Shown here piece by piece: positions 1 to 64,000 of a stretch of DNA of 64,000 nucleotides (the stretch's first letter is position 1; each line of letters starts with the position of its first letter). The notes beneath the pieces are model-generated. The model was not told where the DNA came from, did no database searches, and saw only the letters and a list, made by a program, of their open reading frames with translations. The translations under genes and the position numbers were made by a program. The DNA is from Prochlorococcaceae cyanobacterium jk18x22bins.40. Its GTDB lineage: Bacteria > Cyanobacteriota > Cyanobacteriia > PCC-6307 > Cyanobiaceae. The stretch is taken from positions 1 through 64,000 of the forward strand of contig JAJDVL010000023.1 in the NCBI GenBank assembly GCA_022826155.1, read 5' to 3'.

Positions 1-1
1 C

Positions 2-133
2 CTGTTTTTCTATGTGAAGCAGATGTTTGGCTACAGCAAGACCCGCTACCGTGGCCTGTCGAAGAACGAGAATCGGCTGGCCCTGCTTCTTGGATTCGCC
101 AATTTACTGCGTGGGGAATCCTGTATGGCATGA
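2..133 (+). pseudogene. C-terminal end of an IS5-like transposase (cut by window edge)
   Basis: An open frame enters from the left edge and stops at a TGA at 131-133, giving the last 43 residues of a protein. It contains the peptide FGYSKTRYRGLSKNENR followed by a short hydrophobic tail (ALLLGFANLL). This matches the C-terminus of IS5-group transposases, where the pattern FGYxKxRYRGLxKN lies just after the catalytic glutamate. The DDE catalytic residues would lie outside the window, so it cannot be said whether the gene is whole. No clear terminal inverted repeat was found downstream. The family call rests on this one motif. Confidence 0.6.
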
Positions 134-591
134 TCCTCATAGGGTAGGTGTGCTGATTGAGCTGAATCAGCCAAAAATCAGATCATGCAACAAGGCTTAT
201 CACTCCTGTTAGCCAGCTTTGAGGAGCATATGTCACAAATCACAATCCAAAATCTTGAATGCCACCCCCTTGTGGGCTAATTCAGAGGTTCCTTAAGATT
301 CAACCCAAATCGATTAACCCCTGGCCGCTATGCCCTTGAAACCGTCGGACAGTGGCCCCGTCGATTTATGAAATTCTTGCCGACTCTCTTCCACTTTTTC
401 GTGGACTGGAGGGAGCAGCGCCCTCGCTTCCTGAACCGCATCACACTGCTTGCGCCAGTGAGTGCTAGCCTCTCCTTGTTTTCCCTGGCAGTCTTGAAAG
501 CGTCGTTCCTGGGCTCATTTCTGGAACTGCACCTCCCGGAAAATCTGAGCGTAGAGGTGGTTAAGCTACCTGTATTTTAGTAAGATGTTGG
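134..591. other. Gene-poor spacer between transposase remnant and isiA
   Basis: About 460 bases without a recognisable gene. A 70-codon frame at 368-580 (+) encodes a product with a hydrophobic stretch (LLAPVSASLSLFSLAVL), but I recognise no family and see no Shine-Dalgarno sequence. It is more likely decayed sequence than a gene. The base composition is lower in GC than in the neighbouring housekeeping genes, as expected for an insertion-prone spacer. Confidence 0.4.
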
Positions 592-594
592 AAC

Positions 595-636
595 AAAAAA
601 GCCCCAGCCTCAGCCTAGGGCTGGGGCTGGGGCTTT
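595..636 (-). terminator. Rho-independent terminator of isiA
   Basis: A 12-bp GC-rich stem (598-609 with 625-636) is read on the minus strand as GGGGCT/AGCCCC arms followed by a run of T (complement of the A run at 595-600). It starts about 35 bases after the isiA stop codon, the expected place for its terminator. Confidence 0.8.
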
Positions 637-671
637 GGGTTTCAGTGTTTTTTGAGAGCAGCGGTTCACGC

Positions 672-1706
672 TCAGTTGATTTTAGCTGTCTCCATTGAGT
701 TGAAGGCGTCCTCGACGGACTTGAAGTTGAAGCCAAGGGAGCGCAGGGCATGCCAAAGATGGCCTTGCAAGAAGAAGAAGGCCAGATAGAAGTGAGCATT
801 GGCCAGCCAAGCCCTGGCGCTATGCACACCCAGTCCCATATCTGCTGTGTCAGCAAAATAAGGGGAGAAGGCAAACTTCAGTGTCAGGGGAGCACCATAG
901 AAGACTTCCGGATAAACCGTTGTGTTCATGGCACACCAGTAACTGGCCACAAACCCCATCAGAGCAACACCGCCAAGGGAGTAGGACAGCATTGCTTCGC
1001 CGTTGTAGGGCTGGACTTTACGGAAAAATCCGTAGGGGGGAACGATAATGTGCCAGATACCACCAAAAATCAAGATAAAGGACAGGACCGCATGACCACC
1101 AATCACGTCTTCCAGGCTGCTAATGCTGATGAAGTTGGTCTGATAGCCCCAGACCATGCCCAGGTCAATATTGGGCTGCACAGTGCGCACAACCTGTTGG
1201 GCCGGATCATAGATGCCGACACGCTGGGCAAACTCCACGAAGGCAATGGCACCCAAGCCCAGGAAAATGAGATGGTGGCCAAGGATAAGGCCAAGGTCTT
1301 GGGGACTTTCCCAGGAGAAGTGAAATTTGCGGGCTTGCCCCTCAGCTTGGCTGAGATCTTCCAGAGCACGGAATTGGTGCCAGATACCAGCAGCGGCCAG
1401 CACTGCCGAGGAGATCAGGTGCAGAGCAGCAGCAGCATAGTAGGGCTGTGTGTCGATAATGACACCACCCTCGCCAACACCAAAGCCGAGACTGGCCAGG
1501 TGGGGCAACAAAATCAGGCCTTGCCCACCCATGGGAAGTGAGGGGTCGTATTTGGCCAGCTCAAAAAAGGTGAACGATCCGGCCCAAAACATGATCAGGC
1601 CGGCATGGGCTGTATGGGCAGCAATGAAAGTTCCGGAGCGCTTGGCCACCCCGGAGTTCCCTGCCCACCAGTCATAGGTGACGTTGGGATTGCCGTAGGA
1701 CTGCAT
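672..1706 (-). CDS. isiA: Iron-stress chlorophyll-binding protein IsiA (CP43'-like, Pcb family)
   Basis: 344 residues, the usual length for IsiA/Pcb six-helix antenna proteins related to CP43 of photosystem II but lacking its large lumenal loop. The protein opens with MQSYGNPNVTYDWWAGN, has chlorophyll-ligand histidines in helices (AAHTAH, LGHHLIFLGLG, GGHAVLSF, QGHLWHALRSLGF) and ends NSMETAKIN. From memory this ending resembles cyanobacterial IsiA more closely than Prochlorococcus PcbA. IsiA forms rings around photosystem I under iron limitation or oxidative stress and sits in the thylakoid membrane. The gene is alone: no isiB (flavodoxin) follows, and the downstream side meets a terminator and IS remnant. 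I could not pick out a convincing Fur box upstream. A constitutive Pcb role is the alternative reading. Confidence 0.88.
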   Translation of the reverse strand: MQSYGNPNVTYDWWAGNSGVAKRSGTFIAAHTAHAGLIMFWAGSFTFFELAKYDPSLPMGGQGLILLPHLASLGFGVGEGGVIIDTQPYYAAAALHLISSAVLAAAGIWHQFRALEDLSQAEGQARKFHFSWESPQDLGLILGHHLIFLGLGAIAFVEFAQRVGIYDPAQQVVRTVQPNIDLGMVWGYQTNFISISSLEDVIGGHAVLSFILIFGGIWHIIVPPYGFFRKVQPYNGEAMLSYSLGGVALMGFVASYWCAMNTTVYPEVFYGAPLTLKFAFSPYFADTADMGLGVHSARAWLANAHFYLAFFFLQGHLWHALRSLGFNFKSVEDAFNSMETAKIN

Positions 1707-1888
1707 CGCAGCAGATCAATAACTACAGGTCTGAAGTTATGGCAGCTTGTGCTAGAGCATGTTAGAAATCAAACGTTTTCATAGGGTGTTCCGATACCTA
1801 ACCATGTTCTGTGGGGATTGTTGGCTTTTGAAGGCCAGCACCATTCCACTGCTGTTTGTTAGGAGGTCTTAAAAAGTCCCAAAGAAAA
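1707..1888. other. isiA upstream region
   Basis: About 180 bases lie between the isiA start and the hisC terminator. There is no ORF of note. The stretch is AT-rich relative to its neighbours and must hold the isiA promoter, since the hisC operon ends at the hairpin beyond it. I see no clean -10/-35 pair or Fur operator by eye. Confidence 0.4.
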
Positions 1889-1910
1889 AGCCACTCTCAT
1901 TGGAGTGGCT
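1881..1910 (-). terminator. Terminator at the end of the hisA...hisC run
   Basis: A perfect 8-bp stem (1889-1896 with 1903-1910, AGCCACTC/GAGTGGCT, six-base loop) is followed on the minus strand by CTTTTTCTTT. It lies about 110 bases after the hisC stop codon and before isiA, so it separates the two transcription units. Confidence 0.75.
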
Positions 1911-2018
1911 CGGTGAACGTCTCGCCATTAATCCTTATCCGCTGACCAGTTCAGCCAGTCATCATTTTTGATTCTTCAGTGGACGTAATATCACACTTTA
2001 AAGTTACGACACTGCAGG

Positions 2019-3092
2019 TCAGGACACCCCGGCACACTGCTGGTAACGCTCCCAGAAAAGCTTCATCTGGGCGCGGCTCCCGATGCTGACCCTTACACTG
2101 CCATCCAACAGAGGCTTGCCGTTCATGGGTCGCACCAACACACCCCGGCGCCGCAGGGCCGCCACAAGGCGGTCCGGGTCTTGATCCGGCCAGAGCAGGA
2201 GATAGTTGCCACCGTCACAGTGGTGCCGTAATCCTGCCGCAGCCAGTCGGGGGAGGAGCCAGTCCCGGGCAGCGTGTACCTCCTGCACGTAGGCGCGCAC
2301 GTGGTCCTGGTCTTCCAGGGCGGCAAAGGCGGCAGTCACGGCAAAGGCGTTGACGTCGTAAGGGCCGGTCACCCGCTCCAGCCGCTCCACAATCCCCGCA
2401 CTGCCCACCGCAAAGCCCAGGCGCAACGCCGCCAGCCCGGCAGTTTTGGAGAGGGAGCGCAACACCAGCAGATTGGGCTGCTGCAGCGCTGTTGGCAGCA
2501 CCGTATCCCCCGTGAACGCTTCATAGAGCTCATCTACCACCACCAGAGTGTGGGGATGGGCCGCCGCCATGGCCCGAATCCAGCCGGGGTCCAGCCGGGT
2601 GCCTGTGGGGTTGTTGGGGTTGCAGATCATCAACAGGCGCGGCCTGGACTGGAGGGCTTGGGCCACCGCCTGCCGGGGGTAGTGAAAATCAGGCAGTCCA
2701 TAGGGAACGGCCTGGAGGACCATGCCCTGTTGGCAGGCACAGGGGGCGTAGTAGCCAAACGTGGGCGTGGCCATGAGCAACGTCTCCCCCACAGCGCCAA
2801 AGGCCTGGAACACCGCGTGAATGGCCCCGTCCGCACCGTTGAACAGGCCCACTTGCCCCTTGTCCACCCCCAACACCTGGGCATAGCGGTGCCTGAGGGC
2901 GTCGTACTCCGGGTACATGCCGTAGTGCTCCGGCGCCATGGCCCGAACGGCCTCCACCACCTTGGGGCTGGGACCCATGGTGTTTTCGTTGAAGTCCAGC
3001 CGCAGCAAGCCGCGACGGCCTTCCAGAGGGGCGCTGTAGGTCTGGAGCGCCTCCACCAGAGGGGAGGCTTTCAGAATGGACATGGTGGGCAC
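2019..3092 (-). CDS. hisC: Histidinol-phosphate aminotransferase
   Basis: 357 residues. A PLP-dependent fold-type I aminotransferase that converts imidazole-acetol phosphate and glutamate to histidinol phosphate in histidine synthesis. Visible landmarks are DFNEN near residue 33, CNPNNPTGT at about 157-165, DELYEAF at about 187-193 and the PLP lysine in SLSKTAG (K216), followed by the phosphate-binding arginine in LRLGFAVG. The start lies 9 bases after the argS stop, so the two are probably co-transcribed. hisA is at the other end of the same strand run. Related aminotransferases (CobD-like) are less likely given the length and motifs. Confidence 0.85.
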   Translation of the reverse strand: MPTMSILKASPLVEALQTYSAPLEGRRGLLRLDFNENTMGPSPKVVEAVRAMAPEHYGMYPEYDALRHRYAQVLGVDKGQVGLFNGADGAIHAVFQAFGAVGETLLMATPTFGYYAPCACQQGMVLQAVPYGLPDFHYPRQAVAQALQSRPRLLMICNPNNPTGTRLDPGWIRAMAAAHPHTLVVVDELYEAFTGDTVLPTALQQPNLLVLRSLSKTAGLAALRLGFAVGSAGIVERLERVTGPYDVNAFAVTAAFAALEDQDHVRAYVQEVHAARDWLLPRLAAAGLRHHCDGGNYLLLWPDQDPDRLVAALRRRGVLVRPMNGKPLLDGSVRVSIGSRAQMKLFWERYQQCAGVS

Positions 3093-3101
3093 CCTCCCCG
3101 C

Positions 3102-4868
3102 TCACATGCGATCAAGGGTCCTGATGCCCAGGAGCGCCAGGCCCAGGTCCATGGTCCGGGCGCTGAGGCGACACAGGGCAAGGCGTGTTGGGCGGGATTG
3201 CGCTGGAGCCTTGAGCACGGGCAACTGGTCATAGAAGCGGTTAAAGGTCTGGCTCAGGCCAAACAGATAGGCGCAGAGGCGATTGGGCAGCAGGTCCTGC
3301 TCCATGGCCAGGATCACCTCGTCAAAGTTCAGCAGTTGCCGCGCCAGGCTCAACTCCTGGGGGGCCTGCAGGCAAATGGCGCCGGGCTCCGCCGCCACGA
3401 GCGATCCCCCCTGACGGGCGATGCCTTGAATGCGCACGTAGGCATAGAGCAGGTAGGGGGCCGTGTTGCCCTGGAGAGCGAGCATCCGATCAAAGCTGAA
3501 CTGGTAGTTGGTGGTGCGGTTCTGGCTGAGATCAGCATATTTCACGGCAGCGATGCCAACGGTTTCCGCTACCTGGGCAACGAAGCCCTCCTCGGCCTGC
3601 CGTTGCTCCCGGGCCATGCGCTCCACCAGATCACGGCGGGCGCGCTCCACCGCTTCCTCCAGCAGGTCCCGCAGGCGGACGGTGGCGCCGGAGCGGGTTT
3701 TGAGCTTCTTGCCGTCAGCGCCCTGAACCAGACCGAACGGCACGTGCTGGAGACGGCACCCCGTGGGCACCCAGCCGGCCCGCTGCGCCACCTGAAACAC
3801 CGCCGCAAAATGGTTCGACTGGCCCGCATCAGTGACGTACACCACCCGCTCGGCCCCCTCGCCCCCCGCATCGGGGCTGGCCAGCCGCTGGCGGAGGGCG
3901 GCCAGGTCGGTGGTGGCGTAGTTGTAGCCCCCATCCCGTTTCTGCACAATGAGCGGCAGGGGTTGGCCGTTCTTGCCCGTCATGCCCTTCGGAAACACAC
4001 AGCGGGCGCCGTCGTCCACCACCAACAGCCCGGCCTGCTCCAGATCCTCCACAACCTTTGGCAGGGCGTCGTTGTAAAAGGACTCGCCCCGCTCCACCAA
4101 CTGCACGTCCAGGCGGTCGTAGACGGCTTGGAACCCTTGGCGGGATTGCTGGCAGAGGAGCCCCCAGGCCCGCAGGGATTCCGGCTCACCGGACTGAAGC
4201 TTCACCACCTCGCGGCGGCTGTGCTCCTGAAAGCCTTCATCTTCGTCAAAGCGCTTCTTGGCTTGGCGATAGAAGACCACCAGGTCCCCCAGGTCCACGT
4301 GCTCTTCGCCGGACAGGGATCGGGGCGCCACGCGTTTGAGGTGGGCAATCAACATGCCGAACTGGGTTCCCCAATCCCCCAGGTGATTGAGTCTCAACAC
4401 CTGGTGCCCACGGAAGGACAGCAATCGGGCAATGCAGTCGCCGATGATGGTGGAGCGCAGGTGCCCCACATGCATCTCCTTGGCGATGTTGGGGCTGGAA
4501 AAATCCACCACCACCCGTTGCCGGGGCTGCGCCATGGGCACCCCCAGCCGGGGCTGATCCAACCGCTCCTGCACCTCTGCCGCCAACACCTCCGGCCGAA
4601 CGGTGAAGTTGATAAACCCCGGCCCCGCCACCTGGGGCGGATGACAGAGGTCCTCCACCTGCAGGTGATCCACCACAGCCTGGGCAATCTGCCGCGGCGC
4701 CCGCCCCAACACCTTGGCCAACCCCATGGCGCCATTGGCCTGGAAATCGCCAAACTCCGGCTTGGTGGCTGGTTCCAGCGGGAAATCCACAGCGGCGTCC
4801 GGCAGGGGAAGGGCCTGGGCCATGGCCTCCAACAGCCGGTGCTGCAGGGCGTTCCGGAGCTTGAGCAT
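3102..4868 (-). CDS. argS: Arginyl-tRNA synthetase
   Basis: Class I aminoacyl-tRNA synthetase charging tRNA-Arg, 588 residues from the chosen ATG. The signature [12 protein letters not shown] (HIGH motif) follows SSPNIAKEM. The KMSKS-like loop is degenerate (GKKLKTRSG), as is common in ArgS, and the C-terminal DALR-type anticodon-binding domain is present ([13 protein letters not shown]). The frame stays open to an earlier ATG at 4889, but MLKLRN at 4868 fits family N-termini better. It sits between nadC and hisC on the same strand. Confidence 0.93.
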
Positions 4869-4921
4869 GGTCCGCCGGCACAGATGCAATCCCTATCTTG
4901 ACGCGCCTCCGCCCCGGTGGA

Positions 4922-5818
4922 TCATTCTCCGCAGAAGCGCATGGCGAGATCCAGCCAGGGGGAGCGGGTCACGGGGGCGCTGGTGGAGATGAGGTCAACG
5001 CCACAGGACACGTAGGACCGCAGTTGCTCGGGTCGGACGCCGGAGACTTCCAGCACCACGGCCCTGCCCCGCTGCCTGGCCCGATGACGCAGCTTGGGTG
5101 CCAACCCCTCCACCGCCTCCGGGGCAAACTCATCCAGCAGCACCCCTTCGGCACCAGCGTCCACCGCCGCCTTGGCTTCGGCATCGGTTTCTGCTTCCAC
5201 AATCACGGACACCGGCCATGGCGCCTGCCTGCGCACCCGCTGCAGTGCTGGCGCCAGGCCACCGCACCAGGCCAGGTGGTTTTCTTTCAGTATCACCGCA
5301 TCATCCAGGCCCATCCTGTGATTCAGGCCACCCCCGCAACGAACGGCGTATTTTTCCAGCAGACGGAGACCGGGCGTGGTTTTGCGGGTATCCACCAAGT
5401 GGATGCCGCTGCCCGCAAGTTGCGCCACCAGACGGGCTGTGGCCGTGGCCACGCCCGACAGGCGCATGGCCAGGTTCAGGGCCACCCGTTCCCCCGCCAG
5501 GAGGGCTGCGGCAGGGCCATGGAGGCGCAGAAGTTCCCTGCCCGGCACCACAGCATCTCCGTCCGCCACAAGCACCTGCACCTGCACCGCCGGGTTCAGC
5601 AGGTGGAACAACTCCGCAGCCAGTGGGCCACCGCAGAAGCGGCCCGGCTCCTTCGCAAGCCACAGGGCATCACCTTGCACGTTCCCCACAGCGGGGGCGC
5701 TGAGATCACCGCGGCCCAGGTCTTCCTGCAGCCAGCGTTCCAGGCTATGGCGGAGTTCCGGGGTCCAGGGCAGGGCAACCATGGGGACGACAGTGGCGCT
5801 GGCACCATGGTCAACCAT
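4922..5818 (-). CDS. nadC: Nicotinate-nucleotide pyrophosphorylase (carboxylating)
   Basis: 298 residues, typical QPRTase length. It makes nicotinate mononucleotide from quinolinate and PRPP in NAD synthesis. Seen are LQEDLGRGDLS near the N-terminus, the substrate loop DTRKTTPGLR, KYAVRCGGGLNHRMGL and the C-terminal barrel strand pattern ending in SCGVDLISTSAPV. The start codon overlaps the end of the upstream GNAT-like gene by 8 bases, suggesting translational coupling. A second possible start at 5782 would lose the overlap. Confidence 0.93.
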   Translation of the reverse strand: MVDHGASATVVPMVALPWTPELRHSLERWLQEDLGRGDLSAPAVGNVQGDALWLAKEPGRFCGGPLAAELFHLLNPAVQVQVLVADGDAVVPGRELLRLHGPAAALLAGERVALNLAMRLSGVATATARLVAQLAGSGIHLVDTRKTTPGLRLLEKYAVRCGGGLNHRMGLDDAVILKENHLAWCGGLAPALQRVRRQAPWPVSVIVEAETDAEAKAAVDAGAEGVLLDEFAPEAVEGLAPKLRHRARQRGRAVVLEVSGVRPEQLRSYVSCGVDLISTSAPVTRSPWLDLAMRFCGE

Positions 5819-6899
5819 GGGCCGAACTCATATCCGGGATGGGACGGCCCCTTGGGGCCAGTTGCCGAGGGGCCTCCTGCAGCCAGTGTCGCACCCGGCT
5901 CCGGGCAGGGTGCATTTGCCGTCGCCAGATGCTGCGGGCCAGAAGTAACTCTTCCCCCAGGCAGTCCAATCCCAGCGCGGTGAGCCACTGCTGCCGCCGG
6001 GATTGTCCCTGATCGCAGCGCAGGCACCAGTCTTTGACGTTCATCCGTGGGCCAAACCGTGGGGCCAAATCCAGCAGGCGCGCCAGCTCGGCTTGTAGAG
6101 GCGGTCCGTAGAGGTGTTCATGGCCAGGGTGAACCACGACGGACAACCGCGGCGGCAACTGGGGGTGCAGGCGTTGGAAGCGCAGCGCCGCCGCCAGCTC
6201 CCCCCTGTGGCTTTCCAGTAGCACGCCACCCACGGTTGCCTGCCGGAGATCACTGCTGCTGCTCTCCAGGAGGTGGCGCAACTGGGTGGGGGTGGTGGCA
6301 TTGTCCAGGTGCAGCAGCGCCGGGGCCTGGCTCCGGTCCCAAAGCAGCCGGCGATAGCCCGCCGGGGCCGTCGCGGTTCGGGGCCAACTGGTGGTGGCGG
6401 CTGGATCCAGGCGCCAGATGCTTTGCTGGAGCAACGGCTGAAAACCGGCTTCTCGCAACAACGGCAGGCGCAGGGAATCCGTGCTCCAGCAGCGGGCAAA
6501 CCAGCAGCGGGCCTTGGGTGCAACGGCAATGACATGGCGCACCAGGGCCAGGGCGACGGTGCGGCGAGACTCCCAGGGCAGTGGTTCCGCCAGGCAAAGC
6601 TTGTGCAAGCTCCAGCAGCTTCCACTGCGGTTGTCCGCCAGCGCCATTACCAGACCCTGAATCGCGCCGTTGTGCCGAGCGCTCAGCAGGAGCGGCGCGG
6701 GCTGCCGACCGGGAAGCAGGCGGCGCAGCCAACGGTCCCGCATCGTGGCCAGGAGCACATGGCTCCAGAGGGCCCGGTCCTCCCCGATCAGGTCTCCCGT
6801 GAGGCTACCCAAATCCGCAAGGGCCAGGGACCGCAGTTTGAGCGGCGGCTGGTGTCCCGTCGCTGGACCCTGGGGCAGCATGTCTTGAACGGGAGTCAT
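5811..6899 (-). CDS. Conserved cyanobacterial protein with GNAT-like features
   Basis: 362 residues, no function assigned. The first half (about 20-165) has an acetyltransferase-like layout: a hydrophobic strand ending in IQGLVMALADN, then a helix ESRRTVALALVRHV, then LLREAGFQPL, reminiscent of the GNAT core ending in GF. The second half is leucine- and arginine-rich with WCLRCDQGQSRRQQWL near residue 290 and shows no motif I know. Its ATG overlaps the stop of the CofE-like gene (ATGA) and its stop overlaps the nadC start, so it belongs to a tightly coupled operon. The GNAT assignment is an inference from pattern only. Confidence 0.6.
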   Translation of the reverse strand: MTPVQDMLPQGPATGHQPPLKLRSLALADLGSLTGDLIGEDRALWSHVLLATMRDRWLRRLLPGRQPAPLLLSARHNGAIQGLVMALADNRSGSCWSLHKLCLAEPLPWESRRTVALALVRHVIAVAPKARCWFARCWSTDSLRLPLLREAGFQPLLQQSIWRLDPAATTSWPRTATAPAGYRRLLWDRSQAPALLHLDNATTPTQLRHLLESSSSDLRQATVGGVLLESHRGELAAALRFQRLHPQLPPRLSVVVHPGHEHLYGPPLQAELARLLDLAPRFGPRMNVKDWCLRCDQGQSRRQQWLTALGLDCLGEELLLARSIWRRQMHPARSRVRHWLQEAPRQLAPRGRPIPDMSSAHG

Positions 6900-8077
6900 G
6901 GCCGGGGCTCCGCGACGGGAGAGGGGCGGATGATCACCAGGGGGGTGCCCTCGTCGGCGTTGCCGGCGGGATTGGCCGCCAGAGCTTGATGAACGAGAGC
7001 CGGATCCACGCCACCACTGGTGGCAACGATTTTAACCCGCCCCAGGTCGTTCACGTCCACCACCACCACGGGGTGCCCCATGGCCCGAGCCAGCTTGGTC
7101 ACCGTGGCGCGGCTCTCCTCCGGTCCCAGAACAATGGTGCGGTCATAGGGGGGAATGGTGCCCGTGAGGTCGTCGATGAGTCGCGCCTGCTCCCCTGCCA
7201 GGCGGTAGAAGCCGCCGCGGATGCCCAGCAGCCGCAACAGGACGCCCCCCAGCCATGCGCAAAGCACCCGTGCAGGACCCGCCAGATCGATGAGGGCCTG
7301 AAGACCGCAGGCGGTGGCCAGGCTGCTGTGGGGATGAAACACCCGACACAACTGCCGCGCCAGACAGGAAGGCTCCACGGTTGTGCCCAGCCGGTAGCGC
7401 CCCTGCATCACGGCCAGGGGGGTTTCCGCAAGGGCCACCACGTCCCCTGGCTGTAGATGGGGTTCAGCGTAGCGCCGCAGCACCTGGAGGGGATCATCCA
7501 GCCAGCCCAGCAGGTGGGTGGCCAGGGGCAGCACCTGATAACCCGAACCTTGACGCCAGGCCGGCTGCGGGTTGGCAGTCGGTCTGGCGATGGGAACCAC
7601 CAGGCCATGGCGCTGCTGCAGATGGCCAAACGGTCCGTAGGCCAGCCAGGCGATCTCCAGCCACAGGGCCTGGAGGCCCGGCAGGCCGGCGCCAGTCAGC
7701 ACCAGGTTCACCCGGGCGGCCATGGACTGTCGGGGTTTCAAAATGGAGACGGGCCAATAGCCGTCCGGGCGGGGTTCAAGATCGGGATGATCCGGCACGA
7801 CCCGTATCTTCATGTTGATGCCGTCCACCGCCCGGGTGGCCAGCAGGGTGGGCTCAGCCCAGAGCCGGGTAAGCATCACCTCCTTGTGGGTATGGGTGTT
7901 GACCAGCGTCACCTGCATCTGCACCCGAACCTGACTCTCGTCCACGTGCAACCGCCATGGCCCCGTCTCCAGGCGCAGCGGACTGGCGGGGCGGAGGCGA
8001 TGACCCAACTCCAGCAGTGCCAGCAGGCCAACAACAATCCCGCCGAGCACCAGCACCCCCCCACCCGGATCACTCAT
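6896..8077 (-). CDS. CofE-like (F420-0:gamma-glutamyl ligase domain) membrane-anchored protein
   Basis: 393 residues. An N-terminal hydrophobic segment (VLVLGGIVVGLLALLEL) is followed by a domain of about 130 residues with a beta-rich pattern, then from about residue 165 a region resembling the COG1478 ligase family: LQPGDVVALAETPLAVMQGR, then DLTGTIPPYDRTIVLGPEESRATVTKL and VDVNDLGRVKIVATSGGVDP. Cyanobacteria of this group are not known to make F420, so the substrate is unclear. It overlaps both neighbours (ATGA at each end). Known from annotation practice: such proteins are usually labelled F420-0:gamma-glutamyl ligase. Inferred: an anchored ligase or amide-bond enzyme. Confidence 0.65.
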   Translation of the reverse strand: MSDPGGGVLVLGGIVVGLLALLELGHRLRPASPLRLETGPWRLHVDESQVRVQMQVTLVNTHTHKEVMLTRLWAEPTLLATRAVDGINMKIRVVPDHPDLEPRPDGYWPVSILKPRQSMAARVNLVLTGAGLPGLQALWLEIAWLAYGPFGHLQQRHGLVVPIARPTANPQPAWRQGSGYQVLPLATHLLGWLDDPLQVLRRYAEPHLQPGDVVALAETPLAVMQGRYRLGTTVEPSCLARQLCRVFHPHSSLATACGLQALIDLAGPARVLCAWLGGVLLRLLGIRGGFYRLAGEQARLIDDLTGTIPPYDRTIVLGPEESRATVTKLARAMGHPVVVVDVNDLGRVKIVATSGGVDPALVHQALAANPAGNADEGTPLVIIRPSPVAEPRP

Positions 8078-8652
8078 TGCGCCCTGACCACCTCCGCGTT
8101 GATTTCGTTCACCTCCATGGCTCGGGTCCGGTGTCGGGCCATGGCCTCCGGCAACTCCAGACCCGAAGCCGCGGACAGGCTCTGCTCCAGGTCTTCCAAG
8201 GGAATCTGGCCGGCGCGATCCAGCACCACGTCCCCATGCCGGTCAAACATCACCACCTGGGGAACGAGGCCACGCCAGTAGCGGGAAGGGTCGTCAGGGG
8301 AGGTGTCCTGGGGAGGCCCCAAGCTGTCCGTGCTCAAGGCAATCACGTCCGCCACGGTCCGGAACTCTCCGTTGAGCCGGGAGAGGGTGGGGGCAAAGCG
8401 TTTGCAGTCGCTGCTGTCGTCCAGATAAAAGGCCAGGACGGTGGGGCGGTGCCGCCGCAGGCTGTCCGCCAGGCTGTTGCGGGGCGGCACCATGGCCCCA
8501 TCTCCCGCATAGAGGGAAAAGATGTTGCCGTCATAGGCGTTGTCCAGACGACTGGCCCAGGCGAAAGAGGGCAGCAGCAGCACGGCCGCCACCACAAGGG
8601 CCAACGCCGAAAACCCGTGACGACAACACCAGTGACGACCAGGTTGTGTCAC
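8074..8652 (-). CDS. Thioredoxin-fold lumenal/periplasmic protein lacking the CxxC pair
   Basis: 192 residues from a GTG at 8650-8652, chosen because it follows the upstream stop codon by one base and gives an N-terminal signal or anchor (FSALALVVAAVLLLPSFAWA). The body reads as a thioredoxin fold: RPTVLAFYLDDSSDCKRFAPTLSRL, then VPQVVMFDRHGDVV (the cis-Pro strand). Where a redox-active member would have WCxxC, this protein has DDSSDC, leaving a single cysteine. Such single-cysteine members are seen in cyanobacterial thioredoxin-like proteins of unknown role. The frame is open upstream to 8721, but that would overlap the Ycf55-like gene. Confidence 0.7.
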   Translation of the reverse strand: MTQPGRHWCCRHGFSALALVVAAVLLLPSFAWASRLDNAYDGNIFSLYAGDGAMVPPRNSLADSLRRHRPTVLAFYLDDSSDCKRFAPTLSRLNGEFRTVADVIALSTDSLGPPQDTSPDDPSRYWRGLVPQVVMFDRHGDVVLDRAGQIPLEDLEQSLSAASGLELPEAMARHRTRAMEVNEINAEVVRAQ

Positions 8653-8653
8653 G

Positions 8654-10306
8654 TCATGCCCTCCTCCTGGCGTCACTCCCCTGTAGCGTACGCCCCAGGC
8701 CCAGGAGCACCCCCCGGGCAATCAGGCCGATGCCCCGGCCAATGATCTGTGTCAGCACGGTCACCAGCAGGTCCCCCAGGCGTTGACTGAATATCCGCAA
8801 CTGGGGACCCAAAGCATCCCGAAGTTCCAGGGACAAGGTCACCATACGCTGCAAGGGTTCCAGTTGTGCCAACTCCTGGTCACGGGGGGCAACGAGGGTT
8901 CTGGCGACCACGCCGTCCGCCTGCAACAGCAGGAGGTCACGGCGACTTTCATAGATGCGCAGGGGCTCAAGGATGAGCTGTTCGTAGCGCTCACGGGAGT
9001 TGATGTGGTTGCGGAGCCTCTCCAACTGGCGGGTGGGCAGCAGGTCGCGGCGGAGCAGGAAGCGGCGCAACTCCGGCCACTGGCTGGCCTCCTCCAACAC
9101 CAGACCGGCAAGGGCAGAGCCCATGCGCAACAACCAGTCACTCAGCAATAACTCCAGATGCAGCAAGGCTGCCGGGGTGTCCGGCGCCAACAGATGGCCA
9201 TCCAGCAGCACCGGTTCAGCCCGCACCAGAGCCGCCAGCATGGGCTCTACCGTGGCCCGTGGCGCAAGGTTCAGAGTCCCGGGATCAGGCGGTGCCATGG
9301 CCAGCAGTTGCTCGCTCACCGAGGCCAACGCGCCGTTCCGGGGGATGCGCAGATAGGCCCCGCCCAAGTCCTGGAGGCCACGGACCATGATTTCCTCCTG
9401 AAGGTCCCGCCAGCGCTCCAGCAACGCCTCGCCCCGCAGCCCTTCCCGGCGCACCTGCTGCAGGGCCAGGCCCATGTGGCCCAGCAACTGCCGCAGCAGG
9501 GCTGTGCGGGGCGCAGAGGCCAGGGCCCCCAGGGCCGGCAATTGCTGCTCCAGGGGTTGGGGGTTCCCGGCAATTCGCTCCAGCAGCCGTTGGCTGAGGG
9601 TATCCCATAGCCCTGTGGCCGTACGGCTGCGCAGGGTGAGCCCCGTGGACATGGGCGCAGCAGATTCCCCGCCACCCGGGTCGCTGGCGGTCAAGCCCTT
9701 CAGACCCAGGGTGCTGGCGGTGGCGGCGTGGAGCGTCAACACCAGGGTGCGGGCCATGGCCAGCTCCCGTTGCTGACCTTCCAGCACCCAGCGCAGCAAG
9801 GTCTTGGGGCGCTGCTTGAGTTGGGCGGTCACCAGCTTGGCCTGGGCCTGGATTTGCGTCAGCCCCTGGGAAAACACCCCGTTCAGACCCTGGTGCGCCC
9901 CGGTGGGCGCACCAGGGCGGGCGTGTACGTCAAACACCCGGCCCCCGCCCATCAGGACGGAAAGGGATTGGCGCAGGGTGGGGGCGTCGGGATTTTGCAA
10001 AATTCCGGCAATGGGCAACTCTCCCAGCAGCAGCTCCCCGGGCTGGATGGGGCCGTGGAGCACCAAAAGGAAAGGGGCCGGATGCCAGCGCTGATCCAGC
10101 GCCAACGCCTCCCGCGCCAGGGCGCCGACGTCAGGGGACGCCTGGGCGACCCAGAGCACCAGGTCAGGCCGTCGCCGGGTCGCCTCGGTCTCGTCAATGC
10201 AGTGGACAGGAACGCCTTCAACGTCGCTCCGGTCCAGCACTGCCGCCAGTTGCTTCTTTTGGCTCAGCGGCGCATAGACCAGAACCCTCCGCATCAACGA
10301 CCCCAT
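8654..10306 (-). CDS. DUF3685 / Ycf55-family protein
   Basis: 550 residues, largely alpha-helical and leucine-rich, beginning with a receiver-like beta-alpha pattern (RRVLVYAPLSQKKQLAAVL, then PDLVLWVA) but without a receiver's acidic pocket. The second half (about 290-520) carries the feature typical of DUF3685/Ycf55: helices rich in Arg and Leu such as LLRRDLLPTRQLERLRNHINSRERYEQLILEPLRIYESRRDLL. The family also occurs in red algal plastid genomes (ycf55), and its function is unknown. The C-terminal LLVTVLTQIIGRGIGLIARGVLLGLG is hydrophobic and may be membrane associated. The fur-like gene ends 21 bases upstream. Confidence 0.75.
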   Translation of the reverse strand: MGSLMRRVLVYAPLSQKKQLAAVLDRSDVEGVPVHCIDETEATRRRPDLVLWVAQASPDVGALAREALALDQRWHPAPFLLVLHGPIQPGELLLGELPIAGILQNPDAPTLRQSLSVLMGGGRVFDVHARPGAPTGAHQGLNGVFSQGLTQIQAQAKLVTAQLKQRPKTLLRWVLEGQQRELAMARTLVLTLHAATASTLGLKGLTASDPGGGESAAPMSTGLTLRSRTATGLWDTLSQRLLERIAGNPQPLEQQLPALGALASAPRTALLRQLLGHMGLALQQVRREGLRGEALLERWRDLQEEIMVRGLQDLGGAYLRIPRNGALASVSEQLLAMAPPDPGTLNLAPRATVEPMLAALVRAEPVLLDGHLLAPDTPAALLHLELLLSDWLLRMGSALAGLVLEEASQWPELRRFLLRRDLLPTRQLERLRNHINSRERYEQLILEPLRIYESRRDLLLLQADGVVARTLVAPRDQELAQLEPLQRMVTLSLELRDALGPQLRIFSQRLGDLLVTVLTQIIGRGIGLIARGVLLGLGRTLQGSDARRRA

Positions 10307-10327
10307 GGCAAGGCACCAGGCCAGTGA

Positions 10328-10807
10328 TCAAGGATTAGCCGGCTTGGGGGGATCCCGCAAGGGCTCACCCACCAACTGCATGGTGAAGCTGGTAATTCGG
10401 TAACCGGTGCGGGCTTCGATCTTCGCCAGCAGGTCGCCGGGAAGCTGCACGTCCAAGTCTTGAATCCGACCCGTGGCACTGCAAATCAGATGGCTATGGG
10501 CATCGGTGCGGTAGCTGTAGAGCCTGCCGCCGCTGCGCTCCAGGCACTCGATAATACCGAACTTCTGCAGTGTTTCCAGGTTTTGATAGACGGAGGTCTG
10601 GCCAATGCTCCTCTTCTCCTGGGCGTTGATTCTTTCAAAGATGTCCCGGGCGCTGAGGTGGTCCCGCTCTTTCCAGAGCAGTTCCAACACCAGGCGCCGT
10701 TGGTGGCTCATGCGCAACCCCACAGCAGCACAGCGCTCAACAGCCCCTTGCAGGGACTGGTGGAGGCCCAGGTGGGCAGTTGGTGATTCGGCAGCGGAGG
10801 CGGTCAT
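10328..10807 (-). CDS. Fur-family regulator lacking the usual zinc-cysteine pairs
   Basis: 159 residues. A winged-helix N-terminus (GLRMSHQRRLVLELLWKERDHLSARDIFERI, then IGQTSVYQNLETLQKFGIIECLE) is the Fur/PerR/Zur DNA-binding domain. The dimerisation domain has the metal-site histidines in RTDAHSHLICSATGRI. The normal CxxC of that strand is CSAT here, and no C-terminal CxxC pair is present, so the structural zinc site is missing. It stands first in a tight operon (ycf55-like, thioredoxin-like, CofE-like, GNAT-like, nadC) after hisA. A metal or redox signal controlling this operon is inference. Confidence 0.85.
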   Translation of the reverse strand: MTASAAESPTAHLGLHQSLQGAVERCAAVGLRMSHQRRLVLELLWKERDHLSARDIFERINAQEKRSIGQTSVYQNLETLQKFGIIECLERSGGRLYSYRTDAHSHLICSATGRIQDLDVQLPGDLLAKIEARTGYRITSFTMQLVGEPLRDPPKPANP

Positions 10808-10875
10808 GGATGGAGCCGGAGACAGGCAGAGACCATCGCCCTGGAGTTTAGGACCTCCCGCCGACTCCTGGGGCG

Positions 10876-11607
10876 TCAGGTGGGTGCCCTCTCCACAATT
10901 TGCAGGGCCGCAGGAAGGGTAACACGGCCGTCATAGAGGGCACGGCCAACGATCACGCCGGCCAGGGGTGGGCGGAGGTCCTGCAGGGCCTGCACATCCG
11001 CCAGATTCGCCACCCCGCCGGAGGCAATGACCGGGATGGCGCTGGCGCTGGCCATGGCCTGTAGAGCCGCCAGGTTGGGACCCCCCATGGCGCCGTCAGT
11101 GGCGATGTCGGTGCTGATGATGACCACCACGCCACTGCCGTCCAGGCTGGCCGCCAGCCCGGTGGCTTCCATGGGGCTCTGGTGCAGCCAGCCCCGGGTG
11201 GCCACAAGACCGTTGCGGGCATCAATACCCACGGCAACGCGGCCCGGATGAGCCTGGGCCAATCGACGCACCAATTGGGGGTTTTCCAGGGCCGCAGTGC
11301 CCAGGATGACCCGATCCACGCCACAGGCGAGAAGGTCTTTGGCCCGCTCCCCGGAGCGCACCCCGCCCCCCAGTTGCACAGGGATGGTCAAGGCCGCGGC
11401 GATGGCTTTGATGGCGGCGTCGTTGCTGGGCTCCCCCCGGCGGGCGCCGTCCAGATCCACCAGGTGGAGCCGTTGGGCCCCAAGCTGTTGCCATTTGCGG
11501 GCCATGGCCACGGGATCGTCACCAAAACGGGTCACCTGGTCGTAGTCCCCTTGGCGCAACCGCACACAGGCGCCATCCAGCAGGTCAATGGCGGGAATCA
11601 CCTCCAT
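10876..11607 (-). CDS. hisA: Phosphoribosylformimino-AICAR phosphate isomerase
   Basis: 243 residues from the ATG at 11605-11607 (MEVIPAIDLLDG), which matches family N-termini. The open frame extends 23 codons further without support. A TIM-barrel isomerase of histidine synthesis with the catalytic aspartates in PAIDL and TDIATDGAMGGPN, and the phosphate-binding loops QLGGGVR and ASGGVANLADV. It is divergent from the CSP41-like gene with a 77-base spacer that should hold both promoters. Confidence 0.95.
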   Translation of the reverse strand: MEVIPAIDLLDGACVRLRQGDYDQVTRFGDDPVAMARKWQQLGAQRLHLVDLDGARRGEPSNDAAIKAIAAALTIPVQLGGGVRSGERAKDLLACGVDRVILGTAALENPQLVRRLAQAHPGRVAVGIDARNGLVATRGWLHQSPMEATGLAASLDGSGVVVIISTDIATDGAMGGPNLAALQAMASASAIPVIASGGVANLADVQALQDLRPPLAGVIVGRALYDGRVTLPAALQIVERAPT

Positions 11608-11684
11608 GGCAACAGCAGCAAGCAGCACCCAGTGTCCCTGATGACGCAACAGGGTTGAATGACATGAAGATGCCATGGCGTTGA

Positions 11685-12632
11685 ATGGAAATTCTGGTGA
11701 TGGGGGGCACCCGGTTTATCGGTGTGGCCCTGCTGCCCCGGCTTCTGGCCGCAGGTCACGGCGTGACGGTGTTCAGCCGGGGCAGGCGACCGGTCCCCGT
11801 GGGGGTGGACCACGTGCGCGGTGACCGGCAGAGCCCGGAGGATTTGCGCCAGTTGGCGGGGTGCCGTTTTGACGTGATTGTTGACACCAGTGGCCGCCAG
11901 TTGGCGGAGAGCCAGCAGGTGATCGCCCACACCGGCTGGCCAAGGCACCGGTTTCTTTACGTGAGTTCGGCAGGAGTTTATGCCAACAGCCACCAGTGGC
12001 CCCTCACGGAGCAGGCCCCGCTGGATCCCCGGAGCCGCCATGCCGGCAAGGCGGAGACAGAGGCCTGGCTGCGGCGGGAGGGGATTCCCTTCACCAGCTT
12101 CCGCCCCACCTACATCTACGGCCCCGGCAACTACAACCCCGTCGAAAGCTGGTTCTTTGCCCGGATCCTGGCAAATCGCCCCGTGCCCCTTCCCGGCGAC
12201 GGCCAACTCATCACCCAACTGGGCCATGTGGACGACCTGGCGGAGGCCATGGCCCGCAGTCTGGAGGTGGACACCAGCACCAACCGGATCTACAACTGCT
12301 CCGGCGCCATGGGGGTCACGTTCCGTGGGCTGGTGGCTGCCGCAGCCCAGGCCTGTGGCCGCAGCCCGGAGCAGGTGGAGTTGCGCAGCTTTGATCCCGG
12401 CCTGCTGGCGCCCAAGGCCCGCAAGGCCTTTCCCCTGCGCATTGCCCATTTCTTCACGGACATCAACAGGGTGTGTCGGGAGTTGGCCTGGCAGCCCCGC
12501 TTTACTCTGATGGCGGGCCTCAAGGACAGCTACGAGAAGGACTTCAGCCAACAGGCTTGTCAGACATCAGGCCAGTCACCGGACTGGAGCCAGGATGAAC
12601 AACTCCTGGCCCATGCCGTTCCCCTGCCCTGA
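11685..12632 (+). CDS. CSP41-type atypical SDR, RNA-binding/endonuclease-like protein
   Basis: 315 residues. An extended SDR fold with a Rossmann motif at the start (MGGTRFIGVALLPRLLAAGH) followed by VTVFSRGRRP. The sequence YVSSAGVYANS lacks the catalytic YxxxK, as in the chloroplast stem-loop-binding proteins CSP41a/b, and DPRSRHAGKAETEAWL, SFRPTYIYGPGNYNP and GHVDDLAEAMA also follow that family. Plant homologues bind and stabilise rRNA and photosynthetic mRNAs, and the cyanobacterial role is less certain. It faces the autotransporter gene tail to tail with a 30-base gap. Confidence 0.82.
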   Translation: MEILVMGGTRFIGVALLPRLLAAGHGVTVFSRGRRPVPVGVDHVRGDRQSPEDLRQLAGCRFDVIVDTSGRQLAESQQVIAHTGWPRHRFLYVSSAGVYANSHQWPLTEQAPLDPRSRHAGKAETEAWLRREGIPFTSFRPTYIYGPGNYNPVESWFFARILANRPVPLPGDGQLITQLGHVDDLAEAMARSLEVDTSTNRIYNCSGAMGVTFRGLVAAAAQACGRSPEQVELRSFDPGLLAPKARKAFPLRIAHFFTDINRVCRELAWQPRFTLMAGLKDSYEKDFSQQACQTSGQSPDWSQDEQLLAHAVPLP

Positions 12633-12662
12633 GCCAGGATGCAGGGGAACGGTCGTGGAGCG

Positions 12663-15182
12663 TTACCAGCGCAAGGCGCCGCGCAGCATCAGGCCGTGCT
12701 CGGGACGGTCATTGTTGGCGGCCTCGTGCCGGGCGCCTTCAAGGCTGACACTCCTGTCGCCTGCCATCTGCCAGCGTGCCCCCATACGCCATGACTGTGT
12801 CCCGTTGCCACTGAGCCCCAGTCCCGTATAGGGCGTCACCACACCCCCCAGTACCTTGGGGGCATCGAAGCCGTAGCCCACTTCCGCATTCAGGCGGGCA
12901 TAGTTGCCCCCTGCCGTTCCAGCGTCAATGCCACTCTCCCACAATCGCTGGACGCCGCTGTCCGTCCGGGCCCCCCAGGACGGTTCCACCGCCAGCGCCA
13001 GGCCGTGGCCCGAGGCGTTGGGGGCGATGCGCACCAGACCACTGACACCCGTCTCCGCAGTGTCGCCGCTGTGGCTCACCAGGCTGCGGAGACGGCCCTC
13101 CACGGTCAGCCGCGCGCCGGGGTTCTCATAGCGCAAAGCGCCTCCAACTTCGGCGCCGGCGCCGGTCTCGCCGTCCCCCGTGTCGTTGCGCAGGCCCGCC
13201 TCCAGCGATGAGGTGAAGGTGGCGCCCGAATCCAGCTTGCGGACGTGGGCGCCTTCCAGCACGAACCGTTGCCGTCCCACCTGCAGCGCCATCTCCTCAA
13301 TGCTCCCGGCCCCTTCCACGTCCGCCCAGGTGAAGGCCACTTCCCCCTTGACGTTCAGGTTTGTGGCGCCACCGGGGATCAGTTGATCGCTGGAGGCCAG
13401 GGTTCCCTTGAGACCCGCTGCGAACATCCGCTGGCTCAGGTCGCTCTCCTGCGCAGGGGCCGCCTTGTCGTCAACTTCCACCTTGCCGAAGCCATAGCCG
13501 GCCATGGACCACAGGCTCATGCCGCCCGGCATCTGCCAGCCCACATAGGGGTTGAAGCTGAGTAATCGCGTGGTGAGATCACCTGAGACGCCGGAGGCTT
13601 TGTAGTCCACGGTTCCCCGCGACCAGGACAGGGCCAGGCCTGCCAGCAGGTCTGCGCTCAGTTTGGTGTCAATGCCCAGGTTGGCGCTGGCGACGTTGCC
13701 GTCGTAGTCCACGGACTTGGGGGTGCCGCCGGAGATGCCGCGGTAGTCCCCGCTGCCCCAGAGGGTGAATTGCCCCAGAGGGGAGTCCTGCCCACCGCTG
13801 CTGCCGCTGTTATCCGCCATGTTGATGGGGATGGTGAAGGATGAGTTGGCAAGCAGCCGGTCCAGGTCAATGGCGCCGTCAGCCAGTGCAGGTCCGTTTG
13901 TCCGCAGGGCATCGGGGAGGGTGGACGCGCCGCCCAGGCTGAACGCCACAGCCGGTCCCGTGGGGGAGGCGGCGCGCTCGATGCGGCTGGAGACCGCATC
14001 CACCGTACTGGCAGTGACAGACCGCATGATCTGCGGCAGCACGGCCTCCACCACCGTGCTTTGGCTCACCTGGGATGGCCTCCGGTAAAAGCCCGAGCCG
14101 AAGACAATCGGGACCTGGACGGTACTTCCATCCGGTCTGGGGATCTCCATCTGGAACTCGCGGACGTAGCCGATTTTTGGGATGTCGGCACTGTCGAAGG
14201 CGTCGTTGGGATCATCGAAGTGGTAGTCCACGAAGCCGCCTTCCGGGCTGCTTTCTGCCGCCTCAATAAGCTGCGGCAGAATAAACTCTCCGGTTACAAC
14301 GTCACGGGCAACAGGTCTCAGGGGTTGAAGTTCGTACGTGTTTGGAAATCCGGCGTGAAACAGGATGGTTCTGTCGACTAGATTCCATACGTAGAGGTAC
14401 ACGGAACCGTGCCGCCACGGCCCGTTGGGATCACGCATGGCCAGCCTCAGCCTTGTGCCAGCCTCTGGGCCGCCGGCTTTGAACCTGTCGATGTAGTAAT
14501 TCCCGGCCTCTGTGACAAAGGCCTTCAGTGTGTCCCGGTCCACCACGTCCTTCGCGGCAATGGAGGGGTTGCCGTAATCGACCTCCTCGTCGGCAAAGGC
14601 AACCAGATGGGACGTGTCCAGATCAAACCCCGCCGTCAGCACAACCGGGGTCCCGAAACCGGGTCCGATATAGGCGGTGGCGTAGGCGTCGGAGGAGGCG
14701 CCGGGGACGGGAAAATATCCACCGTTCCCGCGGGCGGCTGCAGCCAGGGCCGCAGGAAGATTGGTCATGTCGCCTCGTTCAATGCCCAATGCTGCAAGGA
14801 TGTCCCGGTAAATTGAGGGCTTGAGCTGTCTGGCCGACAAGGACATGTCCTTGCCATGGAAGTATACCCTTCCTTCTGGCGTGAAGCGCACGATGTAGGT
14901 GGAGCCGGAATACCAGGGGCTCCCTTCCTGCCTGATGACGCATGCAAAAGAAATCGCCGAGGATTCTATGGCGCGCGCTCTCACAGCCAGCATGAAGTCC
15001 TTCAGACTGCGGGCGCCGTTGTTCACGTCCTGCGCCGTTACACTGGGAGCCTGAGCAGGTCGACGAGTCGGACACACTGCTGCTTCACTCGTCTGTGCCA
15101 GGGTCGGGGGCGTGTTGGCTAAGCTAAGGAGGCCCGACATCATGAGCAGACCAGTCGGCAATAACTCGGATCTCCGGATCAT
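12663..15182 (-). CDS. Autotransporter with tandem Cache-like sensor domains
   Basis: 839 residues from the ATG at 15182. A signal peptide (LLPTGLLMMSGLLSLANTPP, cleavage near TLAQ, residue 30) is followed by two Cache_2-like modules. The first is about 50-190 (YSGSTYIVRFTPEGRVYFHG, ending PVVLTAGFDL). The second is about 215-368 (GSVYLYVWNLVDRTILFHAG, GGFVDYHFDDPN, KIGYVREF, ending VFGSGFY). A linker of about 100 residues precedes a beta-barrel translocator (about 470-839) that begins LGQFTLWGSGDYRGISGG, has alternating strands and ends in Trp (LMLRGALRW), the usual outer-membrane signature. Cache domains normally sit in inner-membrane receptors, so this places a small-molecule-binding module on the cell surface. 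The product faces csp41 convergently and is divergent from clpB2. Confidence 0.8.
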   Translation of the reverse strand: MIRRSELLPTGLLMMSGLLSLANTPPTLAQTSEAAVCPTRRPAQAPSVTAQDVNNGARSLKDFMLAVRARAIESSAISFACVIRQEGSPWYSGSTYIVRFTPEGRVYFHGKDMSLSARQLKPSIYRDILAALGIERGDMTNLPAALAAAARGNGGYFPVPGASSDAYATAYIGPGFGTPVVLTAGFDLDTSHLVAFADEEVDYGNPSIAAKDVVDRDTLKAFVTEAGNYYIDRFKAGGPEAGTRLRLAMRDPNGPWRHGSVYLYVWNLVDRTILFHAGFPNTYELQPLRPVARDVVTGEFILPQLIEAAESSPEGGFVDYHFDDPNDAFDSADIPKIGYVREFQMEIPRPDGSTVQVPIVFGSGFYRRPSQVSQSTVVEAVLPQIMRSVTASTVDAVSSRIERAASPTGPAVAFSLGGASTLPDALRTNGPALADGAIDLDRLLANSSFTIPINMADNSGSSGGQDSPLGQFTLWGSGDYRGISGGTPKSVDYDGNVASANLGIDTKLSADLLAGLALSWSRGTVDYKASGVSGDLTTRLLSFNPYVGWQMPGGMSLWSMAGYGFGKVEVDDKAAPAQESDLSQRMFAAGLKGTLASSDQLIPGGATNLNVKGEVAFTWADVEGAGSIEEMALQVGRQRFVLEGAHVRKLDSGATFTSSLEAGLRNDTGDGETGAGAEVGGALRYENPGARLTVEGRLRSLVSHSGDTAETGVSGLVRIAPNASGHGLALAVEPSWGARTDSGVQRLWESGIDAGTAGGNYARLNAEVGYGFDAPKVLGGVVTPYTGLGLSGNGTQSWRMGARWQMAGDRSVSLEGARHEAANNDRPEHGLMLRGALRW

Positions 15183-15245
15183 GGCTCCCAACCTTGCCGC
15201 CTTACCGCACACTAATTTCTACTATTGCATACACGCCTTGAGCCC

Positions 15246-18074
15246 ATGAGTCTGATCACCCAGCCTGAGCGCTTTAGCGAGGAGGCCTGGGAATTGCTAT
15301 TGGCTGCCCAAGCCCAGGCCCAGGCCTGGCGGCACCGGCAAATGGACGTGGAGCATTTGCTGTTGGCATTGTTGGATACCCCTGTCGGGGAGGCCTGGCG
15401 GCGACGGCTGCGGCTCCATCCGACGCAACTCTTGCCCCAACTGGACGAGTTCTGTGGGGATCAACCCACGGAAGACAGTGACGTCCTCTACCTGGGGCCT
15501 GACCTGGATCAACTCCTCAATGACGCGGACCGCCTGGCCCACCGTTGGGGATCCAGCAGCATCGACATGGCCCATCTGCTGCTGGCCCTGGCGGAGGACG
15601 AGCGGATTGGCGCGGCGCTGCTGGCGGATCAGGATTTGGGACCGGCCGAGATCATGCGGCGGCTACGGGTGCAGCCCATGCCCCCCGCCTCGGCCAACCG
15701 GCAGTCAGCGGCCAATCGTCACCAGTCCCCTCGGCAAAACCACAACGCACTACCACCGTCGCGCTCCTCCAACAGCCCGTCACCAGAGCAGCCCAACCGC
15801 ACAGCCACCACCAGGCTGGGGGCCACGGAGTCCCCAGCCCAGCCCCAGCGGCAGCGCTCCTCTCTCCAGGAGAATGGGTCCATGGCCAAGGCAACTCCTC
15901 TGCCTCCCCCTGACGGCCAGCCAGTGGAGACCCAAAACCCTGCCACGCCGTTACCACCGCCAGAGCCGTCGGCTCTGGAACGCTATACACAGGATCTCAC
16001 CGCCTTGGCCCAGGAGGGGAAGTTGGATCCGGTGGTGGGGAGGGACCGGGAAATTCGCCAGGTGGTGCAGGTGCTCTCGCGACGCACCAAGAACAACCCG
16101 GTGCTGGTTGGCGCCGCCGGGGTGGGCAAGACGGCCCTGATTCAGGGACTGGCCCAACGCATTGTAGCGGGCAAAGTGGCGGATTCTCTCCTGGGACGGC
16201 GTCTCCTGGCCCTGGAGCCGGGCAGTCTGATCGCTGGCGCCAAATACCGCGGTCAATTCGAGGAACGCCTGCGGGCGGTTCTGGAGGAGGTGGCCACCGC
16301 CGATGGTCAAGTGGTGTTGTTCATTGACGAGCTCCACACCCTGGTGAACAGCAGCCGCTCCAGCAGCGATGTGGGCAGCTTGCTGAAGCCTGCCCTGGCC
16401 CGTGGCGAGTTGCGCTGCATTGCGGCCGCTACCATGGACGAGTACTGCCGCAGCGTGGAGAAAGATCCGGCCCTGGAGCGACAGTTTCAGCAGGTGCTGG
16501 TGCGTGAACCTTCCCACCAGGACTGCCTGGCCATTTTGCAAGGACTGCGGGAGCGCTATGAGCGCCACCACGGCGTCACCATTGCCGATCAAGCCCTGGA
16601 GGCCGCCATTCGCCTGGGGGACCGCTACATCAACGACCGCTGCTTGCCGGACAAGGCCATTGACCTGATGGACGAGGCGGCAGCCCAGCTCAGGCTGGAC
16701 GCCACCTCCAAGCCGGAAGTGGTGGAGGAGGCGGAGCAGGAGTTGCGCCGTCTGGAGTTGGCCCTGGTGGCGGCGGAGCGGGCGCCGGAAGCAGAGCGGC
16801 AGCACCTGGAGCGGCAACGGGCCCGGGCGGCGGCTACAAGCCGGGACCTGTGCCAACGCTGGGAGCAGGACCGCAAGCAACTGAGCCAACTCGGCCAATG
16901 GCGCCAGCAGGAGGAGGATTTGCGCCAGCGGATGGCCAAGGCTGAGCAGGAGGGGGATCTGGAGGCGGCAGCGCGGCTACACTACGGGGAGTTGCGGCAC
17001 CTGGAGCAGCAGTGCCAAGCGTTGGAGGCCCAGCGGCGGGAAGCCCAGCAACGGGGGGAAGCCCTCCTGCGGGAGCAGGTGGAGGATCAGGACATTGCCG
17101 AAGTGGTGGGTCGCCGGACAGGCATCCCCCTGCAACGGCTCATGGCCGGGGAGCGGCAGAAGCTGCTGAAGTTGGACCAGCAGTTGTCCCGCCGGGTTCT
17201 GGGACAGCCGGCTGCGGTGGAAGCAGTCACTGCCGCCATCCGTCGCGCCCGGGCCGGCATGAAGGACGTGCGGCGCCCCGTGGGCTCTTTCCTCTTTTTG
17301 GGACCCACCGGTGTGGGCAAGACGGAATTGGCTCGGGCCTTGGCGGCAGCGCTATTTGACCAGGATGATGCCCTGGTGCGATTGGACATGTCCGAGTACA
17401 TGGAGCGGAATGCGGTGGCGCGCCTGTTGGGGGCGCCGCCAGGGTACGTGGGCTATGAGGAAGGAGGACAGCTCACGGAAGCCATTCGCCTGCACCCCTA
17501 TGCGGTTGTGCTGCTGGACGAGGTGGAAAAAGCCCATCCCGACGTGTTTAACCTGCTGCTCCAGGTGCTGGACGATGGCCGCTTGACGGACTCCCAGGGC
17601 CGCGCCATCGATTTTCGTCACACAGTGCTGGTGATGACCAGCAACCTCGCCAGCCGCCAGATCCTCGCCGCCAGCAGTGGGTCAGACGGGGAGCAGGGAC
17701 TGGAGGCAGCCATTGACCAGGCCCTCAAGGTAAAATTCCGCCCGGAATTCCTCAACCGGATTGACGAGGTGGTCCGTTTCCACCCCCTGGGACCGGAGCA
17801 GATCCACCCCATCGTGGAACTCCAGATCCAGGAGCTTGGGCAGCGGCTGGCGGAACAGAATCTCCGCTTACAGGTGGATGGGGAGGTGGTGAAGGCCCTG
17901 GCTCAGGATGGATACGATCCGGAGTTTGGAGCGCGCCCGTTGCGCCGTCTGCTGCGGCGGCGCCTGGAAAATCCCCTCGCCATGGAAGTGCTGGGGGAGC
18001 GTTTCACTGATGTACAGGGGGTGCGCGTGCAGCTCTGCGGTGATGGAACGCTGGAGTTCGTTGCACTGCGCTGA
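15246..18074 (+). CDS. clpB2: ClpB-type AAA+ disaggregase (second ClpB paralogue)
   Basis: 942 residues from the ATG at 15246. An N-terminal Clp repeat domain ([34 protein letters not shown]) is followed by an unusually long Pro/Gln/Ser-rich linker at about residues 145-240, then NBD1 (Walker A GAAGVGKT near 290, Walker [10 protein letters not shown]), a coiled-coil middle domain (about 500-620) and NBD2 (GPTGVGKTE near 685, LLDEVEKAH). The middle domain marks ClpB rather than ClpA/C. It lies directly upstream of secE-nusG, an arrangement I recall from marine picocyanobacterial ClpB2. Some sequences of the ClpB2 type are thought to act outside heat-shock rescue. Confidence 0.87.
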
Positions 18075-18124
18075 AGCGTCTTTACCGTTAAAGTGGCGCA
18101 GCAGAACCCCACCCTGATTCCAAT

Positions 18125-18373
18125 TTGTCTGGCCAGTCCAATTCCAGCGCTGTCCCCTCTCCAGAGGCTGGCTCCCCGGTGGAGGAACCTGCTGTTCGTC
18201 AGCCGTTCTTCTCCCAGGTCCTGGCGGAGCTGGGGCGGGTGGTGTGGCCCAGTCGTCAGCAACTGCTCAGTGAGTCCGTCTCCGTCATTCTGATGGTGGC
18301 CATGTCGGCGGCAGTGGTGGCGGCCTCCAACCGTTTGTTCTCCTGGATTGCGAACCGGGTCTTCCTCGGTTGA
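18125..18373 (+). CDS. secE: Preprotein translocase subunit SecE
   Basis: 82 residues with one transmembrane helix (VSVILMVAMSAAVVAASNRLFSW, residues about 50-72) preceded by the conserved amphipathic motif FFSQVLAELGRVVWPSRQQLLSES. No ATG or GTG occurs between the preceding in-frame stop and the conserved region, so the TTG at 18125 is the likely start. The position between clpB2 and nusG fits the universal secE-nusG pairing. Confidence 0.9.
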   Translation: MSGQSNSSAVPSPEAGSPVEEPAVRQPFFSQVLAELGRVVWPSRQQLLSESVSVILMVAMSAAVVAASNRLFSWIANRVFLG

Positions 18374-18397
18374 GTTCCTTCCTCTTCGAATCCATCC

Positions 18398-19033
18398 ATG
18401 GCGTCCGAATCCTTCTCCCCCACTGACAGGCCGGAATCCGTCCAGCCCCCGCAGCGCTCAAGTCACGAGAAGGCAGCCCGTTGGTACGGGGTGCAGGTGG
18501 CCTCCAGTTGCGAGAAAAACGTCAAGGCCACCCTTGAACAGCGGGCCATCACCTTGGGGGTGGGCAATCGCATCCTGGAAATCGCGATTCCCCAAACACC
18601 CGCCATCAAGGTGAAAAAAGACGGCAACCGCCAGGTCATCGAGGAGAAGGTCTTCCCCGGTTACGTGCTGGTGCGCATGGTGCTGGATGATGAAACCCAG
18701 TCTGCGGTGCGCACCACACCCAACGTCATCAATTTTGTTGGCGCCGAGGAGCGGCGGGCCACCGGAAGAGGTCGTGGTCACGTGAAGCCCATGCCCCTCA
18801 CCCAAAAGGAGGTGAACCGCATCTTCCGCCGCACCCAGGAGCGGAAGCCCACCGTGAAAGTCCACCTCACCGAGGGGGATCAAATCCGGGTGATTGACGG
18901 ACCGTTCAAGGACTTCGAGGGGGAGGTGATCGAGGTGTCCGGAGAGCGCAACAGGCTCAAGGCCCTGCTCTCCATCTTTGGCCGCGATACCCCTGTGGAG
19001 TTGGAATTCTCCCAGGTGGCCAAGCAGGAGTGA
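18398..19033 (+). CDS. nusG: Transcription termination/antitermination factor NusG
   Basis: 211 residues. The NGN domain ([51 protein letters not shown]) is followed by a linker and a KOW domain ([19 protein letters not shown], residues about 155-200). NusG binds RNA polymerase and couples it to Rho or to ribosomes. It is followed 53 bases later by rplK. Confidence 0.95.
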
Positions 19034-19086
19034 GCCGTTCCGGCTTTAGGGTATTCCGCTTTCCTCTCTACTCATTGTTCCATGTT

Positions 19087-19512
19087 ATGGCAAAGAAAGT
19101 CACGGCGCTGATCAAGCTGGCTCTCAACGCGGGCAAAGCCAACCCGGCGCCTCCCGTAGGTCCGGCACTCGGTCAGCACGGGGTGAACATCATGGCGTTC
19201 TGCAAGGAGTACAACGCCAAAACCCAGGACAAGACCGGGATGGTCATCCCCGTGGAGATTTCCGTCTACGAGGACCGGAGCTTCTCCCTGGTGCTCAAAA
19301 CCCCACCGGCATCCGTGCTCATCAGCAAGGCGGCCAACATTGACAAGGGCTCCGGCCATTCCTCCAAGGGCCAGGCCGGCAGCATCACCACGGCCCAACT
19401 GGAGGAGATCGCCAAGACCAAGCTGCCCGACCTCAACTGCCACACCGTGGAGTCCGCCATGCGGATCATTGCCGGCACAGCCCGCAACATGGGTGTGGCC
19501 GTGCAGGACTGA
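19087..19512 (+). CDS. rplK: 50S ribosomal protein L11
   Basis: 141 residues from the ATG at 19087 ([18 protein letters not shown]). The proline-rich loop [18 protein letters not shown] and the C-terminal rRNA-binding domain ([26 protein letters not shown]) are typical. L11 forms part of the GTPase-associated centre. No prmA methyltransferase gene for L11 is seen in this window. Confidence 0.97.
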
Positions 19513-19601
19513 CGCCAGCCGGCTTGCCCCTAGAATCACTCCTTCACCCCTGTGGGGAGAACTGACGTAGCGCAGTTCGTTTGCACCCCAACCCGAGACC
19601 C

Positions 19602-20315
19602 ATGCCAAAACCATCCAAACGTCTTGTCACCGCCAGCGCCAAGGTGGAACAGCAGGCCTATGAACCCCGTGCCGCCTTGGCCCTGGTGAAGGAGAACGCC
19701 ACGGCCAAGTTCGACGAAACCATGGAAGCCCATGCTCGCCTGGGCATCAACCCCAAATACGCCGACCAGCAGTTGCGCACCACGGTGATCCTTCCCAAGG
19801 GCACGGGCCAAAAGGTGCGGGTGGCCGTGATCACCCGGGGCGAACAACTGGCTGTGGCCAAGGCTGCCGGCGCCGACCTGGTGGGGGAAGAGGACCTGAT
19901 CAACGCCATTGCCGGCGGGACCATGGACTTTGATCTGCTGCTGGCAACGCCGGACATGATGCCCAAGGTGGCTCGACTGGGCAGGGTTCTGGGTCCCCGG
20001 GGATTGATGCCCAACCCCAAAACCGGGACCGTCACCAGCAACTTGCAGGCCTCCGTCAAGGAGTTCCAGGCGGGCAAGCTGGAGATGCGCGCCGACAAGA
20101 CGGGTATTGTGCATGTGCGTTTTGGCAAGGCCAGCTTTTCCCCCGAGCATCTGCTGGTGAACTTGAAAGCCGTGCAGGACACCGTGGACCGCAACAAGCC
20201 CAGTGGAGCCAAGGGCCGCTACTGGAAAAGCCTTTACGTCAGCTCCAGCATGGGACCGTCCGTGGAAGTTGACGTACCGGCACTCCAGGATCTTGTGGTG
20301 GAGGACGCAGGCTGA
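19602..20315 (+). CDS. rplA: 50S ribosomal protein L1
   Basis: 237 residues from the ATG at 19602. Seen are the motif [14 protein letters not shown], the L1 signature [24 protein letters not shown] and [14 protein letters not shown]. It binds 23S rRNA at the L1 stalk and in many bacteria represses its own operon. Co-transcription with rplK upstream is likely (89-base gap). Confidence 0.97.
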
Positions 20316-20319
20316 GACG

Positions 20320-20575
20320 CCGGGGCAGGGTCCTGTGTAGACTATTGCCCTCTGGTGAACGCCAGAGTCAGGGCACCCACCCTGAGTAGCGTCTGAGCCG
20401 CCACAGGCGACTCCGGTGCAAACCGAAGACAGCAGGCGCCATCCGCCATGGATGAGGTAATTCCTGCCCAGGTCTGCGCAACTGTAGAGCCGGTGCCCCC
20501 AAGGGTGCTCAGGCGCCATCAGATTTCGTTGACCTTGTGTTCGGGGCGGGTGCCTGCTGTTGTCCCGCCATTCCC
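20320..20575 (+). ncRNA. Probable ribosomal protein L10 leader of rplJ-rplL
   Basis: The 265 bases between rplA and rplJ contain no gene but several stems. One is CTCTGG/CCAGAG at 20350-20355 and 20362-20367, enclosed by GCCC/GGGC at 20347-20350 and 20371-20374. The position just before rplJ and the size fit the L10 leader class, where the L10-L12 complex binds the mRNA and represses translation. I have not matched it to the covariance model, so the boundaries are approximate. Confidence 0.6.
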
Positions 20576-20580
20576 GAATC

Positions 20581-21126
20581 ATGGGTCGCACACTAGAGAG
20601 CAAGCAACAGGTGGTTGCCCGGCTCCGCCAGCTTCTGGATGAAGCCGACCTGGCTCTGGTGCTGGATTACAAAGGCCTCTCCGTCAAGGAGATGGGCGAC
20701 CTCCGCTCCCGATTACGGGAGCACTCCAGCACCTGCAAGGTGGCCAAGAACAGCTTGATGCGCCAGGCCATTGGCACGGATTCTGCCTGGACAGGCCTGG
20801 ATCCTCTGCTCACGGGCGCCAACGCCTTCGTTCTCGTGAAGGACGACGTGGGCGGCGCCATCAAAGCCGTGCAAGCTTTCCAACAGGAGATCAAGAAGTC
20901 GGACATCAAGGGTGGCCTGTTAGAGGGCCGTCTCTTGTCTGAGGAAGATCTTAAGGCGATTGGCAAGCTCCCCTCCCGGGAGGTGCTCATTGCCCGGATT
21001 GCCGGCTCCCTCAATGGCGTTGCCACCAAGTTGGCCATGGCCGTCAAGGAGGTGCCCACCGGCCTTGCTCGCGCCCTGCAGCAGCATGCCGACAGTGGGG
21101 CATCCTCCCCTCCACCGGCGGGCTGA
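20581..21126 (+). CDS. rplJ: 50S ribosomal protein L10
   Basis: 181 residues from the ATG at 20581 ([12 protein letters not shown]). Conserved features are the [18 protein letters not shown] helix-strand, [12 protein letters not shown] and the long C-terminal helix that carries L12 dimers. It follows the leader region and precedes rplL by 42 bases. Confidence 0.96.
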
Positions 21127-21168
21127 GATCCGCACGTCCCCTTACCCCCTTGTCCCTGAATTTCAACC

Positions 21169-21564
21169 ATGTCTACCAAAACCGACCAGATCCTCGAATC
21201 GCTCAAGTCGTTGTCCTTGCTGGAAGCCGCTGAGTTGGTCAAGCAGATTGAGGAGGCCTTTGGTGTGTCTGCCGCTGCATCGGCGGGTGTGGTGATGGCC
21301 GCCCCTGGTGCCGCCGCCCCTGGCGCCGAGGCCGAACCCGCTGAGGAGCAAACGGAATTTGCCGTCCACCTGGAGGGCTTTGAAGCCACCGCCAAGATCA
21401 AAGTGCTCAAGGCGGTGCGGGAGGCCACAGGCCTGGGTCTGGCGGAAGCCAAGGCTCTGGTGGAGAAAGCCCCCACCCTGGTCAAAGAAGGTCTGCCCAA
21501 GGAAGCTGCCGAAGACCTCCAGAAGAAGATCGAAGCCGTTGGCGGTCAGGTGGCTGTCAAGTAG
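21169..21564 (+). CDS. rplL: 50S ribosomal protein L7/L12
   Basis: 131 residues. An N-terminal dimerisation helix pair ([26 protein letters not shown]), an Ala/Gly/Pro-rich hinge, and the compact C-terminal domain with [23 protein letters not shown]. This is the flexible stalk protein that recruits translational GTPases. A hairpin follows 12 bases after the stop. Confidence 0.97.
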
Positions 21565-21578
21565 TTCCCAAAAGAAAA

Positions 21579-21606
21579 CCCCCCTGCGGTTAGCAGGGGG
21601 GCTTGA
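21579..21606 (+). terminator. Hairpin after rplL
   Basis: A 9-bp perfect stem, six C then TGC at 21579-21587 paired with GCA plus six G at 21593-21601, with a five-base loop directly downstream of rplL. The downstream side has only a weak T tract (CTTG), so it may be a pause or processing site, but its position fits the end of the ribosomal operon. Confidence 0.6.
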
Positions 21607-21710
21607 GGTGAGTCAGGCTTGAGGAGTCTGTCCTTCGTTTCGACCCTTAGCCTGAGCACACTCCTCACACGGTTAATAAGTGTACACGGATTTGATGTTG
21701 TTGTCCAGCC

Positions 21711-22454
21711 ATGACCAAGCCCCGTTTGATCACTTCTGCTTGTGACGGGGCCTGCAGCGGCAATCCCGGTCCTGGGGGCTGGGCCTATCTGCTGCGCTTC
21801 GACGACGGTCGCGTGGAGGAGAGGGGCGGCTTCTGCGAGAACACCACCAACAACCGCATGGAGATGCAGGCCGCCCTGGCCCTGCTGCAACGCATCGCCC
21901 AGGAGCCACGCCAGCCTGGGTTCACCATCCGCACCGACAGCAAATACCTGATTCAGGGCTTCAACCAGTGGCTCAAGGGCTGGAGACAGAGGGGCTGGAA
22001 GAAGGCCGATGGGAAACCGGTCCTTAACCGTGATCTCTGGGAGGAACTGGACCGGGCGCGCCTGCCGGGGGTGGCGTTGACCCACGTCAAGGGCCACAGC
22101 GGTGATGCGGATAACGAGCGGGTGGATGCCATCGCCGTTGCCTTCAGGGACGGGAAGCAGCCTGCGCTGCACTCGGGGTCCCAGCGGTCCACGTCCCGTC
22201 AGGCTGATGCTGGCGGGCCCATGGATCTTGCGCCGGCCCCATCGCCGTTGCAGCGGTTGCTGAGCCGGCTGGAGATGGCAGACCGTTTGGCGGCGGGAGG
22301 TTATGGACTCACCATGGCGGAGCTGGCCCAGTTGGTGGAGATGCCCCACGTGGAGCTGAGCCAACGGCGGCAGCCCTGGGCCTGGCGGGACTGGCAGGTG
22401 CTCCCCTGCTCTGACGGGCGCTGGCGGCTGCAACGCCAACCACTGGACATGTAA
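21711..22454 (+). CDS. rnhA: Ribonuclease HI with C-terminal extension
   Basis: 247 residues. The RNase H fold occupies about 1-150: [20 protein letters not shown] (first catalytic Asp), [10 protein letters not shown] (Glu), RTDSKYLI (Asp), [18 protein letters not shown] (His and Asp). It cuts the RNA strand of RNA-DNA hybrids. About 90 extra residues follow, including a predicted helix-turn pattern ([20 protein letters not shown]) that could be a small DNA-binding or substrate-positioning domain. pyrD starts 16 bases downstream. Confidence 0.92.
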
Positions 22455-22470
22455 GTCGCTAAGACCCCCC

Positions 22471-23643
22471 ATGGCTGCGGACGATCCCTACCAGCGGCTC
22501 ATCGGACCCATGTTGGCCAGGGACGATGGGCCGGATCCCGAGCTCATGAGTCAACTGAGCCTGCGGGCCCTGGCCTGGGCAGCGCGGGGACGGCGGTGGC
22601 CCCCATGGCGGGGAATGCTGGCCAGCACCGCAGCCGTGCTGCAACGGCGGGATCCGCGGCTGCAACAGCACTGTCTGGGACTCACCTTCCCCAATCCCCT
22701 GGGACTGGCGGCAGGGTTTGACAAGAACGGCGTGGCAGCCGCCATCTGGCACTGCTTCGGTTTTGGATTTGCCGAACTGGGCACCATGACGGCCCTGTCC
22801 CAACGGGGCAATCCGCGCCCGCGCCTCTTCCGGCTTGCGGCGGAGCAGGCCGCCCTCAACCGCATGGGGTTCAACAACCACGGTTCGCTGCGGGCCGCCA
22901 CTGTGCTGACGGAGCAGCAGTTGCCGCCGCCGGGCCAGCGGCCGGCCCTGTTGGGTCTCAACATCGGCAAGTCCCGGGCAACACCCATGGCGGCGGCAGT
23001 GGAGGACTACGCCGTCAGCTACAGCCGCCTGGCGCCCCTTGCCGACTATGTGGTGATCAACGTGTCTTCCCCCAACACCCCCGGCCTGCAGGAGTTGCAA
23101 AGCGTGGAGGCCTTGAGCCGGTTGATCGGCCGCCTCCAGGCCACGCGGCTGCCCAGGCCACGCCCCCCCTTACTGGTGAAAATTGCCCCTGACTTGACGG
23201 ATGGCCAGTTGCTGGAGTTGGCGGAGCTGGCCCTGGACCTGCATCAGCAGGGTCGGTTGGCGGGGATAATCGCCAACAACACCAGCCTGGATCGCCATGG
23301 CCTGGAAGCGCGACGCCTGATCACGGGCCGTACCTTGGCGGAGGAAGCCGGTGGCCTCAGCGGAGTGCCGATTCGGGTCCGTTCCCTGGCGGTGCTACGC
23401 CGGCTTTGGAACCGTCTTCAGGGCCGTGTACCCCTGATCGGGGTGGGGGGCATCGACTCTCCTCAAACCGCATGGGAGCGGCTGGCCGCTGGAGCCAGCC
23501 TGCTGCAGCTCTATACCGGCTGGATCTACCAGGGTCCCCAGTTGGTGCCAGCGGTGCTGGAGGGGTTGCTCAAGCAGTTGGAGGGCCACGGCCTCAACTC
23601 TGTGGCAGACGGTGTGGGAACAGAGCTGCCCTGGTTGCCGTAA
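22471..23643 (+). CDS. pyrD: Dihydroorotate dehydrogenase (quinone), class 2
   Basis: 390 residues, the length of membrane-associated class 2 enzymes that pass electrons to quinone. Motifs include [41 protein letters not shown], the catalytic-serine region [28 protein letters not shown] and the FMN phosphate site IGVGGIDS. It carries out the fourth step of pyrimidine synthesis. It is followed by the pilMNO genes on the same strand. Confidence 0.95.
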
Positions 23644-23679
23644 CGGGGGAACCCTTGTGGGGAACCCGGTCTCGTAACC

Positions 23680-24729
23680 ATGGTTTTGGACCACTTTGCC
23701 GACAGGTTTCAGCGGGCTCGCCGCTGGTTGACGGCCACCACCGTGGCCATGGAGGCCAGTGACCAGGGGGTGATTGCGCTGCGCATGGTCCCTTCGGGGA
23801 AGGACGCTCCCCAGATCACGGACTGTGCCGTGGCTGCCCTGCCGGAGGGGTTTATCACGGCAGGGGTTCCCCAGGAGCCCGAGGCCCTGGGCCACTTCAT
23901 CCGTGATCTGTTGGACGAAGGAGACGTTCCGGTGCGGGACGTGGCGTTGGATCTACCGCCCCCCTGCTGCCAGGCACGGCTCCTGCGGCTGCCGGAGACC
24001 ATCCCGGCCGCGGCGTTGCCCCGGTTGGCGCGCAAGCTGGGTACGGACGAGGGATTTCCCATGGCCTTGCGCCAAGCGCAAATTGCCACGCTGCCCTTCT
24101 CCCCGCAGGCTGCCACAGAGTTACAACCTGTGCTGCTGATTGGCTGTGAGCGCTCCACGGTGGCGGCCTGGATCCGGACCATGGCGGCGGCCGGACTGAC
24201 TCTGCGGCGGCTGGGCTGGGCCCAGACCACACTGCTGCAAGCCTTGCAGGGGCTACAACCCCTGTTTGGCAATCTGGAACTGGTGGGTCTGCTGGATCTT
24301 CAGCCCGAGACCGGTTGGCTCACCCTGGTGCTGGATGGCGTGCCCTACGCCATGACCTCCCTCCCCGGCCTGCCGGATCCCGATTTTCATCAACGCCTCC
24401 AGCAGCAACTGGAAGGAGAGGAACCAGGTCCGGACGGGGACCTGCTCCCCCTCGATCTGCAAGCGTCCCAGGCCTTGGTGTGGGCCTTGATCGACGCGGT
24501 GGAGACGGTGCAACAGCACCATGGCCACGTCCACATGGCGCAGCTCTACCTGGCTGGGCCTGGCAGCGCCTACCCCCGCATTGCCCGGCAGATTGCGGAG
24601 CAGTCGGGTTGGCCCACAGCCCTGCTGGATCCCATGGCGCTGCTGAACGTCCACCACCCTCTCCCCCCGGAGGCCGTGGTGGGCTCCGCCATGGCCCGGT
24701 TGGTGACCACCGCCATGGAGGACGTCTAA
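23680..24729 (+). CDS. pilM: PilM-like type IV pilus assembly ATPase-fold protein
   Basis: 349 residues with an actin-like (FtsA/PilM) layout: ETIPAAALPRLARKLG, LLIGCERSTVAAWIRTMAAAGL, LGWAQTTLLQAL, then LLDLQPETGWLTLVLDG and LYLAGPGSAYPRIARQIAEQSG near the C-terminus. Sequence conservation to classic PilM is weak. The assignment leans on position, because a PilN-like and a PilO-like gene follow with 3-base and overlapping junctions. PilM is the cytoplasmic member of the PilMNO alignment complex. Confidence 0.7.
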   Translation: MVLDHFADRFQRARRWLTATTVAMEASDQGVIALRMVPSGKDAPQITDCAVAALPEGFITAGVPQEPEALGHFIRDLLDEGDVPVRDVALDLPPPCCQARLLRLPETIPAAALPRLARKLGTDEGFPMALRQAQIATLPFSPQAATELQPVLLIGCERSTVAAWIRTMAAAGLTLRRLGWAQTTLLQALQGLQPLFGNLELVGLLDLQPETGWLTLVLDGVPYAMTSLPGLPDPDFHQRLQQQLEGEEPGPDGDLLPLDLQASQALVWALIDAVETVQQHHGHVHMAQLYLAGPGSAYPRIARQIAEQSGWPTALLDPMALLNVHHPLPPEAVVGSAMARLVTTAMEDV

Positions 24730-24732
24730 GCC

Positions 24733-25458
24733 ATGGCCAAGGCATCAGCAACCCGCTGGCCTGCAGTGGACCTGCTGGCGGAACAGCGTCAGGCATTGGG
24801 GCTCAACCCGCCCCGACGGGTGGCCGCCTCGCTGGTGTTGTGGCGGGGCGCAGCAGCCGGGCTGGCCCTGGTGGCGGTGGTGGCGGCGCTGGGGGTGGCG
24901 GCCACCCGGGAGCGGCTGGCCTGGAACCGGCGGGTGGAAGCCCTGGAACCGGAGGCACGCAAGTATGAGCAGTTGCAGGGTCAGTTGCAGCAGAGCCACC
25001 ATCACCTGGCCCGGTTGCGGCAGAGCAACGGGGCGCTGGTGCAGGCCCTGACCACCCAGCGCCCCCACTCCCTCCTGTTGATGGAGTTGACGGCTCGAAC
25101 CCCTCCGGGTGTCCAGTTGCTGGAACTCAACGGCGCGCCGGACGGCATCACCCTCAAGGGGCAAGCGGAGAACTGGCCTCTGGTGAACCTGTTGCAACTG
25201 CAATTACAGGCATCGCCCCTGTTTGAGGAGGGCGCCGGGGTGCAGGTGAAGGGGCTCCGCCCAACAGCGGCCCCAGGGACGCCCAATCGGGTGAATTTCC
25301 AACTCACGGCCCGCTTCCAACCACAACCCTTTCATCAACAGCGGCCTCGGCTTCAGCAGCGGGGGTCCCGTGGCCTGACGCAGCGACTCCAGCTTTTGGA
25401 GACCCATGGGCTGTTACTCCCCGTGCAATCTCACGCCACCGATGACCAACTTCAGTAA
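24733..25458 (+). CDS. pilN: PilN-like type IV pilus assembly protein
   Basis: 241 residues. A short cytoplasmic segment containing the PilM-binding-like motif VDLLAEQRQALGLNPPRR (INLLP-type) is followed by one transmembrane helix (AAAGLALVAVVAALGVAA, about 36-54), a coiled coil, and a periplasmic ferredoxin-like fold (LLLMELTARTPPGVQLLEL). The order matches PilN. The 3' end overlaps the start of the PilO-like gene by 17 bases. Confidence 0.75.
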   Translation: MAKASATRWPAVDLLAEQRQALGLNPPRRVAASLVLWRGAAAGLALVAVVAALGVAATRERLAWNRRVEALEPEARKYEQLQGQLQQSHHHLARLRQSNGALVQALTTQRPHSLLLMELTARTPPGVQLLELNGAPDGITLKGQAENWPLVNLLQLQLQASPLFEEGAGVQVKGLRPTAAPGTPNRVNFQLTARFQPQPFHQQRPRLQQRGSRGLTQRLQLLETHGLLLPVQSHATDDQLQ

Positions 25459-26155
25459 CCCCTCGCCCCCAAAGCGACAGTTGACCCAGGAGCTGAGCCA
25501 GGAACAGGTGCTTCTGGCCTTCCCCTTGGCAGTGGCAGCGCTGGCGGCCGTGGGGCTGCTCCTGGCGTGGGTGTTGCCCCAGTGGCAGCAGCGCCACGCT
25601 CTCATCCAGCGTCGGGATGTCGTTCTGCAACAACACCAGCAGTTGGACCAGCAACGCCACGCCCTTGCCGAGGCACGGCAGCAAGTACAGCAGGAGGTGA
25701 ATCGTCAGGCCCAGATTCTGGCGCTCATCGCCCCGACCCGGCAACTGGACACCATGCTCACCGCCTTGGCTGAGGCCGCCCAGGCCCGGCAGGTGCAGCT
25801 TGTGCGCTACGAACCCCGCCAGAGCGTTGGGGGCGCCCCGTCCATCCCTGCCGCCGCCAACGAGGAGGACACACCGGCCAACAGCGACGAAGAGCAGGAG
25901 CCCGCTGCATCCGCAGGAGATCCTCTGCTGGCCACAGGCCTGCGGAAACAGGAGATTTTGCTCACCTTTGAAGGGGGCTACGGCAACATCCTGGCGGTCC
26001 TGCAAAGCCTGGAGTCGTTGCAGCCCCTGGTGGTGGCCCATGACTTGAAACTGGAAGGACGTCCCCCTTCAGCGGATCAGACCCCATCAACCCAGATCGT
26101 GACCACCCGCATGAACCTGAGGCTGACCGTCTACACGCAGGCACAGGACACCTGA
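25442..26155 (+). CDS. pilO: PilO-like type IV pilus assembly protein
   Basis: 237 residues from the ATG at 25442, overlapping pilN. One transmembrane helix (AFPLAVAALAAVGLLLAWVLP, about 24-44), a long Gln-rich coiled coil (about 50-100) and a periplasmic domain with LTFEGGYGNILAVLQSLESLQPLVV follow, the usual PilO plan. The gene that normally follows, the pilQ secretin, is absent. The next gene is on the opposite strand 37 bases away. Confidence 0.75.
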   Translation: MTNFSNPSPPKRQLTQELSQEQVLLAFPLAVAALAAVGLLLAWVLPQWQQRHALIQRRDVVLQQHQQLDQQRHALAEARQQVQQEVNRQAQILALIAPTRQLDTMLTALAEAAQARQVQLVRYEPRQSVGGAPSIPAAANEEDTPANSDEEQEPAASAGDPLLATGLRKQEILLTFEGGYGNILAVLQSLESLQPLVVAHDLKLEGRPPSADQTPSTQIVTTRMNLRLTVYTQAQDT

Positions 26156-26192
26156 TGCCTGACAAGGAGGAAGGCCCCGCCAGCCGCAGGCG

Positions 26193-26759
26193 TTACCGAG
26201 GCTGGTGCTCACCCAGGGAACCTGTGGCCTGCTGCATCAAGGCCGCGGGGGTAAGCTGCTCGTAGCACTCGAACGGCTGGAGGATCCAGGGGCTGGCCGG
26301 CAACTCCATGGCCCAGAGATGGGGGCGCACGGCGCTGTGGCCTTTCAGCCAGAGCACGGCGGTGGTGAGGGAGTCCGGGTTGATGGACTTGTGCAGCCAT
26401 GCGGTTGCCGCAGCCAGGGTGGTGCCCGAATCGGCAAGGTCGTCCACCAGCAGCAGGTGGGACCCAAGACGGGGACAGGCGTGGGCCAAGCTCTGTCCCA
26501 CGCGCACACCGCTCTGCTCCCGACCGTTCGCGCCCCCATAGCTGCTGATCGCCATCACCACCAGGGGTCGGTTGAAGATTCGCGAGAGGGTATCCCCCAC
26601 CCGCAGCCCCCCTCGGGACAGGGCCACCACCTGGTCGAAGGGGCAGCCGTGGTCGTACACCAGCAAGGCCAGATGCTCAATCAATGCATGGTATTGGTCC
26701 CAACTCACCACCAACTCCCCGGCGGTGGGATCAACGAGGGGTTTCACGGCCTTGAGCAC
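26193..26759 (-). CDS. Purine-type phosphoribosyltransferase
   Basis: About 188 residues if translation begins at the GTG at 26757-26759. A second GTG at 26745-26747 and other starts are possible, and the frame is open to 26903 inside the uracil-DNA glycosylase gene, so the start is uncertain. The PRPP-binding motif is clear (LLLVDDLADSGTTLAAA) along with FDQVVALSRGGLRVGDTLSRIFN. The family resembles xanthine/hypoxanthine phosphoribosyltransferases used in purine salvage. The exact substrate cannot be read from the sequence. Confidence 0.75.
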   Translation of the reverse strand: MLKAVKPLVDPTAGELVVSWDQYHALIEHLALLVYDHGCPFDQVVALSRGGLRVGDTLSRIFNRPLVVMAISSYGGANGREQSGVRVGQSLAHACPRLGSHLLLVDDLADSGTTLAAATAWLHKSINPDSLTTAVLWLKGHSAVRPHLWAMELPASPWILQPFECYEQLTPAALMQQATGSLGEHQPR

Positions 26760-27429
26760 TTGACGCCAGCTTATCCAGGTAAGCGCGGACGGCTTTGAAA
26801 TCTTCCCAGGTGAGCCATTTGGGTTGCCCCTTTTGCCGCGATGCGTTGCGCAGAAGAAACGACGGATGGAAGACGGGCATATAGACCCTGCCGTCCCGTT
26901 CAATCCACTGTCCCCGCATCCTGGTGATGCCGGTTTTGATGCCCAGCACCCCCGTCATGGCGGTGGATCCCGCCAGCAGCACCATGGCCGGATTCACCAG
27001 TTGAATCTGCCGTTGAAGCCATGGGCGGCAATGGGCCATTTCTTCAGGCGTGGGTTTGCGGTTGCCGGGAGGGCGGCACTTGACCACGTTGCAGATGTAG
27101 ATGTCCTGCTCCTGGTCCAGTCCCACGCTGGCCAGGATTTGATCCAGCAACCGACCAGCTCGCCCCACAAAGGGGAGGCCCGTTTCGTCTTCATGCTGGC
27201 CGGGTCCCTCCCCGATGAGCATGAGCCGCGCCAGGGGATTGCCACGACTGATGACCACGTGGGTGCGGGTGGTGGCCAGGCCGCAACGCTGGCAGCCCAC
27301 ACACTCCCTGGCCAAGGCCTCCAGGCTGTCCTCCCGCTCCTCCTCCTGTATCTGCTGTATCTGGGTAGCCGCAGGAGGAGGGGCTGCGCCTGCAGAGAAA
27401 AGATCGAGTTGGCTGCGCTGGGTGCCCAT
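26731..27429 (-). CDS. Family 4 uracil-DNA glycosylase
   Basis: 232 residues. The iron-sulphur family 4 signature is visible: CVGCQRCGLATTR near residue 40, GEGPGQHEDETGLPFVGRAG (catalytic region), CRPPGNRKPTPEEMAHC for the second cysteine pair, and FHPSFLLRN as the C-terminal motif. It removes uracil from DNA at the start of base excision repair. Its 3' end overlaps the phosphoribosyltransferase gene by up to 29 bases, depending on that gene's start. Confidence 0.9.
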   Translation of the reverse strand: MGTQRSQLDLFSAGAAPPPAATQIQQIQEEEREDSLEALARECVGCQRCGLATTRTHVVISRGNPLARLMLIGEGPGQHEDETGLPFVGRAGRLLDQILASVGLDQEQDIYICNVVKCRPPGNRKPTPEEMAHCRPWLQRQIQLVNPAMVLLAGSTAMTGVLGIKTGITRMRGQWIERDGRVYMPVFHPSFLLRNASRQKGQPKWLTWEDFKAVRAYLDKLASSAQGRETPR

Positions 27430-27438
27430 GGGTGCAGT

Positions 27439-27846
27439 TTAGACTGAGCAGCCCGTAGGGTCTGCGGGGCCTTCCCACAACAGCACGCAGTTGCCCTCGG
27501 GATCCAGCAGCCATTGCTCCCGACCGAAGGACTCCTCACGGATGGGATCCAGCATCTGGCCCCCCAGGGCCATGGCCCGTTGGCGTATGCACTCCAAATC
27601 GGCGCAACGCAGACAGAGGGCCAAGCCACCGCTCTGCCGGGGTTGGGGATGCTGGCGTGAAGGGCGATACAACACCATGTCCATCCCCGTGGGCAGATGG
27701 ACGGTGACGGCCCCTGCCGGAGTAGCGGTGATGGATTCACCGCCGACAAGATCCGTGTAAAAGTCGGCCAGGCGCCGGGGATTCCGGCTGGCCAGCACCA
27801 AACAGCAGCGGGGCGCTACGCCATCGGGATGGGCCTGCTCAACCAT
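27439..27846 (-). CDS. VOC (glyoxalase/dioxygenase fold) family protein
   Basis: 135 residues with the paired beta-alpha-beta-beta-beta pattern of the VOC superfamily: RCCLVLASRNPRRLADFYTDLVG at the start and FGREQWLLDPEGNCVLLWEG at the end, the latter with the typical metal-ligand glutamate region. It could be a lyase, a dioxygenase or a drug-binding protein, and the sequence does not decide. It lies 9 bases upstream of the uracil-DNA glycosylase start and divergent from aspC. Confidence 0.75.
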   Translation of the reverse strand: MVEQAHPDGVAPRCCLVLASRNPRRLADFYTDLVGGESITATPAGAVTVHLPTGMDMVLYRPSRQHPQPRQSGGLALCLRCADLECIRQRAMALGGQMLDPIREESFGREQWLLDPEGNCVLLWEGPADPTGCSV

Positions 27847-27919
27847 GGGTGGTTCCGTGGCGGCGGGGAAGCTGGATTACACTCGCACAAGGTCTCACGA
27901 GACGTGGTCGCGAAAACGC

Positions 27920-29086
27920 ATGAAGTTTGCTGAGAGGGCCAAACAACTCCAGCCTTCCCTCACTCTGGCCATCAGCGCCAAGGCCCGTGACCTACAGCAG
28001 CAGGGGGAAGACGTTTGTAGCCTCAGCACCGGTGAGCCGGATTTCAAGACCCCGTCCTTCATCTGCAGGGCTGCGGAAGAGGCCATGGAGGCTGGCCACA
28101 CCCGCTACGGCCCAGCGGCTGGACTACATGCCCTGCGGGAAGCCATCGCCCACAAGCTTCAAAACGAAAACAATCTCACCTACGGCCCCAACCAAGTCAT
28201 GGTTAGCAACGGGGCCAAGCAGGCGCTTTACAATCTCTTTCAAGTGCTGCTGGATCCCGGTGACGAGGTAATCATTCCAGCCCCCTATTGGCTCAGCTAT
28301 CCCCCCATGGTTCACCTGGCCGGTGGCCGCAGCGTGATTGTTCCCACCCGCCAGGACGAGAACCATCAACTCGGCGCGGCGGCCTTGGCGGCGGCCATCA
28401 CGTCCCGCACCCGACTGCTGGTGCTCAATAGCCCCACGAACCCGACGGGCACGGTCTATCCGAAGCAGGCCCTGGTGGACCTGGCCAACGTGCTGCGCCA
28501 GCATCCCCACGTGGCGGTGGTCAGCGACGAGATCTATGAATACATCCTCTACGACCACAACCGTCACGTGAGTTTTGGCGCCGTGGCCCCGGACCTGATG
28601 GAGCGCACCTTTGTGGTCAACGGTTTTTCCAAGAATTGGGCCATGACGGGCTGGCGGCTGGGTTATCTGGCGGGTCCCCGATCCGTCCTGGACAAAGCCG
28701 TGGCGCTCCAGAGCCAAAGCACCAGCAACGTGTGCAGCTTTGTGCAATATGGGGGCTTGGCAGCGCTCCGCGGCTCACGGGAGTGCGTCCACGCCATGGT
28801 GGCAGCCTTTGCCCAGCGGCGCCGCTTGGTGCTTCAGGCCCTGGAATCCATGGAGCACGTCCATGGCCTGGCGCCACAGGGCGCCTTCTACGCCTTTCTC
28901 AACATTGCCGACACCAACCTGGATTCCGTGGTGTTTTGCGAGCGGCTTCTGGTGGAGGCCGGCGTGGCCATCGTCCCCGGCGCCGCTTTTGGAGACGACC
29001 ACACTGTCCGCCTTTCCTTCGCCACAGACATCACAACTTTGAAACAAGGGTTGGAACGTCTGCAGACGTTTCTGGCTGGTCTCTAG
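27920..29086 (+). CDS. aspC: Class I aspartate aminotransferase
   Basis: 388 residues from the ATG at 27920, where family members start (MKFAERAKQLQPSLTLAI). Motifs are STGEPDFKTP, the NSPTNPTGTVY loop, VVSDEIYEYILY, and the PLP lysine in NGFSKNWAMTGWRLGY. It belongs to the AspC/prephenate-aminotransferase type (Ib) family, which links oxaloacetate and glutamate to aspartate and in some organisms also transaminates prephenate. Upstream frame extension to 27845 lacks conserved sequence. Confidence 0.9.
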   Translation: MKFAERAKQLQPSLTLAISAKARDLQQQGEDVCSLSTGEPDFKTPSFICRAAEEAMEAGHTRYGPAAGLHALREAIAHKLQNENNLTYGPNQVMVSNGAKQALYNLFQVLLDPGDEVIIPAPYWLSYPPMVHLAGGRSVIVPTRQDENHQLGAAALAAAITSRTRLLVLNSPTNPTGTVYPKQALVDLANVLRQHPHVAVVSDEIYEYILYDHNRHVSFGAVAPDLMERTFVVNGFSKNWAMTGWRLGYLAGPRSVLDKAVALQSQSTSNVCSFVQYGGLAALRGSRECVHAMVAAFAQRRRLVLQALESMEHVHGLAPQGAFYAFLNIADTNLDSVVFCERLLVEAGVAIVPGAAFGDDHTVRLSFATDITTLKQGLERLQTFLAGL

Positions 29087-29097
29087 GGAGGAAGTCC

Positions 29098-29117
29098 AAG
29101 GTGGGAATCCACCTTTT
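29098..29117 (+). terminator. Terminator after aspC
   Basis: A 7-bp stem AAGGTGG (29098-29104) / CCACCTT (29109-29115) with a GAAT loop, followed by further T residues, 11 bases after the aspC stop. It separates aspC from the sigma factor gene. Confidence 0.65.
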
Positions 29118-29195
29118 GGAGGATGAATTTTCAGTATTTAGGAGGATGCCGTTGGTCTTGAATTCGTAGAGCGTAAATGGGCTTGCATAATTCTA

Positions 29196-30074
29196 ATGCC
29201 ATCCCACGAGATGCCTGACATTGTCACGGAAACACGTCAACTGTTTACTGAATTAACTCAAAATCGTCGTCAAGGTTATGATACATCTGATCTAAATGAT
29301 TTGCGCAACCGCATTGTTGAAATGAATGGCCGCCTGGTTCGTCAGGTGGCTAGTCGCATGATGCATCGTTGCAGCCTGGACTTTGATGAGTTGGTCCAGA
29401 TTGGCCATCTGGGGTTAATCAAGGCCGTGGAGCGCTTTGATCCCGGCACCGGCTATGCCTTCAGTTCCTTTGCCGTTCCACTGATCCGTGGTGAGATTCT
29501 TCATTATCTCAGGGACCATGTGAGTCTCATTCGCGTCTCGCGCCGCTTGCTGGAACTCCATGCCCGGGGTGCCAAACTCCAGGAGGCCATGGCCAATGCC
29601 TCGGGCCGGTATCCCACGGAGTCGGAACTTTGTGCAGCGCTGGAGACGACCCCCAGGCGATGGCAGCAAGCCTGTCAGGCCAAGCGCAGTCTGCGGATCT
29701 ACAGCCTGGATCAACATGTGGGCGCCCTGGAGGACGAGCGGGAAAGCCTGCGGCTGGCGGAAACGCTGTCTGTACAGTCCCAGGAGGAAGACGCTGCTGA
29801 ACTCTATGCCCATCTGCACTACTTTGTCGCACGCCTGGGGGCTGATGCACAACGGCTCCTCAGATGGCGTGTTTTTGACGGGCTCAGCCATCGGGAACTG
29901 GCTCATCGGGAAGGGGTCAGTATGCGGGTGATCAGCCGACGGCTCCACACCACCCTGCAGCAGCTTCACCATCAACTCAAGCCCATGGTGGTTGAATCTG
30001 CCTACCCGCAACCACCGCAGCGGCACTGCCCTTCAACGCCAGCCCACCCCCAGCGCAGCACCCATGGCCAGTAG
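29196..30074 (+). CDS. Group 3 RNA polymerase sigma factor (SigF/SigB-like)
   Basis: 292 residues. Region 2 is clear: RNRIVEMNGRLVRQVASRMM, then LDFDELVQIGHLGLIKAVERFDPGTGYAFSSFAVPLIRGEILHYLRD, a sigma-28/sigma-B/F-type 2.2-2.4 block. Region 3 follows, and region 4 is LLRWRVFDGLSHRELAHREGVSMRVISRRLHTTLQQL. Short regions 1 and 3 mark group 3. In cyanobacteria SigF-type factors control pilus, motility or stress genes, and pilMNO lie about 3 kb away. The first 130 bases are AT-rich compared with the rest. The last 42 bases overlap the convergent DUF92 gene. Confidence 0.85.
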   Translation: MPSHEMPDIVTETRQLFTELTQNRRQGYDTSDLNDLRNRIVEMNGRLVRQVASRMMHRCSLDFDELVQIGHLGLIKAVERFDPGTGYAFSSFAVPLIRGEILHYLRDHVSLIRVSRRLLELHARGAKLQEAMANASGRYPTESELCAALETTPRRWQQACQAKRSLRIYSLDQHVGALEDERESLRLAETLSVQSQEEDAAELYAHLHYFVARLGADAQRLLRWRVFDGLSHRELAHREGVSMRVISRRLHTTLQQLHHQLKPMVVESAYPQPPQRHCPSTPAHPQRSTHGQ

Positions 30075-30791
30075 GGCTGCCACCATGGTGAGGGCAGCGT
30101 TGACCAGTTCATTGGTGAGCCACCCCACGCGCCCCTGCCACGTGGCCCCAATCCAGCTTTCCACCATGGTGGCCATGGTGGCCGTAGCAGCCAGGAGCAC
30201 AAGCTGCCCCAGGGGACCAGGGCCAATGGACGGCTTCAGCAGGGCCAGGGCCAGGGCTGCATACAGGACAATGGCCACCACGCCAGCGGCCGTACCGGTG
30301 ATGCTGACGGCCCCCTCCGTCCCTGCCGGCACCGGCCGGAGGGTGGTGATCAGCAGGGTGCGTCCTCCCCAGCGCTTGCCAATTTCACTGCCGCACGTAT
30401 CCCCCAGCTTGGCGGCGAAACTGGCCACAAAGCCCAGGATCAGCAGGGGGCTTGTCCCAGGCGCCAGGGCCATGAGCACGGCCAGGCTCAAGCCCGTTGC
30501 CGCGGATCCCCAAAGATTGCCGGGCCCACGGCGTCCCCCACGGGCCTCGGCAAGCTGGAGAGCCTGCTTGCGCTTAAGGCCGAGGCGGGTCACCGCTGAA
30601 CCCAATACCAGATAAAGAACAACGGTGAGCCAGCCGGGCCAGCCCATGGTTCCCCAAAGCATGGTACCCAACACCCCCCCATGGACCCAGCCCCGGGCCG
30701 TGAGAACCGGCAGACGATGAATCAGAAGGATGAGCCCCCCGTTCACCAGCAGACCCATCCACCAGGGGTTGAGAGATGTAACCCAGGCCAT
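30033..30791 (-). CDS. DUF92 membrane protein (VTE6-like, phytyl-phosphate kinase family)
   Basis: 252 residues from the ATG at 30791, with six or seven hydrophobic helices. Conserved DUF92 motifs are GGVLGTMLWGTMGWPGWLTVV, GRRGPGNLWGSAATGLSLAV, FAAKLGDTCGSEIGKRWGGRTLLITT and VPAGTEGAVSITGTAAG. Plant VTE6 of this family phosphorylates phytyl phosphate in the tocopherol/phylloquinone salvage path. A polyprenyl-phosphate kinase role here is an inference from family. Divergent from dnaE with a 139-base spacer. Confidence 0.8.
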   Translation of the reverse strand: MAWVTSLNPWWMGLLVNGGLILLIHRLPVLTARGWVHGGVLGTMLWGTMGWPGWLTVVLYLVLGSAVTRLGLKRKQALQLAEARGGRRGPGNLWGSAATGLSLAVLMALAPGTSPLLILGFVASFAAKLGDTCGSEIGKRWGGRTLLITTLRPVPAGTEGAVSITGTAAGVVAIVLYAALALALLKPSIGPGPLGQLVLLAATATMATMVESWIGATWQGRVGWLTNELVNAALTMVAALLAMGAALGVGWR

Positions 30792-30930
30792 GGGATCAAT
30801 ATACAGGAACCCGTGGTGTAAACTGGCATTCCGTTGGCTCCATGGCATGGGGACAGTTTTACGGCTGGCGGCAACTGGCGCCCGCCCCCGTGATTAGCCC
30901 TACGATTTCTGGATCTACGCAGCGCTTGGT

Positions 30931-33900
30931 GTGAGCTTCGTTGCACTGCACAACCACAGTGACTACAGCCTCCTGGATGGAGCCTCCCAACTGCCACGGT
31001 TGGTGGCCCGTGCCAAGGCGCTACAGATGCCCGCATTGGCCCTCACCGACCATGGGGTGATGTATGGCGCCATTGAGTTGCTAAAACTTTGCCGCCAAGA
31101 GGGAATCAAACCAATTATCGGTAACGAAATGTATATCATGAATGGCTCTATTACGGCGCCACAGCAGAAACGAGAGCGACGTTACCATCTGGTGGTCCTG
31201 GCAAAGAATGATCAAGGCTATCGTAATTTAGTGAAACTAACCAGTATCAGTCATTTACAAGGAATGCGTGGCAGAGGATTTTTTAGTCGACCCTGCATTG
31301 ATAAAGACTTATTGAAAAAGCATAAGGAAGGATTGATCGTTGCCACGGCGTGTCTTGGCGGTGAAATCCCGCAGGCGATTTTGCGGGGGCGACTGGACGT
31401 GGCCCGCCAAGTGGCCGCCTGGTACCGGGATTGCTTTGGCGAAGATTTCTACTTGGAAATCCAGGACCATGGTTCCCATGAAGATAGAACCGTGAACACA
31501 CAGATTGTCAAAATTGCCCAGGAGCTTGGCATTGAAATCATTGCCACAAACGATGCCCACTATCTCAGCAATCAAGACGTGGAAGCCCATGACACCTTAC
31601 TCTGCGTTCTCACCGGCAAGATGGTGACAGACGAGAAACGGCTCCGTTATACAGGAACAGAATATCTCAAATCTCCGGAGGAGATGGCCTGTCTGTTTCA
31701 AGATCACCTGGAGCCACAGGTGATTGAACGGGCTCTGGCCAACACCTTGGCCGTGGCCGACAAGGTGGAAGACTACGATATTCTTGGAAAATGCCGGATG
31801 CCTGATTTCCCCCATTTGCCGGAGCAGGCCACGCCCATTGACCATCTCCGCCAGGTGAGCCGCGATGGTCTTCAGCAGCGTCTTCAGCAGCCCAACTGGG
31901 ATGTTGTTGTCTCCCGGAACAGCGCCTACGCGGAGCGGCTGGGACGTGAGTTGGACATCATTGAACGCATGGGATTTCCCACCTACTTCCTGGTGGTGTG
32001 GGACTACATTCGCTTTGCGCGCCTTCAGGGAATTTCCGTAGGTCCTGGTCGAGGCTCGGCAGCAGGATCTCTCGTGGCTTTTGCCCTGGGAATCACCAAC
32101 ATTGACCCAGTGAATCATGGCCTTCTTTTTGAACGTTTTCTGAATCCCGAACGGAAATCCATGCCTGATATTGATACGGATTTCTGTATTGAACGCCGCA
32201 GTGAAGTGATTGACTACGTCACCAAGCTGTATGGAGATGATCGTGTAGCGCAAATCATTACGTTCAACCGGATGACGTCCAAAGCTGTCCTCAAAGATGT
32301 GGCCAGGGTTCTGGACATACCCTACGGGGAAGCGGACCGACTCGCGAAGTTGATCCCTGTAGTTCGCGGAAAACCTGCAAAGCTTAAAGTCATGATCAGT
32401 GACGAGAGTCCGGCGTCGGAGTTTCGAGAAAAATATAAGAAAGACGAGAAAGTTCGCCGTTGGATTGATCTGGCTCTCCGCATTGAGGGCACCAACAAAA
32501 CCTATGGCGTCCATGCTGCTGGCGTGGTGATTGGTGCGGATCCCCTGGATGAACTTGTGCCCCTGCAGCGCAGCAACGAAGGCCAGGTGATTACCCAATA
32601 TCCCATGGACGACGTGGAATCCATGGGACTTCTCAAGATGGATTTTCTGGGTCTGAAGACCCTCACCATGATCGACAAAGCCTTGGAATTGATTCAACAA
32701 ACCCAAGATGATCAACTGGATCCCTATAATCTCCCCCAGGGGGACAAGGCCACCTATGATTTGTTGTCCAAAGGGGACCTGGAAGGCATTTTCCAACTGG
32801 AATCCGGCGGCATGCGCCAAGTTGTGCGTGATCTACGCCCGTCCTCGCTGGAAGATGTCTCCTCCATCCTGGCCCTCTATCGACCCGGCCCGCTGGATGC
32901 GGGGCTGATTCCCAAATTTATCAACCGCAAGCATGGGCACGAAGACGCCCATGTTGCCCATGGAAAGCTGCAGCCCATTCTGGAGGAGACCTACGGCATC
33001 ATGGTTTATCAGGAGCAGATCATGCGCATTGCCCAGGACCTGGCAGGGTACTCCCTGGGGCAGGCGGACCTGCTGCGCCGGGCCATGGGCAAAAAGAAAA
33101 TTGCCGAGATGGAAAAACACCGCACCATCTTCATCAGTGGCGCCAAAGATCACGGTGTGAACGAACGAATTGCCAGTGAGTTATTTGATCAGATGGTTCT
33201 ATTTGCTGAATATTGCTTTAATAAGAGTCATTCGACGGCCTATGGTGCCGTCACTTATCAGACAGCATATCTCAAGGCCAACTATCCCGTTGCCTACATG
33301 GCAGCCCTGCTGACAGTTAATTCTGGAAGCAGCGACAAGGTACAGCGTTATATTGCCAATTGTACTGCAATGGGCATTGAAGTCTTGCGGCCTGATATCA
33401 ATGAATCAGGCCTGGACTTCACGCCCGTTGGCCAGCGGATCCGCTTTGGTCTGGGTGCCGTGAAGAACCTGGGGGAAGGGGCCATCAAGCAAATCCTGGA
33501 CAGCCGCGTCAAGGATGGACCGTTCCATTCCCTGGCTGATCTTTGTGACCGGCTGCCCATGGGCTTGCTCAACAAGCGGGCCCTGGAAGCCCTGATCCAC
33601 AGTGGCACCCTTGACGACCTTGAGCCCCAGGGAAATCGGGCCCAGTTGGCGGCTGACATGGAGTTGGTGGTCAGTTGGGCCAGCGACCGGGCCAAGGATC
33701 GGGCCAGCGGCCAGGGCAGCATCTTTGACGATCTTGCCTCCACCACCGGCTCTTCCACCGCCCATCTGGAGAGCGCACCCAAAGCCGCAGCCACCCGGGA
33801 ATACGACCTGCGTCGGAAACTGCGGCTGGAAAAGGAGGTTGTGGGCTTTTACCTCTCGGATCATCCCCTGAAGCCACTGTTGGAGCCCGCCCGTCTGCTG

Positions 33901-34458
33901 GCCCCCGTCAGCCTTGCCGATCTGGACCAGTTGCCGGACAGGCGCAAGGTGAGCGCCATTGTCATGGTGTCTGCACTCAAGATCGTCACCACCCGCAAAG
34001 GAGACCCCATGGGGGTGTTGACAGTGGAGGATCTGAGCGGAAGCTGTGAGGCGGTGGTGTTCCCCAAAACCTACGCTCAACTCGGTCAGCACCTGAGCGA
34101 GGACACCCGCCTGTTGCTGTGGGCCACCGTGGATCGCCGTGACGAGCAGGTGCAACTGATCATCGATGATTGCTCTGTTGTGGAGGACCTCAGCCTGGTT
34201 CTGGTGACGCTGGAGGCCAACCATGCTGTTGATCTTGCCTACCAGGACAAGCTGCGCACATGTCTGCAAAGCCAGAGCGGCCAGGAGCGGGTGGCCGCCA
34301 AAAGTCCCGTTGTGCTTGAGTTGCACAGCAAGGACAAGAGCTGCTACGTACGTGTTGGCCAGCAGTTTCGTGTCTGCGATCCCGAGGCAACAGTCAAGGC
34401 ACTCAACCGGGCACACTTTGCAGCCCGCCGCCGCCCCCTCATCAAGGCCTCGGCTTAG
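30931..34458 (+). CDS. dnaE: DNA polymerase III alpha subunit
   Basis: 1175 residues from a GTG start at 30931, placed exactly where the conserved N-terminus begins ([16 protein letters not shown]). This is the PHP domain, with further metal-site residues in [12 protein letters not shown] and [11 protein letters not shown]. The polymerase active site is [19 protein letters not shown] followed by [19 protein letters not shown] near residue 412, then the beta-clamp/thumb region, tandem helix-hairpin-helix, and a C-terminal OB domain ([22 protein letters not shown]). It synthesises both chromosomal strands. Codon use from about 31080 to 33420 is noticeably less GC-biased than in the last third and in neighbouring genes. 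Confidence 0.97.
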
Positions 34459-34596
34459 GGGAGTTGCCAGCGGAGGACTCTGAACCCATCGCTCTGAAAC
34501 ACCGATGTATCAAGAAAGCTGATTAAGGGCTGCTCTGGCCCTTGGGTCAGGCCATGACAAGGCAAAATGGGAATGAACCTGTGTGACCATTCCCCA

Positions 34597-34731
34597 TGTA
34601 TACAGACTTCACCGCAGCCATCCTGCTTCTGCTCACGGCAGTTCCCCTGGCGGCCGTAGTGGTCGCGGCTGGCTACTGGGCCTATCGGCAGAGGAAGTTG
34701 GGCAACGAGCAAGTCTCGGAGCAGCGCTGAG
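34597..34731 (+). CDS. Small single-helix membrane protein, family not recognised
   Basis: 44 codons, ATG at 34597 to TGA. One hydrophobic helix (AAILLLLTAVPLAAVVVAAG) is followed by a positively charged tail (WAYRQRKLG), so an N-out/C-in single-pass protein. Cyanobacterial photosystem, cytochrome and NDH complexes contain many such subunits, but I cannot match this one to a named family (PsbX, PetG, PsaM and others were compared from memory). No strong Shine-Dalgarno sequence is seen. It could be a chance frame. Confidence 0.45.
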
Positions 34732-34740
34732 AGGGTCTAA

Positions 34741-34759
34741 TGGCGCCATCCTGGCGCCA
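34741..34759. terminator. Short hairpin between convergent genes
   Basis: TGGCGCCA repeated at 34741-34748 and 34752-34759, with three bases between, gives an 8-bp stem in the gap between the small ORF and the convergent PAM68-like gene. There is no T tract on either side, so it is a weak terminator candidate. Confidence 0.4.
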
Positions 34760-34764
34760 AGCCG

Positions 34765-35205
34765 TTAGCGACTCCGTTTCGTGGCGCGCAGTGAGGCACG
34801 CAACCGTTGAAGGTTTTTGCCAAACTGCTCCAACCCCAAAAGGGAACCTGGCCCATCGTCCCAACTGGCGGATAGCACCCCGTAGCTGAGGCCCAACAGG
34901 CCCAGAACAAAAAGCACGCCCGACACCCCAATGGTGACAATGGGCTCAATCCGCATGATGCCCTGGCTCATCAGAATGTAGCTGAGCACAAACGCCCCCA
35001 TGGCCAACAGGGTGGGCACCCCGCTCAGCAGGAGAGCGCGCCGCACCATCCGCCTGGAGACATGGTCGGGAATGGCAGACCGGCGGGGCGTTGCCTTGCC
35101 CGCCGAGTTCTGCGGGGGGCGTATTTTCTCAATCTTCCTCTTGCGAGATTCCCCCCCAGCCTCCTCAGGTCCGCCAAATCCCCTGGCTGGTTCAGCCGTT
35201 GCCAT
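34765..35205 (-). CDS. PAM68-like (DUF3464) photosystem II assembly protein
   Basis: 146 residues. A charged, proline-containing N-terminal half (RKRKIEKIRPPQ) and two transmembrane helices (LLSGVPTLLAMGAFVLSYIL and PIVTIGVSGVLFVLGLLGLSYG) are followed by SASWDDGPGSLLGLEQFGKNLQRL, the conserved C-terminal stretch of PAM68/DUF3464. Plant PAM68 and its cyanobacterial homologue help early photosystem II assembly in the thylakoid membrane. It starts 4 bases after the rpsO stop. Confidence 0.85.
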   Translation of the reverse strand: MATAEPARGFGGPEEAGGESRKRKIEKIRPPQNSAGKATPRRSAIPDHVSRRMVRRALLLSGVPTLLAMGAFVLSYILMSQGIMRIEPIVTIGVSGVLFVLGLLGLSYGVLSASWDDGPGSLLGLEQFGKNLQRLRASLRATKRSR

Positions 35206-35209
35206 GGCG

Positions 35210-35479
35210 CTAACCTCTGAGCTTCAGGCGTTGGATCAACTCCCGATAGGCCCCATCATCCCGCTGGCGGATGTAGCTGAGCAGTCGTTTGCGGCGCCCA
35301 ATCATCTTGAGCAGACCTTGGCGGGAGGCGTAATCCTGATTGTTGCGTTGCAGGTGCCGGCTCAACTGGTTGATGCGCTCGCTCAGCATGGCCACCTGCA
35401 CCGGCGCGGAACCCGTGTCGGTGCCATGGACTTGATAGTCGTTAATCAGGGCCTGCTTCGTGGCCACCGTGAGGGCCAT
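35210..35479 (-). CDS. rpsO: 30S ribosomal protein S15
   Basis: 89 residues from the ATG at 35479 ([16 protein letters not shown]). Typical S15: [27 protein letters not shown] and the [17 protein letters not shown] helix that binds 16S rRNA. It is followed directly by the PAM68-like gene on the same strand. Confidence 0.97.
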
Positions 35480-35539
35480 GGGAATCCTTGCGTAAAATAG
35501 AGGTTGGGAGAAAAGCATAGCCCACCGTCACCCATGGCC

Positions 35540-36184
35540 CTACTGATGACGGGCTAGCCAGCGCAAGCAGCCACGGATCCAGTCCTCCGGGCTTTGGACA
35601 TCCTGGTCCGTAGCCACGGCCGCCAGCGCCTGATGCACTTCCCCGGGTTCATAGCCCAAAGCCGCCAGGGTCAACTCCACGTCCTGCCGCAGCGCTCCTG
35701 TGGGCAACGGGGCCACATCCATCAGCGCCACCTCCTCCGCTGGGCCAAAGCGCTCCGCCAGCTTGCGGCGCAACTCCACCGCCAATCGTTCCGCACTGCG
35801 GCGCCCCACCCCCGGCGCCTGGCTCAGACGCTTCAAGTCCGCCTGCACCAGGGCCTGCACCAGTTCAGGCAAGGGGAAAAAACCCAGCAACCCCAGCGCC
35901 AGTTGGGGGCCGATACCACTGACACTGATGAGTTCCCGAAACAACTCCCGCTCCGCATCGGTCTCGAAGCCAAAGAGCAGCCAGCCATCATCACGCACCT
36001 GCAAGTGGGTGAAGAGGGCCAACCGTTGGGGACTGTCCGAGGGCTGCGGCAGCCCCCTCACATGGCTGTGGAAGCGCTGATGAAGCACCACCTCATAGCC
36101 AATGCCATGGCACACCAGCAGGACGCCTTGGCGAGCACCGCGCTGCCACCATTGGCGCACCTCCCCTTCCAGCCAGCCAATCAT
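35540..36184 (-). CDS. ruvA: Holliday junction helicase subunit RuvA
   Basis: 214 residues. Domain I is an OB fold (MIGWLEGEVRQWW, GIGYEVVLH), domain II contains two helix-hairpin-helix motifs (LISVSGIGPQLALGLLG and SQAPGVGRRSAERLAVELR) and domain III is the RuvB-binding three-helix bundle (LTLAALGYEPGEVHQAL). It binds four-way junctions as a tetramer and loads RuvB, whose gene is not in the window. Confidence 0.94.
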   Translation of the reverse strand: MIGWLEGEVRQWWQRGARQGVLLVCHGIGYEVVLHQRFHSHVRGLPQPSDSPQRLALFTHLQVRDDGWLLFGFETDAERELFRELISVSGIGPQLALGLLGFFPLPELVQALVQADLKRLSQAPGVGRRSAERLAVELRRKLAERFGPAEEVALMDVAPLPTGALRQDVELTLAALGYEPGEVHQALAAVATDQDVQSPEDWIRGCLRWLARHQ

Positions 36185-36203
36185 GGCCGATTCCAGCTTG
36201 GGC

Positions 36204-36975
36204 TCAGCCTAGCTTGACGGCTCGAAAACGAAGCCGCACGTAATCCACGGTCCACACGCCGTCGGGACTGCACAGTTGGGGGGCAGTGGTCTGACTCACC
36301 TGGGCCACGACGGCCTGCCGCGTTGCCTGGTCCAGCCCATCCAGGAATGTGGCCGCGAAGGTGTCCATCCAACGGCTGAGGGGTCCCGGCAACGGGATGG
36401 GGCGAGGAAACAGCCGAATCTCGGTGACCTGAAACCCATGAGCTTTCAGCAGGCGGTGGTACGCGTCAGCCGTGGGGAAAAACCACGGATCCTGCAACGC
36501 CGCATTGATCCCACGGTCATGGAGCGCCTGGTGGAGCGCTTGCCGCACCGTGGCGATGTTGCCCAGCGCCGCCCAACTCACCAACAAACCGACCACCGTC
36601 ACGCAGCAGGCGCCGCACATTGCCAATCACGGCCGCCGCTTCAGGGACCCAGTGCAGCATTGCATTGGAGAACACCGCATCAAAGCTCCCCGCCGGAAGC
36701 TGGGGACCCACCAAATGGCGTGCGTCCGCCTGCAGGGCGGTGAGTCCACGCTGCCGTGTCGCCTTCACAAAGCCGGCATCCCGATCAACTCCCAGCACAC
36801 TGCAACCACAGGCGGCCATGTGGGCGGTGAGTGTGCCGTCACCACAGCCCAGATCCAGCACCCGCTCCCCAGAACGCGGGTCCAAAAGCCCCACCAAGTC
36901 ACGGCCAAGCTCCGGGACGTAGGCAGCCCAGCGCCCATAGCACTCGGGATCCCAACGTTGTTGGTCAGCACCCAT
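36204..36975 (-). pseudogene. Class I SAM-dependent methyltransferase with a single-base frameshift
   Basis: Read on the minus strand from the ATG at 36975: a Rossmann methyltransferase of about 255 residues. Motif I is VLDLGCGDGTLTAHMAACG, then VLGVDRDAGFV, ALQADARHL, and motif IV FDAVFSNAMLHWV. After RDGGRFVGELGG the frame is lost, and the continuation GNIATVRQALHQALHDRG lies in the next frame to a stop at 36204. Dropping one base from the CCC at 36562-36564 (GGG in the gene) restores one continuous protein. It looks like a trans-aconitate/malonyl-ACP-type methyltransferase family member. It may be a recent pseudogene or an assembly error in a short homopolymer. Confidence 0.75.
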
Positions 36976-37528
36976 TTTCCTTTTCCTGCTCAGCCATCCA
37001 CTCAATGATTTTAGCGGAGCGTCTGGTGCTGTTGGCAATGGAGCCGATGGCGAAGATCGGCGCTGATGAGGCAGCAACTCCGAAAGACATTATTACATTC
37101 CCAGAAAACAGCGCACCCACCAGCCCTCCAAACAGAATCAAGGCAGCGACAACATGGCAAAACGCTCCTGCCTTGCTACCGCTGGAATTGACCAGTTTTG
37201 ATGTCAGGTCTCCATGGACATGACTGGGGGTTGAGCCCGAGGAGCTTGAGGGCAAGCTTTTTTCAGGCGAGGAAGGGGCAATTTTTCGTGGTGCCTTTGA
37301 GGCCATGGCCAGATGCATCACTTCGTTGGAGGAGAGCGAAACCTCAGCGACCGGATGCCCATCAAAATCCTTGAGGATCACAAGATCAGGCGTCTCTCCC
37401 TCGCAACTTTCACGGGAACTACATTGCGATTTTCCACCCTTGGAATTATAAATGTCTAAAGCCCTGAGGAATGTGTTGATGTTCAAGCAAGGATCAGCCA
37501 ACTGCTGAGAATGATAAGTGATAGCCAA
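36965..37528 (-). CDS. Two-helix membrane protein of unknown family
   Basis: 187 residues, no family recognised. The N-terminal part is polar and Ser/Pro-rich (SSPEKSLPSSSSGSTPSH). Two hydrophobic segments lie near residues 118-140 and 143-162 (FCHVVAALILFGGLVGALF and VIMSFGVAASSAPIFAIGSI). It overlaps the start of the methyltransferase by 11 bases. Its composition is less GC-rich than the housekeeping genes. A shorter, stop-containing copy of its 5' half and upstream region lies at 38600-38841, which argues that it belongs to a repeated or duplicated unit rather than being a chance frame. Confidence 0.5.
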   Translation of the reverse strand: MAITYHSQQLADPCLNINTFLRALDIYNSKGGKSQCSSRESCEGETPDLVILKDFDGHPVAEVSLSSNEVMHLAMASKAPRKIAPSSPEKSLPSSSSGSTPSHVHGDLTSKLVNSSGSKAGAFCHVVAALILFGGLVGALFSGNVIMSFGVAASSAPIFAIGSIANSTRRSAKIIEWMAEQEKENGC

Positions 37529-37604
37529 TCGGAAGTAGTCCTGGTGCGAACGGACCGGAAACCCAGGACAAGGCTGAAGGGAATGGTTCCACGGCCCGCT
37601 TCCA
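37196..37604. repeat. Left copy of a duplicated segment (5' part of the unknown membrane gene)
   Basis: By eye this stretch matches 38600-38841 in the same orientation. Both share CCATGGACnTG...GGTTGAGCC, then GATCAGnCAACTGCT, and near the end GGAC and ACAAGGCTGAAGG or CCAAGGCTGAAGG. The right copy lacks about 160 internal bases. The matching ends at about GGCTGAAGGGAATGG, which in the right copy abuts the 3' end of tRNA-Val. Confidence 0.7.
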
Positions 37605-37659
37605 GTCTCTCAAGCGGGGCTTGCCATGGGGCAAGACGGGCACGGGGTGGCGTGGTTTA

Positions 37660-37884
37660 AGGAGGCTGTTGAAAAAGTTCACAAGAACGATCATCTTCCT
37701 TCTTCCACATAGAGAATGATTGTCAGGAACCGTTGACAACGGCGTCATTTTTCACAGTCGCTTAACCGGTTAAACTCCTCTCCCCACATAAGGTTTGAGA
37801 CAATGCCAAGCTGCTTTGCCTCGATTGAGTTCGTATTGATTCTCTATTTCAAGTGGCTTGTCTAACTTTTTCACCAACCTCCTA
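37660..37884. mobile_element. MITE-like element, intact copy
   Basis: About 225 bases bounded by imperfect terminal inverted repeats of about 26 bases. The left end is AGGAGGCTGTTGAAAAAGTT CACAAG (37660-37685), and the right end, read as its complement, is AGGAGGTTGGTGAAAAAGTT AGACAAG (37857-37883). It has no transposase and no long ORF. An internal palindrome TTAACCGGTTAA lies at 37762-37773. The terminal sequence recalls IS ends in which TGTTGAAAAAGT is common. No target duplication could be fixed with confidence. A partial second copy lies inverted at 38452-38587. Confidence 0.7.
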
Positions 37885-37913
37885 CTAGACTATGATCTTT
37901 GATGGGAAGACTT

Positions 37914-38351
37914 ATGTCCATAAAATGCCCAATCTTTTTAATACTCTCAGGTGTTCTGGCACTCTCTACATCGAGTGCAGTGCAGTCTCATTCCGGCGGG
38001 CTGAATTCACAAGGTTGCCATGCTGGTAGCCGACCATATCACTGCCACAGATCCCCTTCTGAAATGGTCAGAACACAAGATGGGCGAAACCGACTGAGAT
38101 GCGACCTTGGTAGTCGTTCGCACGAATGTCGTCAGCGTGGATCAGATGAGATCCGCGTTCTTCAAGTCCAACTTACGCGGCACTGTTCAGGATTGTCAGA
38201 TAGCTTTGTGGATGGTGTGGATGGCCCCAATACAAGACAAGCCATTATCACTTTTCAACGAGCATATGGATTGAACCCCGATGGTATCCCTGGCCCTCAA
38301 ACGAAGAAGGCCCTGGCAGGTGCTAGGAACGGCAACTGCACCGCCAACTAA
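37914..38351 (+). CDS. Small secreted protein with YHYH-type motif and peptidoglycan-binding domain
   Basis: 145 residues from the ATG at 37914, chosen over the ATG at 37902 because GGGAAG precedes it. A signal peptide (CPIFLILSGVLALSTSSAVQS) is followed by a Cys/His module HSGGLNSQGCHAGSRPYHCHR, which resembles YHYH-type metal-binding motifs. A C-terminal PG_binding_1-like domain (about 85-140) contains VDGPNTRQAIITFQRAYGLNPDGIPGPQTKKAL. Six cysteines lie outside the signal peptide, so disulphides or metal binding are possible. It lies between two inverted copies of a MITE-like repeat and is lower in GC than its surroundings, so recent acquisition is plausible. A periplasmic or wall-associated role is inferred. 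Confidence 0.7.
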   Translation: MSIKCPIFLILSGVLALSTSSAVQSHSGGLNSQGCHAGSRPYHCHRSPSEMVRTQDGRNRLRCDLGSRSHECRQRGSDEIRVLQVQLTRHCSGLSDSFVDGVDGPNTRQAIITFQRAYGLNPDGIPGPQTKKALAGARNGNCTAN

Positions 38352-38451
38352 CCCCACATCACCAAGGTCGGCCACTCCTGAATTTGGGACCGGCCGATGC
38401 TTTTCCTAATTGCCTTCCCAGAACTACTTTGGGAATGGTCCGTACTCACCA
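38352..38451. other. Spacer after the YHYH gene
   Basis: It contains CGGCCGAC-type inverted sequences: AAGGTCGGCC near 38363-38372 and GGCCGATGCTTTT near 38390-38402 form a GC-rich stem followed by TTTT, a probable terminator of the YHYH gene. No ORF was seen. Confidence 0.4.
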
Positions 38452-38587
38452 CGAGGCTGGTGAAAGAGTCGGACAAGCCACTTGAAACAGAGAATCAATG
38501 CGAACTCAATCAGGGTAAGGCAGCTTGGCATTGCCCCAAGCCTTAGGTGGGGAGAGGGGTTTAACCGGTTAAGCGACTGTGAAAATG
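38452..38587. mobile_element. Partial, inverted copy of the MITE-like element
   Basis: The complement of this stretch matches 37746-37882 with roughly 15-20 differences over about 137 positions by eye. It includes the palindrome TTAACCGGTTAA (38560-38571) and the terminal GAGGCTGGTGAAAGAGTC. The outer 85 bases of the element are missing. With the left copy it forms long inverted repeats around the YHYH gene. Confidence 0.7.
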
Positions 38588-38599
38588 TTGGCTAGCCCT

Positions 38600-38841
38600 G
38601 ATATCCAATCCCCATGGACGTGGCTTGGGTTGAGCCTGAAGAACTTGTGGCCAGGGCCGGGGCACTCACCTCACTGACAGAAGGATCAGGTGGCAAAGTT
38701 TCCGCCTGAGACAAAGATCCACATGCGGAGTGCCTTGATACTCAAGCCAGGATCAGGCAACTGCTAAGAGTGTTTAAGTAGCAGCCAACGGGAATGGTCC
38801 TGCTGCAAACGGACCAAAAACCCGGGCCAAGGCTGAAGGAA
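38600..38841 (-). pseudogene. Decayed partial copy of the unknown two-helix membrane gene
   Basis: It is homologous in direct orientation to 37196-37604. In the frame of the intact gene, fragments such as LPDPGLSIKA and SSGST can be followed, but stop codons and a deletion of about 160 bases interrupt it. The part coding for the two membrane helices is missing. The matching stops at the 3' end of tRNA-Val. Confidence 0.55.
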
Positions 38842-38913
38842 TGGGCGATACTGGATTTGAACCAGTGACTCCACCGATGTCAACGGTGTGCTCTACCCCT
38901 GAGCTAATCGCCC
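38842..38913 (-). tRNA. tRNA-Val (anticodon GAC)
   Basis: 72 nt without encoded CCA. The 7-bp acceptor GGGCGAT/ATCGCCC, a D arm with AGGGGTA loop, the anticodon stem CACCG/CGGTG with loop TTGACAT (anticodon GAC, reading GUC/GUU), a five-base variable loop and TTCAAAT in the T loop all fold as expected. Repeats abut its 3' end. Confidence 0.95.
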
Positions 38914-38984
38914 CTTGAACCGGCCGCAGGAGGAGTGTAGCAGCTTCCATCGGAGTGCTGGCAACCCGGGGGCGGGCCTGGTCT

Positions 38985-39731
38985 TCAGCGGCGCAGCAGT
39001 TCCAGGCGCCAGCGCTGACGGCGGGTAAGCGCACGGCTTTGCAGGCGCAGTTCGCCGCGCCCCCGCAGCACCACCACGTCCCCCACCTGCAGCTCGGTGT
39101 GGGGACGCAACACGGTACGGCCGTTAAGGCGCACCCGGCCGGCGCTGATGGCCGCCGTCATGCGGGCCCGGGACAGGCCCAGACCTGCCGAAGCAACGGC
39201 ATCCAGGCGGCAGGAGGCTTCCACGGTGGTAATGGTGCGGGGCTGGCGCGGTTGATGGCGCAGGTGGTTCCAGGGCACGGCACTGGCTTCCACCACCACT
39301 GTGCGCACCTGCAGGGAACGGCCGTCCAGGGCCGCCGCACAGACTGGCGTGGTGATGAGCTGGGCACCGTTTTCCCCCAGAAGAATCACGTCACCCCAAC
39401 CCCGCGGATCAACGTCTGTTGTCAGCAAGGCCGCCTCAAAGTCCTCCAGCTCGGCGGGGTCAAACAGGAAGTTGCCTTTCAAGGCTACCAGGGCAAAGTC
39501 CAGGGGCGCGTCCACGAGGGGCAGTTCCTCCCGGGCCAGGAGCAGCCGCTGTCGTTCGGCGGGGAGGATACCGCCGGAGCGACGCCAGTGCAGACCACTA
39601 CGCTGCTGGAGCACGGGCTCCACGCGCAAGCGCTCCTCTGGATCGAGAAACCCTGTTGGCTCCGGCTGCCATCTGCGCAGGGCCACCTCGGCCACCGCCA
39701 GCACATGGTCCAGGGCCTCGACCGGGGTCAT
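38985..39731 (-). CDS. Photosystem II S4-domain RNA-binding protein (YlmH-like)
   Basis: 248 residues from the ATG at 39731. The YlmH-type N-terminal domain (LLLAREELPLVDAPLDFALVALKGNFLF, DPRGWGDVILLGENGAQL) is followed by a C-terminal S4 RNA-binding domain (RLDAVASAGLGLSRARMTAAISAGRVRLNGRTV, about 175-245). The cyanobacterial/plastid family is named PS_II_S4 because of a reported link to photosystem II, and the molecular role is not established. The ATG overlaps the stop of the upstream gene by 4 bases. Confidence 0.83.
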   Translation of the reverse strand: MTPVEALDHVLAVAEVALRRWQPEPTGFLDPEERLRVEPVLQQRSGLHWRRSGGILPAERQRLLLAREELPLVDAPLDFALVALKGNFLFDPAELEDFEAALLTTDVDPRGWGDVILLGENGAQLITTPVCAAALDGRSLQVRTVVVEASAVPWNHLRHQPRQPRTITTVEASCRLDAVASAGLGLSRARMTAAISAGRVRLNGRTVLRPHTELQVGDVVVLRGRGELRLQSRALTRRQRWRLELLRR

Positions 39732-40222
39732 GACAGGGCCACCACGGCCTGGGGGCGCACCTGCTGCAGCTCCTTCCACGGCATGTCCTGTCCTGAGGCG
39801 GATTCCACCAGCAGCAGCCAGAAGCCCTCCTCACTGCGGTTGCGCAGTTGGCGCAGGCGGTCTTCATTGCTGCTGTCCACGTCGGAGCGAGCGGCAAAAC
39901 TGCCCAGCAGGCCGGCCACCAGCCCCAGCAGACCACCGATCAGACGATTACCCCAAGCTCCGGCAAAGGCAAACGTGTCCAAGTTGGTCATAACGGTGAA
40001 CGTCACCCCGGCAAAGAAGCCGAAGGGCGCCAACCAGAAGGCCATGGTCTGCTGCAACCGTTGTTGGCGCAGTTGAGGGTTGAGCATCTCCACCTGGTCA
40101 AACGGGGTCTCCCCCGGCCCCACCGACTGAAGGCGGGCCAGGGGCGTGGAGAGTTGCGCCAGATGGTGGCGGAGGGTACACAGGTCCTGATGGTGGTCAA
40201 GCACCACAACAGCAACGGCCAT
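39728..40222 (-). CDS. Conserved cyanobacterial membrane protein, unknown function
   Basis: 164 residues from the ATG at 40222. A soluble N-terminal part (VAVVVLDHHQDLCTLRHHLAQL) is followed by two hydrophobic helices (FWLAPFGFFAGVTFTVMTNL and LIGGLLGLVAGLLGSFAA) and a soluble C-terminal domain (EDRLRQLRNRSEEGFWLLLVESASGQDMPW). I do not recognise a named family. It is coupled to the S4-domain gene through an ATGA overlap and is divergent from serA. Confidence 0.65.
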   Translation of the reverse strand: MAVAVVVLDHHQDLCTLRHHLAQLSTPLARLQSVGPGETPFDQVEMLNPQLRQQRLQQTMAFWLAPFGFFAGVTFTVMTNLDTFAFAGAWGNRLIGGLLGLVAGLLGSFAARSDVDSSNEDRLRQLRNRSEEGFWLLLVESASGQDMPWKELQQVRPQAVVALS

Positions 40223-40278
40223 GGGTGGAGGAGGGCAACCAGTCACTACACTGCACCAACGGCACTACCACAGGGCGC

Positions 40279-41865
40279 ATGACAAAAGTTTTGGTCTCCG
40301 ATCCCATTGACCAAGCCGGAATTGACATCCTCTCCCAGGTGGCCCACGTGGACGTGCGCACAGGGCTGCCAGAGGAGGAGTTGGTGAGTGGTATGGCGGA
40401 TTACGACGCGTTGATGGTCCGCTCCGGAACCCAGGTGACCGCAGCGGTCATTGATGCTGCTCCCCAACTCAAAATTATTGGTCGGGCCGGCGTCGGTGTG
40501 GACAACGTTGACGTGACCGCCGCCACCCGCCGCGGTGTGCTGGTGGTCAACTCTCCCGAGGGCAACACCATTGCCGCCGCTGAACACGCCCTGGCCATGA
40601 TGTTGGCGCTCACCCGCAACATTCCCCAGGCCCATACCAGCACCATGGCCGGCCGCTGGGACCGCAAGCGGTACCTGGGCAACGAGTTGTACAAAAAGAC
40701 CCTGGGGGTGGTGGGCCTGGGCAAAATTGGTGCCCACGTGGCCAAAATTGCCCAGGCCCTGGGCATGGTGGTGTTGGCCCATGATCCCTTTATCTCCAAC
40801 GAGCGGGCACAAAAGCTGCAAGTGCGCCTGGTGGAACTGGCCGCTCTTTTTGAAGAGGCGGACTACATCACCCTGCACATCCCTCGCACCAACGAGACGG
40901 CGAATCTGGTGGGAGAGAGGCTGTTGAAGCGCATGAAGCCCACGGCACGCCTCATCAACTGTGCCCGAGGTGGCGTTGTGAACGAGGAGGCTCTGGCGGA
41001 TGCGCTGCGCAACCACACCATTGCCGGGGCCGCCCTTGATGTTTATGCCAGTGAACCCCTCGCTGACGGGAGCCCCCTCCGTTCCCTCAAGGACAATCTC
41101 ATTCTCACCCCCCATCTGGGCGCCTCCACTGCCGAGGCGCAGGCCAACGTGGCCATTGACGTGGCCGAACAGATTCGTGATGTTCTGCTGGGACTCCCTG
41201 CCCGTAGTGCGGTCAACATTCCCGGTCTGAGTCCCGACCTGATGGAGGAGTTGCGGGCCCACCTGAGCCTGGCCGAGCACCTGGGCCATTGCATCAGCCA
41301 ACTGGCGGGAGGCAATGTGCAAGAACTGGAAGTGCGCATGCAGGGGGAATTGGCCGCTCAACCCAGCCAGCCTTTGGTCACGGCTTCCCTCAAAGGACTG
41401 TTGAGTTCAGCCTTGGGGGAGCGGATTAATTACGTCAACGCCGGTCTGGAGGCCAAAAGTCGCGGCATCAAGGTGCTGGAGGTGAAGGATGAAGCCTCCC
41501 GGGACTACAGCGGGGGCTCTCTTCAGCTCATCTGTCGCAGCAGTTCGGGCCTTCACACGCTCACAGGGGCTGTGTTTTCCGGGGATGAGTTGCGGATCAC
41601 CAGTGTTGATTCCTTCCCCATCAGCGTGCCCCCCAGCAACCACATGCTCTTTACCCGTCACCGGGATATGCCCGGCATTATTGGCAGGTTGGGCTCCCTG
41701 TTGGGACAGCACAACGTGAACATTGCCAGCATGCAGGTGGGGCGGCGCATCATGCGGGGGGATGCGGTGATGGTGTTGAGCGTGGATGATCCAATCCCGG
41801 AGAGCCTGTTGGAGGACATCACCAGCATTGACGGCATTCGCGAAGCCCATACCGTCAGCCTCTGA
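40279..41865 (+). CDS. serA: D-3-phosphoglycerate dehydrogenase
   Basis: 528 residues from the ATG at 40279 (MTKVLVSDPIDQAG), the long type with an allosteric substrate-binding domain and ACT domain. Visible are GRAGVGVDNVDV, the NAD fold GVVGLGKIGAHVAKIAQALG, the catalytic triad region NCARGGVVNEEALADAL, and TPHLGASTAEAQ (His). The C-terminal ACT domain is HRDMPGIIGRLGSLLGQHNVNIASMQVGR. First step of serine synthesis from 3-phosphoglycerate. Confidence 0.96.
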   Translation: MTKVLVSDPIDQAGIDILSQVAHVDVRTGLPEEELVSGMADYDALMVRSGTQVTAAVIDAAPQLKIIGRAGVGVDNVDVTAATRRGVLVVNSPEGNTIAAAEHALAMMLALTRNIPQAHTSTMAGRWDRKRYLGNELYKKTLGVVGLGKIGAHVAKIAQALGMVVLAHDPFISNERAQKLQVRLVELAALFEEADYITLHIPRTNETANLVGERLLKRMKPTARLINCARGGVVNEEALADALRNHTIAGAALDVYASEPLADGSPLRSLKDNLILTPHLGASTAEAQANVAIDVAEQIRDVLLGLPARSAVNIPGLSPDLMEELRAHLSLAEHLGHCISQLAGGNVQELEVRMQGELAAQPSQPLVTASLKGLLSSALGERINYVNAGLEAKSRGIKVLEVKDEASRDYSGGSLQLICRSSSGLHTLTGAVFSGDELRITSVDSFPISVPPSNHMLFTRHRDMPGIIGRLGSLLGQHNVNIASMQVGRRIMRGDAVMVLSVDDPIPESLLEDITSIDGIREAHTVSL

Positions 41866-42025
41866 CCAGCCGGGGACAATAAGGAGCACTTATCAGCCAT
41901 GAATCCATCGATTGATCTTGTTGGAAATTTGCCCCTGAGGACGTGAGATTGGTAACAGATGGGGGTAAAAGTGTGTCGTCCCGCAGGACCCGGTTCTGCC
42001 AGGCTCTGCTCTACAAGCTGAATTC

Positions 42026-42325
42026 ATGGCTTCCTACAAGGTCACCTTCATTAACGAAAGCGAGGGTCTGAACGAGACCATTGATGTCTCGGACGACCAA
42101 TACATCCTTGATGCAGCGGAGGAAGCAGGACTTGACCTGCCCTACTCCTGCCGGGCTGGCGCTTGCTCCACCTGTGCTGGCAAACTCACCAGCGGCACCG
42201 TTGACCAATCCGACCAGAGCTTTCTGGATGACGACCAGATTGAAGCAGGCTTTGTGCTCACCTGTGTGGCCTATCCAACATCGGATTGCGTCATCACCAC
42301 CCACGCCGAGGAAGACCTCTACTAA
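42026..42325 (+). CDS. petF: Plant-type [2Fe-2S] ferredoxin
   Basis: 99 residues. The cluster ligands are visible in [12 protein letters not shown] and [16 protein letters not shown]. It accepts electrons from photosystem I and passes them to FNR, nitrite reductase and others. The length and the EEDLY C-terminus are typical of photosynthetic ferredoxin I. It follows serA by 160 bases, a spacer long enough for its own promoter. Confidence 0.95.
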
Positions 42326-42393
42326 GGGTTCCCTTTGGTCAGGGGCGGCGGTCCATAGACATTGACCAACTGCTCTTTCTCCGAATCACTGCG

Positions 42394-42759
42394 ATGGGAC
42401 CAACTCGTGCCTTGCTCCCCCACCGCAGCCAGCACCCCAGCCCTGGTGGCCAGTACAGCTTCCAGGTTCTGGGGCCTTGCTGTCGCTTGTTTGACCGGGA
42501 AGAACTGCCCTGGCCCTGCTGCCGACTGCAATGGCGTAGCAAAGAGCCCAGTTGGCGGCGCATTGGTCGCCGTTTTGTGCCGGATTTGGCCTGCAAGCGC
42601 AGCCCCAGCTATGCCGTTGAACTGCTCCAGCCCGACCTGCGGCCCACGGACACTGTTCTCACCCTGTTTGCAGAGCGGCTCAGTCCGGAGTTGCAGGAGT
42701 GGTGGTATAGCAGGCCATCCCTTCGTCGCCCGGATGGGGCTGCATGCAACCCCCCGTAG
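42394..42759 (+). CDS. Conserved hypothetical protein of picocyanobacteria
   Basis: 121 residues from the ATG at 42394. A basic, tryptophan- and arginine-rich protein (PWPCCRLQWRSKEPSWRRIGRRFVPDLAC) ending in an acidic/aliphatic helix (LTLFAERLSPELQEWW). The sign of a real gene is amino-acid texture in this frame compared with the opposite strand, and I believe similar proteins exist in marine Synechococcus. No function can be offered. It meets psbV tail to tail with a 23-base gap. Confidence 0.55.
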   Translation: MGPTRALLPHRSQHPSPGGQYSFQVLGPCCRLFDREELPWPCCRLQWRSKEPSWRRIGRRFVPDLACKRSPSYAVELLQPDLRPTDTVLTLFAERLSPELQEWWYSRPSLRRPDGAACNPP

Positions 42760-42782
42760 GCGAAGACCTGGAGAGATCAAGA

Positions 42783-43319
42783 TCAGAAGTAGATCTTGCC
42801 GCCACCCCAGGAATCTCCCTGGATCTTGGGAGCCACAAGGATGTAACCGGCAATTAAACGCAGGTCATCGTCGGAGAGATCACGCATCTTCGGAAAGATG
42901 TCGCTGCTACGAAGGCTGGGATGCAGGTCGGCGATGGAGTACTCCCCGTCATAGGAGGTGGGGTCGTTGAGGTAGTCCACCAGACTCTCAATGGAGTTGC
43001 GCGGCGGCGTTGCAAGGGCGAGAGTCTCTGGATCCAGGCCAACGTTGTGGTTTGTCTTCGTGATTCCGCTGGCGTGGCAGCTTCCGCAACTCCGGTTGAA
43101 CGTGGCCCTCCCCGACTTGACCTCGGCTTCTGTCAGAAGCGTTGTGTCGCCTTGAGCATTCTGAGGGACGGTCAACGTGTCCGTATTCCAGTTGGCAGCA
43201 TTGGCAGCAACTGGATAGACCAGCATTGTTAAGGGCAGCAAGAACACCGCCAAGAGCGCACCGCAGCGCCTGGCCATGGAGCCCAGTCCAGTGGTGAGGC
43301 GGTGCAAAAAGCTGTTCAT
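42783..43319 (-). CDS. psbV: Cytochrome c550 of photosystem II
   Basis: 178 residues from the ATG at 43319. A later ATG (MARRCGALL) at 43277 is possible. A signal peptide (ALLAVFLLPLTMLVYPVAANA) targets it to the lumen. The haem site is CGSCHASG, and the second axial histidine is in DLHPSLRSSDIFP, a methionine-free bis-His arrangement typical of PsbV. The C-terminus WGGGKIYF is the family ending. It stabilises the oxygen-evolving cluster. Confidence 0.93.
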   Translation of the reverse strand: MNSFLHRLTTGLGSMARRCGALLAVFLLPLTMLVYPVAANAANWNTDTLTVPQNAQGDTTLLTEAEVKSGRATFNRSCGSCHASGITKTNHNVGLDPETLALATPPRNSIESLVDYLNDPTSYDGEYSIADLHPSLRSSDIFPKMRDLSDDDLRLIAGYILVAPKIQGDSWGGGKIYF

Positions 43320-43407
43320 CGGTGGGTGATGCTGATAGGCCACAATCCCTTGTATCACGCAATTCAGCCTCCTTGCCGCCATCGGGTTCAACTCGTCAGA
43401 GAGTGTT

Positions 43408-44394
43408 TCAGAGAGAGGGCAGCGGGGATGGTTCAGGCCTTGACCCGTCCGGTTTCGATGTGAGCTCCAGGGTGAGAAAGTCCCTGGCCATGATGGTGGC
43501 AGGGAAAATGGCCCGGGCCTCTGCCAGGAGGTCATCGGGGTCAATGGCTTGTCCAGGCATATAGCGGGGGCTGAAGTGGGTTAACGCCAATTGGCCCACC
43601 CCTGCAGCCAGGGCCACCTGCGCGGCCATGGTGGTGGTGGAATGGAGCCGCTGCAGGGCCATCTCCCCATCCCTGTGGGCAAACGTGGCCTCGTGAATCA
43701 ACAGGTCCGTCCCACGGGCCAAGTCCACAGCCCCGTCACAAAACACCGTGTCGGTGGCATACACCAGACTCACGCCCGGCCGGGGCGGTCCGCAAAGACT
43801 GGCGCCCTCGATGGTGTGCCCCCCCACGGCAATGGCTTCACCTTCCTTGAGGCGGCCATAGAGGGGACCGGGGGGAATGCCCAAGGCCTTGGCTCTCTCC
43901 ACGTCAAACCGCCCCGGGCGCGGCTTTTGCGCAATGCGGAACCCACTGGCCGGGATGCGGTGCCAGAGGGGGCGAGACTCCACCACCAGATCGTCATCCT
44001 CAAAGAGCACGTGGCCTTCCCCAGGAGGGACGTTGGCATGAAAGTGCAGCGGATAGCTCAGGCGGGTGGAGGAGAACCGCAGGGCCGACTCCACAAAGCT
44101 TTGCAACGGGGGTGGACCGTAGAGGTCCAGGCCCGCCGACGTACCCGCCATGCCCAGGCTGGCCAGCAGCCCCGGCAAGCCAAAGACGTGATCCCCATGC
44201 ATGTGGGTAATGAAGATGCGCCGCAGTTGGGACACCCGCAGGGGACTACGCAGCAGTTGATGCTGGGTGGCCTCGCCACAATCCAGCAACCAGAGCTCAC
44301 TGCGCTGGGGAAGACGGACGGCCAGGGACGACACGTTGCGCTGACGGGTTGGAACGCCAGAACTGGTGCCCAGGAAGGTGACCTGCAACGACAT
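43408..44394 (-). CDS. rnz: Ribonuclease Z
   Basis: 328 residues from the ATG at 44394 ([16 protein letters not shown]). The metallo-beta-lactamase motif [15 protein letters not shown], the later zinc ligands YATDTVF and HEATF, and the HFSPRY motif are present. It processes tRNA 3' ends. Divergent from rpoZ with a 48-base spacer. It is followed on the same strand by psbV. Confidence 0.94.
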
Positions 44395-44442
44395 GGAACG
44401 GGGAAGCGAACCCATTGTGCTCTGGCCAGCTAAACTGGGTCC

Positions 44443-44664
44443 ATGACCAGACAGTATTCGGCCAAGGAACTCTCCCGGCGCATGGAGTCACTGATTTCCA
44501 GCGCCCACAACCGCTACCTCACCACGGTGCGGATTGCCTTTCGTGCCAAGCAGCGCCACTTTGACGATTTCGAGGGCCTGCTGGAAGAGAGCGACATCAA
44601 ACCCGTGCAGCGGGCCATCATTGAACTCTCCGACGAGCAACTCACCCCGGAACTGTTGGCCTAG
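44443..44664 (+). CDS. rpoZ: RNA polymerase omega subunit, cyanobacterial type
   Basis: 73 residues. The sequence [39 protein letters not shown] matches cyanobacterial omega, which differs from the proteobacterial form. Omega assists assembly of the RNA polymerase beta' subunit and, in cyanobacteria, affects sigma factor recruitment. The DUF1818 gene begins 4 bases later. Confidence 0.9.
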
Positions 44665-44668
44665 CCTT

Positions 44669-45049
44669 TTGCCCCTTCGACGGGAAGGGGACGGCTGGCG
44701 CCTGGCTGTGGATCCTGCCAGGCCCTTCGTGGCCCTGGTGGGTGGCGAGGGTTGGGCCTGCGAGTTGCGCGCCGCCGAACTCCAGGCGCTGTGCCATGGG
44801 GTGACCGTGCTGGTGCGCCAACACAGCGCCATTGCCGGGCAGCTCATGGCGGAAGAATCCATCACCATCAACCATGAATCCTGTGGTCTATGGCTGGAGT
44901 TGTGTGGAACGGCAGCGTCCTGGTCCCTGCGTTTTCTCCTGGAACCGGATGCAGATCGCGGCTGTGAAGGGGCTTGGTCAACGCAGGCCAGTCCCCAGTT
45001 GGCCATGGCGCTGCAACAACTGGATTGCTCCGGGACATCGCCCGTCTGA
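44669..45049 (+). CDS. DUF1818 protein
   Basis: 126 residues from a TTG at 44669, the only reasonable start between the rpoZ stop and the conserved region. Typical DUF1818 features are REGDGWRLAVDPARPFVALVGGEGWACEL, a helix ELQALCHGVTVLV, the segment QLMAEESITI and GLWLELCG. The family is confined to cyanobacteria and plastids and has no known function. The tight spacing suggests co-expression with rpoZ. Confidence 0.7.
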   Translation: MPLRREGDGWRLAVDPARPFVALVGGEGWACELRAAELQALCHGVTVLVRQHSAIAGQLMAEESITINHESCGLWLELCGTAASWSLRFLLEPDADRGCEGAWSTQASPQLAMALQQLDCSGTSPV

Positions 45050-45080
45050 CCCACCTGCCCCCTGTAACCCACCAGTCCCC

Positions 45081-45842
45081 ATGACAACTGAACCTCGCGG
45101 TAGGTCCGATTCGGCAAGAAGATGGAGGCCCTTGTGCCCCGCCACCGTGGATCTTCCCACCATTCGTGCCGCCCTTTGCAGCCATGACCACAGCCAGCGG
45201 TTACAAGCCCTGGTGGCGCTGCGGCATCACAGCACGGCCGATGCAGAGCCCATCTTGCTGGCGGCATTGGAGAGCGACACGTTTATCGTTCGCTCCTTTG
45301 CCTGCATGGGCTTGGGACAAAAGCGAACGGAAGCCGGTTTTCAAGCCCTCCTGGAGCGGGCACGGCATGACAAGGATCCCAACGTGCGGGCAGAGGCCGC
45401 CAGTGCGCTGAGTTGGTTTGGCTTTGAGCGCTGTACGTCCCTGTTGCTCAGGCTGTTTTCCCAGGATGATCATTGGCTGGTGCGCCAGAGCATCATTGCG
45501 GCATTGTCCGAATGCGGAGATCCCGGCGCGCAGTTGCAAGTGGTGCGTCAGGGTCTTGCGGGTGAGGACGATACGGTGCGCTGCAGCGCGTTGGAGTTAT
45601 TGGGTGTGCTGGTGGGGTCCCCCCTGGAGGGGGAGGCGGAAACACTGCTGCTTGCTGCCAGCCATGACGACAACCCCTGGATCCGCCGCACCGTGACTCG
45701 CACTATGGGCAACTTCCCCGGAGACAAAGCCCGCCAACGCTGCCTTGAACTGCGCCAGGATCCCGACCACCGGGTTGTGGCTGCCAGCCTGGAGTCCACA
45801 CTCAAATTGGAGAGTGGCCCACGGTCGGAATTTTCCATCTAG
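45081..45842 (+). CDS. HEAT-repeat protein
   Basis: 253 residues from the ATG at 45081, made of about six HEAT/PBS-lyase-type repeats of 30-32 residues, for example LVALRHHSTADAEPILLAALESDTFIVRSFACMGLG and LLRLFSQDDHWLVRQSIIAALSECGD. In cyanobacteria such proteins include bilin lyases (CpcE/F type) and scaffold proteins. Nothing here fixes a bilin role, and no phycobilisome gene is near. Confidence 0.75.
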   Translation: MTTEPRGRSDSARRWRPLCPATVDLPTIRAALCSHDHSQRLQALVALRHHSTADAEPILLAALESDTFIVRSFACMGLGQKRTEAGFQALLERARHDKDPNVRAEAASALSWFGFERCTSLLLRLFSQDDHWLVRQSIIAALSECGDPGAQLQVVRQGLAGEDDTVRCSALELLGVLVGSPLEGEAETLLLAASHDDNPWIRRTVTRTMGNFPGDKARQRCLELRQDPDHRVVAASLESTLKLESGPRSEFSI

Positions 45843-45851
45843 ATTTTGATC

Positions 45852-47348
<1,497 letters not shown>

Positions 47349-47360
47349 CCAAAGCAACAA

Positions 47361-47386
47361 AAAAGCTCCCCTGTTGGGGAGCTTTT
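47361..47386 (+). terminator. Terminator after thiC
   Basis: An 11-bp perfect stem AAAAGCTCCCC (47361-47371) / GGGGAGCTTTT (47376-47386) with loop TGTT, 12 bases after the thiC stop. The T run is inside the stem end. It could also act on the opposite strand. Confidence 0.8.
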
Positions 47387-47404
47387 GGCCATATCAGCGG
47401 CGGA

Positions 47405-47524
47405 TCAGCGGAGGCAGACTAGCTTCTCGTGCAGATCAACGCGGCGACGGTAGGCCATCTCCTTGGCACGACGGGCGGCCTCTTCGCGATGCCGCTGCAG
47501 ATAGTGAACGGTGATGATGGACAT
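47405..47524 (-). CDS. Small basic protein, 39 residues, unknown function
   Basis: An ATG at 47524 with a strong Shine-Dalgarno sequence (CGGAGG, eight bases upstream) opens a 39-codon frame. The product is a charged amphipathic helix rich in Arg, Glu and Ala: MSIITVHYLQRHREEAARRA, then KEMAYRRRVDLHEKLVCLR. The ribosome-binding site, and the helix with a regular charge pattern, support it as a true small gene. I cannot name a family. Confidence 0.55.
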   Translation of the reverse strand: MSIITVHYLQRHREEAARRAKEMAYRRRVDLHEKLVCLR

Positions 47525-47773
47525 GGGATGCACCTCCGAGTTGTGTGGGACAGGGTGCGTTGCTTCGGGCCGAGGGGCCTTACTTCCGCCTGAGCATCAG
47601 GTCAACGAGGGCTAAATAGTAGCAGTTGCTACCAAATACTGGAAAGTGGAGTGGCCTGTTCGTTAAGAAATGGGGCTTGTCTTGGGGTGATGGCCTGGTT
47701 TAGCGTTATGGCTTGCCTTTGCATCCCATAACTGGGCAGGCTGTAGGCAACAGTGACCGTCGTCTTCACCCTG

Positions 47774-47989
47774 ATGCGCACTCCTCTGGCCTCTTCCAAC
47801 CGCCGTTCTTCACACAACCTCGTTGCGCCTTCTCTGCGGGAACAAGGCTTGACCGTGGGAGAACTGGTGCTGATTGTGCTGGTCATTCTGGTTGCCGCGG
47901 GAGGCGCATGGCTCTTTCTGGGCAGCCAGCAGCCAACCCCCTCCGACGAAACCACGGTGCAGCCCCCAGCCTTCAAGCCCCAGCCCTAA
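47774..47989 (+). CDS. Small single-pass membrane protein
   Basis: 71 residues from the ATG at 47774. A basic serine/arginine-rich N-terminus (MRTPLASSNRRSSH) is followed by one transmembrane helix (VGELVLIVLVILVAAGGAWLFL, residues about 28-49) and a proline-rich tail (QPPAFKPQP). The stretch LTVGELVLIVLVILVAAGG has the look of a pilin-like N-terminal helix but without the GFTLxE prepilin site. It converges on recF with a 10-base gap. Confidence 0.5.
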   Translation: MRTPLASSNRRSSHNLVAPSLREQGLTVGELVLIVLVILVAAGGAWLFLGSQQPTPSDETTVQPPAFKPQP

Positions 47990-47999
47990 GTCAGGCACC

Positions 48000-49157
48000 C
48001 TACAGAGGCACCAGCACTGAGCCTTCCTCGTCCTGGCGGATGCCGATGCATTGGGCATCACGGCGCCATGGGCCAATGAAGCGATCCAGGTGTGTTGTGC
48101 TCAGTAGACATTGCTGCTGCTGGCCAATGGCCTCCAAGAGCAGGAGTTGACGGTCCGGGTCCAACTCCGCCAGCACGTCGTCCAGCAGCAACACCGGTGC
48201 CTCGCCACTCACTTGAGACACCAGTTCCACCTCGGCCATCTTCAAGGCCAGCACCATGCAGCGCTGTTGACCGGCGGATCCATAACGGCGGGCCGCTTGT
48301 CCGTTGAGTTGCAGCACCACTTCATCCCGCTGGGGTCCAATACGACAGCACCCCACACGCAACTCCACCTCCCGCTGGTGGGCCAACTGCTGCCGCAAAG
48401 CCCCTTGCCAAGCCACCAACTCCTGGTTCCCCCGATCCGCACCATGGCTTGGGGGGAGATCTGTTCCAGGGCGGTAGAGGAGGCCAAGGATTTCCTGCTC
48501 GCCACTCAGCGTCCTCTGCCACTTCCAGGCCAAGGGCTCGAGCCGCAGCAACGCCCGTTGCCGGCGACGGTGTAGCCGTGCTCCCAGGTTGGCCATCTGC
48601 TGGTCATAGGCATCCAAAAGCGCCGTCAGATGATGCTTGGGAGATCTCCCCCCATGGCGTCTCAGCAGGCTGGAGCGCTGCCGCATTAGCTTGCCGTACC
48701 GGGAGAGCAGCTCCCCATAGACGGGTTCCAGTTGCAGCACCACCCGGTCGAGCCATTGACGCCGGACCACGGGCTCCCCGCGAATCAGGGCCAGATCCAG
48801 GGAGCTGAAGCACACACAACGAAGGGAACCCAGAAGGTCCATTTGGCGGGACAGGGGTTGTTGGTTCCGCCACCCCTGACGCCCCCCACACCGGCGCAGA
48901 TGCAGACCAATGTGGTCCAGCCCGTCAGTCCCGATCCACCCATGGATCCAGCCGCAGGCCTGGCCCAACTGGATCAGGTCTCCATCGCTGGCGGTCCGAT
49001 GGGAGCGCAGGCTGGCCAGTAGCTCCACAGCTTCAAGAATGTTGGACTTACCGGCTCCGTTGGGACCCACAAAAATGACCCGACTGGCCTCCACCTGCAG
49101 TGCCGCCGTCCGATAGCTGCGAAAATGCTGGAGTTCCAGCCTGGATAGGGAGGGCAT
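48000..49157 (-). CDS. recF: DNA replication and repair protein RecF
   Basis: 385 residues. An SMC-like ATPase: Walker A in FVGPNGAGKSNILEAVELLASLRSHR, the signature region, and Walker B/D-loop VLLLDDVLAELDPDRQ near residue 330. The opening SLSRLELQHFRSYR is typical. RecF loads RecA at gapped DNA with RecO and RecR. tRNA-Arg lies 23 bases from its start on the other strand. Confidence 0.95.
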   Translation of the reverse strand: MPSLSRLELQHFRSYRTAALQVEASRVIFVGPNGAGKSNILEAVELLASLRSHRTASDGDLIQLGQACGWIHGWIGTDGLDHIGLHLRRCGGRQGWRNQQPLSRQMDLLGSLRCVCFSSLDLALIRGEPVVRRQWLDRVVLQLEPVYGELLSRYGKLMRQRSSLLRRHGGRSPKHHLTALLDAYDQQMANLGARLHRRRQRALLRLEPLAWKWQRTLSGEQEILGLLYRPGTDLPPSHGADRGNQELVAWQGALRQQLAHQREVELRVGCCRIGPQRDEVVLQLNGQAARRYGSAGQQRCMVLALKMAEVELVSQVSGEAPVLLLDDVLAELDPDRQLLLLEAIGQQQQCLLSTTHLDRFIGPWRRDAQCIGIRQDEEGSVLVPL

Positions 49158-49179
49158 GGTGGACTAGGATGATGCCCAT

Positions 49180-49253
49180 GGGCATGTAGCTCAGTTGGAT
49201 AGAGCGTCAGATTCCGGTTCTGAAAGCCGAGGGTTCGAATCCTTCCATGCCCG
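49180..49253 (+). tRNA. tRNA-Arg (anticodon CCG)
   Basis: 74 nt without encoded CCA. The acceptor GGGCATG/CATGCCC, D loop AGTTGGATA, the anticodon stem TCAGA/TCTGA with loop TTCCGGT (anticodon CCG, reading CGG), a five-base variable loop, and T loop TTCGAAT fold as expected. Confidence 0.95.
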
Positions 49254-49292
49254 CTTCCTCAGGCAGGTTCCCTGCACCCCCATGGCCTGAAT

Positions 49293-49772
49293 TCACAGCC
49301 TGAGTTGAAGTGCCATGGCACGAATCCCGTTGGGGGATTCCAGGAAGCCGAAGCGCTCCAGTTCCGGCACGTCTTCCGCCATGGTCATCATGGAAATGCT
49401 GCACCCCGCCAGATCACGGCGCAGCCTCAGCAGCATGGATCGCATGAGCAAGTGGATGTAGCGGGCCCTGGGCTGAACGTCGTCAAGAACGCAAAGGTCC
49501 CAAAGGTTCACGTTCAAGGATCGGTCGCTGGTGGCCCGCACCAGACCCACCAACCCGTGGCCCGTCCCACCAGGCGCAGGTCGCCAAAGGCTGACCACAA
49601 GATCACTGCGCTGCAGCGCCAGGACCACCCGCTCGATGCTGCGCTCCGGTTGACCACAGGCCTTGAGCAACTGATTGACGGCAGCAGCATCCGGTCGATC
49701 CGGATCCTCCAACATCAGCCAGCCTGTTGGCAGGGTCGCTGCCGGTCCGGGTGCTGGCTTGGGCATGGTCAT
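49293..49772 (-). CDS. GNAT-family N-acetyltransferase
   Basis: 159 residues. The acetyltransferase core can be followed: VVSLWRPAPGGTGHGLVGLVRATSDRS, NVNLWDLCVLDDVQPRARYIHLLMRSMLLRL (the V-x-P-x-x-R/Q region in degenerate form), then ELERFGFLES (the GF end). The acetyl-CoA loop is altered (DVQPRARYIHLL), so the activity is uncertain. It starts 6 bases after the ppc stop and probably belongs to the psaD-trpE-gshA-ppc run. Confidence 0.7.
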   Translation of the reverse strand: MTMPKPAPGPAATLPTGWLMLEDPDRPDAAAVNQLLKACGQPERSIERVVLALQRSDLVVSLWRPAPGGTGHGLVGLVRATSDRSLNVNLWDLCVLDDVQPRARYIHLLMRSMLLRLRRDLAGCSISMMTMAEDVPELERFGFLESPNGIRAMALQLRL

Positions 49773-49778
49773 CTCTCC

Positions 49779-52763
49779 TCAGCCTGTGTTGCGCATCCCC
49801 GCAGCGATGCCATTGATGGTGAGCAAGGCGCCCCGCAACAACTCGCTGCGGCTGTAGGTGCGCTCTTCCTCCTCCTCCCGCAGGGGGGGACGGCGTACCT
49901 GTTCCCGCAGCCGACGCAGGAGCGCCACCTGGATAAAGCCCAGCGGCACGATGGTGCAATTTCTCAACTCCACCGACAGCTTAAGACCCGGATCTTCCGC
50001 CAGCAGTTCCCGGTGGCCGGTGATTTTCAGCACCAGGGAGCGGGTGAGTTCATACTCCTGGCGGATGCGGGCAAAAATGGCCCCAAAGGCGTCCCGATAC
50101 TTGTCGCTGCTGAGGGAATTCATATAGTGCTCCGCCAGTTGCAGGTCCACCTTGGCCAGGGTCATTTCCACGTTGGAGATGAGGGTGCGCAGGAAAGGCC
50201 AGCGGCCGTAGAGCTCACGGAGCACGTCCAACTGCTCGGGGTGAGCCTGCAGCTCCTGGTTCAAGGCAAAACCCACCCCATACCAGCTGGGCAGCAGAAA
50301 GCGGCTTTGGGTCCAGCCAAACACCCAGGGAATGGCCCGCAGACCGGAGAGATCCCTGGCACCGCCACGGCGCCGAGCGGGACGGGAAGAAATCTGCAGC
50401 ATGGCAATCTCTTCAATGGGCGTCACCTGCTGAAAAAAAAGCACCAGGTGGGGATCGTCATGGACCAAGGCTCGGTAGTGGCTGCGAGAGCGCTGGGCCA
50501 GACGACCCATCAACTCACTCCACTCGCGATGTTCCCCCAGACGGGACCCCAGCAGGCTGTTCTGGATGACGGCAGAGGTGACGGTTTCCAGGTTGTAGAG
50601 CGCCAACTCCGGCAAGGCGTACTTGGACGCCAACACCTCCCCCTGCTCAGTGATCTTGATGCGTCCCTCCAGAGTGCCTCCAGGCTGGGCCAGGATGGCC
50701 TGGTAGGCCGGTCCACCACCCCGTCCCACGGAACCGCCACGGCCATGGAAGAGCCGCAGATGAATGCCCTGCCCCCGGGCCAGGGCCGCCAGAGCTTGCT
50801 GAGCGCGATAAATTTCCCAGTTGCTGGAAAGGAATCCGGAGTCTTTATTGCTATCGGAATAGCCCAGCATGATTTCCTGCAACAGGCCATCTTTTTCTGT
50901 CCTTTGGCCACAGCAGGACAGTAACCCCCGGTAGGTGGCCATGGTGAAGAGATCTTCCATCACCCGTGGGGCCCGTTGCAGGTCTTCGACGGTCTCAAAC
51001 AGGGGAATCACCAGGAGTGACGCCTGACCATCCGGGGCGCTCACCAGCCCGGCCTCCTTGGCCAGCACCATCACTTCCAATACATCGGAGACGCTTTCGC
51101 ACATGGAGATGATGTAGGTGTGACACATGCGCTCGCCAAACTCCAACTGAAGACGTTTGAGCATGCGGAACACGTCAAGCGTCTCGCGGGTGCTGTCCTT
51201 CCAGACCACTGCCGCAGGCACCAGGGGGCGTCTGGTCTGCAACTCCGCCAGCAACCATTGCACCCGAGCCTCTTCGTCCATGGTGCTGTAGGCCGGCATT
51301 TGTAAAAAGCGCGTGATCTCGTCAAAGGCATCGCTGTGGCGGCTACTCTCCTGTCGCAGATCCAGAGCCGCGAGGGAGAAGCCAAAACTGCTCACCTGCG
51401 TCAGTAGGGACTCCAGGCCCGTGTTGCTCAAGCCAGTGTGGAGAAGGCTGTTCTGCAGGAGTTCCAGATCTTGGCGGAAATCCAGATAGGATCCATAGTA
51501 AAGTGGGCCGGCCAGGTCCTGGCCCAGGGGGGCGATGCTGGAGATGTCTTTGGACCGTGGCTGGGGCAAAGGGGAGTCCCAACCCGCTTCATTCAGCGCC
51601 TTGTTGCGGGCATGGGTGCGGTGCAGTCGCTCCAGGATGTAACTGAGCTTGAGCCGATAGGGCTCCAGACGGTACCGGGCTGCCAGCCGTTCATAGACGG
51701 ACGGGAAGCACAGCCGGTCCAGCTCCAGGGACTCCAGCAGGTCGGTACCCACCTGACTCCATTGCATGGAGAGGGACAGTTCCGTACGCAGGGTCTCCAC
51801 CGCACCGATATAGCGCTCCAGCATGAGCTGGCGCTGGTAGCAGGCAGTTCTCCAGGTCACGTCCGGTGTGACGGAGGGGTTGCCGTCCCGATCAGCCCCC
51901 ACCCAGGAGCCAAAGGTGATGACAGCTTCGCTGTGCAGTTGCACATCCGGATAGCTGCGTTGCAAGACCCGCCGCAGGCGCCCATTGAGCTGGGGCAGCA
52001 CGTCAAAGAGAACCTCCTGAAAGTAGAGGAGGGCGTAGTCCACTTCGTCCAGCACGGACGGCTTGAACTGGTGGAGTTCATCGGTACACCACCACAGACG
52101 GATTTCCTGCTCCAACTGACGGCGGATCAACTCCTGATCCTCCCCATGGCCAGCGCCGTCCAGTTGCGCGTGTCGTGTCAGAAGATCCGCAACCCGACGC
52201 TGCTTATGGCGCACGGTGTGACGCACGATCTCCGTGGGATGGGCCGTAAACACCAAGCGGATATCCATCCTGTTGAGCAGAGTCTCCAACTGACCCGGCG
52301 GCACGTTGAGGCAGCGGAGACGGCCAAACAGCGTGCGCAGAGGGATGGGCGCCGAACTGAGGGACAAAGGCGGGGCAAAGGGATTCTCCACAACCGGACC
52401 CTTGGCGTAGGCAGCCTGGATGGAGGAGCGATAGCGGTCTTCTTCAATTTGCTGCTCAATGATGTTGACCAACTGGAAATACAAGGAGAAGGCCCGGGCA
52501 GCAACGATGGCCTCGCTCAAGTCCATGGTGCGCACCAGCTCAACGATGGCGTCTGCGCTACCGGCCTCGAAGCACAGTTGCTTGAGGTGGGTCAGGCGGG
52601 ATGCCACAGCCTGGTCGCACTCATAGTTGAGCACGCTGTGCCACAGTTCCTCAATGAGGCCCAGCCGCTCCTGAAGCAACCGCGGTGCGTCAAGCCTCGT
52701 TGCAGCAGACGGCTGGTCTGCACCGGGGAGATCGGCGTGAGATGTACGAGGCGCCAGGATCAT
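49779..52763 (-). CDS. ppc: Phosphoenolpyruvate carboxylase
   Basis: 994 residues from the ATG at 52763, full family length. Active-site landmarks: [18 protein letters not shown] near residue 160 (catalytic His), [16 protein letters not shown], the glycine-rich loop [19 protein letters not shown], and the C-terminal ending RNTG. It makes oxaloacetate from PEP and bicarbonate, feeding aspartate and the partial TCA cycle. Its ATG overlaps the gshA stop (ATGA). Confidence 0.97.
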
Positions 52764-53944
52764 GGTGCGGCAAGGGAAGTGGTCGGCGCAACGTAGGTTG
52801 TAGGTGTCCCCTCGCACAGGTGCTGGCGTAGCTCACGCTCACGGCTCTCCAGGGACGCAGCCTCTCGCTTAACAATGGCGCGGATGGGCTCTCCGTCTCC
52901 ATGGAAGCGAAGCCAGCGCATGGAGCGGTTCCCTTCTCTCAGGATACTGTGCAGCGGCTGGAGCCAGCTCTCCAGACCCAAGGACTTCGCCATCCCCTGT
53001 ACATGATCGAGAGACTGGCGTAGCCACTGGGCGGCCGTCAGGGCATGGCCATCCCGCCAATGGTGCAGGCGGGCCGCAAGGGACTGCCGGGACGCAGCCT
53101 GGTCATTGCGGTCCGCCAAGGCTGCGAGAGCATCGGCGTCCATGGTGCTGGCCCGGAGTGGATCCTGGCGCTCAGGGTCTGCCAACAACTGCAGCAGGCG
53201 CAATTCACAAAAGCTGGCAACAGCCAGCAACTCCAGAGGATCATCCAGCAAGTCGCAGATGCGTACCTCCACGCGATCAATCTCGTAGGGTCGACGCCTG
53301 CCGTTGGGACGCACTGAACACCACAGGTGGCGCACGTTGTGCATGGTGCCAAGGCGCAATTGCTCCTCCATCCACTGGATGTAGTGGCCGTGATGGCGGA
53401 AGAGAGGAACCCAGGCGGGCGTGATGGGGAACTGACACCAGCGTTGGGAGTGGGTACCTGTCACCCGACCGTCCAGAAAAGGGGAGCAGGCACTGAGGGC
53501 AAGCAGCAGGGCTCCCTCGCAGCGCATGAGCCGACAAGCAGCCATGAGTTGTTCCGGATCGGCAAGTCCAAAGTTCAGATGAACACTGGCCGTGGCCACA
53601 CGGGTGCCGTAGGTGCGCTCGATCAGGCTGTGGTAGGCATTGGTGGGGTCGGACCGCTCAAAGTTGCGGCTGTCCCCCAGGCTGAGGCAACTGCCAGGCA
53701 AGAGGGTGAGATCACGTTGCCGCAGCCAGGCACGCAAGGTGCGTCGGGGTTCCAGCAAGTGGTGCAACTGCTGGCGGTAGTCCGCCTCGGGAGGGGTGGC
53801 ATATTCCAGGTTGCGGCGATCAGGCTCCACCATGAAACCGGGAAGCGCCCGGGCCACATCATCGGCACACCCCACAACGGTGCCGTCGGGTTGACCGGTG
53901 AACATCTCCACCTCAAAGCCCTTCAGAAGCAGGGGGATGGTCAT
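52760..53944 (-). CDS. gshA: Glutamate-cysteine ligase, cyanobacterial type
   Basis: 394 residues from the ATG at 53944. Cyanobacterial GshA belongs to the GCS2-like family: [63 protein letters not shown], and [15 protein letters not shown]. First and rate-limiting step of glutathione synthesis. The gene overlaps trpE upstream and ppc downstream by 4 bases each, so the three are translationally coupled. Confidence 0.88.
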
Positions 53945-55467
53945 GGATGGTCCACTTCCAGGCAGTTGATGGCCCGCAGCATGCCACGGGCCTTGTTCAG
54001 GGTCTCCTCGTATTCCAGAGCGGGTTGAGACTCGCAGACAATCCCCGCACCGGCTTGAACAGAGACGTGCCACTGACCCGATGCACCGGGCTTGGCCAGG
54101 ATGGTGCGAATGGTGATGGCCAGGTTGATGGTGCCTTGCAGATCCATGGAGCCGTAGACACCGGCATAGGGTCCACGGCGATCCGGCTCCAACTCGTGAA
54201 TCAACTGCATGGCGCGAATTTTCGGGGCACCGCTGACGGTTCCTGCAGGGAAGCAAGCCACCAGCACATCCAGAGGATCACAGGTCTCCCGCAGTTGACC
54301 CTGCACCTCCGAGACAAGGTGCATCACGTGGGAATAACGTTCGATCACCATCAGCTCTTTAAGCCGCACGCTGCCTGGCTGGCACACCCGACCCAAGTCG
54401 TTGCGGGCCAAGTCCACCAGCATGACGTGCTCGGAGCGTTCCTTGGGGTTCGCCAGCAACTCCTCGGCCAACGCCGCATCCGTCTGAGGATCCGCGCTGC
54501 GGCGCCGGGTGCCAGCAACGGGCCGCAATATGGCCAGTCGCTTACCGTCATGCGTGTCATCCTCCTGGCGCTCCACCTTGACCATGACCTCGGGACTGGA
54601 GCCAATAAGCTGCCAGCTCCCGAAATTGAAGTAGGCCATATAGGGGCTGGGATTCACCAGCCGGAGACTGCGGTAGATGGAAAAGGGCTCATGGGGAAGC
54701 TGGGCCTCCAGGCGCTGGCTGAGCACCAGTTGAAACACGTCTCCAGCCATGATGTGCTCTCGCGCCTGATCAACGGCTGCTTCAAAGTCGGCACGACTGC
54801 GGTTGGCTGTTGTGGGTGTCTGTCGAGGCGCTATGGGCTGCCAGGCCAGGGGTTGGGCCTGGCTGGGGGTCAATAGGCAGTTTCGTAACCGCTGGAGACG
54901 GAGCTGGGCATCCGCCCGTGCCAACTCGGGATCCGGCTGATCCTGCAAGTTGATGTAGGAGACTGCCGTCAGAAGCCGACGTGCCTGGTCAAACAGGAGC
55001 AAATGGTCACAGAGCATCCACAGGCCATCGGGACACTCTCCATCGGCCGCTGCATGGACAGGGACGGTGGGTTCAATCCAGCGGATCAGTTCATAGCTCC
55101 ACATGCCAAAGAGTTGGCCCAGGGCAGGGCAGCCGGGAAGCGGGCTGGCACGGTAGGGCTCCATCCTGCGCCGCAACTGCTCCAAAGGATTGCCGGAGTA
55201 GACTTCACAACGGCCGTCCCGCCAGCGCCGCACACTCTGGTCACCACGGCTTTCAAACACCCACAGGGGATAGGTGGCCACCACACTCCAGCGTCCAACA
55301 TGGACGCCACCATCCACGGACTCCAGGAGCACCCCATAGGGACTTCCCGGGCTAATGCGCAGCCATGTGGAAACAGGAGTATCCAGATCAGCAGGCCAAG
55401 TGGTCCAGATGGGGAGAAAGGTTTTCCCCTGGCTGGCCTGCTGTCTGATGTCTTCGAGGCTAATCAC
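53941..55467 (-). CDS. trpE: Anthranilate synthase component I
   Basis: 508 residues. Chorismate-binding C-terminal half: LIGSSPEVMVKVERQEDD, LRPVAGTRRRSADPQTDAALAEELLANPKERSEHVMLVDLARNDLGRVC, and CFPAGTVSGAPKIRAMQLI. Para-aminobenzoate synthase is a related alternative, but length and the N-terminal part (AVSYINL region) fit TrpE. No trpG is adjacent. It lies 35 bases downstream of psaD. Confidence 0.88.
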   Translation of the reverse strand: MISLEDIRQQASQGKTFLPIWTTWPADLDTPVSTWLRISPGSPYGVLLESVDGGVHVGRWSVVATYPLWVFESRGDQSVRRWRDGRCEVYSGNPLEQLRRRMEPYRASPLPGCPALGQLFGMWSYELIRWIEPTVPVHAAADGECPDGLWMLCDHLLLFDQARRLLTAVSYINLQDQPDPELARADAQLRLQRLRNCLLTPSQAQPLAWQPIAPRQTPTTANRSRADFEAAVDQAREHIMAGDVFQLVLSQRLEAQLPHEPFSIYRSLRLVNPSPYMAYFNFGSWQLIGSSPEVMVKVERQEDDTHDGKRLAILRPVAGTRRRSADPQTDAALAEELLANPKERSEHVMLVDLARNDLGRVCQPGSVRLKELMVIERYSHVMHLVSEVQGQLRETCDPLDVLVACFPAGTVSGAPKIRAMQLIHELEPDRRGPYAGVYGSMDLQGTINLAITIRTILAKPGASGQWHVSVQAGAGIVCESQPALEYEETLNKARGMLRAINCLEVDHP

Positions 55468-55502
55468 GCGCCCTCGGCTCTTCGGGAGAGCCGGGCGGCA
55501 CT

Positions 55503-55925
55503 TCAGTCGTAGGACTTCTGTCCGGTGAACTTGATGGTGGCAGGGTTGACATTGCTGCCAATGGAGCGAGCGTTGTGGTTGACCATAGGACGGCCTTCAT
55601 TCACCTTCTCGGGGAAGACTCCATCCTTGGGATGCAAGTATTCCGTGTCCCCGCCAGGGAAGATGCGGTAGATCTTGTAGTCGTTGATTCTGGGCTTGAA
55701 GGTGCGCAAGCTGGCACCCAGGGCCAGACACTGCTCCTTGCGGGCAAAGTACATGATGTTCTCCCCATTGTGCATGAGGGCAGCGCCGCCAGTGGGCAAC
55801 TCAAACGCCTGGTCCTTTTTGCTGGTCCAGGTGATGGCGTACTTCTCTTCAGTTTCGGCGGCATCCAGCAGGCCGCCTGTGCTGCCCACATAGGCCGGAA
55901 GCTGGCCTTTGAGCACCTCTGACAT
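55503..55925 (-). CDS. psaD: Photosystem I subunit II (PsaD)
   Basis: 140 residues from the ATG at 55925 ([20 protein letters not shown]). The central motif [26 protein letters not shown] and [20 protein letters not shown] are typical. It is a stromal-side subunit that docks ferredoxin. The 122-base spacer upstream must hold its promoter. The unexpected neighbour is trpE, whose transcription it may lead. Confidence 0.97.
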
Positions 55926-56047
55926 GGGAATTGGGGAGAGACATGACAGCACCCTAGCAACAGGCCCCCCCGATATTCCTTCCACTGTGAATGCCTCTTT
56001 ACAGCTTGATGCCGTGGAAGGGGCGCCCTGTGAACCGGGAACTCTGG

Positions 56048-57415
56048 TCACGGACCCTGGGCCAGGGGAAAAAACAGGGTCAACTGCTGGGGGCCACGCT
56101 CAGCCATGCGTCCCCCCAAGCTGCTGAAGAGCTGCCGAATGGCTGAACGGCTGAGATGGAGGCGCCCTGTCTGCGGCTCCCAGGTGAGAACAGCACCGAG
56201 ATGGGTCTCGCCAGGCTTGTCCCGACCATGTTGGCTGTCCCCCCGCAGTTGCAAGCGCAACTTCCCGCCGGCGCGGGTCAAGATCACATGAAGGGTGGTT
56301 CCCGAACGCAGGCCCTGACCAAAGTGCTCCACCACGCCAGCCAGCACGGGCGCCAACAGCAGGGGATCGCTCATGACGTCCGGGAGATTCCGCTCCAACT
56401 CCAACTGAAGCTGAAGACCATGCTGTTCAAGCTGTTGCTGCCACCGACTGTGTTGCTGCTCCACAAGACTGGCCAGGTCCGTGCGGGACAACAATTGTTG
56501 CGCCTTGGGCTGCCGCCGCAATTCCGCTGTATGAAAAATGAGCCCAAAGCGATCGATCTGCGCAGTGCATTCCGCGTCAATTTGCGCCAGTTGACGTTGC
56601 ACGTCCTCCCCCAGGTCAGCGCGGCGGCGCAGAACACGGCTCAGAACACGGATGGTGGCCAGGGGTGTCCGAATGCCGTGGGACAGAGCTTCCAGAAACT
56701 CCAACTCCGTGGTGGTTCCCTTGGGCTCCAGTGCATCCTGGTCCGGCCTCCCCGGGGAGGGGGCCACGGGGGATGCCGTCACCGTGAGGCTGGGGGGCAT
56801 GGACGCGAGACGGCAGGCCAACGCGGACCAGAAGCGCCGCTCACTGCCCAGGCTATCCGTCATGGTCACTGGACCCAGTTGCTCCAAAACCCCGCGCAGC
56901 CTCCGGCCATGACGGGGATCCTCCTGGAGCAGTCGCCGCCTTAACAGGTCCAGCGCCTGGAATACCACAGCCCCGTCAAAGCAAACCAGAAGCGCCCATT
57001 GGTCAGCCACAGGCCGTAGGGAGATGGCAAATTGCAGGTGACGGGTCACCAGGACAAGAAAGGGGTCACGGCCATCGTCCGGTTGCAGCGTCAGCGGGGA
57101 CCAGGGGTCCACTTCATCCGTGGCCTGTCCCGGCAGGAGGGGCAGGTTCAAGACCCATGGGGAGAAGCGCTCCGGCACCCACACCCATCCCTGGAGCGCT
57201 TGCAGCAGATTGGGCTCGTGGAGTGCCGGCAGAGGCGCCGCCAGCCAGACCCCTTCCCGTCCCGATGGGGCCTCCCCCAGTTGGGCAGACAAGTCCTCCT
57301 GGATCACCTGCAAGGCTGCCCACCATTGACGACGGGCACCCTCTTCCGTCGTGGTCTTGCCACTCCGGTGCCGCCAGAGCAGTTGATGGAGTGCTCTCAA
57401 GCTGGGCTGCGCCAT
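56048..57415 (-). CDS. Histidine-kinase-like sensor with a degenerate ATP-binding domain
   Basis: 455 residues. The N-terminal 230 residues form a GAF/PAS-like sensor of unknown ligand. The dimerisation helix has the phospho-acceptor histidine H246 in [17 protein letters not shown]. The following ATPase region is poorly conserved: where an N-box (NLLxNAxKY) is expected there is [17 protein letters not shown], and the G1/G2 glycine loops are weak or absent. A pseudokinase or phosphatase role is more likely than a full kinase. The gene's start meets the rodA stop (overlap of about one codon). Confidence 0.75.
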
Positions 57416-59037
57416 CAGGAGAACGGCCGCGTCTGTCGGCAGCGTCGCTCCACTGCGGCCACCAAGCCAATCCCCAGGCAGTTCACCAGTAGCGCAGAAC
57501 GTCCATAGCTCATAAACGGCAACGGAATACCGGTCACGGGGGCCAAACCGGTTGTCATGAACACGTTCACCACCACTTGAAACATCACCATGGCCAGGAT
57601 GCCAATGACCAGGAGCGATTCAAAGTCTGTTCTGGCCACTGTGGCGATCTTGAGCAGTCGCCAACACCAGGCGGCAAACCCTAACACCACCAGAAAACAC
57701 CCCACAAACCCCATTTCCTCTCCCAGGGCACTGAAGATGAAATCCGTGTGTTGCTCCGGAATGAATTGAAGTCGGGTCAGTTGCCCCTGGAGCAGGCCAG
57801 TGCCTGCAAAGCCGCCGGAACCAATGCCGATGATGCTTTGAATGATGTGGTAGCCGCCCCCCAGCGGATCCATGGAGGGATTCAGAAACAGGGTCAGGCG
57901 ATCCCGTTGATAGCCCTTCAGCCCATGCTCCCAGAGCCAAGGTGTAGACAAGGATGTTGCCACCAACGCCACTGCCGTCAGCACAGCGCCGCTCCAACGC
58001 CAAGGCAGGTGGCGCCAAGCCATGATTCCCATGGCGGTAATCCAGATCACCTGAACCACGAGGATGCCCGGTGATCCCGTGTGCTGGAGACCACCCAGGA
58101 GCGCTGCGGGCAGGGGGGATAACAGCAACAGCAGCCATTGCCAAGGCATGGCAGACCAATACAGCATTCCCAACAGCACGGCTCCGAACACCAGAGACGT
58201 GCCCAGATCCGGCTGGACCAGCACCAGGGCCCACGGCACCAGAATCACGCCAAAAGGGCGGAGCAGGTCCATGGGTTTCTGGATAGGGAACCGATCCAGA
58301 ATGGCAGCCACAAGAACAATGGTGGCAAGCTTGGCGAACTCCGACGGCTGCACCTGGAACGGACCCAGGGCCAGCCAACGCTGGGCGCCAAGGGCCTCGG
58401 TGCCCACCAGGTTGACCGCCAGCAGCGCAGCAACAGTGCCCACCAGTAGCAGTGCCAGCAGGACAAGAGACGCCCATCCACCCGCCCTGGACCAGTCCCC
58501 CTGGGGGCGAGAGCCTTGGGGGGCCTCCTGCCAGTGTCGAGATCTGCGCAACGACAACAGTTCAGGGGAAAGACGGGATACATACAACGCCAGCACAAGG
58601 CCCACAACCCCCGTAATCCAGTGGTCCAGCCAGAGCCCATCCACACCCATCAGCTTGCAGATGATGAGCGTGGCACTCACGCCACTGAAGAACAGTGGGG
58701 GAAACGTGAAAAGACTGGCCGCTCTGCCATTGAGCCGCGGGACTTGGAGTTGGAGGCCAAGCCAGCGGTTGCAGATGGCCAACAGCACAGTGTGGAGCAC
58801 CGTGGTGCGGGAGACGACGAGAAGCAGGGCCACCAGCAGCGCCATAGCGGCGGCGCCAGGGCTGAGCCAGGGCACATCACCGCTCACCTGACGCTGGGTG
58901 CTGGCAATGAGCAGGCCGGAGATACCGATCAAGGCCACGGGCACGCCCCAAAGCACCAAGTCAAACCGGAGACCCAGGTCCCGCTCCTGATAGCGGCTGG
59001 AAAACCGGCTGGATCTGTGGCGTCTGAACAGATCCAT
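57415..59037 (-). CDS. rodA: Rod-shape/peptidoglycan glycosyltransferase RodA with extra insert
   Basis: 540 residues against about 420 in other members of the lineage as I recall them. The SEDS signature is present: VGTEALGAQRWLALGPFQVQPSEFAKLA, DLGTSLVFGAV, QRDRLTLFLNPSMDPLGGGYHIIQS, EQHTDFIFSALGEEMGF, and GIPLPFMSYGRSALLVN. After the first helix (GISGLLIASTQRQ) about 86 residues (51-136) have no counterpart that I know. They hold two or three more hydrophobic segments before LDHWITGVVGLVLALYVSRL resumes. A second extra piece (about 165-188) precedes SLVLLALLL. It polymerises glycan during elongation. Confidence 0.87.
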   Translation of the reverse strand: MDLFRRHRSSRFSSRYQERDLGLRFDLVLWGVPVALIGISGLLIASTQRQVSGDVPWLSPGAAAMALLVALLLVVSRTTVLHTVLLAICNRWLGLQLQVPRLNGRAASLFTFPPLFFSGVSATLIICKLMGVDGLWLDHWITGVVGLVLALYVSRLSPELLSLRRSRHWQEAPQGSRPQGDWSRAGGWASLVLLALLLVGTVAALLAVNLVGTEALGAQRWLALGPFQVQPSEFAKLATIVLVAAILDRFPIQKPMDLLRPFGVILVPWALVLVQPDLGTSLVFGAVLLGMLYWSAMPWQWLLLLLSPLPAALLGGLQHTGSPGILVVQVIWITAMGIMAWRHLPWRWSGAVLTAVALVATSLSTPWLWEHGLKGYQRDRLTLFLNPSMDPLGGGYHIIQSIIGIGSGGFAGTGLLQGQLTRLQFIPEQHTDFIFSALGEEMGFVGCFLVVLGFAAWCWRLLKIATVARTDFESLLVIGILAMVMFQVVVNVFMTTGLAPVTGIPLPFMSYGRSALLVNCLGIGLVAAVERRCRQTRPFS

Positions 59038-59041
59038 GGCG

Positions 59042-60085
59042 TCAGCAAGGGGTCACCAAGCGCCTGCGGAGTTGTTGCGCCAATCCCTGCAGGGCCACGC
59101 CAGCGGGAGAGCCCGGCTGGGACAGCACCAGGGGTTGGCCTTCCTCCGGCGGCAGTTGCAGGGGCAGTTGGGCTAGAAGGGGCACACGGGCCTCAGCCGC
59201 CAGTTGGGAGCCGCCCCCTTCACCAAACAGGGCGTAGCGTTTCTCAGGCTGATCCGGCGGTGCAAACCAACTCATGTTCTCCACCACTCCCAGGACGGGC
59301 ACCCCCAACTGCTGAAACATGGCCAGGCCACGGCGGGAATCAGCCAGGGCCACCTGCTGCGGCGTCGTGACGATCACCACCCCCTCCATGGGCACCGCCT
59401 GGGCCAGGGACAACTGGGCATCCCCCGTGCCCGGCGGCAGGTCCACCACCAGCACGTCACGCTCTCCCCATTTCACTTGATAGAGAAATTGGCGGATGAC
59501 GCCGTTGAGCATGGGCCCCCGCCAGATCACCGGTTGTCCGGGATTGATCAGCAACCCCATGGAGACCATGGCAATACCGCAACTCTCCAGGGGCACGAGC
59601 AGTTGCTGACCATCCTCTTCCGCCGTCTCCGGAGCCATCTCGCTTAACCCCAGCATGATGGGGGTGTTGGGACCGTAAAGATCCGCATCCAGCAGACCAA
59701 CCCGCAGGCCTGTCGCCGCCAGGGCGCAGGCCAGGTTCACGGCAACGGTGCTCTTCCCCACGCCCCCCTTGCCACTGCTAACGGCCACCACCGCCTTGAC
59801 GCCCGCAATGGGACGGGTCTGGGGGGCAGTGGGCGCCGAGGCCGGGGAAGCCGCCAGTTCAATCTGGACATCCTCAATCCCGTCAAGGTTCAACAGGGCA
59901 GCGCGCAGTTCCTTGGCGATGCGGTCCCGCTGGGGATTGGCATGGGCCGGCAGGGCCAATTCGACGATGGCCCGTGGTCCCTGCAGCCGTGGATTGCGAA
60001 TCCACTCCAGCTCCAGCAGGCTTTTCCCGCTGCCCGCATCCGCCAGGGGGCGCAGACATGCCAGAGCGTCACTAATGGTGGTCAT
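59042..60085 (-). CDS. mrp: Mrp/ApbC-type iron-sulphur cluster carrier P-loop ATPase
   Basis: 347 residues from the ATG at 60085. An N-terminal DUF59-like domain ([30 protein letters not shown]) is followed by the P-loop [17 protein letters not shown] (deviant Walker A), [16 protein letters not shown], and [15 protein letters not shown]. Residues [18 protein letters not shown] complete the family pattern. It is thought to carry Fe-S clusters to target proteins. It is divergent from hemF (55-base spacer) and followed by rodA with 4 bases between. Confidence 0.93.
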
Positions 60086-60140
60086 GGAGTGGGAGAAGAT
60101 TGGGGAAGTGTCAAGATCTTGCCTGAACCACGCTCGTCCC

Positions 60141-61214
60141 ATGGTGCAGCATCCTCTGCAAGAGGCCCCGTGCCAGTCTCCGTCCTCGTCCGCAGATCCC
60201 CCAGCCAATGCGCGGGAGCGTTTCCGGGCTTTTGCCTGCGGTCTGCAGGATCGGATCTGTGCAGCCCTGGAGGAGGTGGATGGTGCCGGCAGCTTTGCAG
60301 AAGAACGCTGGCTGCGACCGGAAGGAGGTGGCGGCTGCTCACGGGTACTGCGGGACGGAGCACTGCTGGAGCAGGGGGGCGTCAATTTTTCCGAGGTGGA
60401 AGGTAGCCATCTGCCCCCGTCCATCGTGAAGCAGCGCCCCGAGGCGGCAGGGCAGCAGTGGTTTGCCCTGGGCACCTCAATGGTGCTTCATCCCCGCAAC
60501 CCCTACGTCCCCACAGTCCATCTCAACTACCGCTACTTCCAGGCGGGTCCCGTGTGGTGGTTTGGTGGCGGCGCCGATCTGACGCCCTACTACCCCTTTC
60601 TCCAGGACGCCCGCCACTTTCACCGCACCCTGCAAACAGCCTGTGATGGTGTAGACCCCCGCTATTTCGCCGTCTTCAAGCACTGGTGCGATGAGTACTT
60701 TTATCTCAAGCACCGCCAGGAAACACGCGGGGTGGGGGGCATTTTCTTTGACTATCAGGACCCCAGCAGCGTGCTCTACCGGGGTGAGAACAGCCAGGGG
60801 GAAGCAGCCCGGCGCAGTAACGACATTGGCCCGATCCAGCACGATTGGGAGCAGTTGTTCCAATTGGCCCAGGCCTGCGGCCATGCCTTCCTGCCCAGCT
60901 TTTTGCCCATCGTGGAGGCGAGGCACGCCATGACCTATGGAGAGCGGGAGCGTCAATTTCAGCTTTATCGCCGCGGCCGCTACGTGGAGTTCAATCTGGT
61001 GTTTGACCGAGGCACCATTTTCGGCCTGCAAACCAAGGGGCGCACCGAATCCATCCTCATGTCTCTCCCCCCCCTGGTGCGTTGGGAGTATGGCTATCAA
61101 CCGGAAGCCGACAGTTGGGAAGCGCTCCTGTACGAGGAATTTCTGCGGCCCCGGGATTGGCATGGGGACGGGGAGCTAGAGGCGCGTTGCCGCGCCCGTG
61201 GCGCCCTGGGTTGA
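60141..61214 (+). CDS. hemF: Oxygen-dependent coproporphyrinogen III oxidase
   Basis: 357 residues from the ATG at 60141. Family motifs: [61 protein letters not shown] and [12 protein letters not shown]. It carries out the oxidative decarboxylation to protoporphyrinogen IX in haem and chlorophyll synthesis. The last 39 bases overlap, tail to tail, the amidase-like gene. Confidence 0.95.
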
Positions 61215-62141
61215 TGTCTTCCGATGAGTGGACGGTGTTGACTGGATTGGTGGCGGTACCGCCACCTGGGGCGGGAGGGGTGATTGCTGTGCGGCCACGG
61301 TTGTGCCTGGGCTGGGGGACAAGGGGGGCAGCGACGGCACCTGGAAAAAGGACTGGGGTACACCAAGGGCCTTGGCCATGGTGGTCACCACCCGATCAGC
61401 AATGGTGTTGAGGGCGGCATCGCGGGTGGCGGGATTTCGCAGCTTGTTCTCCAGGTCCCCTTCCAGCTTGCCCACCTCCAATATGGTGATGCCCCGCTTG
61501 GGGGCGCCCAGCACCCCACGGAAATCCCAGGGGAAGGAGCCGAATTCCCGCGCCAGGTGCTCATCAATGACCGTTTGCCCCCCATACACCCGGGGGATGA
61601 CGCCGGAGCCAAGGCCGTCACGGCCATAGGCGTCGTAATGAATCTCCAGTGCATAGCCCCCTGCCTGCGCATGGCGCTTGCCCTGGCTCCAATTGGTGCG
61701 GGGGTCGTCACCATTGTGGATGGTGCGGACGCCGGGGTCATAGAAGCGGATATTGAGCCCCCGTTGCCTGCCCAGCTTGGCAATGCGCTTGGCTGTGGCC
61801 AGATTCCAAAAGGTCTCATCGGTTATGCCGGGCTGCATGGGGCGCGCACCGTTAACAGCCACCGCATAGCCCCTGGTACCAGGGCTTATGCGTTGGGAGT
61901 CCGCATGGCCCGCCAGCACAAGGATGGGCACGGTGTGGGTTGGGCGCCGCTTGCCCAGCCAATTCTTCTTCACTGTGAGCCGTGAGCGTTCCCCTGTGTT
62001 CACTGCCACCTTGCGGAACTGTCCATAGGGTGTCCTGGGCAAGGCCTCCTGGGCCAGCAACGGCTGTGTCAGGGGCGGCACCGGGCTGATCAGCAGCAGA
62101 ACGAATGCCAGAAAGGAGCGGGGGGGCACAGGTGTCAGCAA
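61176..62141 (-). CDS. Secreted amidase-like protein (N-acetylmuramoyl-L-alanine amidase fold)
   Basis: 321 residues. A signal peptide ([21 protein letters not shown]) and a zinc-amidase-like body follow: [21 protein letters not shown] (first His), [29 protein letters not shown] (Glu/His pair), and [26 protein letters not shown] (glutamate). The C-terminal 60 residues are Pro/Ser/Gln-rich and low in complexity. It resembles Amidase_3, but spacing differs, so cleavage of peptidoglycan is inferred rather than shown. Its last 39 bases overlap hemF. Confidence 0.65.
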
Positions 62142-62156
62142 CAGGCCTGGGCTGAA

Positions 62157-62723
62157 TTATTCAAACGAGACTGCGGTTGTGCAAGGGGTGAGCTGCAACT
62201 GCAGGGTCTTGCCCAGCTCGGCTTCCATGGCCATTAACTCATCGCGATGGACCCGCATCACCAAGCGACTGGGCACCACCTGATCGGGTGTGAGCAAGCG
62301 AAGATCCAGTTGCTCTTGTCGTTGAGCGCGGCGCAAATAGACGGGTGCGGCCGTCACCCCCACCAGGCCCAGAGCGATGGACCACGATGGGGCACTGTTG
62401 GGCAACATCTGGATCATCACCAGCCCCAGAGCGGCGCCACCGGAACACCCCAGAAATGCCAGCAACACGGCCAGGGGAACACTGGCGGCAACATGGCCTT
62501 CATAAACCAGGTGACGCCGTTCCGGGTGGGTACGCACCACATGCCAGCCCCGCGCCGCCAGCCAGTGGTCCAAATCACGCAACACCTGTAACGAGGGGCG
62601 GTAGCTACTGACGACCATGGCCATGGTCCGGTCCTTGCTGGAGGCCCGCAAAAAAAACACCAACCCGGTGGCCAGCAACAGGGTCAGCAGCAGGGTGGAG
62701 GGCAGGACAACGGAAGATGGCAT
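62157..62723 (-). CDS. CCB2/CCB4-type (DUF2930) cytochrome b6f cofactor assembly protein
   Basis: 188 residues from the ATG at 62723. An ATG at 62741 is also possible. Layout: an N-terminal transmembrane helix (LPSTLLLTLLLATGLVFFLRASSKDRT), then a soluble segment (HWLAARGWHVVRTHPERRHLVYEG), then two more helices (AVLLAFLGCSGGAALGLVMI and ALGLVGVTAAPVYLRRAQ), and a C-terminal tail. This matches the CCB2/CCB4 family, which in algae is needed to attach haem ci covalently to cytochrome b6. The call is by pattern memory. Confidence 0.7.
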   Translation of the reverse strand: MPSSVVLPSTLLLTLLLATGLVFFLRASSKDRTMAMVVSSYRPSLQVLRDLDHWLAARGWHVVRTHPERRHLVYEGHVAASVPLAVLLAFLGCSGGAALGLVMIQMLPNSAPSWSIALGLVGVTAAPVYLRRAQRQEQLDLRLLTPDQVVPSRLVMRVHRDELMAMEAELGKTLQLQLTPCTTAVSFE

Positions 62724-62770
62724 GGGGCCAGGCTGTGGCATCAGCAGGCCATAGCCTGGCGGATTTTCGC

Positions 62771-63271
62771 CTAAGCGGAGGCTGCAGGATTCAACTGACG
62801 GCGTTCCGCTTGCAGCTCGTCGGCCAGTCGCTGATCCTCTGTCGTGAAGCTTGTTGTCAAATTGCGGCCCGCCACAAGCCCGGCCCCTGAAAACGGATTC
62901 AGGGTATGCTCCTTGAGCCAGCGTTGCCACGAGGCCACCAGAGACCGAGCCTCCTGATGAACAGCCTCCGACAAGTGCAGCATGCGCCGTGGGCGTCCGC
63001 GGCTGGGGCAGCGTTTGGCATAGCTGATGATGGCCCCTTGTCGATCCAGGAACTCAATGGCCTGCTGCAGCATGGTCTCGGAGATACGCAGATGAGGGTG
63101 CAACTCCACCAACTGGTTGGTCAGGGCCGTGGGGTAGTCGTCTTTCTTGAGGAGGCACTCCAGAATCCAACAGACCGACAATTCAAGACCCAAGTATTGA
63201 ACCGGTGGCTCGGCAAAAAAGCGCTGGATATCAGGGAGGCCCATGGTGGCCAGTTGACGTCGAGAAGCCAT
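62771..63271 (-). CDS. Winged-helix-like regulator of cyanobacteria
   Basis: 166 residues. Residues about 25-100 suggest a winged helix: LSVCWILECLLKKDDYPTALTNQLVEL, then HLRISETMLQQAIEFLDRQGAIISYAKRCPSRGRPRRML, in which the last stretch looks like a wing. It has no ligand domain. It could be a PadR- or MarR-like DNA-binding protein, but I cannot tie it to a named regulator. The ATG at 63271 is preceded by a 112-base spacer facing the RNase D gene. Confidence 0.6.
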   Translation of the reverse strand: MASRRQLATMGLPDIQRFFAEPPVQYLGLELSVCWILECLLKKDDYPTALTNQLVELHPHLRISETMLQQAIEFLDRQGAIISYAKRCPSRGRPRRMLHLSEAVHQEARSLVASWQRWLKEHTLNPFSGAGLVAGRNLTTSFTTEDQRLADELQAERRQLNPAASA

Positions 63272-63383
63272 GTGGTCCTATACGGCTATCCATGGCCTAG
63301 TCCCGATCATCTTGATTTTCAAGGTGGATTTGTGAAGGAATTGGCAAGCTTGGGATGGTTTCTGCGTCACGCCTGTCTGCCCC

Positions 63384-64000
63384 ATGCCCAGTCAAGTACC
63401 AAGTCAAGCTGCCCGGTTCGCTGTTTTTGATGATGATCTCAGCCAGGAGTGGGCCTCCTTCTACAGCGACAGTGATGCCCTGGCCGTGGATACGGAAGCC
63501 ATGGGACTCTGCCATGGCCGTGACCGTCTCTGCCTGGTGCAGATCGCTGATCGCGAGGATCGAGTCTGCTGTGTGCGCATTGCCCGGGGCCAGACCCGGG
63601 CCCCGCGACTGCAGCAGGTGCTGGAGCTCGGCCATATCGTGAAGGTGTTCCACTACGCCCGCTTCGACGTGGCTGCTCTCCGCCAGGGCCTTGGCATTGC
63701 TGTGCAGCCCGTTTTTTGCACCAAGATCGGCAGCCGTCTGGCCCGCACCTATTCCCCCCGCCACGGCCTCAAGGACATGGTCCAGGAATTGTGTGGCGTG
63801 GAGTTGGACAAGGGGGCCCAGAGCAGCGACTGGGGGCGGGTGGACCAGCTCACGGAACAGCAACTGGCCTATGCCGCCAACGACGTGCGCTTCCTCCTGG
63901 GCGCCATGGACCGTTTGCGGCACATGCTGGAGCGTGAGGAGCGTCTGGAATTGGCCCAGCGTTGCTTCACCTGTGTGCCCACGCTGGCGGAACTGGATCG
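63384..64000 (+). CDS. rnd: Ribonuclease D, 5' part (runs off the window)
   Basis: An ATG at 63384 opens a frame that continues past the end, at least 205 codons. The DEDDy exonuclease motifs are present: Exo I LAVDTEAMGLCHGRDRLCLVQI, Exo II VFHYARFDVAALRQGLG, and Exo III QLAYAANDVRFLLGAMDRL. The family trims 3' ends of stable RNAs, including tRNA precursors. No C-terminal HRDC domain can be judged, as the gene is incomplete. Confidence 0.9.
   Translation, partial: MPSQVPSQAARFAVFDDDLSQEWASFYSDSDALAVDTEAMGLCHGRDRLCLVQIADREDRVCCVRIARGQTRAPRLQQVLELGHIVKVFHYARFDVAALRQGLGIAVQPVFCTKIGSRLARTYSPRHGLKDMVQELCGVELDKGAQSSDWGRVDQLTEQQLAYAANDVRFLLGAMDRLRHMLEREERLELAQRCFTCVPTLAELD

Follow-up and report, generated by a model that had tools for sequence, protein, structure and literature searches.

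A tandem Cache pair joined to an autotransporter barrel in a sponge-associated cyanobacterium, with relatives on other carriers in several phyla

Among the commonest receptor domains of bacteria, Cache domains are known from membrane receptors, of which they form the input part. In Prochlorococcaceae cyanobacterium jk18x22bins.40, a gene within the first 64,000 nucleotides of contig JAJDVL010000023.1 (the window, meaning the whole stretch analysed) carries two such modules on a different kind of protein, ahead of an outer-membrane barrel. What would a receptor-type binding module do on such a carrier, and how did it come to be there? An earlier note on this DNA had read one frame with a signal peptide, two Cache modules, a linker and a barrel ending in Trp; the open reading frame, Pfam, AlphaFold2 (AF2) and structure matches agree, and we confirm both the frame and its architecture of two Cache modules and a barrel (Table 1). 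The bounds proposed then for the modules and the barrel (50–190, 215–368 and ~470) were right to within a few residues, except at the N-terminal edge of module 2 (~205).

Table 1. Coordinates of the gene and of the parts of its protein in the window.
Feature	Residues	Window position	Strand	Basis
Tandem-Cache autotransporter gene, ATG to stop, last residue Trp	839 aa	12663..15182 (start at 15182, end at 12663)	minus	single open frame
Signal peptide (MIRRSELLPTGLLMMSGLLSLANTPPTLA|Q)	1-29	15096..15182	minus	basic start, hydrophobic core and cleavage-like site, by eye from sequence
Cache module 1	~47-195	14598..15044	minus	AF2 model, profile-profile match to module 2, column counts
Cache module 2, sCache_2 fold	~205-371	14070..14570	minus	structure matches; dCache_2 below cut-off
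Putative carboxylate pocket of module 2	Y262, H276, Y320, K336	14175..14399	minus	4k08 alignment, PscD structure, near-invariance in 59 relatives
Linker helix, contains LPQIMRSVTASTVDAVSSRIERAA	374-404	13971..14063	minus	alignment, full-length model, EspP/NalP match starts
Outer-membrane barrel, 18 predicted strands, C-terminal Trp	~470-839	12666..13775	minus	PF03797, AF2 strands, structure matches

The gene stands alone between a Clp ATPase gene (15225–18074, plus strand) and an epimerase-like gene (11685–12632, plus strand), the latter next to hisA, and no operon or regulatory partner was seen among these neighbours. The window forms part of a 126-kb contig in a genome of 1.99 Mb. Because the surrounding genes, as read from sequence, are of ordinary housekeeping type and share 87–92% identity with their counterparts in congeners, mis-binning of the contig is unlikely. 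The nearest named relative is Candidatus Synechococcus spongiarum SP3, to which the contig with the orthologue belongs. Candidatus Synechococcus spongiarum is a sponge symbiont, and since the genome belongs to its genus, the earlier guess of an association with sponges was right. Elsewhere in the window, a TPP riboswitch (45848–45946, plus) and a glutamine riboswitch (47554–47609, minus) score over their Rfam gathering scores. Compared with an intact, 74% identical orthologue in the congener G006, the Cache autotransporter frame is under purifying selection, with a dN/dS of 0.33–0.44 over passenger and barrel; by part, the ratio is ~0.33 for the barrel and for module 2 and 0.63 for module 1.

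The Pfam signal for the Cache modules is weak. The dCache_2 profile matches residues 256–344 with an E-value of 6.5e-4 and 19.4 bits, below its cut-off of 26.5, and the orthologue reaches 25.9 bits; we therefore file the protein as a divergent Cache relative, by fold and pocket, rather than as a curated member. Other relatives exceed the Cache profile cut-offs, among them L070 (40.0 bits), L078 (68.1 bits) and stand-alone forms. Stand-alone Cache pairs of the same genus match sCache_2 at E-values of 5e-15 to 3e-23, far over the sCache_2 and dCache_2 cut-offs, and align over their whole length with the passenger of the window protein. An AF2 model of residues 30–375, built from 59 sequences, shows two Cache modules with a pLDDT of 92.4 and a pTM of 0.90. 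Module 2 (residues 212–371) matches four sCache_2 sensor structures at Z-scores of 13.5–14.2, namely 2qhk (14.2), 4k08 (13.6), 5g4y (13.5) and 4exo. Aligned to each other, the profiles of modules 1 and 2 match over their full length (probability 96%, E 2e-9), and in the model both modules have the same order of helices and strands. The Cache folds proposed for residues 40–370 thus appear in the prediction, in module 2 through its structure matches and in module 1 through its element order and its profile homology to module 2. Taken with the stand-alone relatives, these results make the Cache identity of the modules firm despite the Pfam scores.

The C-terminal β-domain belongs to the autotransporter family. 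PF03797 matches residues 474–638 with an E-value of 1e-7 and 32.4 bits, above the cut-off of 26, over profile positions 1–166 of 255. In a full-length AF2 model (pLDDT 75, pTM 0.47), a helix spans residues 374–404 and 18 strands run from 472 to 837. The best structure matches are to autotransporters (EspP, Z 18.4; NalP, 17.4; EstA, 16.4; Hbp and AIDA-I also at Z 16–18), in keeping with the family first proposed, and they span the linker helix and roughly the first 13 strands. Matches to EspP and NalP start at residues 367–372, and the helix, conserved across phyla in the alignment, lies where expected, at what we take to be the place of the pore-crossing helix of type Va autotransporters. A classical autotransporter translocator has 12 strands; with 18 predicted in a model of low pTM, we read the domain as an enlarged autotransporter barrel. 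Pfam and NCBIfam revealed no transmembrane helix and no cytoplasmic signalling domain, the C-terminal half of the protein being barrel.

Module 2 appears to retain a carboxylate-binding pocket. The chemoreceptor PscD holds the carboxylate of its ligand by Tyr90, His103, Tyr143 and Lys156, and all seven of its contact residues are identical in Adeh_3718 (4k08) (PMC5062169). Through the 4k08 alignment, the four PscD residues correspond to Y262, H276, Y320 and K336 of the window protein, and these are conserved in 59, 57, 59 and 59 of the 59 relatives, respectively. The residues point to a small carboxylate as the ligand of module 2. One of the closest structures to the module, 4exo, holds pyruvate (PMC5062169). 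The aromatic sandwich of PscD, Trp92 and Trp145, is mostly replaced by Tyr and Phe in the Cache-pair relatives, so the pocket does not reveal how large the ligand is. Of the four pocket residues, module 1 retains Y96 and H109 and is without the second Tyr and the Lys. In a stand-alone relative (L093), module 1 appears to hold all four; from this, the pair probably began as a soluble protein with two sCache_2 modules, whose first pocket was altered in the long form.

The protein thus combines parts of two known systems. Module 2 shares its fold with the sCache_2 chemoreceptors PscD (5g4y), Adeh_3718 (4k08) and a Vibrio parahaemolyticus MCP (4exo/2qhk), and with the first two also all four carboxylate-contacting residues. 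Unlike them, the window protein has no transmembrane anchor, HAMP or signalling domain, and it carries two modules in tandem on an outer-membrane barrel. In EstA (3kvn; Z 16.4), a type Va autotransporter whose passenger stays uncleaved, one chain runs, as it does here, from a signal peptide through a globular passenger and a helix to a C-terminal barrel; the passenger of EstA is, however, an esterase rather than a Cache pair, and its barrel has 12 strands against about 18 predicted here. The stand-alone Cache pairs of the genus match the sensor parts of the kinase MctS and the chemoreceptor CtpM far under whole-protein cut-offs; unlike the stand-alone pairs, those two belong to the membrane receptors and have a kinase or methyl-accepting part.

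How far does the Cache pair extend beyond this genome? Relatives numbered 264 in a scan of 84,980 species genomes, and the best 80, representing 79 loci, were kept. Among these, close relatives of the pair occur in metagenome-assembled genomes (MAGs) of about eight other phyla, with passenger identities to the window protein of 43–57% in nearly all of them. By NCBI names, the phyla represented are Pseudomonadota, Gemmatimonadota, Latescibacterota, Acidobacteriota, Binatota, Chloroflexota, Myxococcota (labelled Deltaproteobacteria), Aminicenantes and Cyanobacteriota, although some records named Gemmatimonadota (L067, L093) share a phylum sample with Latescibacterota. Judged by MAG names and among these best 80 of 264 matches, 68 of the 79 loci come from series tied to marine sponges, and no locus has a recognisable source other than sponges. 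The jk18x/p16x series contributes 33 loci, RHO/IRC/COS 21 and SB06xx 14. The jk18x names denote Caribbean Ircinia (PMC9531527); IRC and RHO are codes for Ircinia ramosa and Rhopaloeides odorabile, and SB0677 is a sponge Nitrospira reference (PMC12203066). COS, p16x and the rest of SB06xx were assigned to sponges by inference, and we found no paper for the series names CO36xxx, Plut_88899, Versatilivorator, RHO1_bin and COS4_bin. In wider samples, each with its seed genome counted, the pair is sparse: one of 386 Cyanobacteria matched, the window's own genome, as did 4 of 385 genomes in the alpha class, 2 of 369 in the gamma class and 2 of 301 Chloroflexota; the Latescibacterota group had it in 18 of 64. 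Some genomes hold several tandem copies. Among 60 relatives of the window genome, only members of its genus carry the pair, so that the search of other cyanobacteria suggested earlier led no further than this genus, the wider spread being among sponge bacteria of other phyla. The earlier note knew of no described system with this architecture in picocyanobacteria. We found no report in the open-access literature of a Cache autotransporter or of a Cache module shared by several phyla, and among the papers listed none on sCache/dCache proteins from sponges; the architecture is no peculiarity of picocyanobacteria, for the pair occurs in many phyla.

The carrier of the Cache pair sorts with the phylum; the autotransporter is one carrier among several. 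In Pseudomonadota, 21 of 22 ORFs end in an autotransporter barrel, the other one being cut off. A FlgD/T9SS-like tail follows the pair in 23 ORFs of Latescibacterota/Gemmatimonadota; in the Latescibacterota group it scores 31.7 bits for FlgD_ig, over the cut-off of 27, and 22.4 bits for Por_Secre_tail, under 27. SprA, the translocon of the T9SS, was found in all five Latescibacterota-group genomes tested and was absent from the genomes of the window's cyanobacterium, the alphaproteobacterium, the Bryobacterales and the Caldilineaceae. Eight ORFs of Acidobacteriota have extra Cache modules. Chloroflexota have short or C-terminal TM forms; the protein in Caldilineaceae (L105), for example, is short and lipoprotein-like, and that in a Dehalococcoidia MAG (L112) has a membrane segment at its C-terminus. 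As these different export routes would lead to the same end place, surface display would be their common factor, independently of the barrel prediction. Further variants were noted in passing: a Bryobacterales protein (L078:3833-6829) has four more Cache modules after the pair and no visible anchor; Binatota proteins (L063:4997-5458, L127, L128, L131 and L136) have a common 150-aa tail, without a Pfam match, that is possibly an unknown surface anchor; and a Gemmatimonadetes Cache autotransporter (L091) has a shorter barrel region, its tail of 353 aa against ~470 possibly reflecting in-frame loss of several strands.

The window gene was probably acquired whole, barrel included. Its barrel shares 65% identity with that of an alphaproteobacterium (L068) and 60% with that of a gammaproteobacterium (L092), against 28% with that of a second Cache autotransporter encoded by its own genome. 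In a barrel tree, limited as a test by a sample that beyond the genus was gathered with a Cache query, it nests among proteobacterial barrels (SH-aLRT 98–100), which argues for acquisition in one piece; the barrel of the second copy nests in the genus's own family, suggesting that there the Cache passenger was joined to a local barrel. That second copy (L002:229-3999, contig C28) is intact, with 1256 aa and two Cache pairs in tandem. Some supported groups in the passenger tree are cross-phylum; for example, a Latescibacterota-group genome falls with Acidobacteriota, and a gammaproteobacterium with Chloroflexota and Binatota. Gemmatimonadota/Latescibacterota pairs were not counted as cross-phylum because of the shared phylum sample. 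Because the deep branches of this tree lack resolution, the Cache part by itself points to no donor, and plasmid and phage records gave no match, leaving no visible vehicle for the transfers.

Within the genus, the locus is old: a broken copy in G004 (L047:2700-4711) lies between the same neighbours, and a remnant in G009 (L051:2377-2821) is flanked on the epimerase and hisA side. With the gene broken or reduced at one locus in these two congeners and not found in others, it is also dispensable. Remnants occur in G003 (L048 and L054) as well, and identity between congeners is 69–74% for the Cache autotransporter against 87–92% for the neighbouring genes. Three genus members encode stand-alone exported Cache pairs without a barrel (L007:1453-2532, minus; L049:2563-3498, minus; L050:2597-3520), some with both pockets mostly intact. 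Autotransporter-type barrels are also expanded in the genus (G000–G009), several genomes of 1.5–2.5 Mb giving about 10 to 17 matches, with Calx-beta, fn3 and GDSL-lipase passengers (for example L011, L013, L056 and L009); no other genus matched among the 60 relatives searched for this expansion.

We favour, as moderately probable, an exported and non-signalling Cache pair, held on the cell surface by the barrel, with module 2 binding a carboxylate, and spread by horizontal transfer among sponge bacteria. The signal peptide would take the protein across the inner membrane. The barrel would insert in the outer membrane and the linker helix, judged by homology and the model, would hold the pair at the cell surface. 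Module 2 would offer a working sCache_2 pocket for acetate, pyruvate, propionate or lactate, or for a carboxylated group on a larger molecule, and module 1 a related but altered one. With no membrane helix, kinase or methyl-accepting part, binding would not be relayed inward by the protein itself; its likely use would be to capture, or attach to, a ligand in sponge tissue that bears a carboxylate. Horizontal transfer would have carried the module across many phyla of sponge bacteria, in each of which it was re-fitted to the export route at hand. The computation shows the export signal, the Cache fold, the pocket residues and the type of barrel; surface display, carboxylate binding and a role toward the sponge are what we infer. 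On balance the earlier reading of a surface-exposed ligand binder or adhesin is supported. The pair might instead be a structural surface adhesin or spacer whose outer face binds host or neighbour surfaces, the pocket being irrelevant. Two missing pocket residues in module 1, the adhesion-type passengers (Calx-beta, fn3) of the genus's other autotransporter-type proteins and the tandem copies in some genomes would suit such a role, but the complete pocket of module 2 is kept almost without exception over many phyla and constraint is stronger on module 2 than on module 1, so we think it rather unlikely.

It is quite improbable, in our judgement, that the passenger is periplasmic and the barrel without a translocator role, the protein binding carboxylates and perhaps passing them to a transporter or to a receptor not seen here. 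The prediction of more strands than in a classical translocator and the barrel-free exported pairs of the genus speak for this; the best structural matches of linker and barrel are nonetheless autotransporters, and relatives in other phyla carry other surface-directed tails, including T9SS-like ones in SprA-bearing genomes. Decay of an acquired gene without present function in this strain would account for the pseudogene in G004, the remnants in G009 and G003 and the low identity relative to the neighbours, yet the frame here is intact over 839 aa, the G006 orthologue is intact too, dN/dS over passenger and barrel is 0.33–0.44, and the same genome has its second intact copy with four Cache modules, which makes decay very improbable. 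A broader form of the favoured reading, which we hold to be unlikely, would make the pair a surface key shared across the sponge microbiome and exchanged between phyla, one that recognises a sponge-derived carboxylate, possibly on host glycans, and aids settling or staying, with the export route of each phylum used to mount it. The adhesion proteoglycans of sponges carry pyruvylated hexoses (PMC7828597); to link these, through the pyruvate in 4exo, to the ligand is speculative.

Some published observations lie close to this picture. Cache domains are reported to be enriched in sponge Thaumarchaeota and have been suggested to serve host recognition (PMC7848895), which resembles the surface Cache domains on sponge symbionts proposed here; those proteins, however, are archaeal and without an export barrel, and they are not known to be this tandem module. 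In another sponge cyanobacterium, fibronectin, cadherin and autotransporter domains have been noted together in one protein (PMC6506613). In the open-access literature, the one paper to contain both 'Cache domain' and 'autotransporter' is a Desulfovibrio adhesin-regulation study.

In the window protein, a receptor-type Cache domain is separated from signalling and, as we propose, placed on the cell surface. The same passenger is found in sponge bacteria of many phyla, on carriers that follow the export machinery of each, and this recurrence of one passenger on phylum-matched carriers indicates a selective pressure that these bacteria have in common within sponges. The Cache pair offers a concrete candidate for the means by which unrelated symbionts deal with one and the same host.
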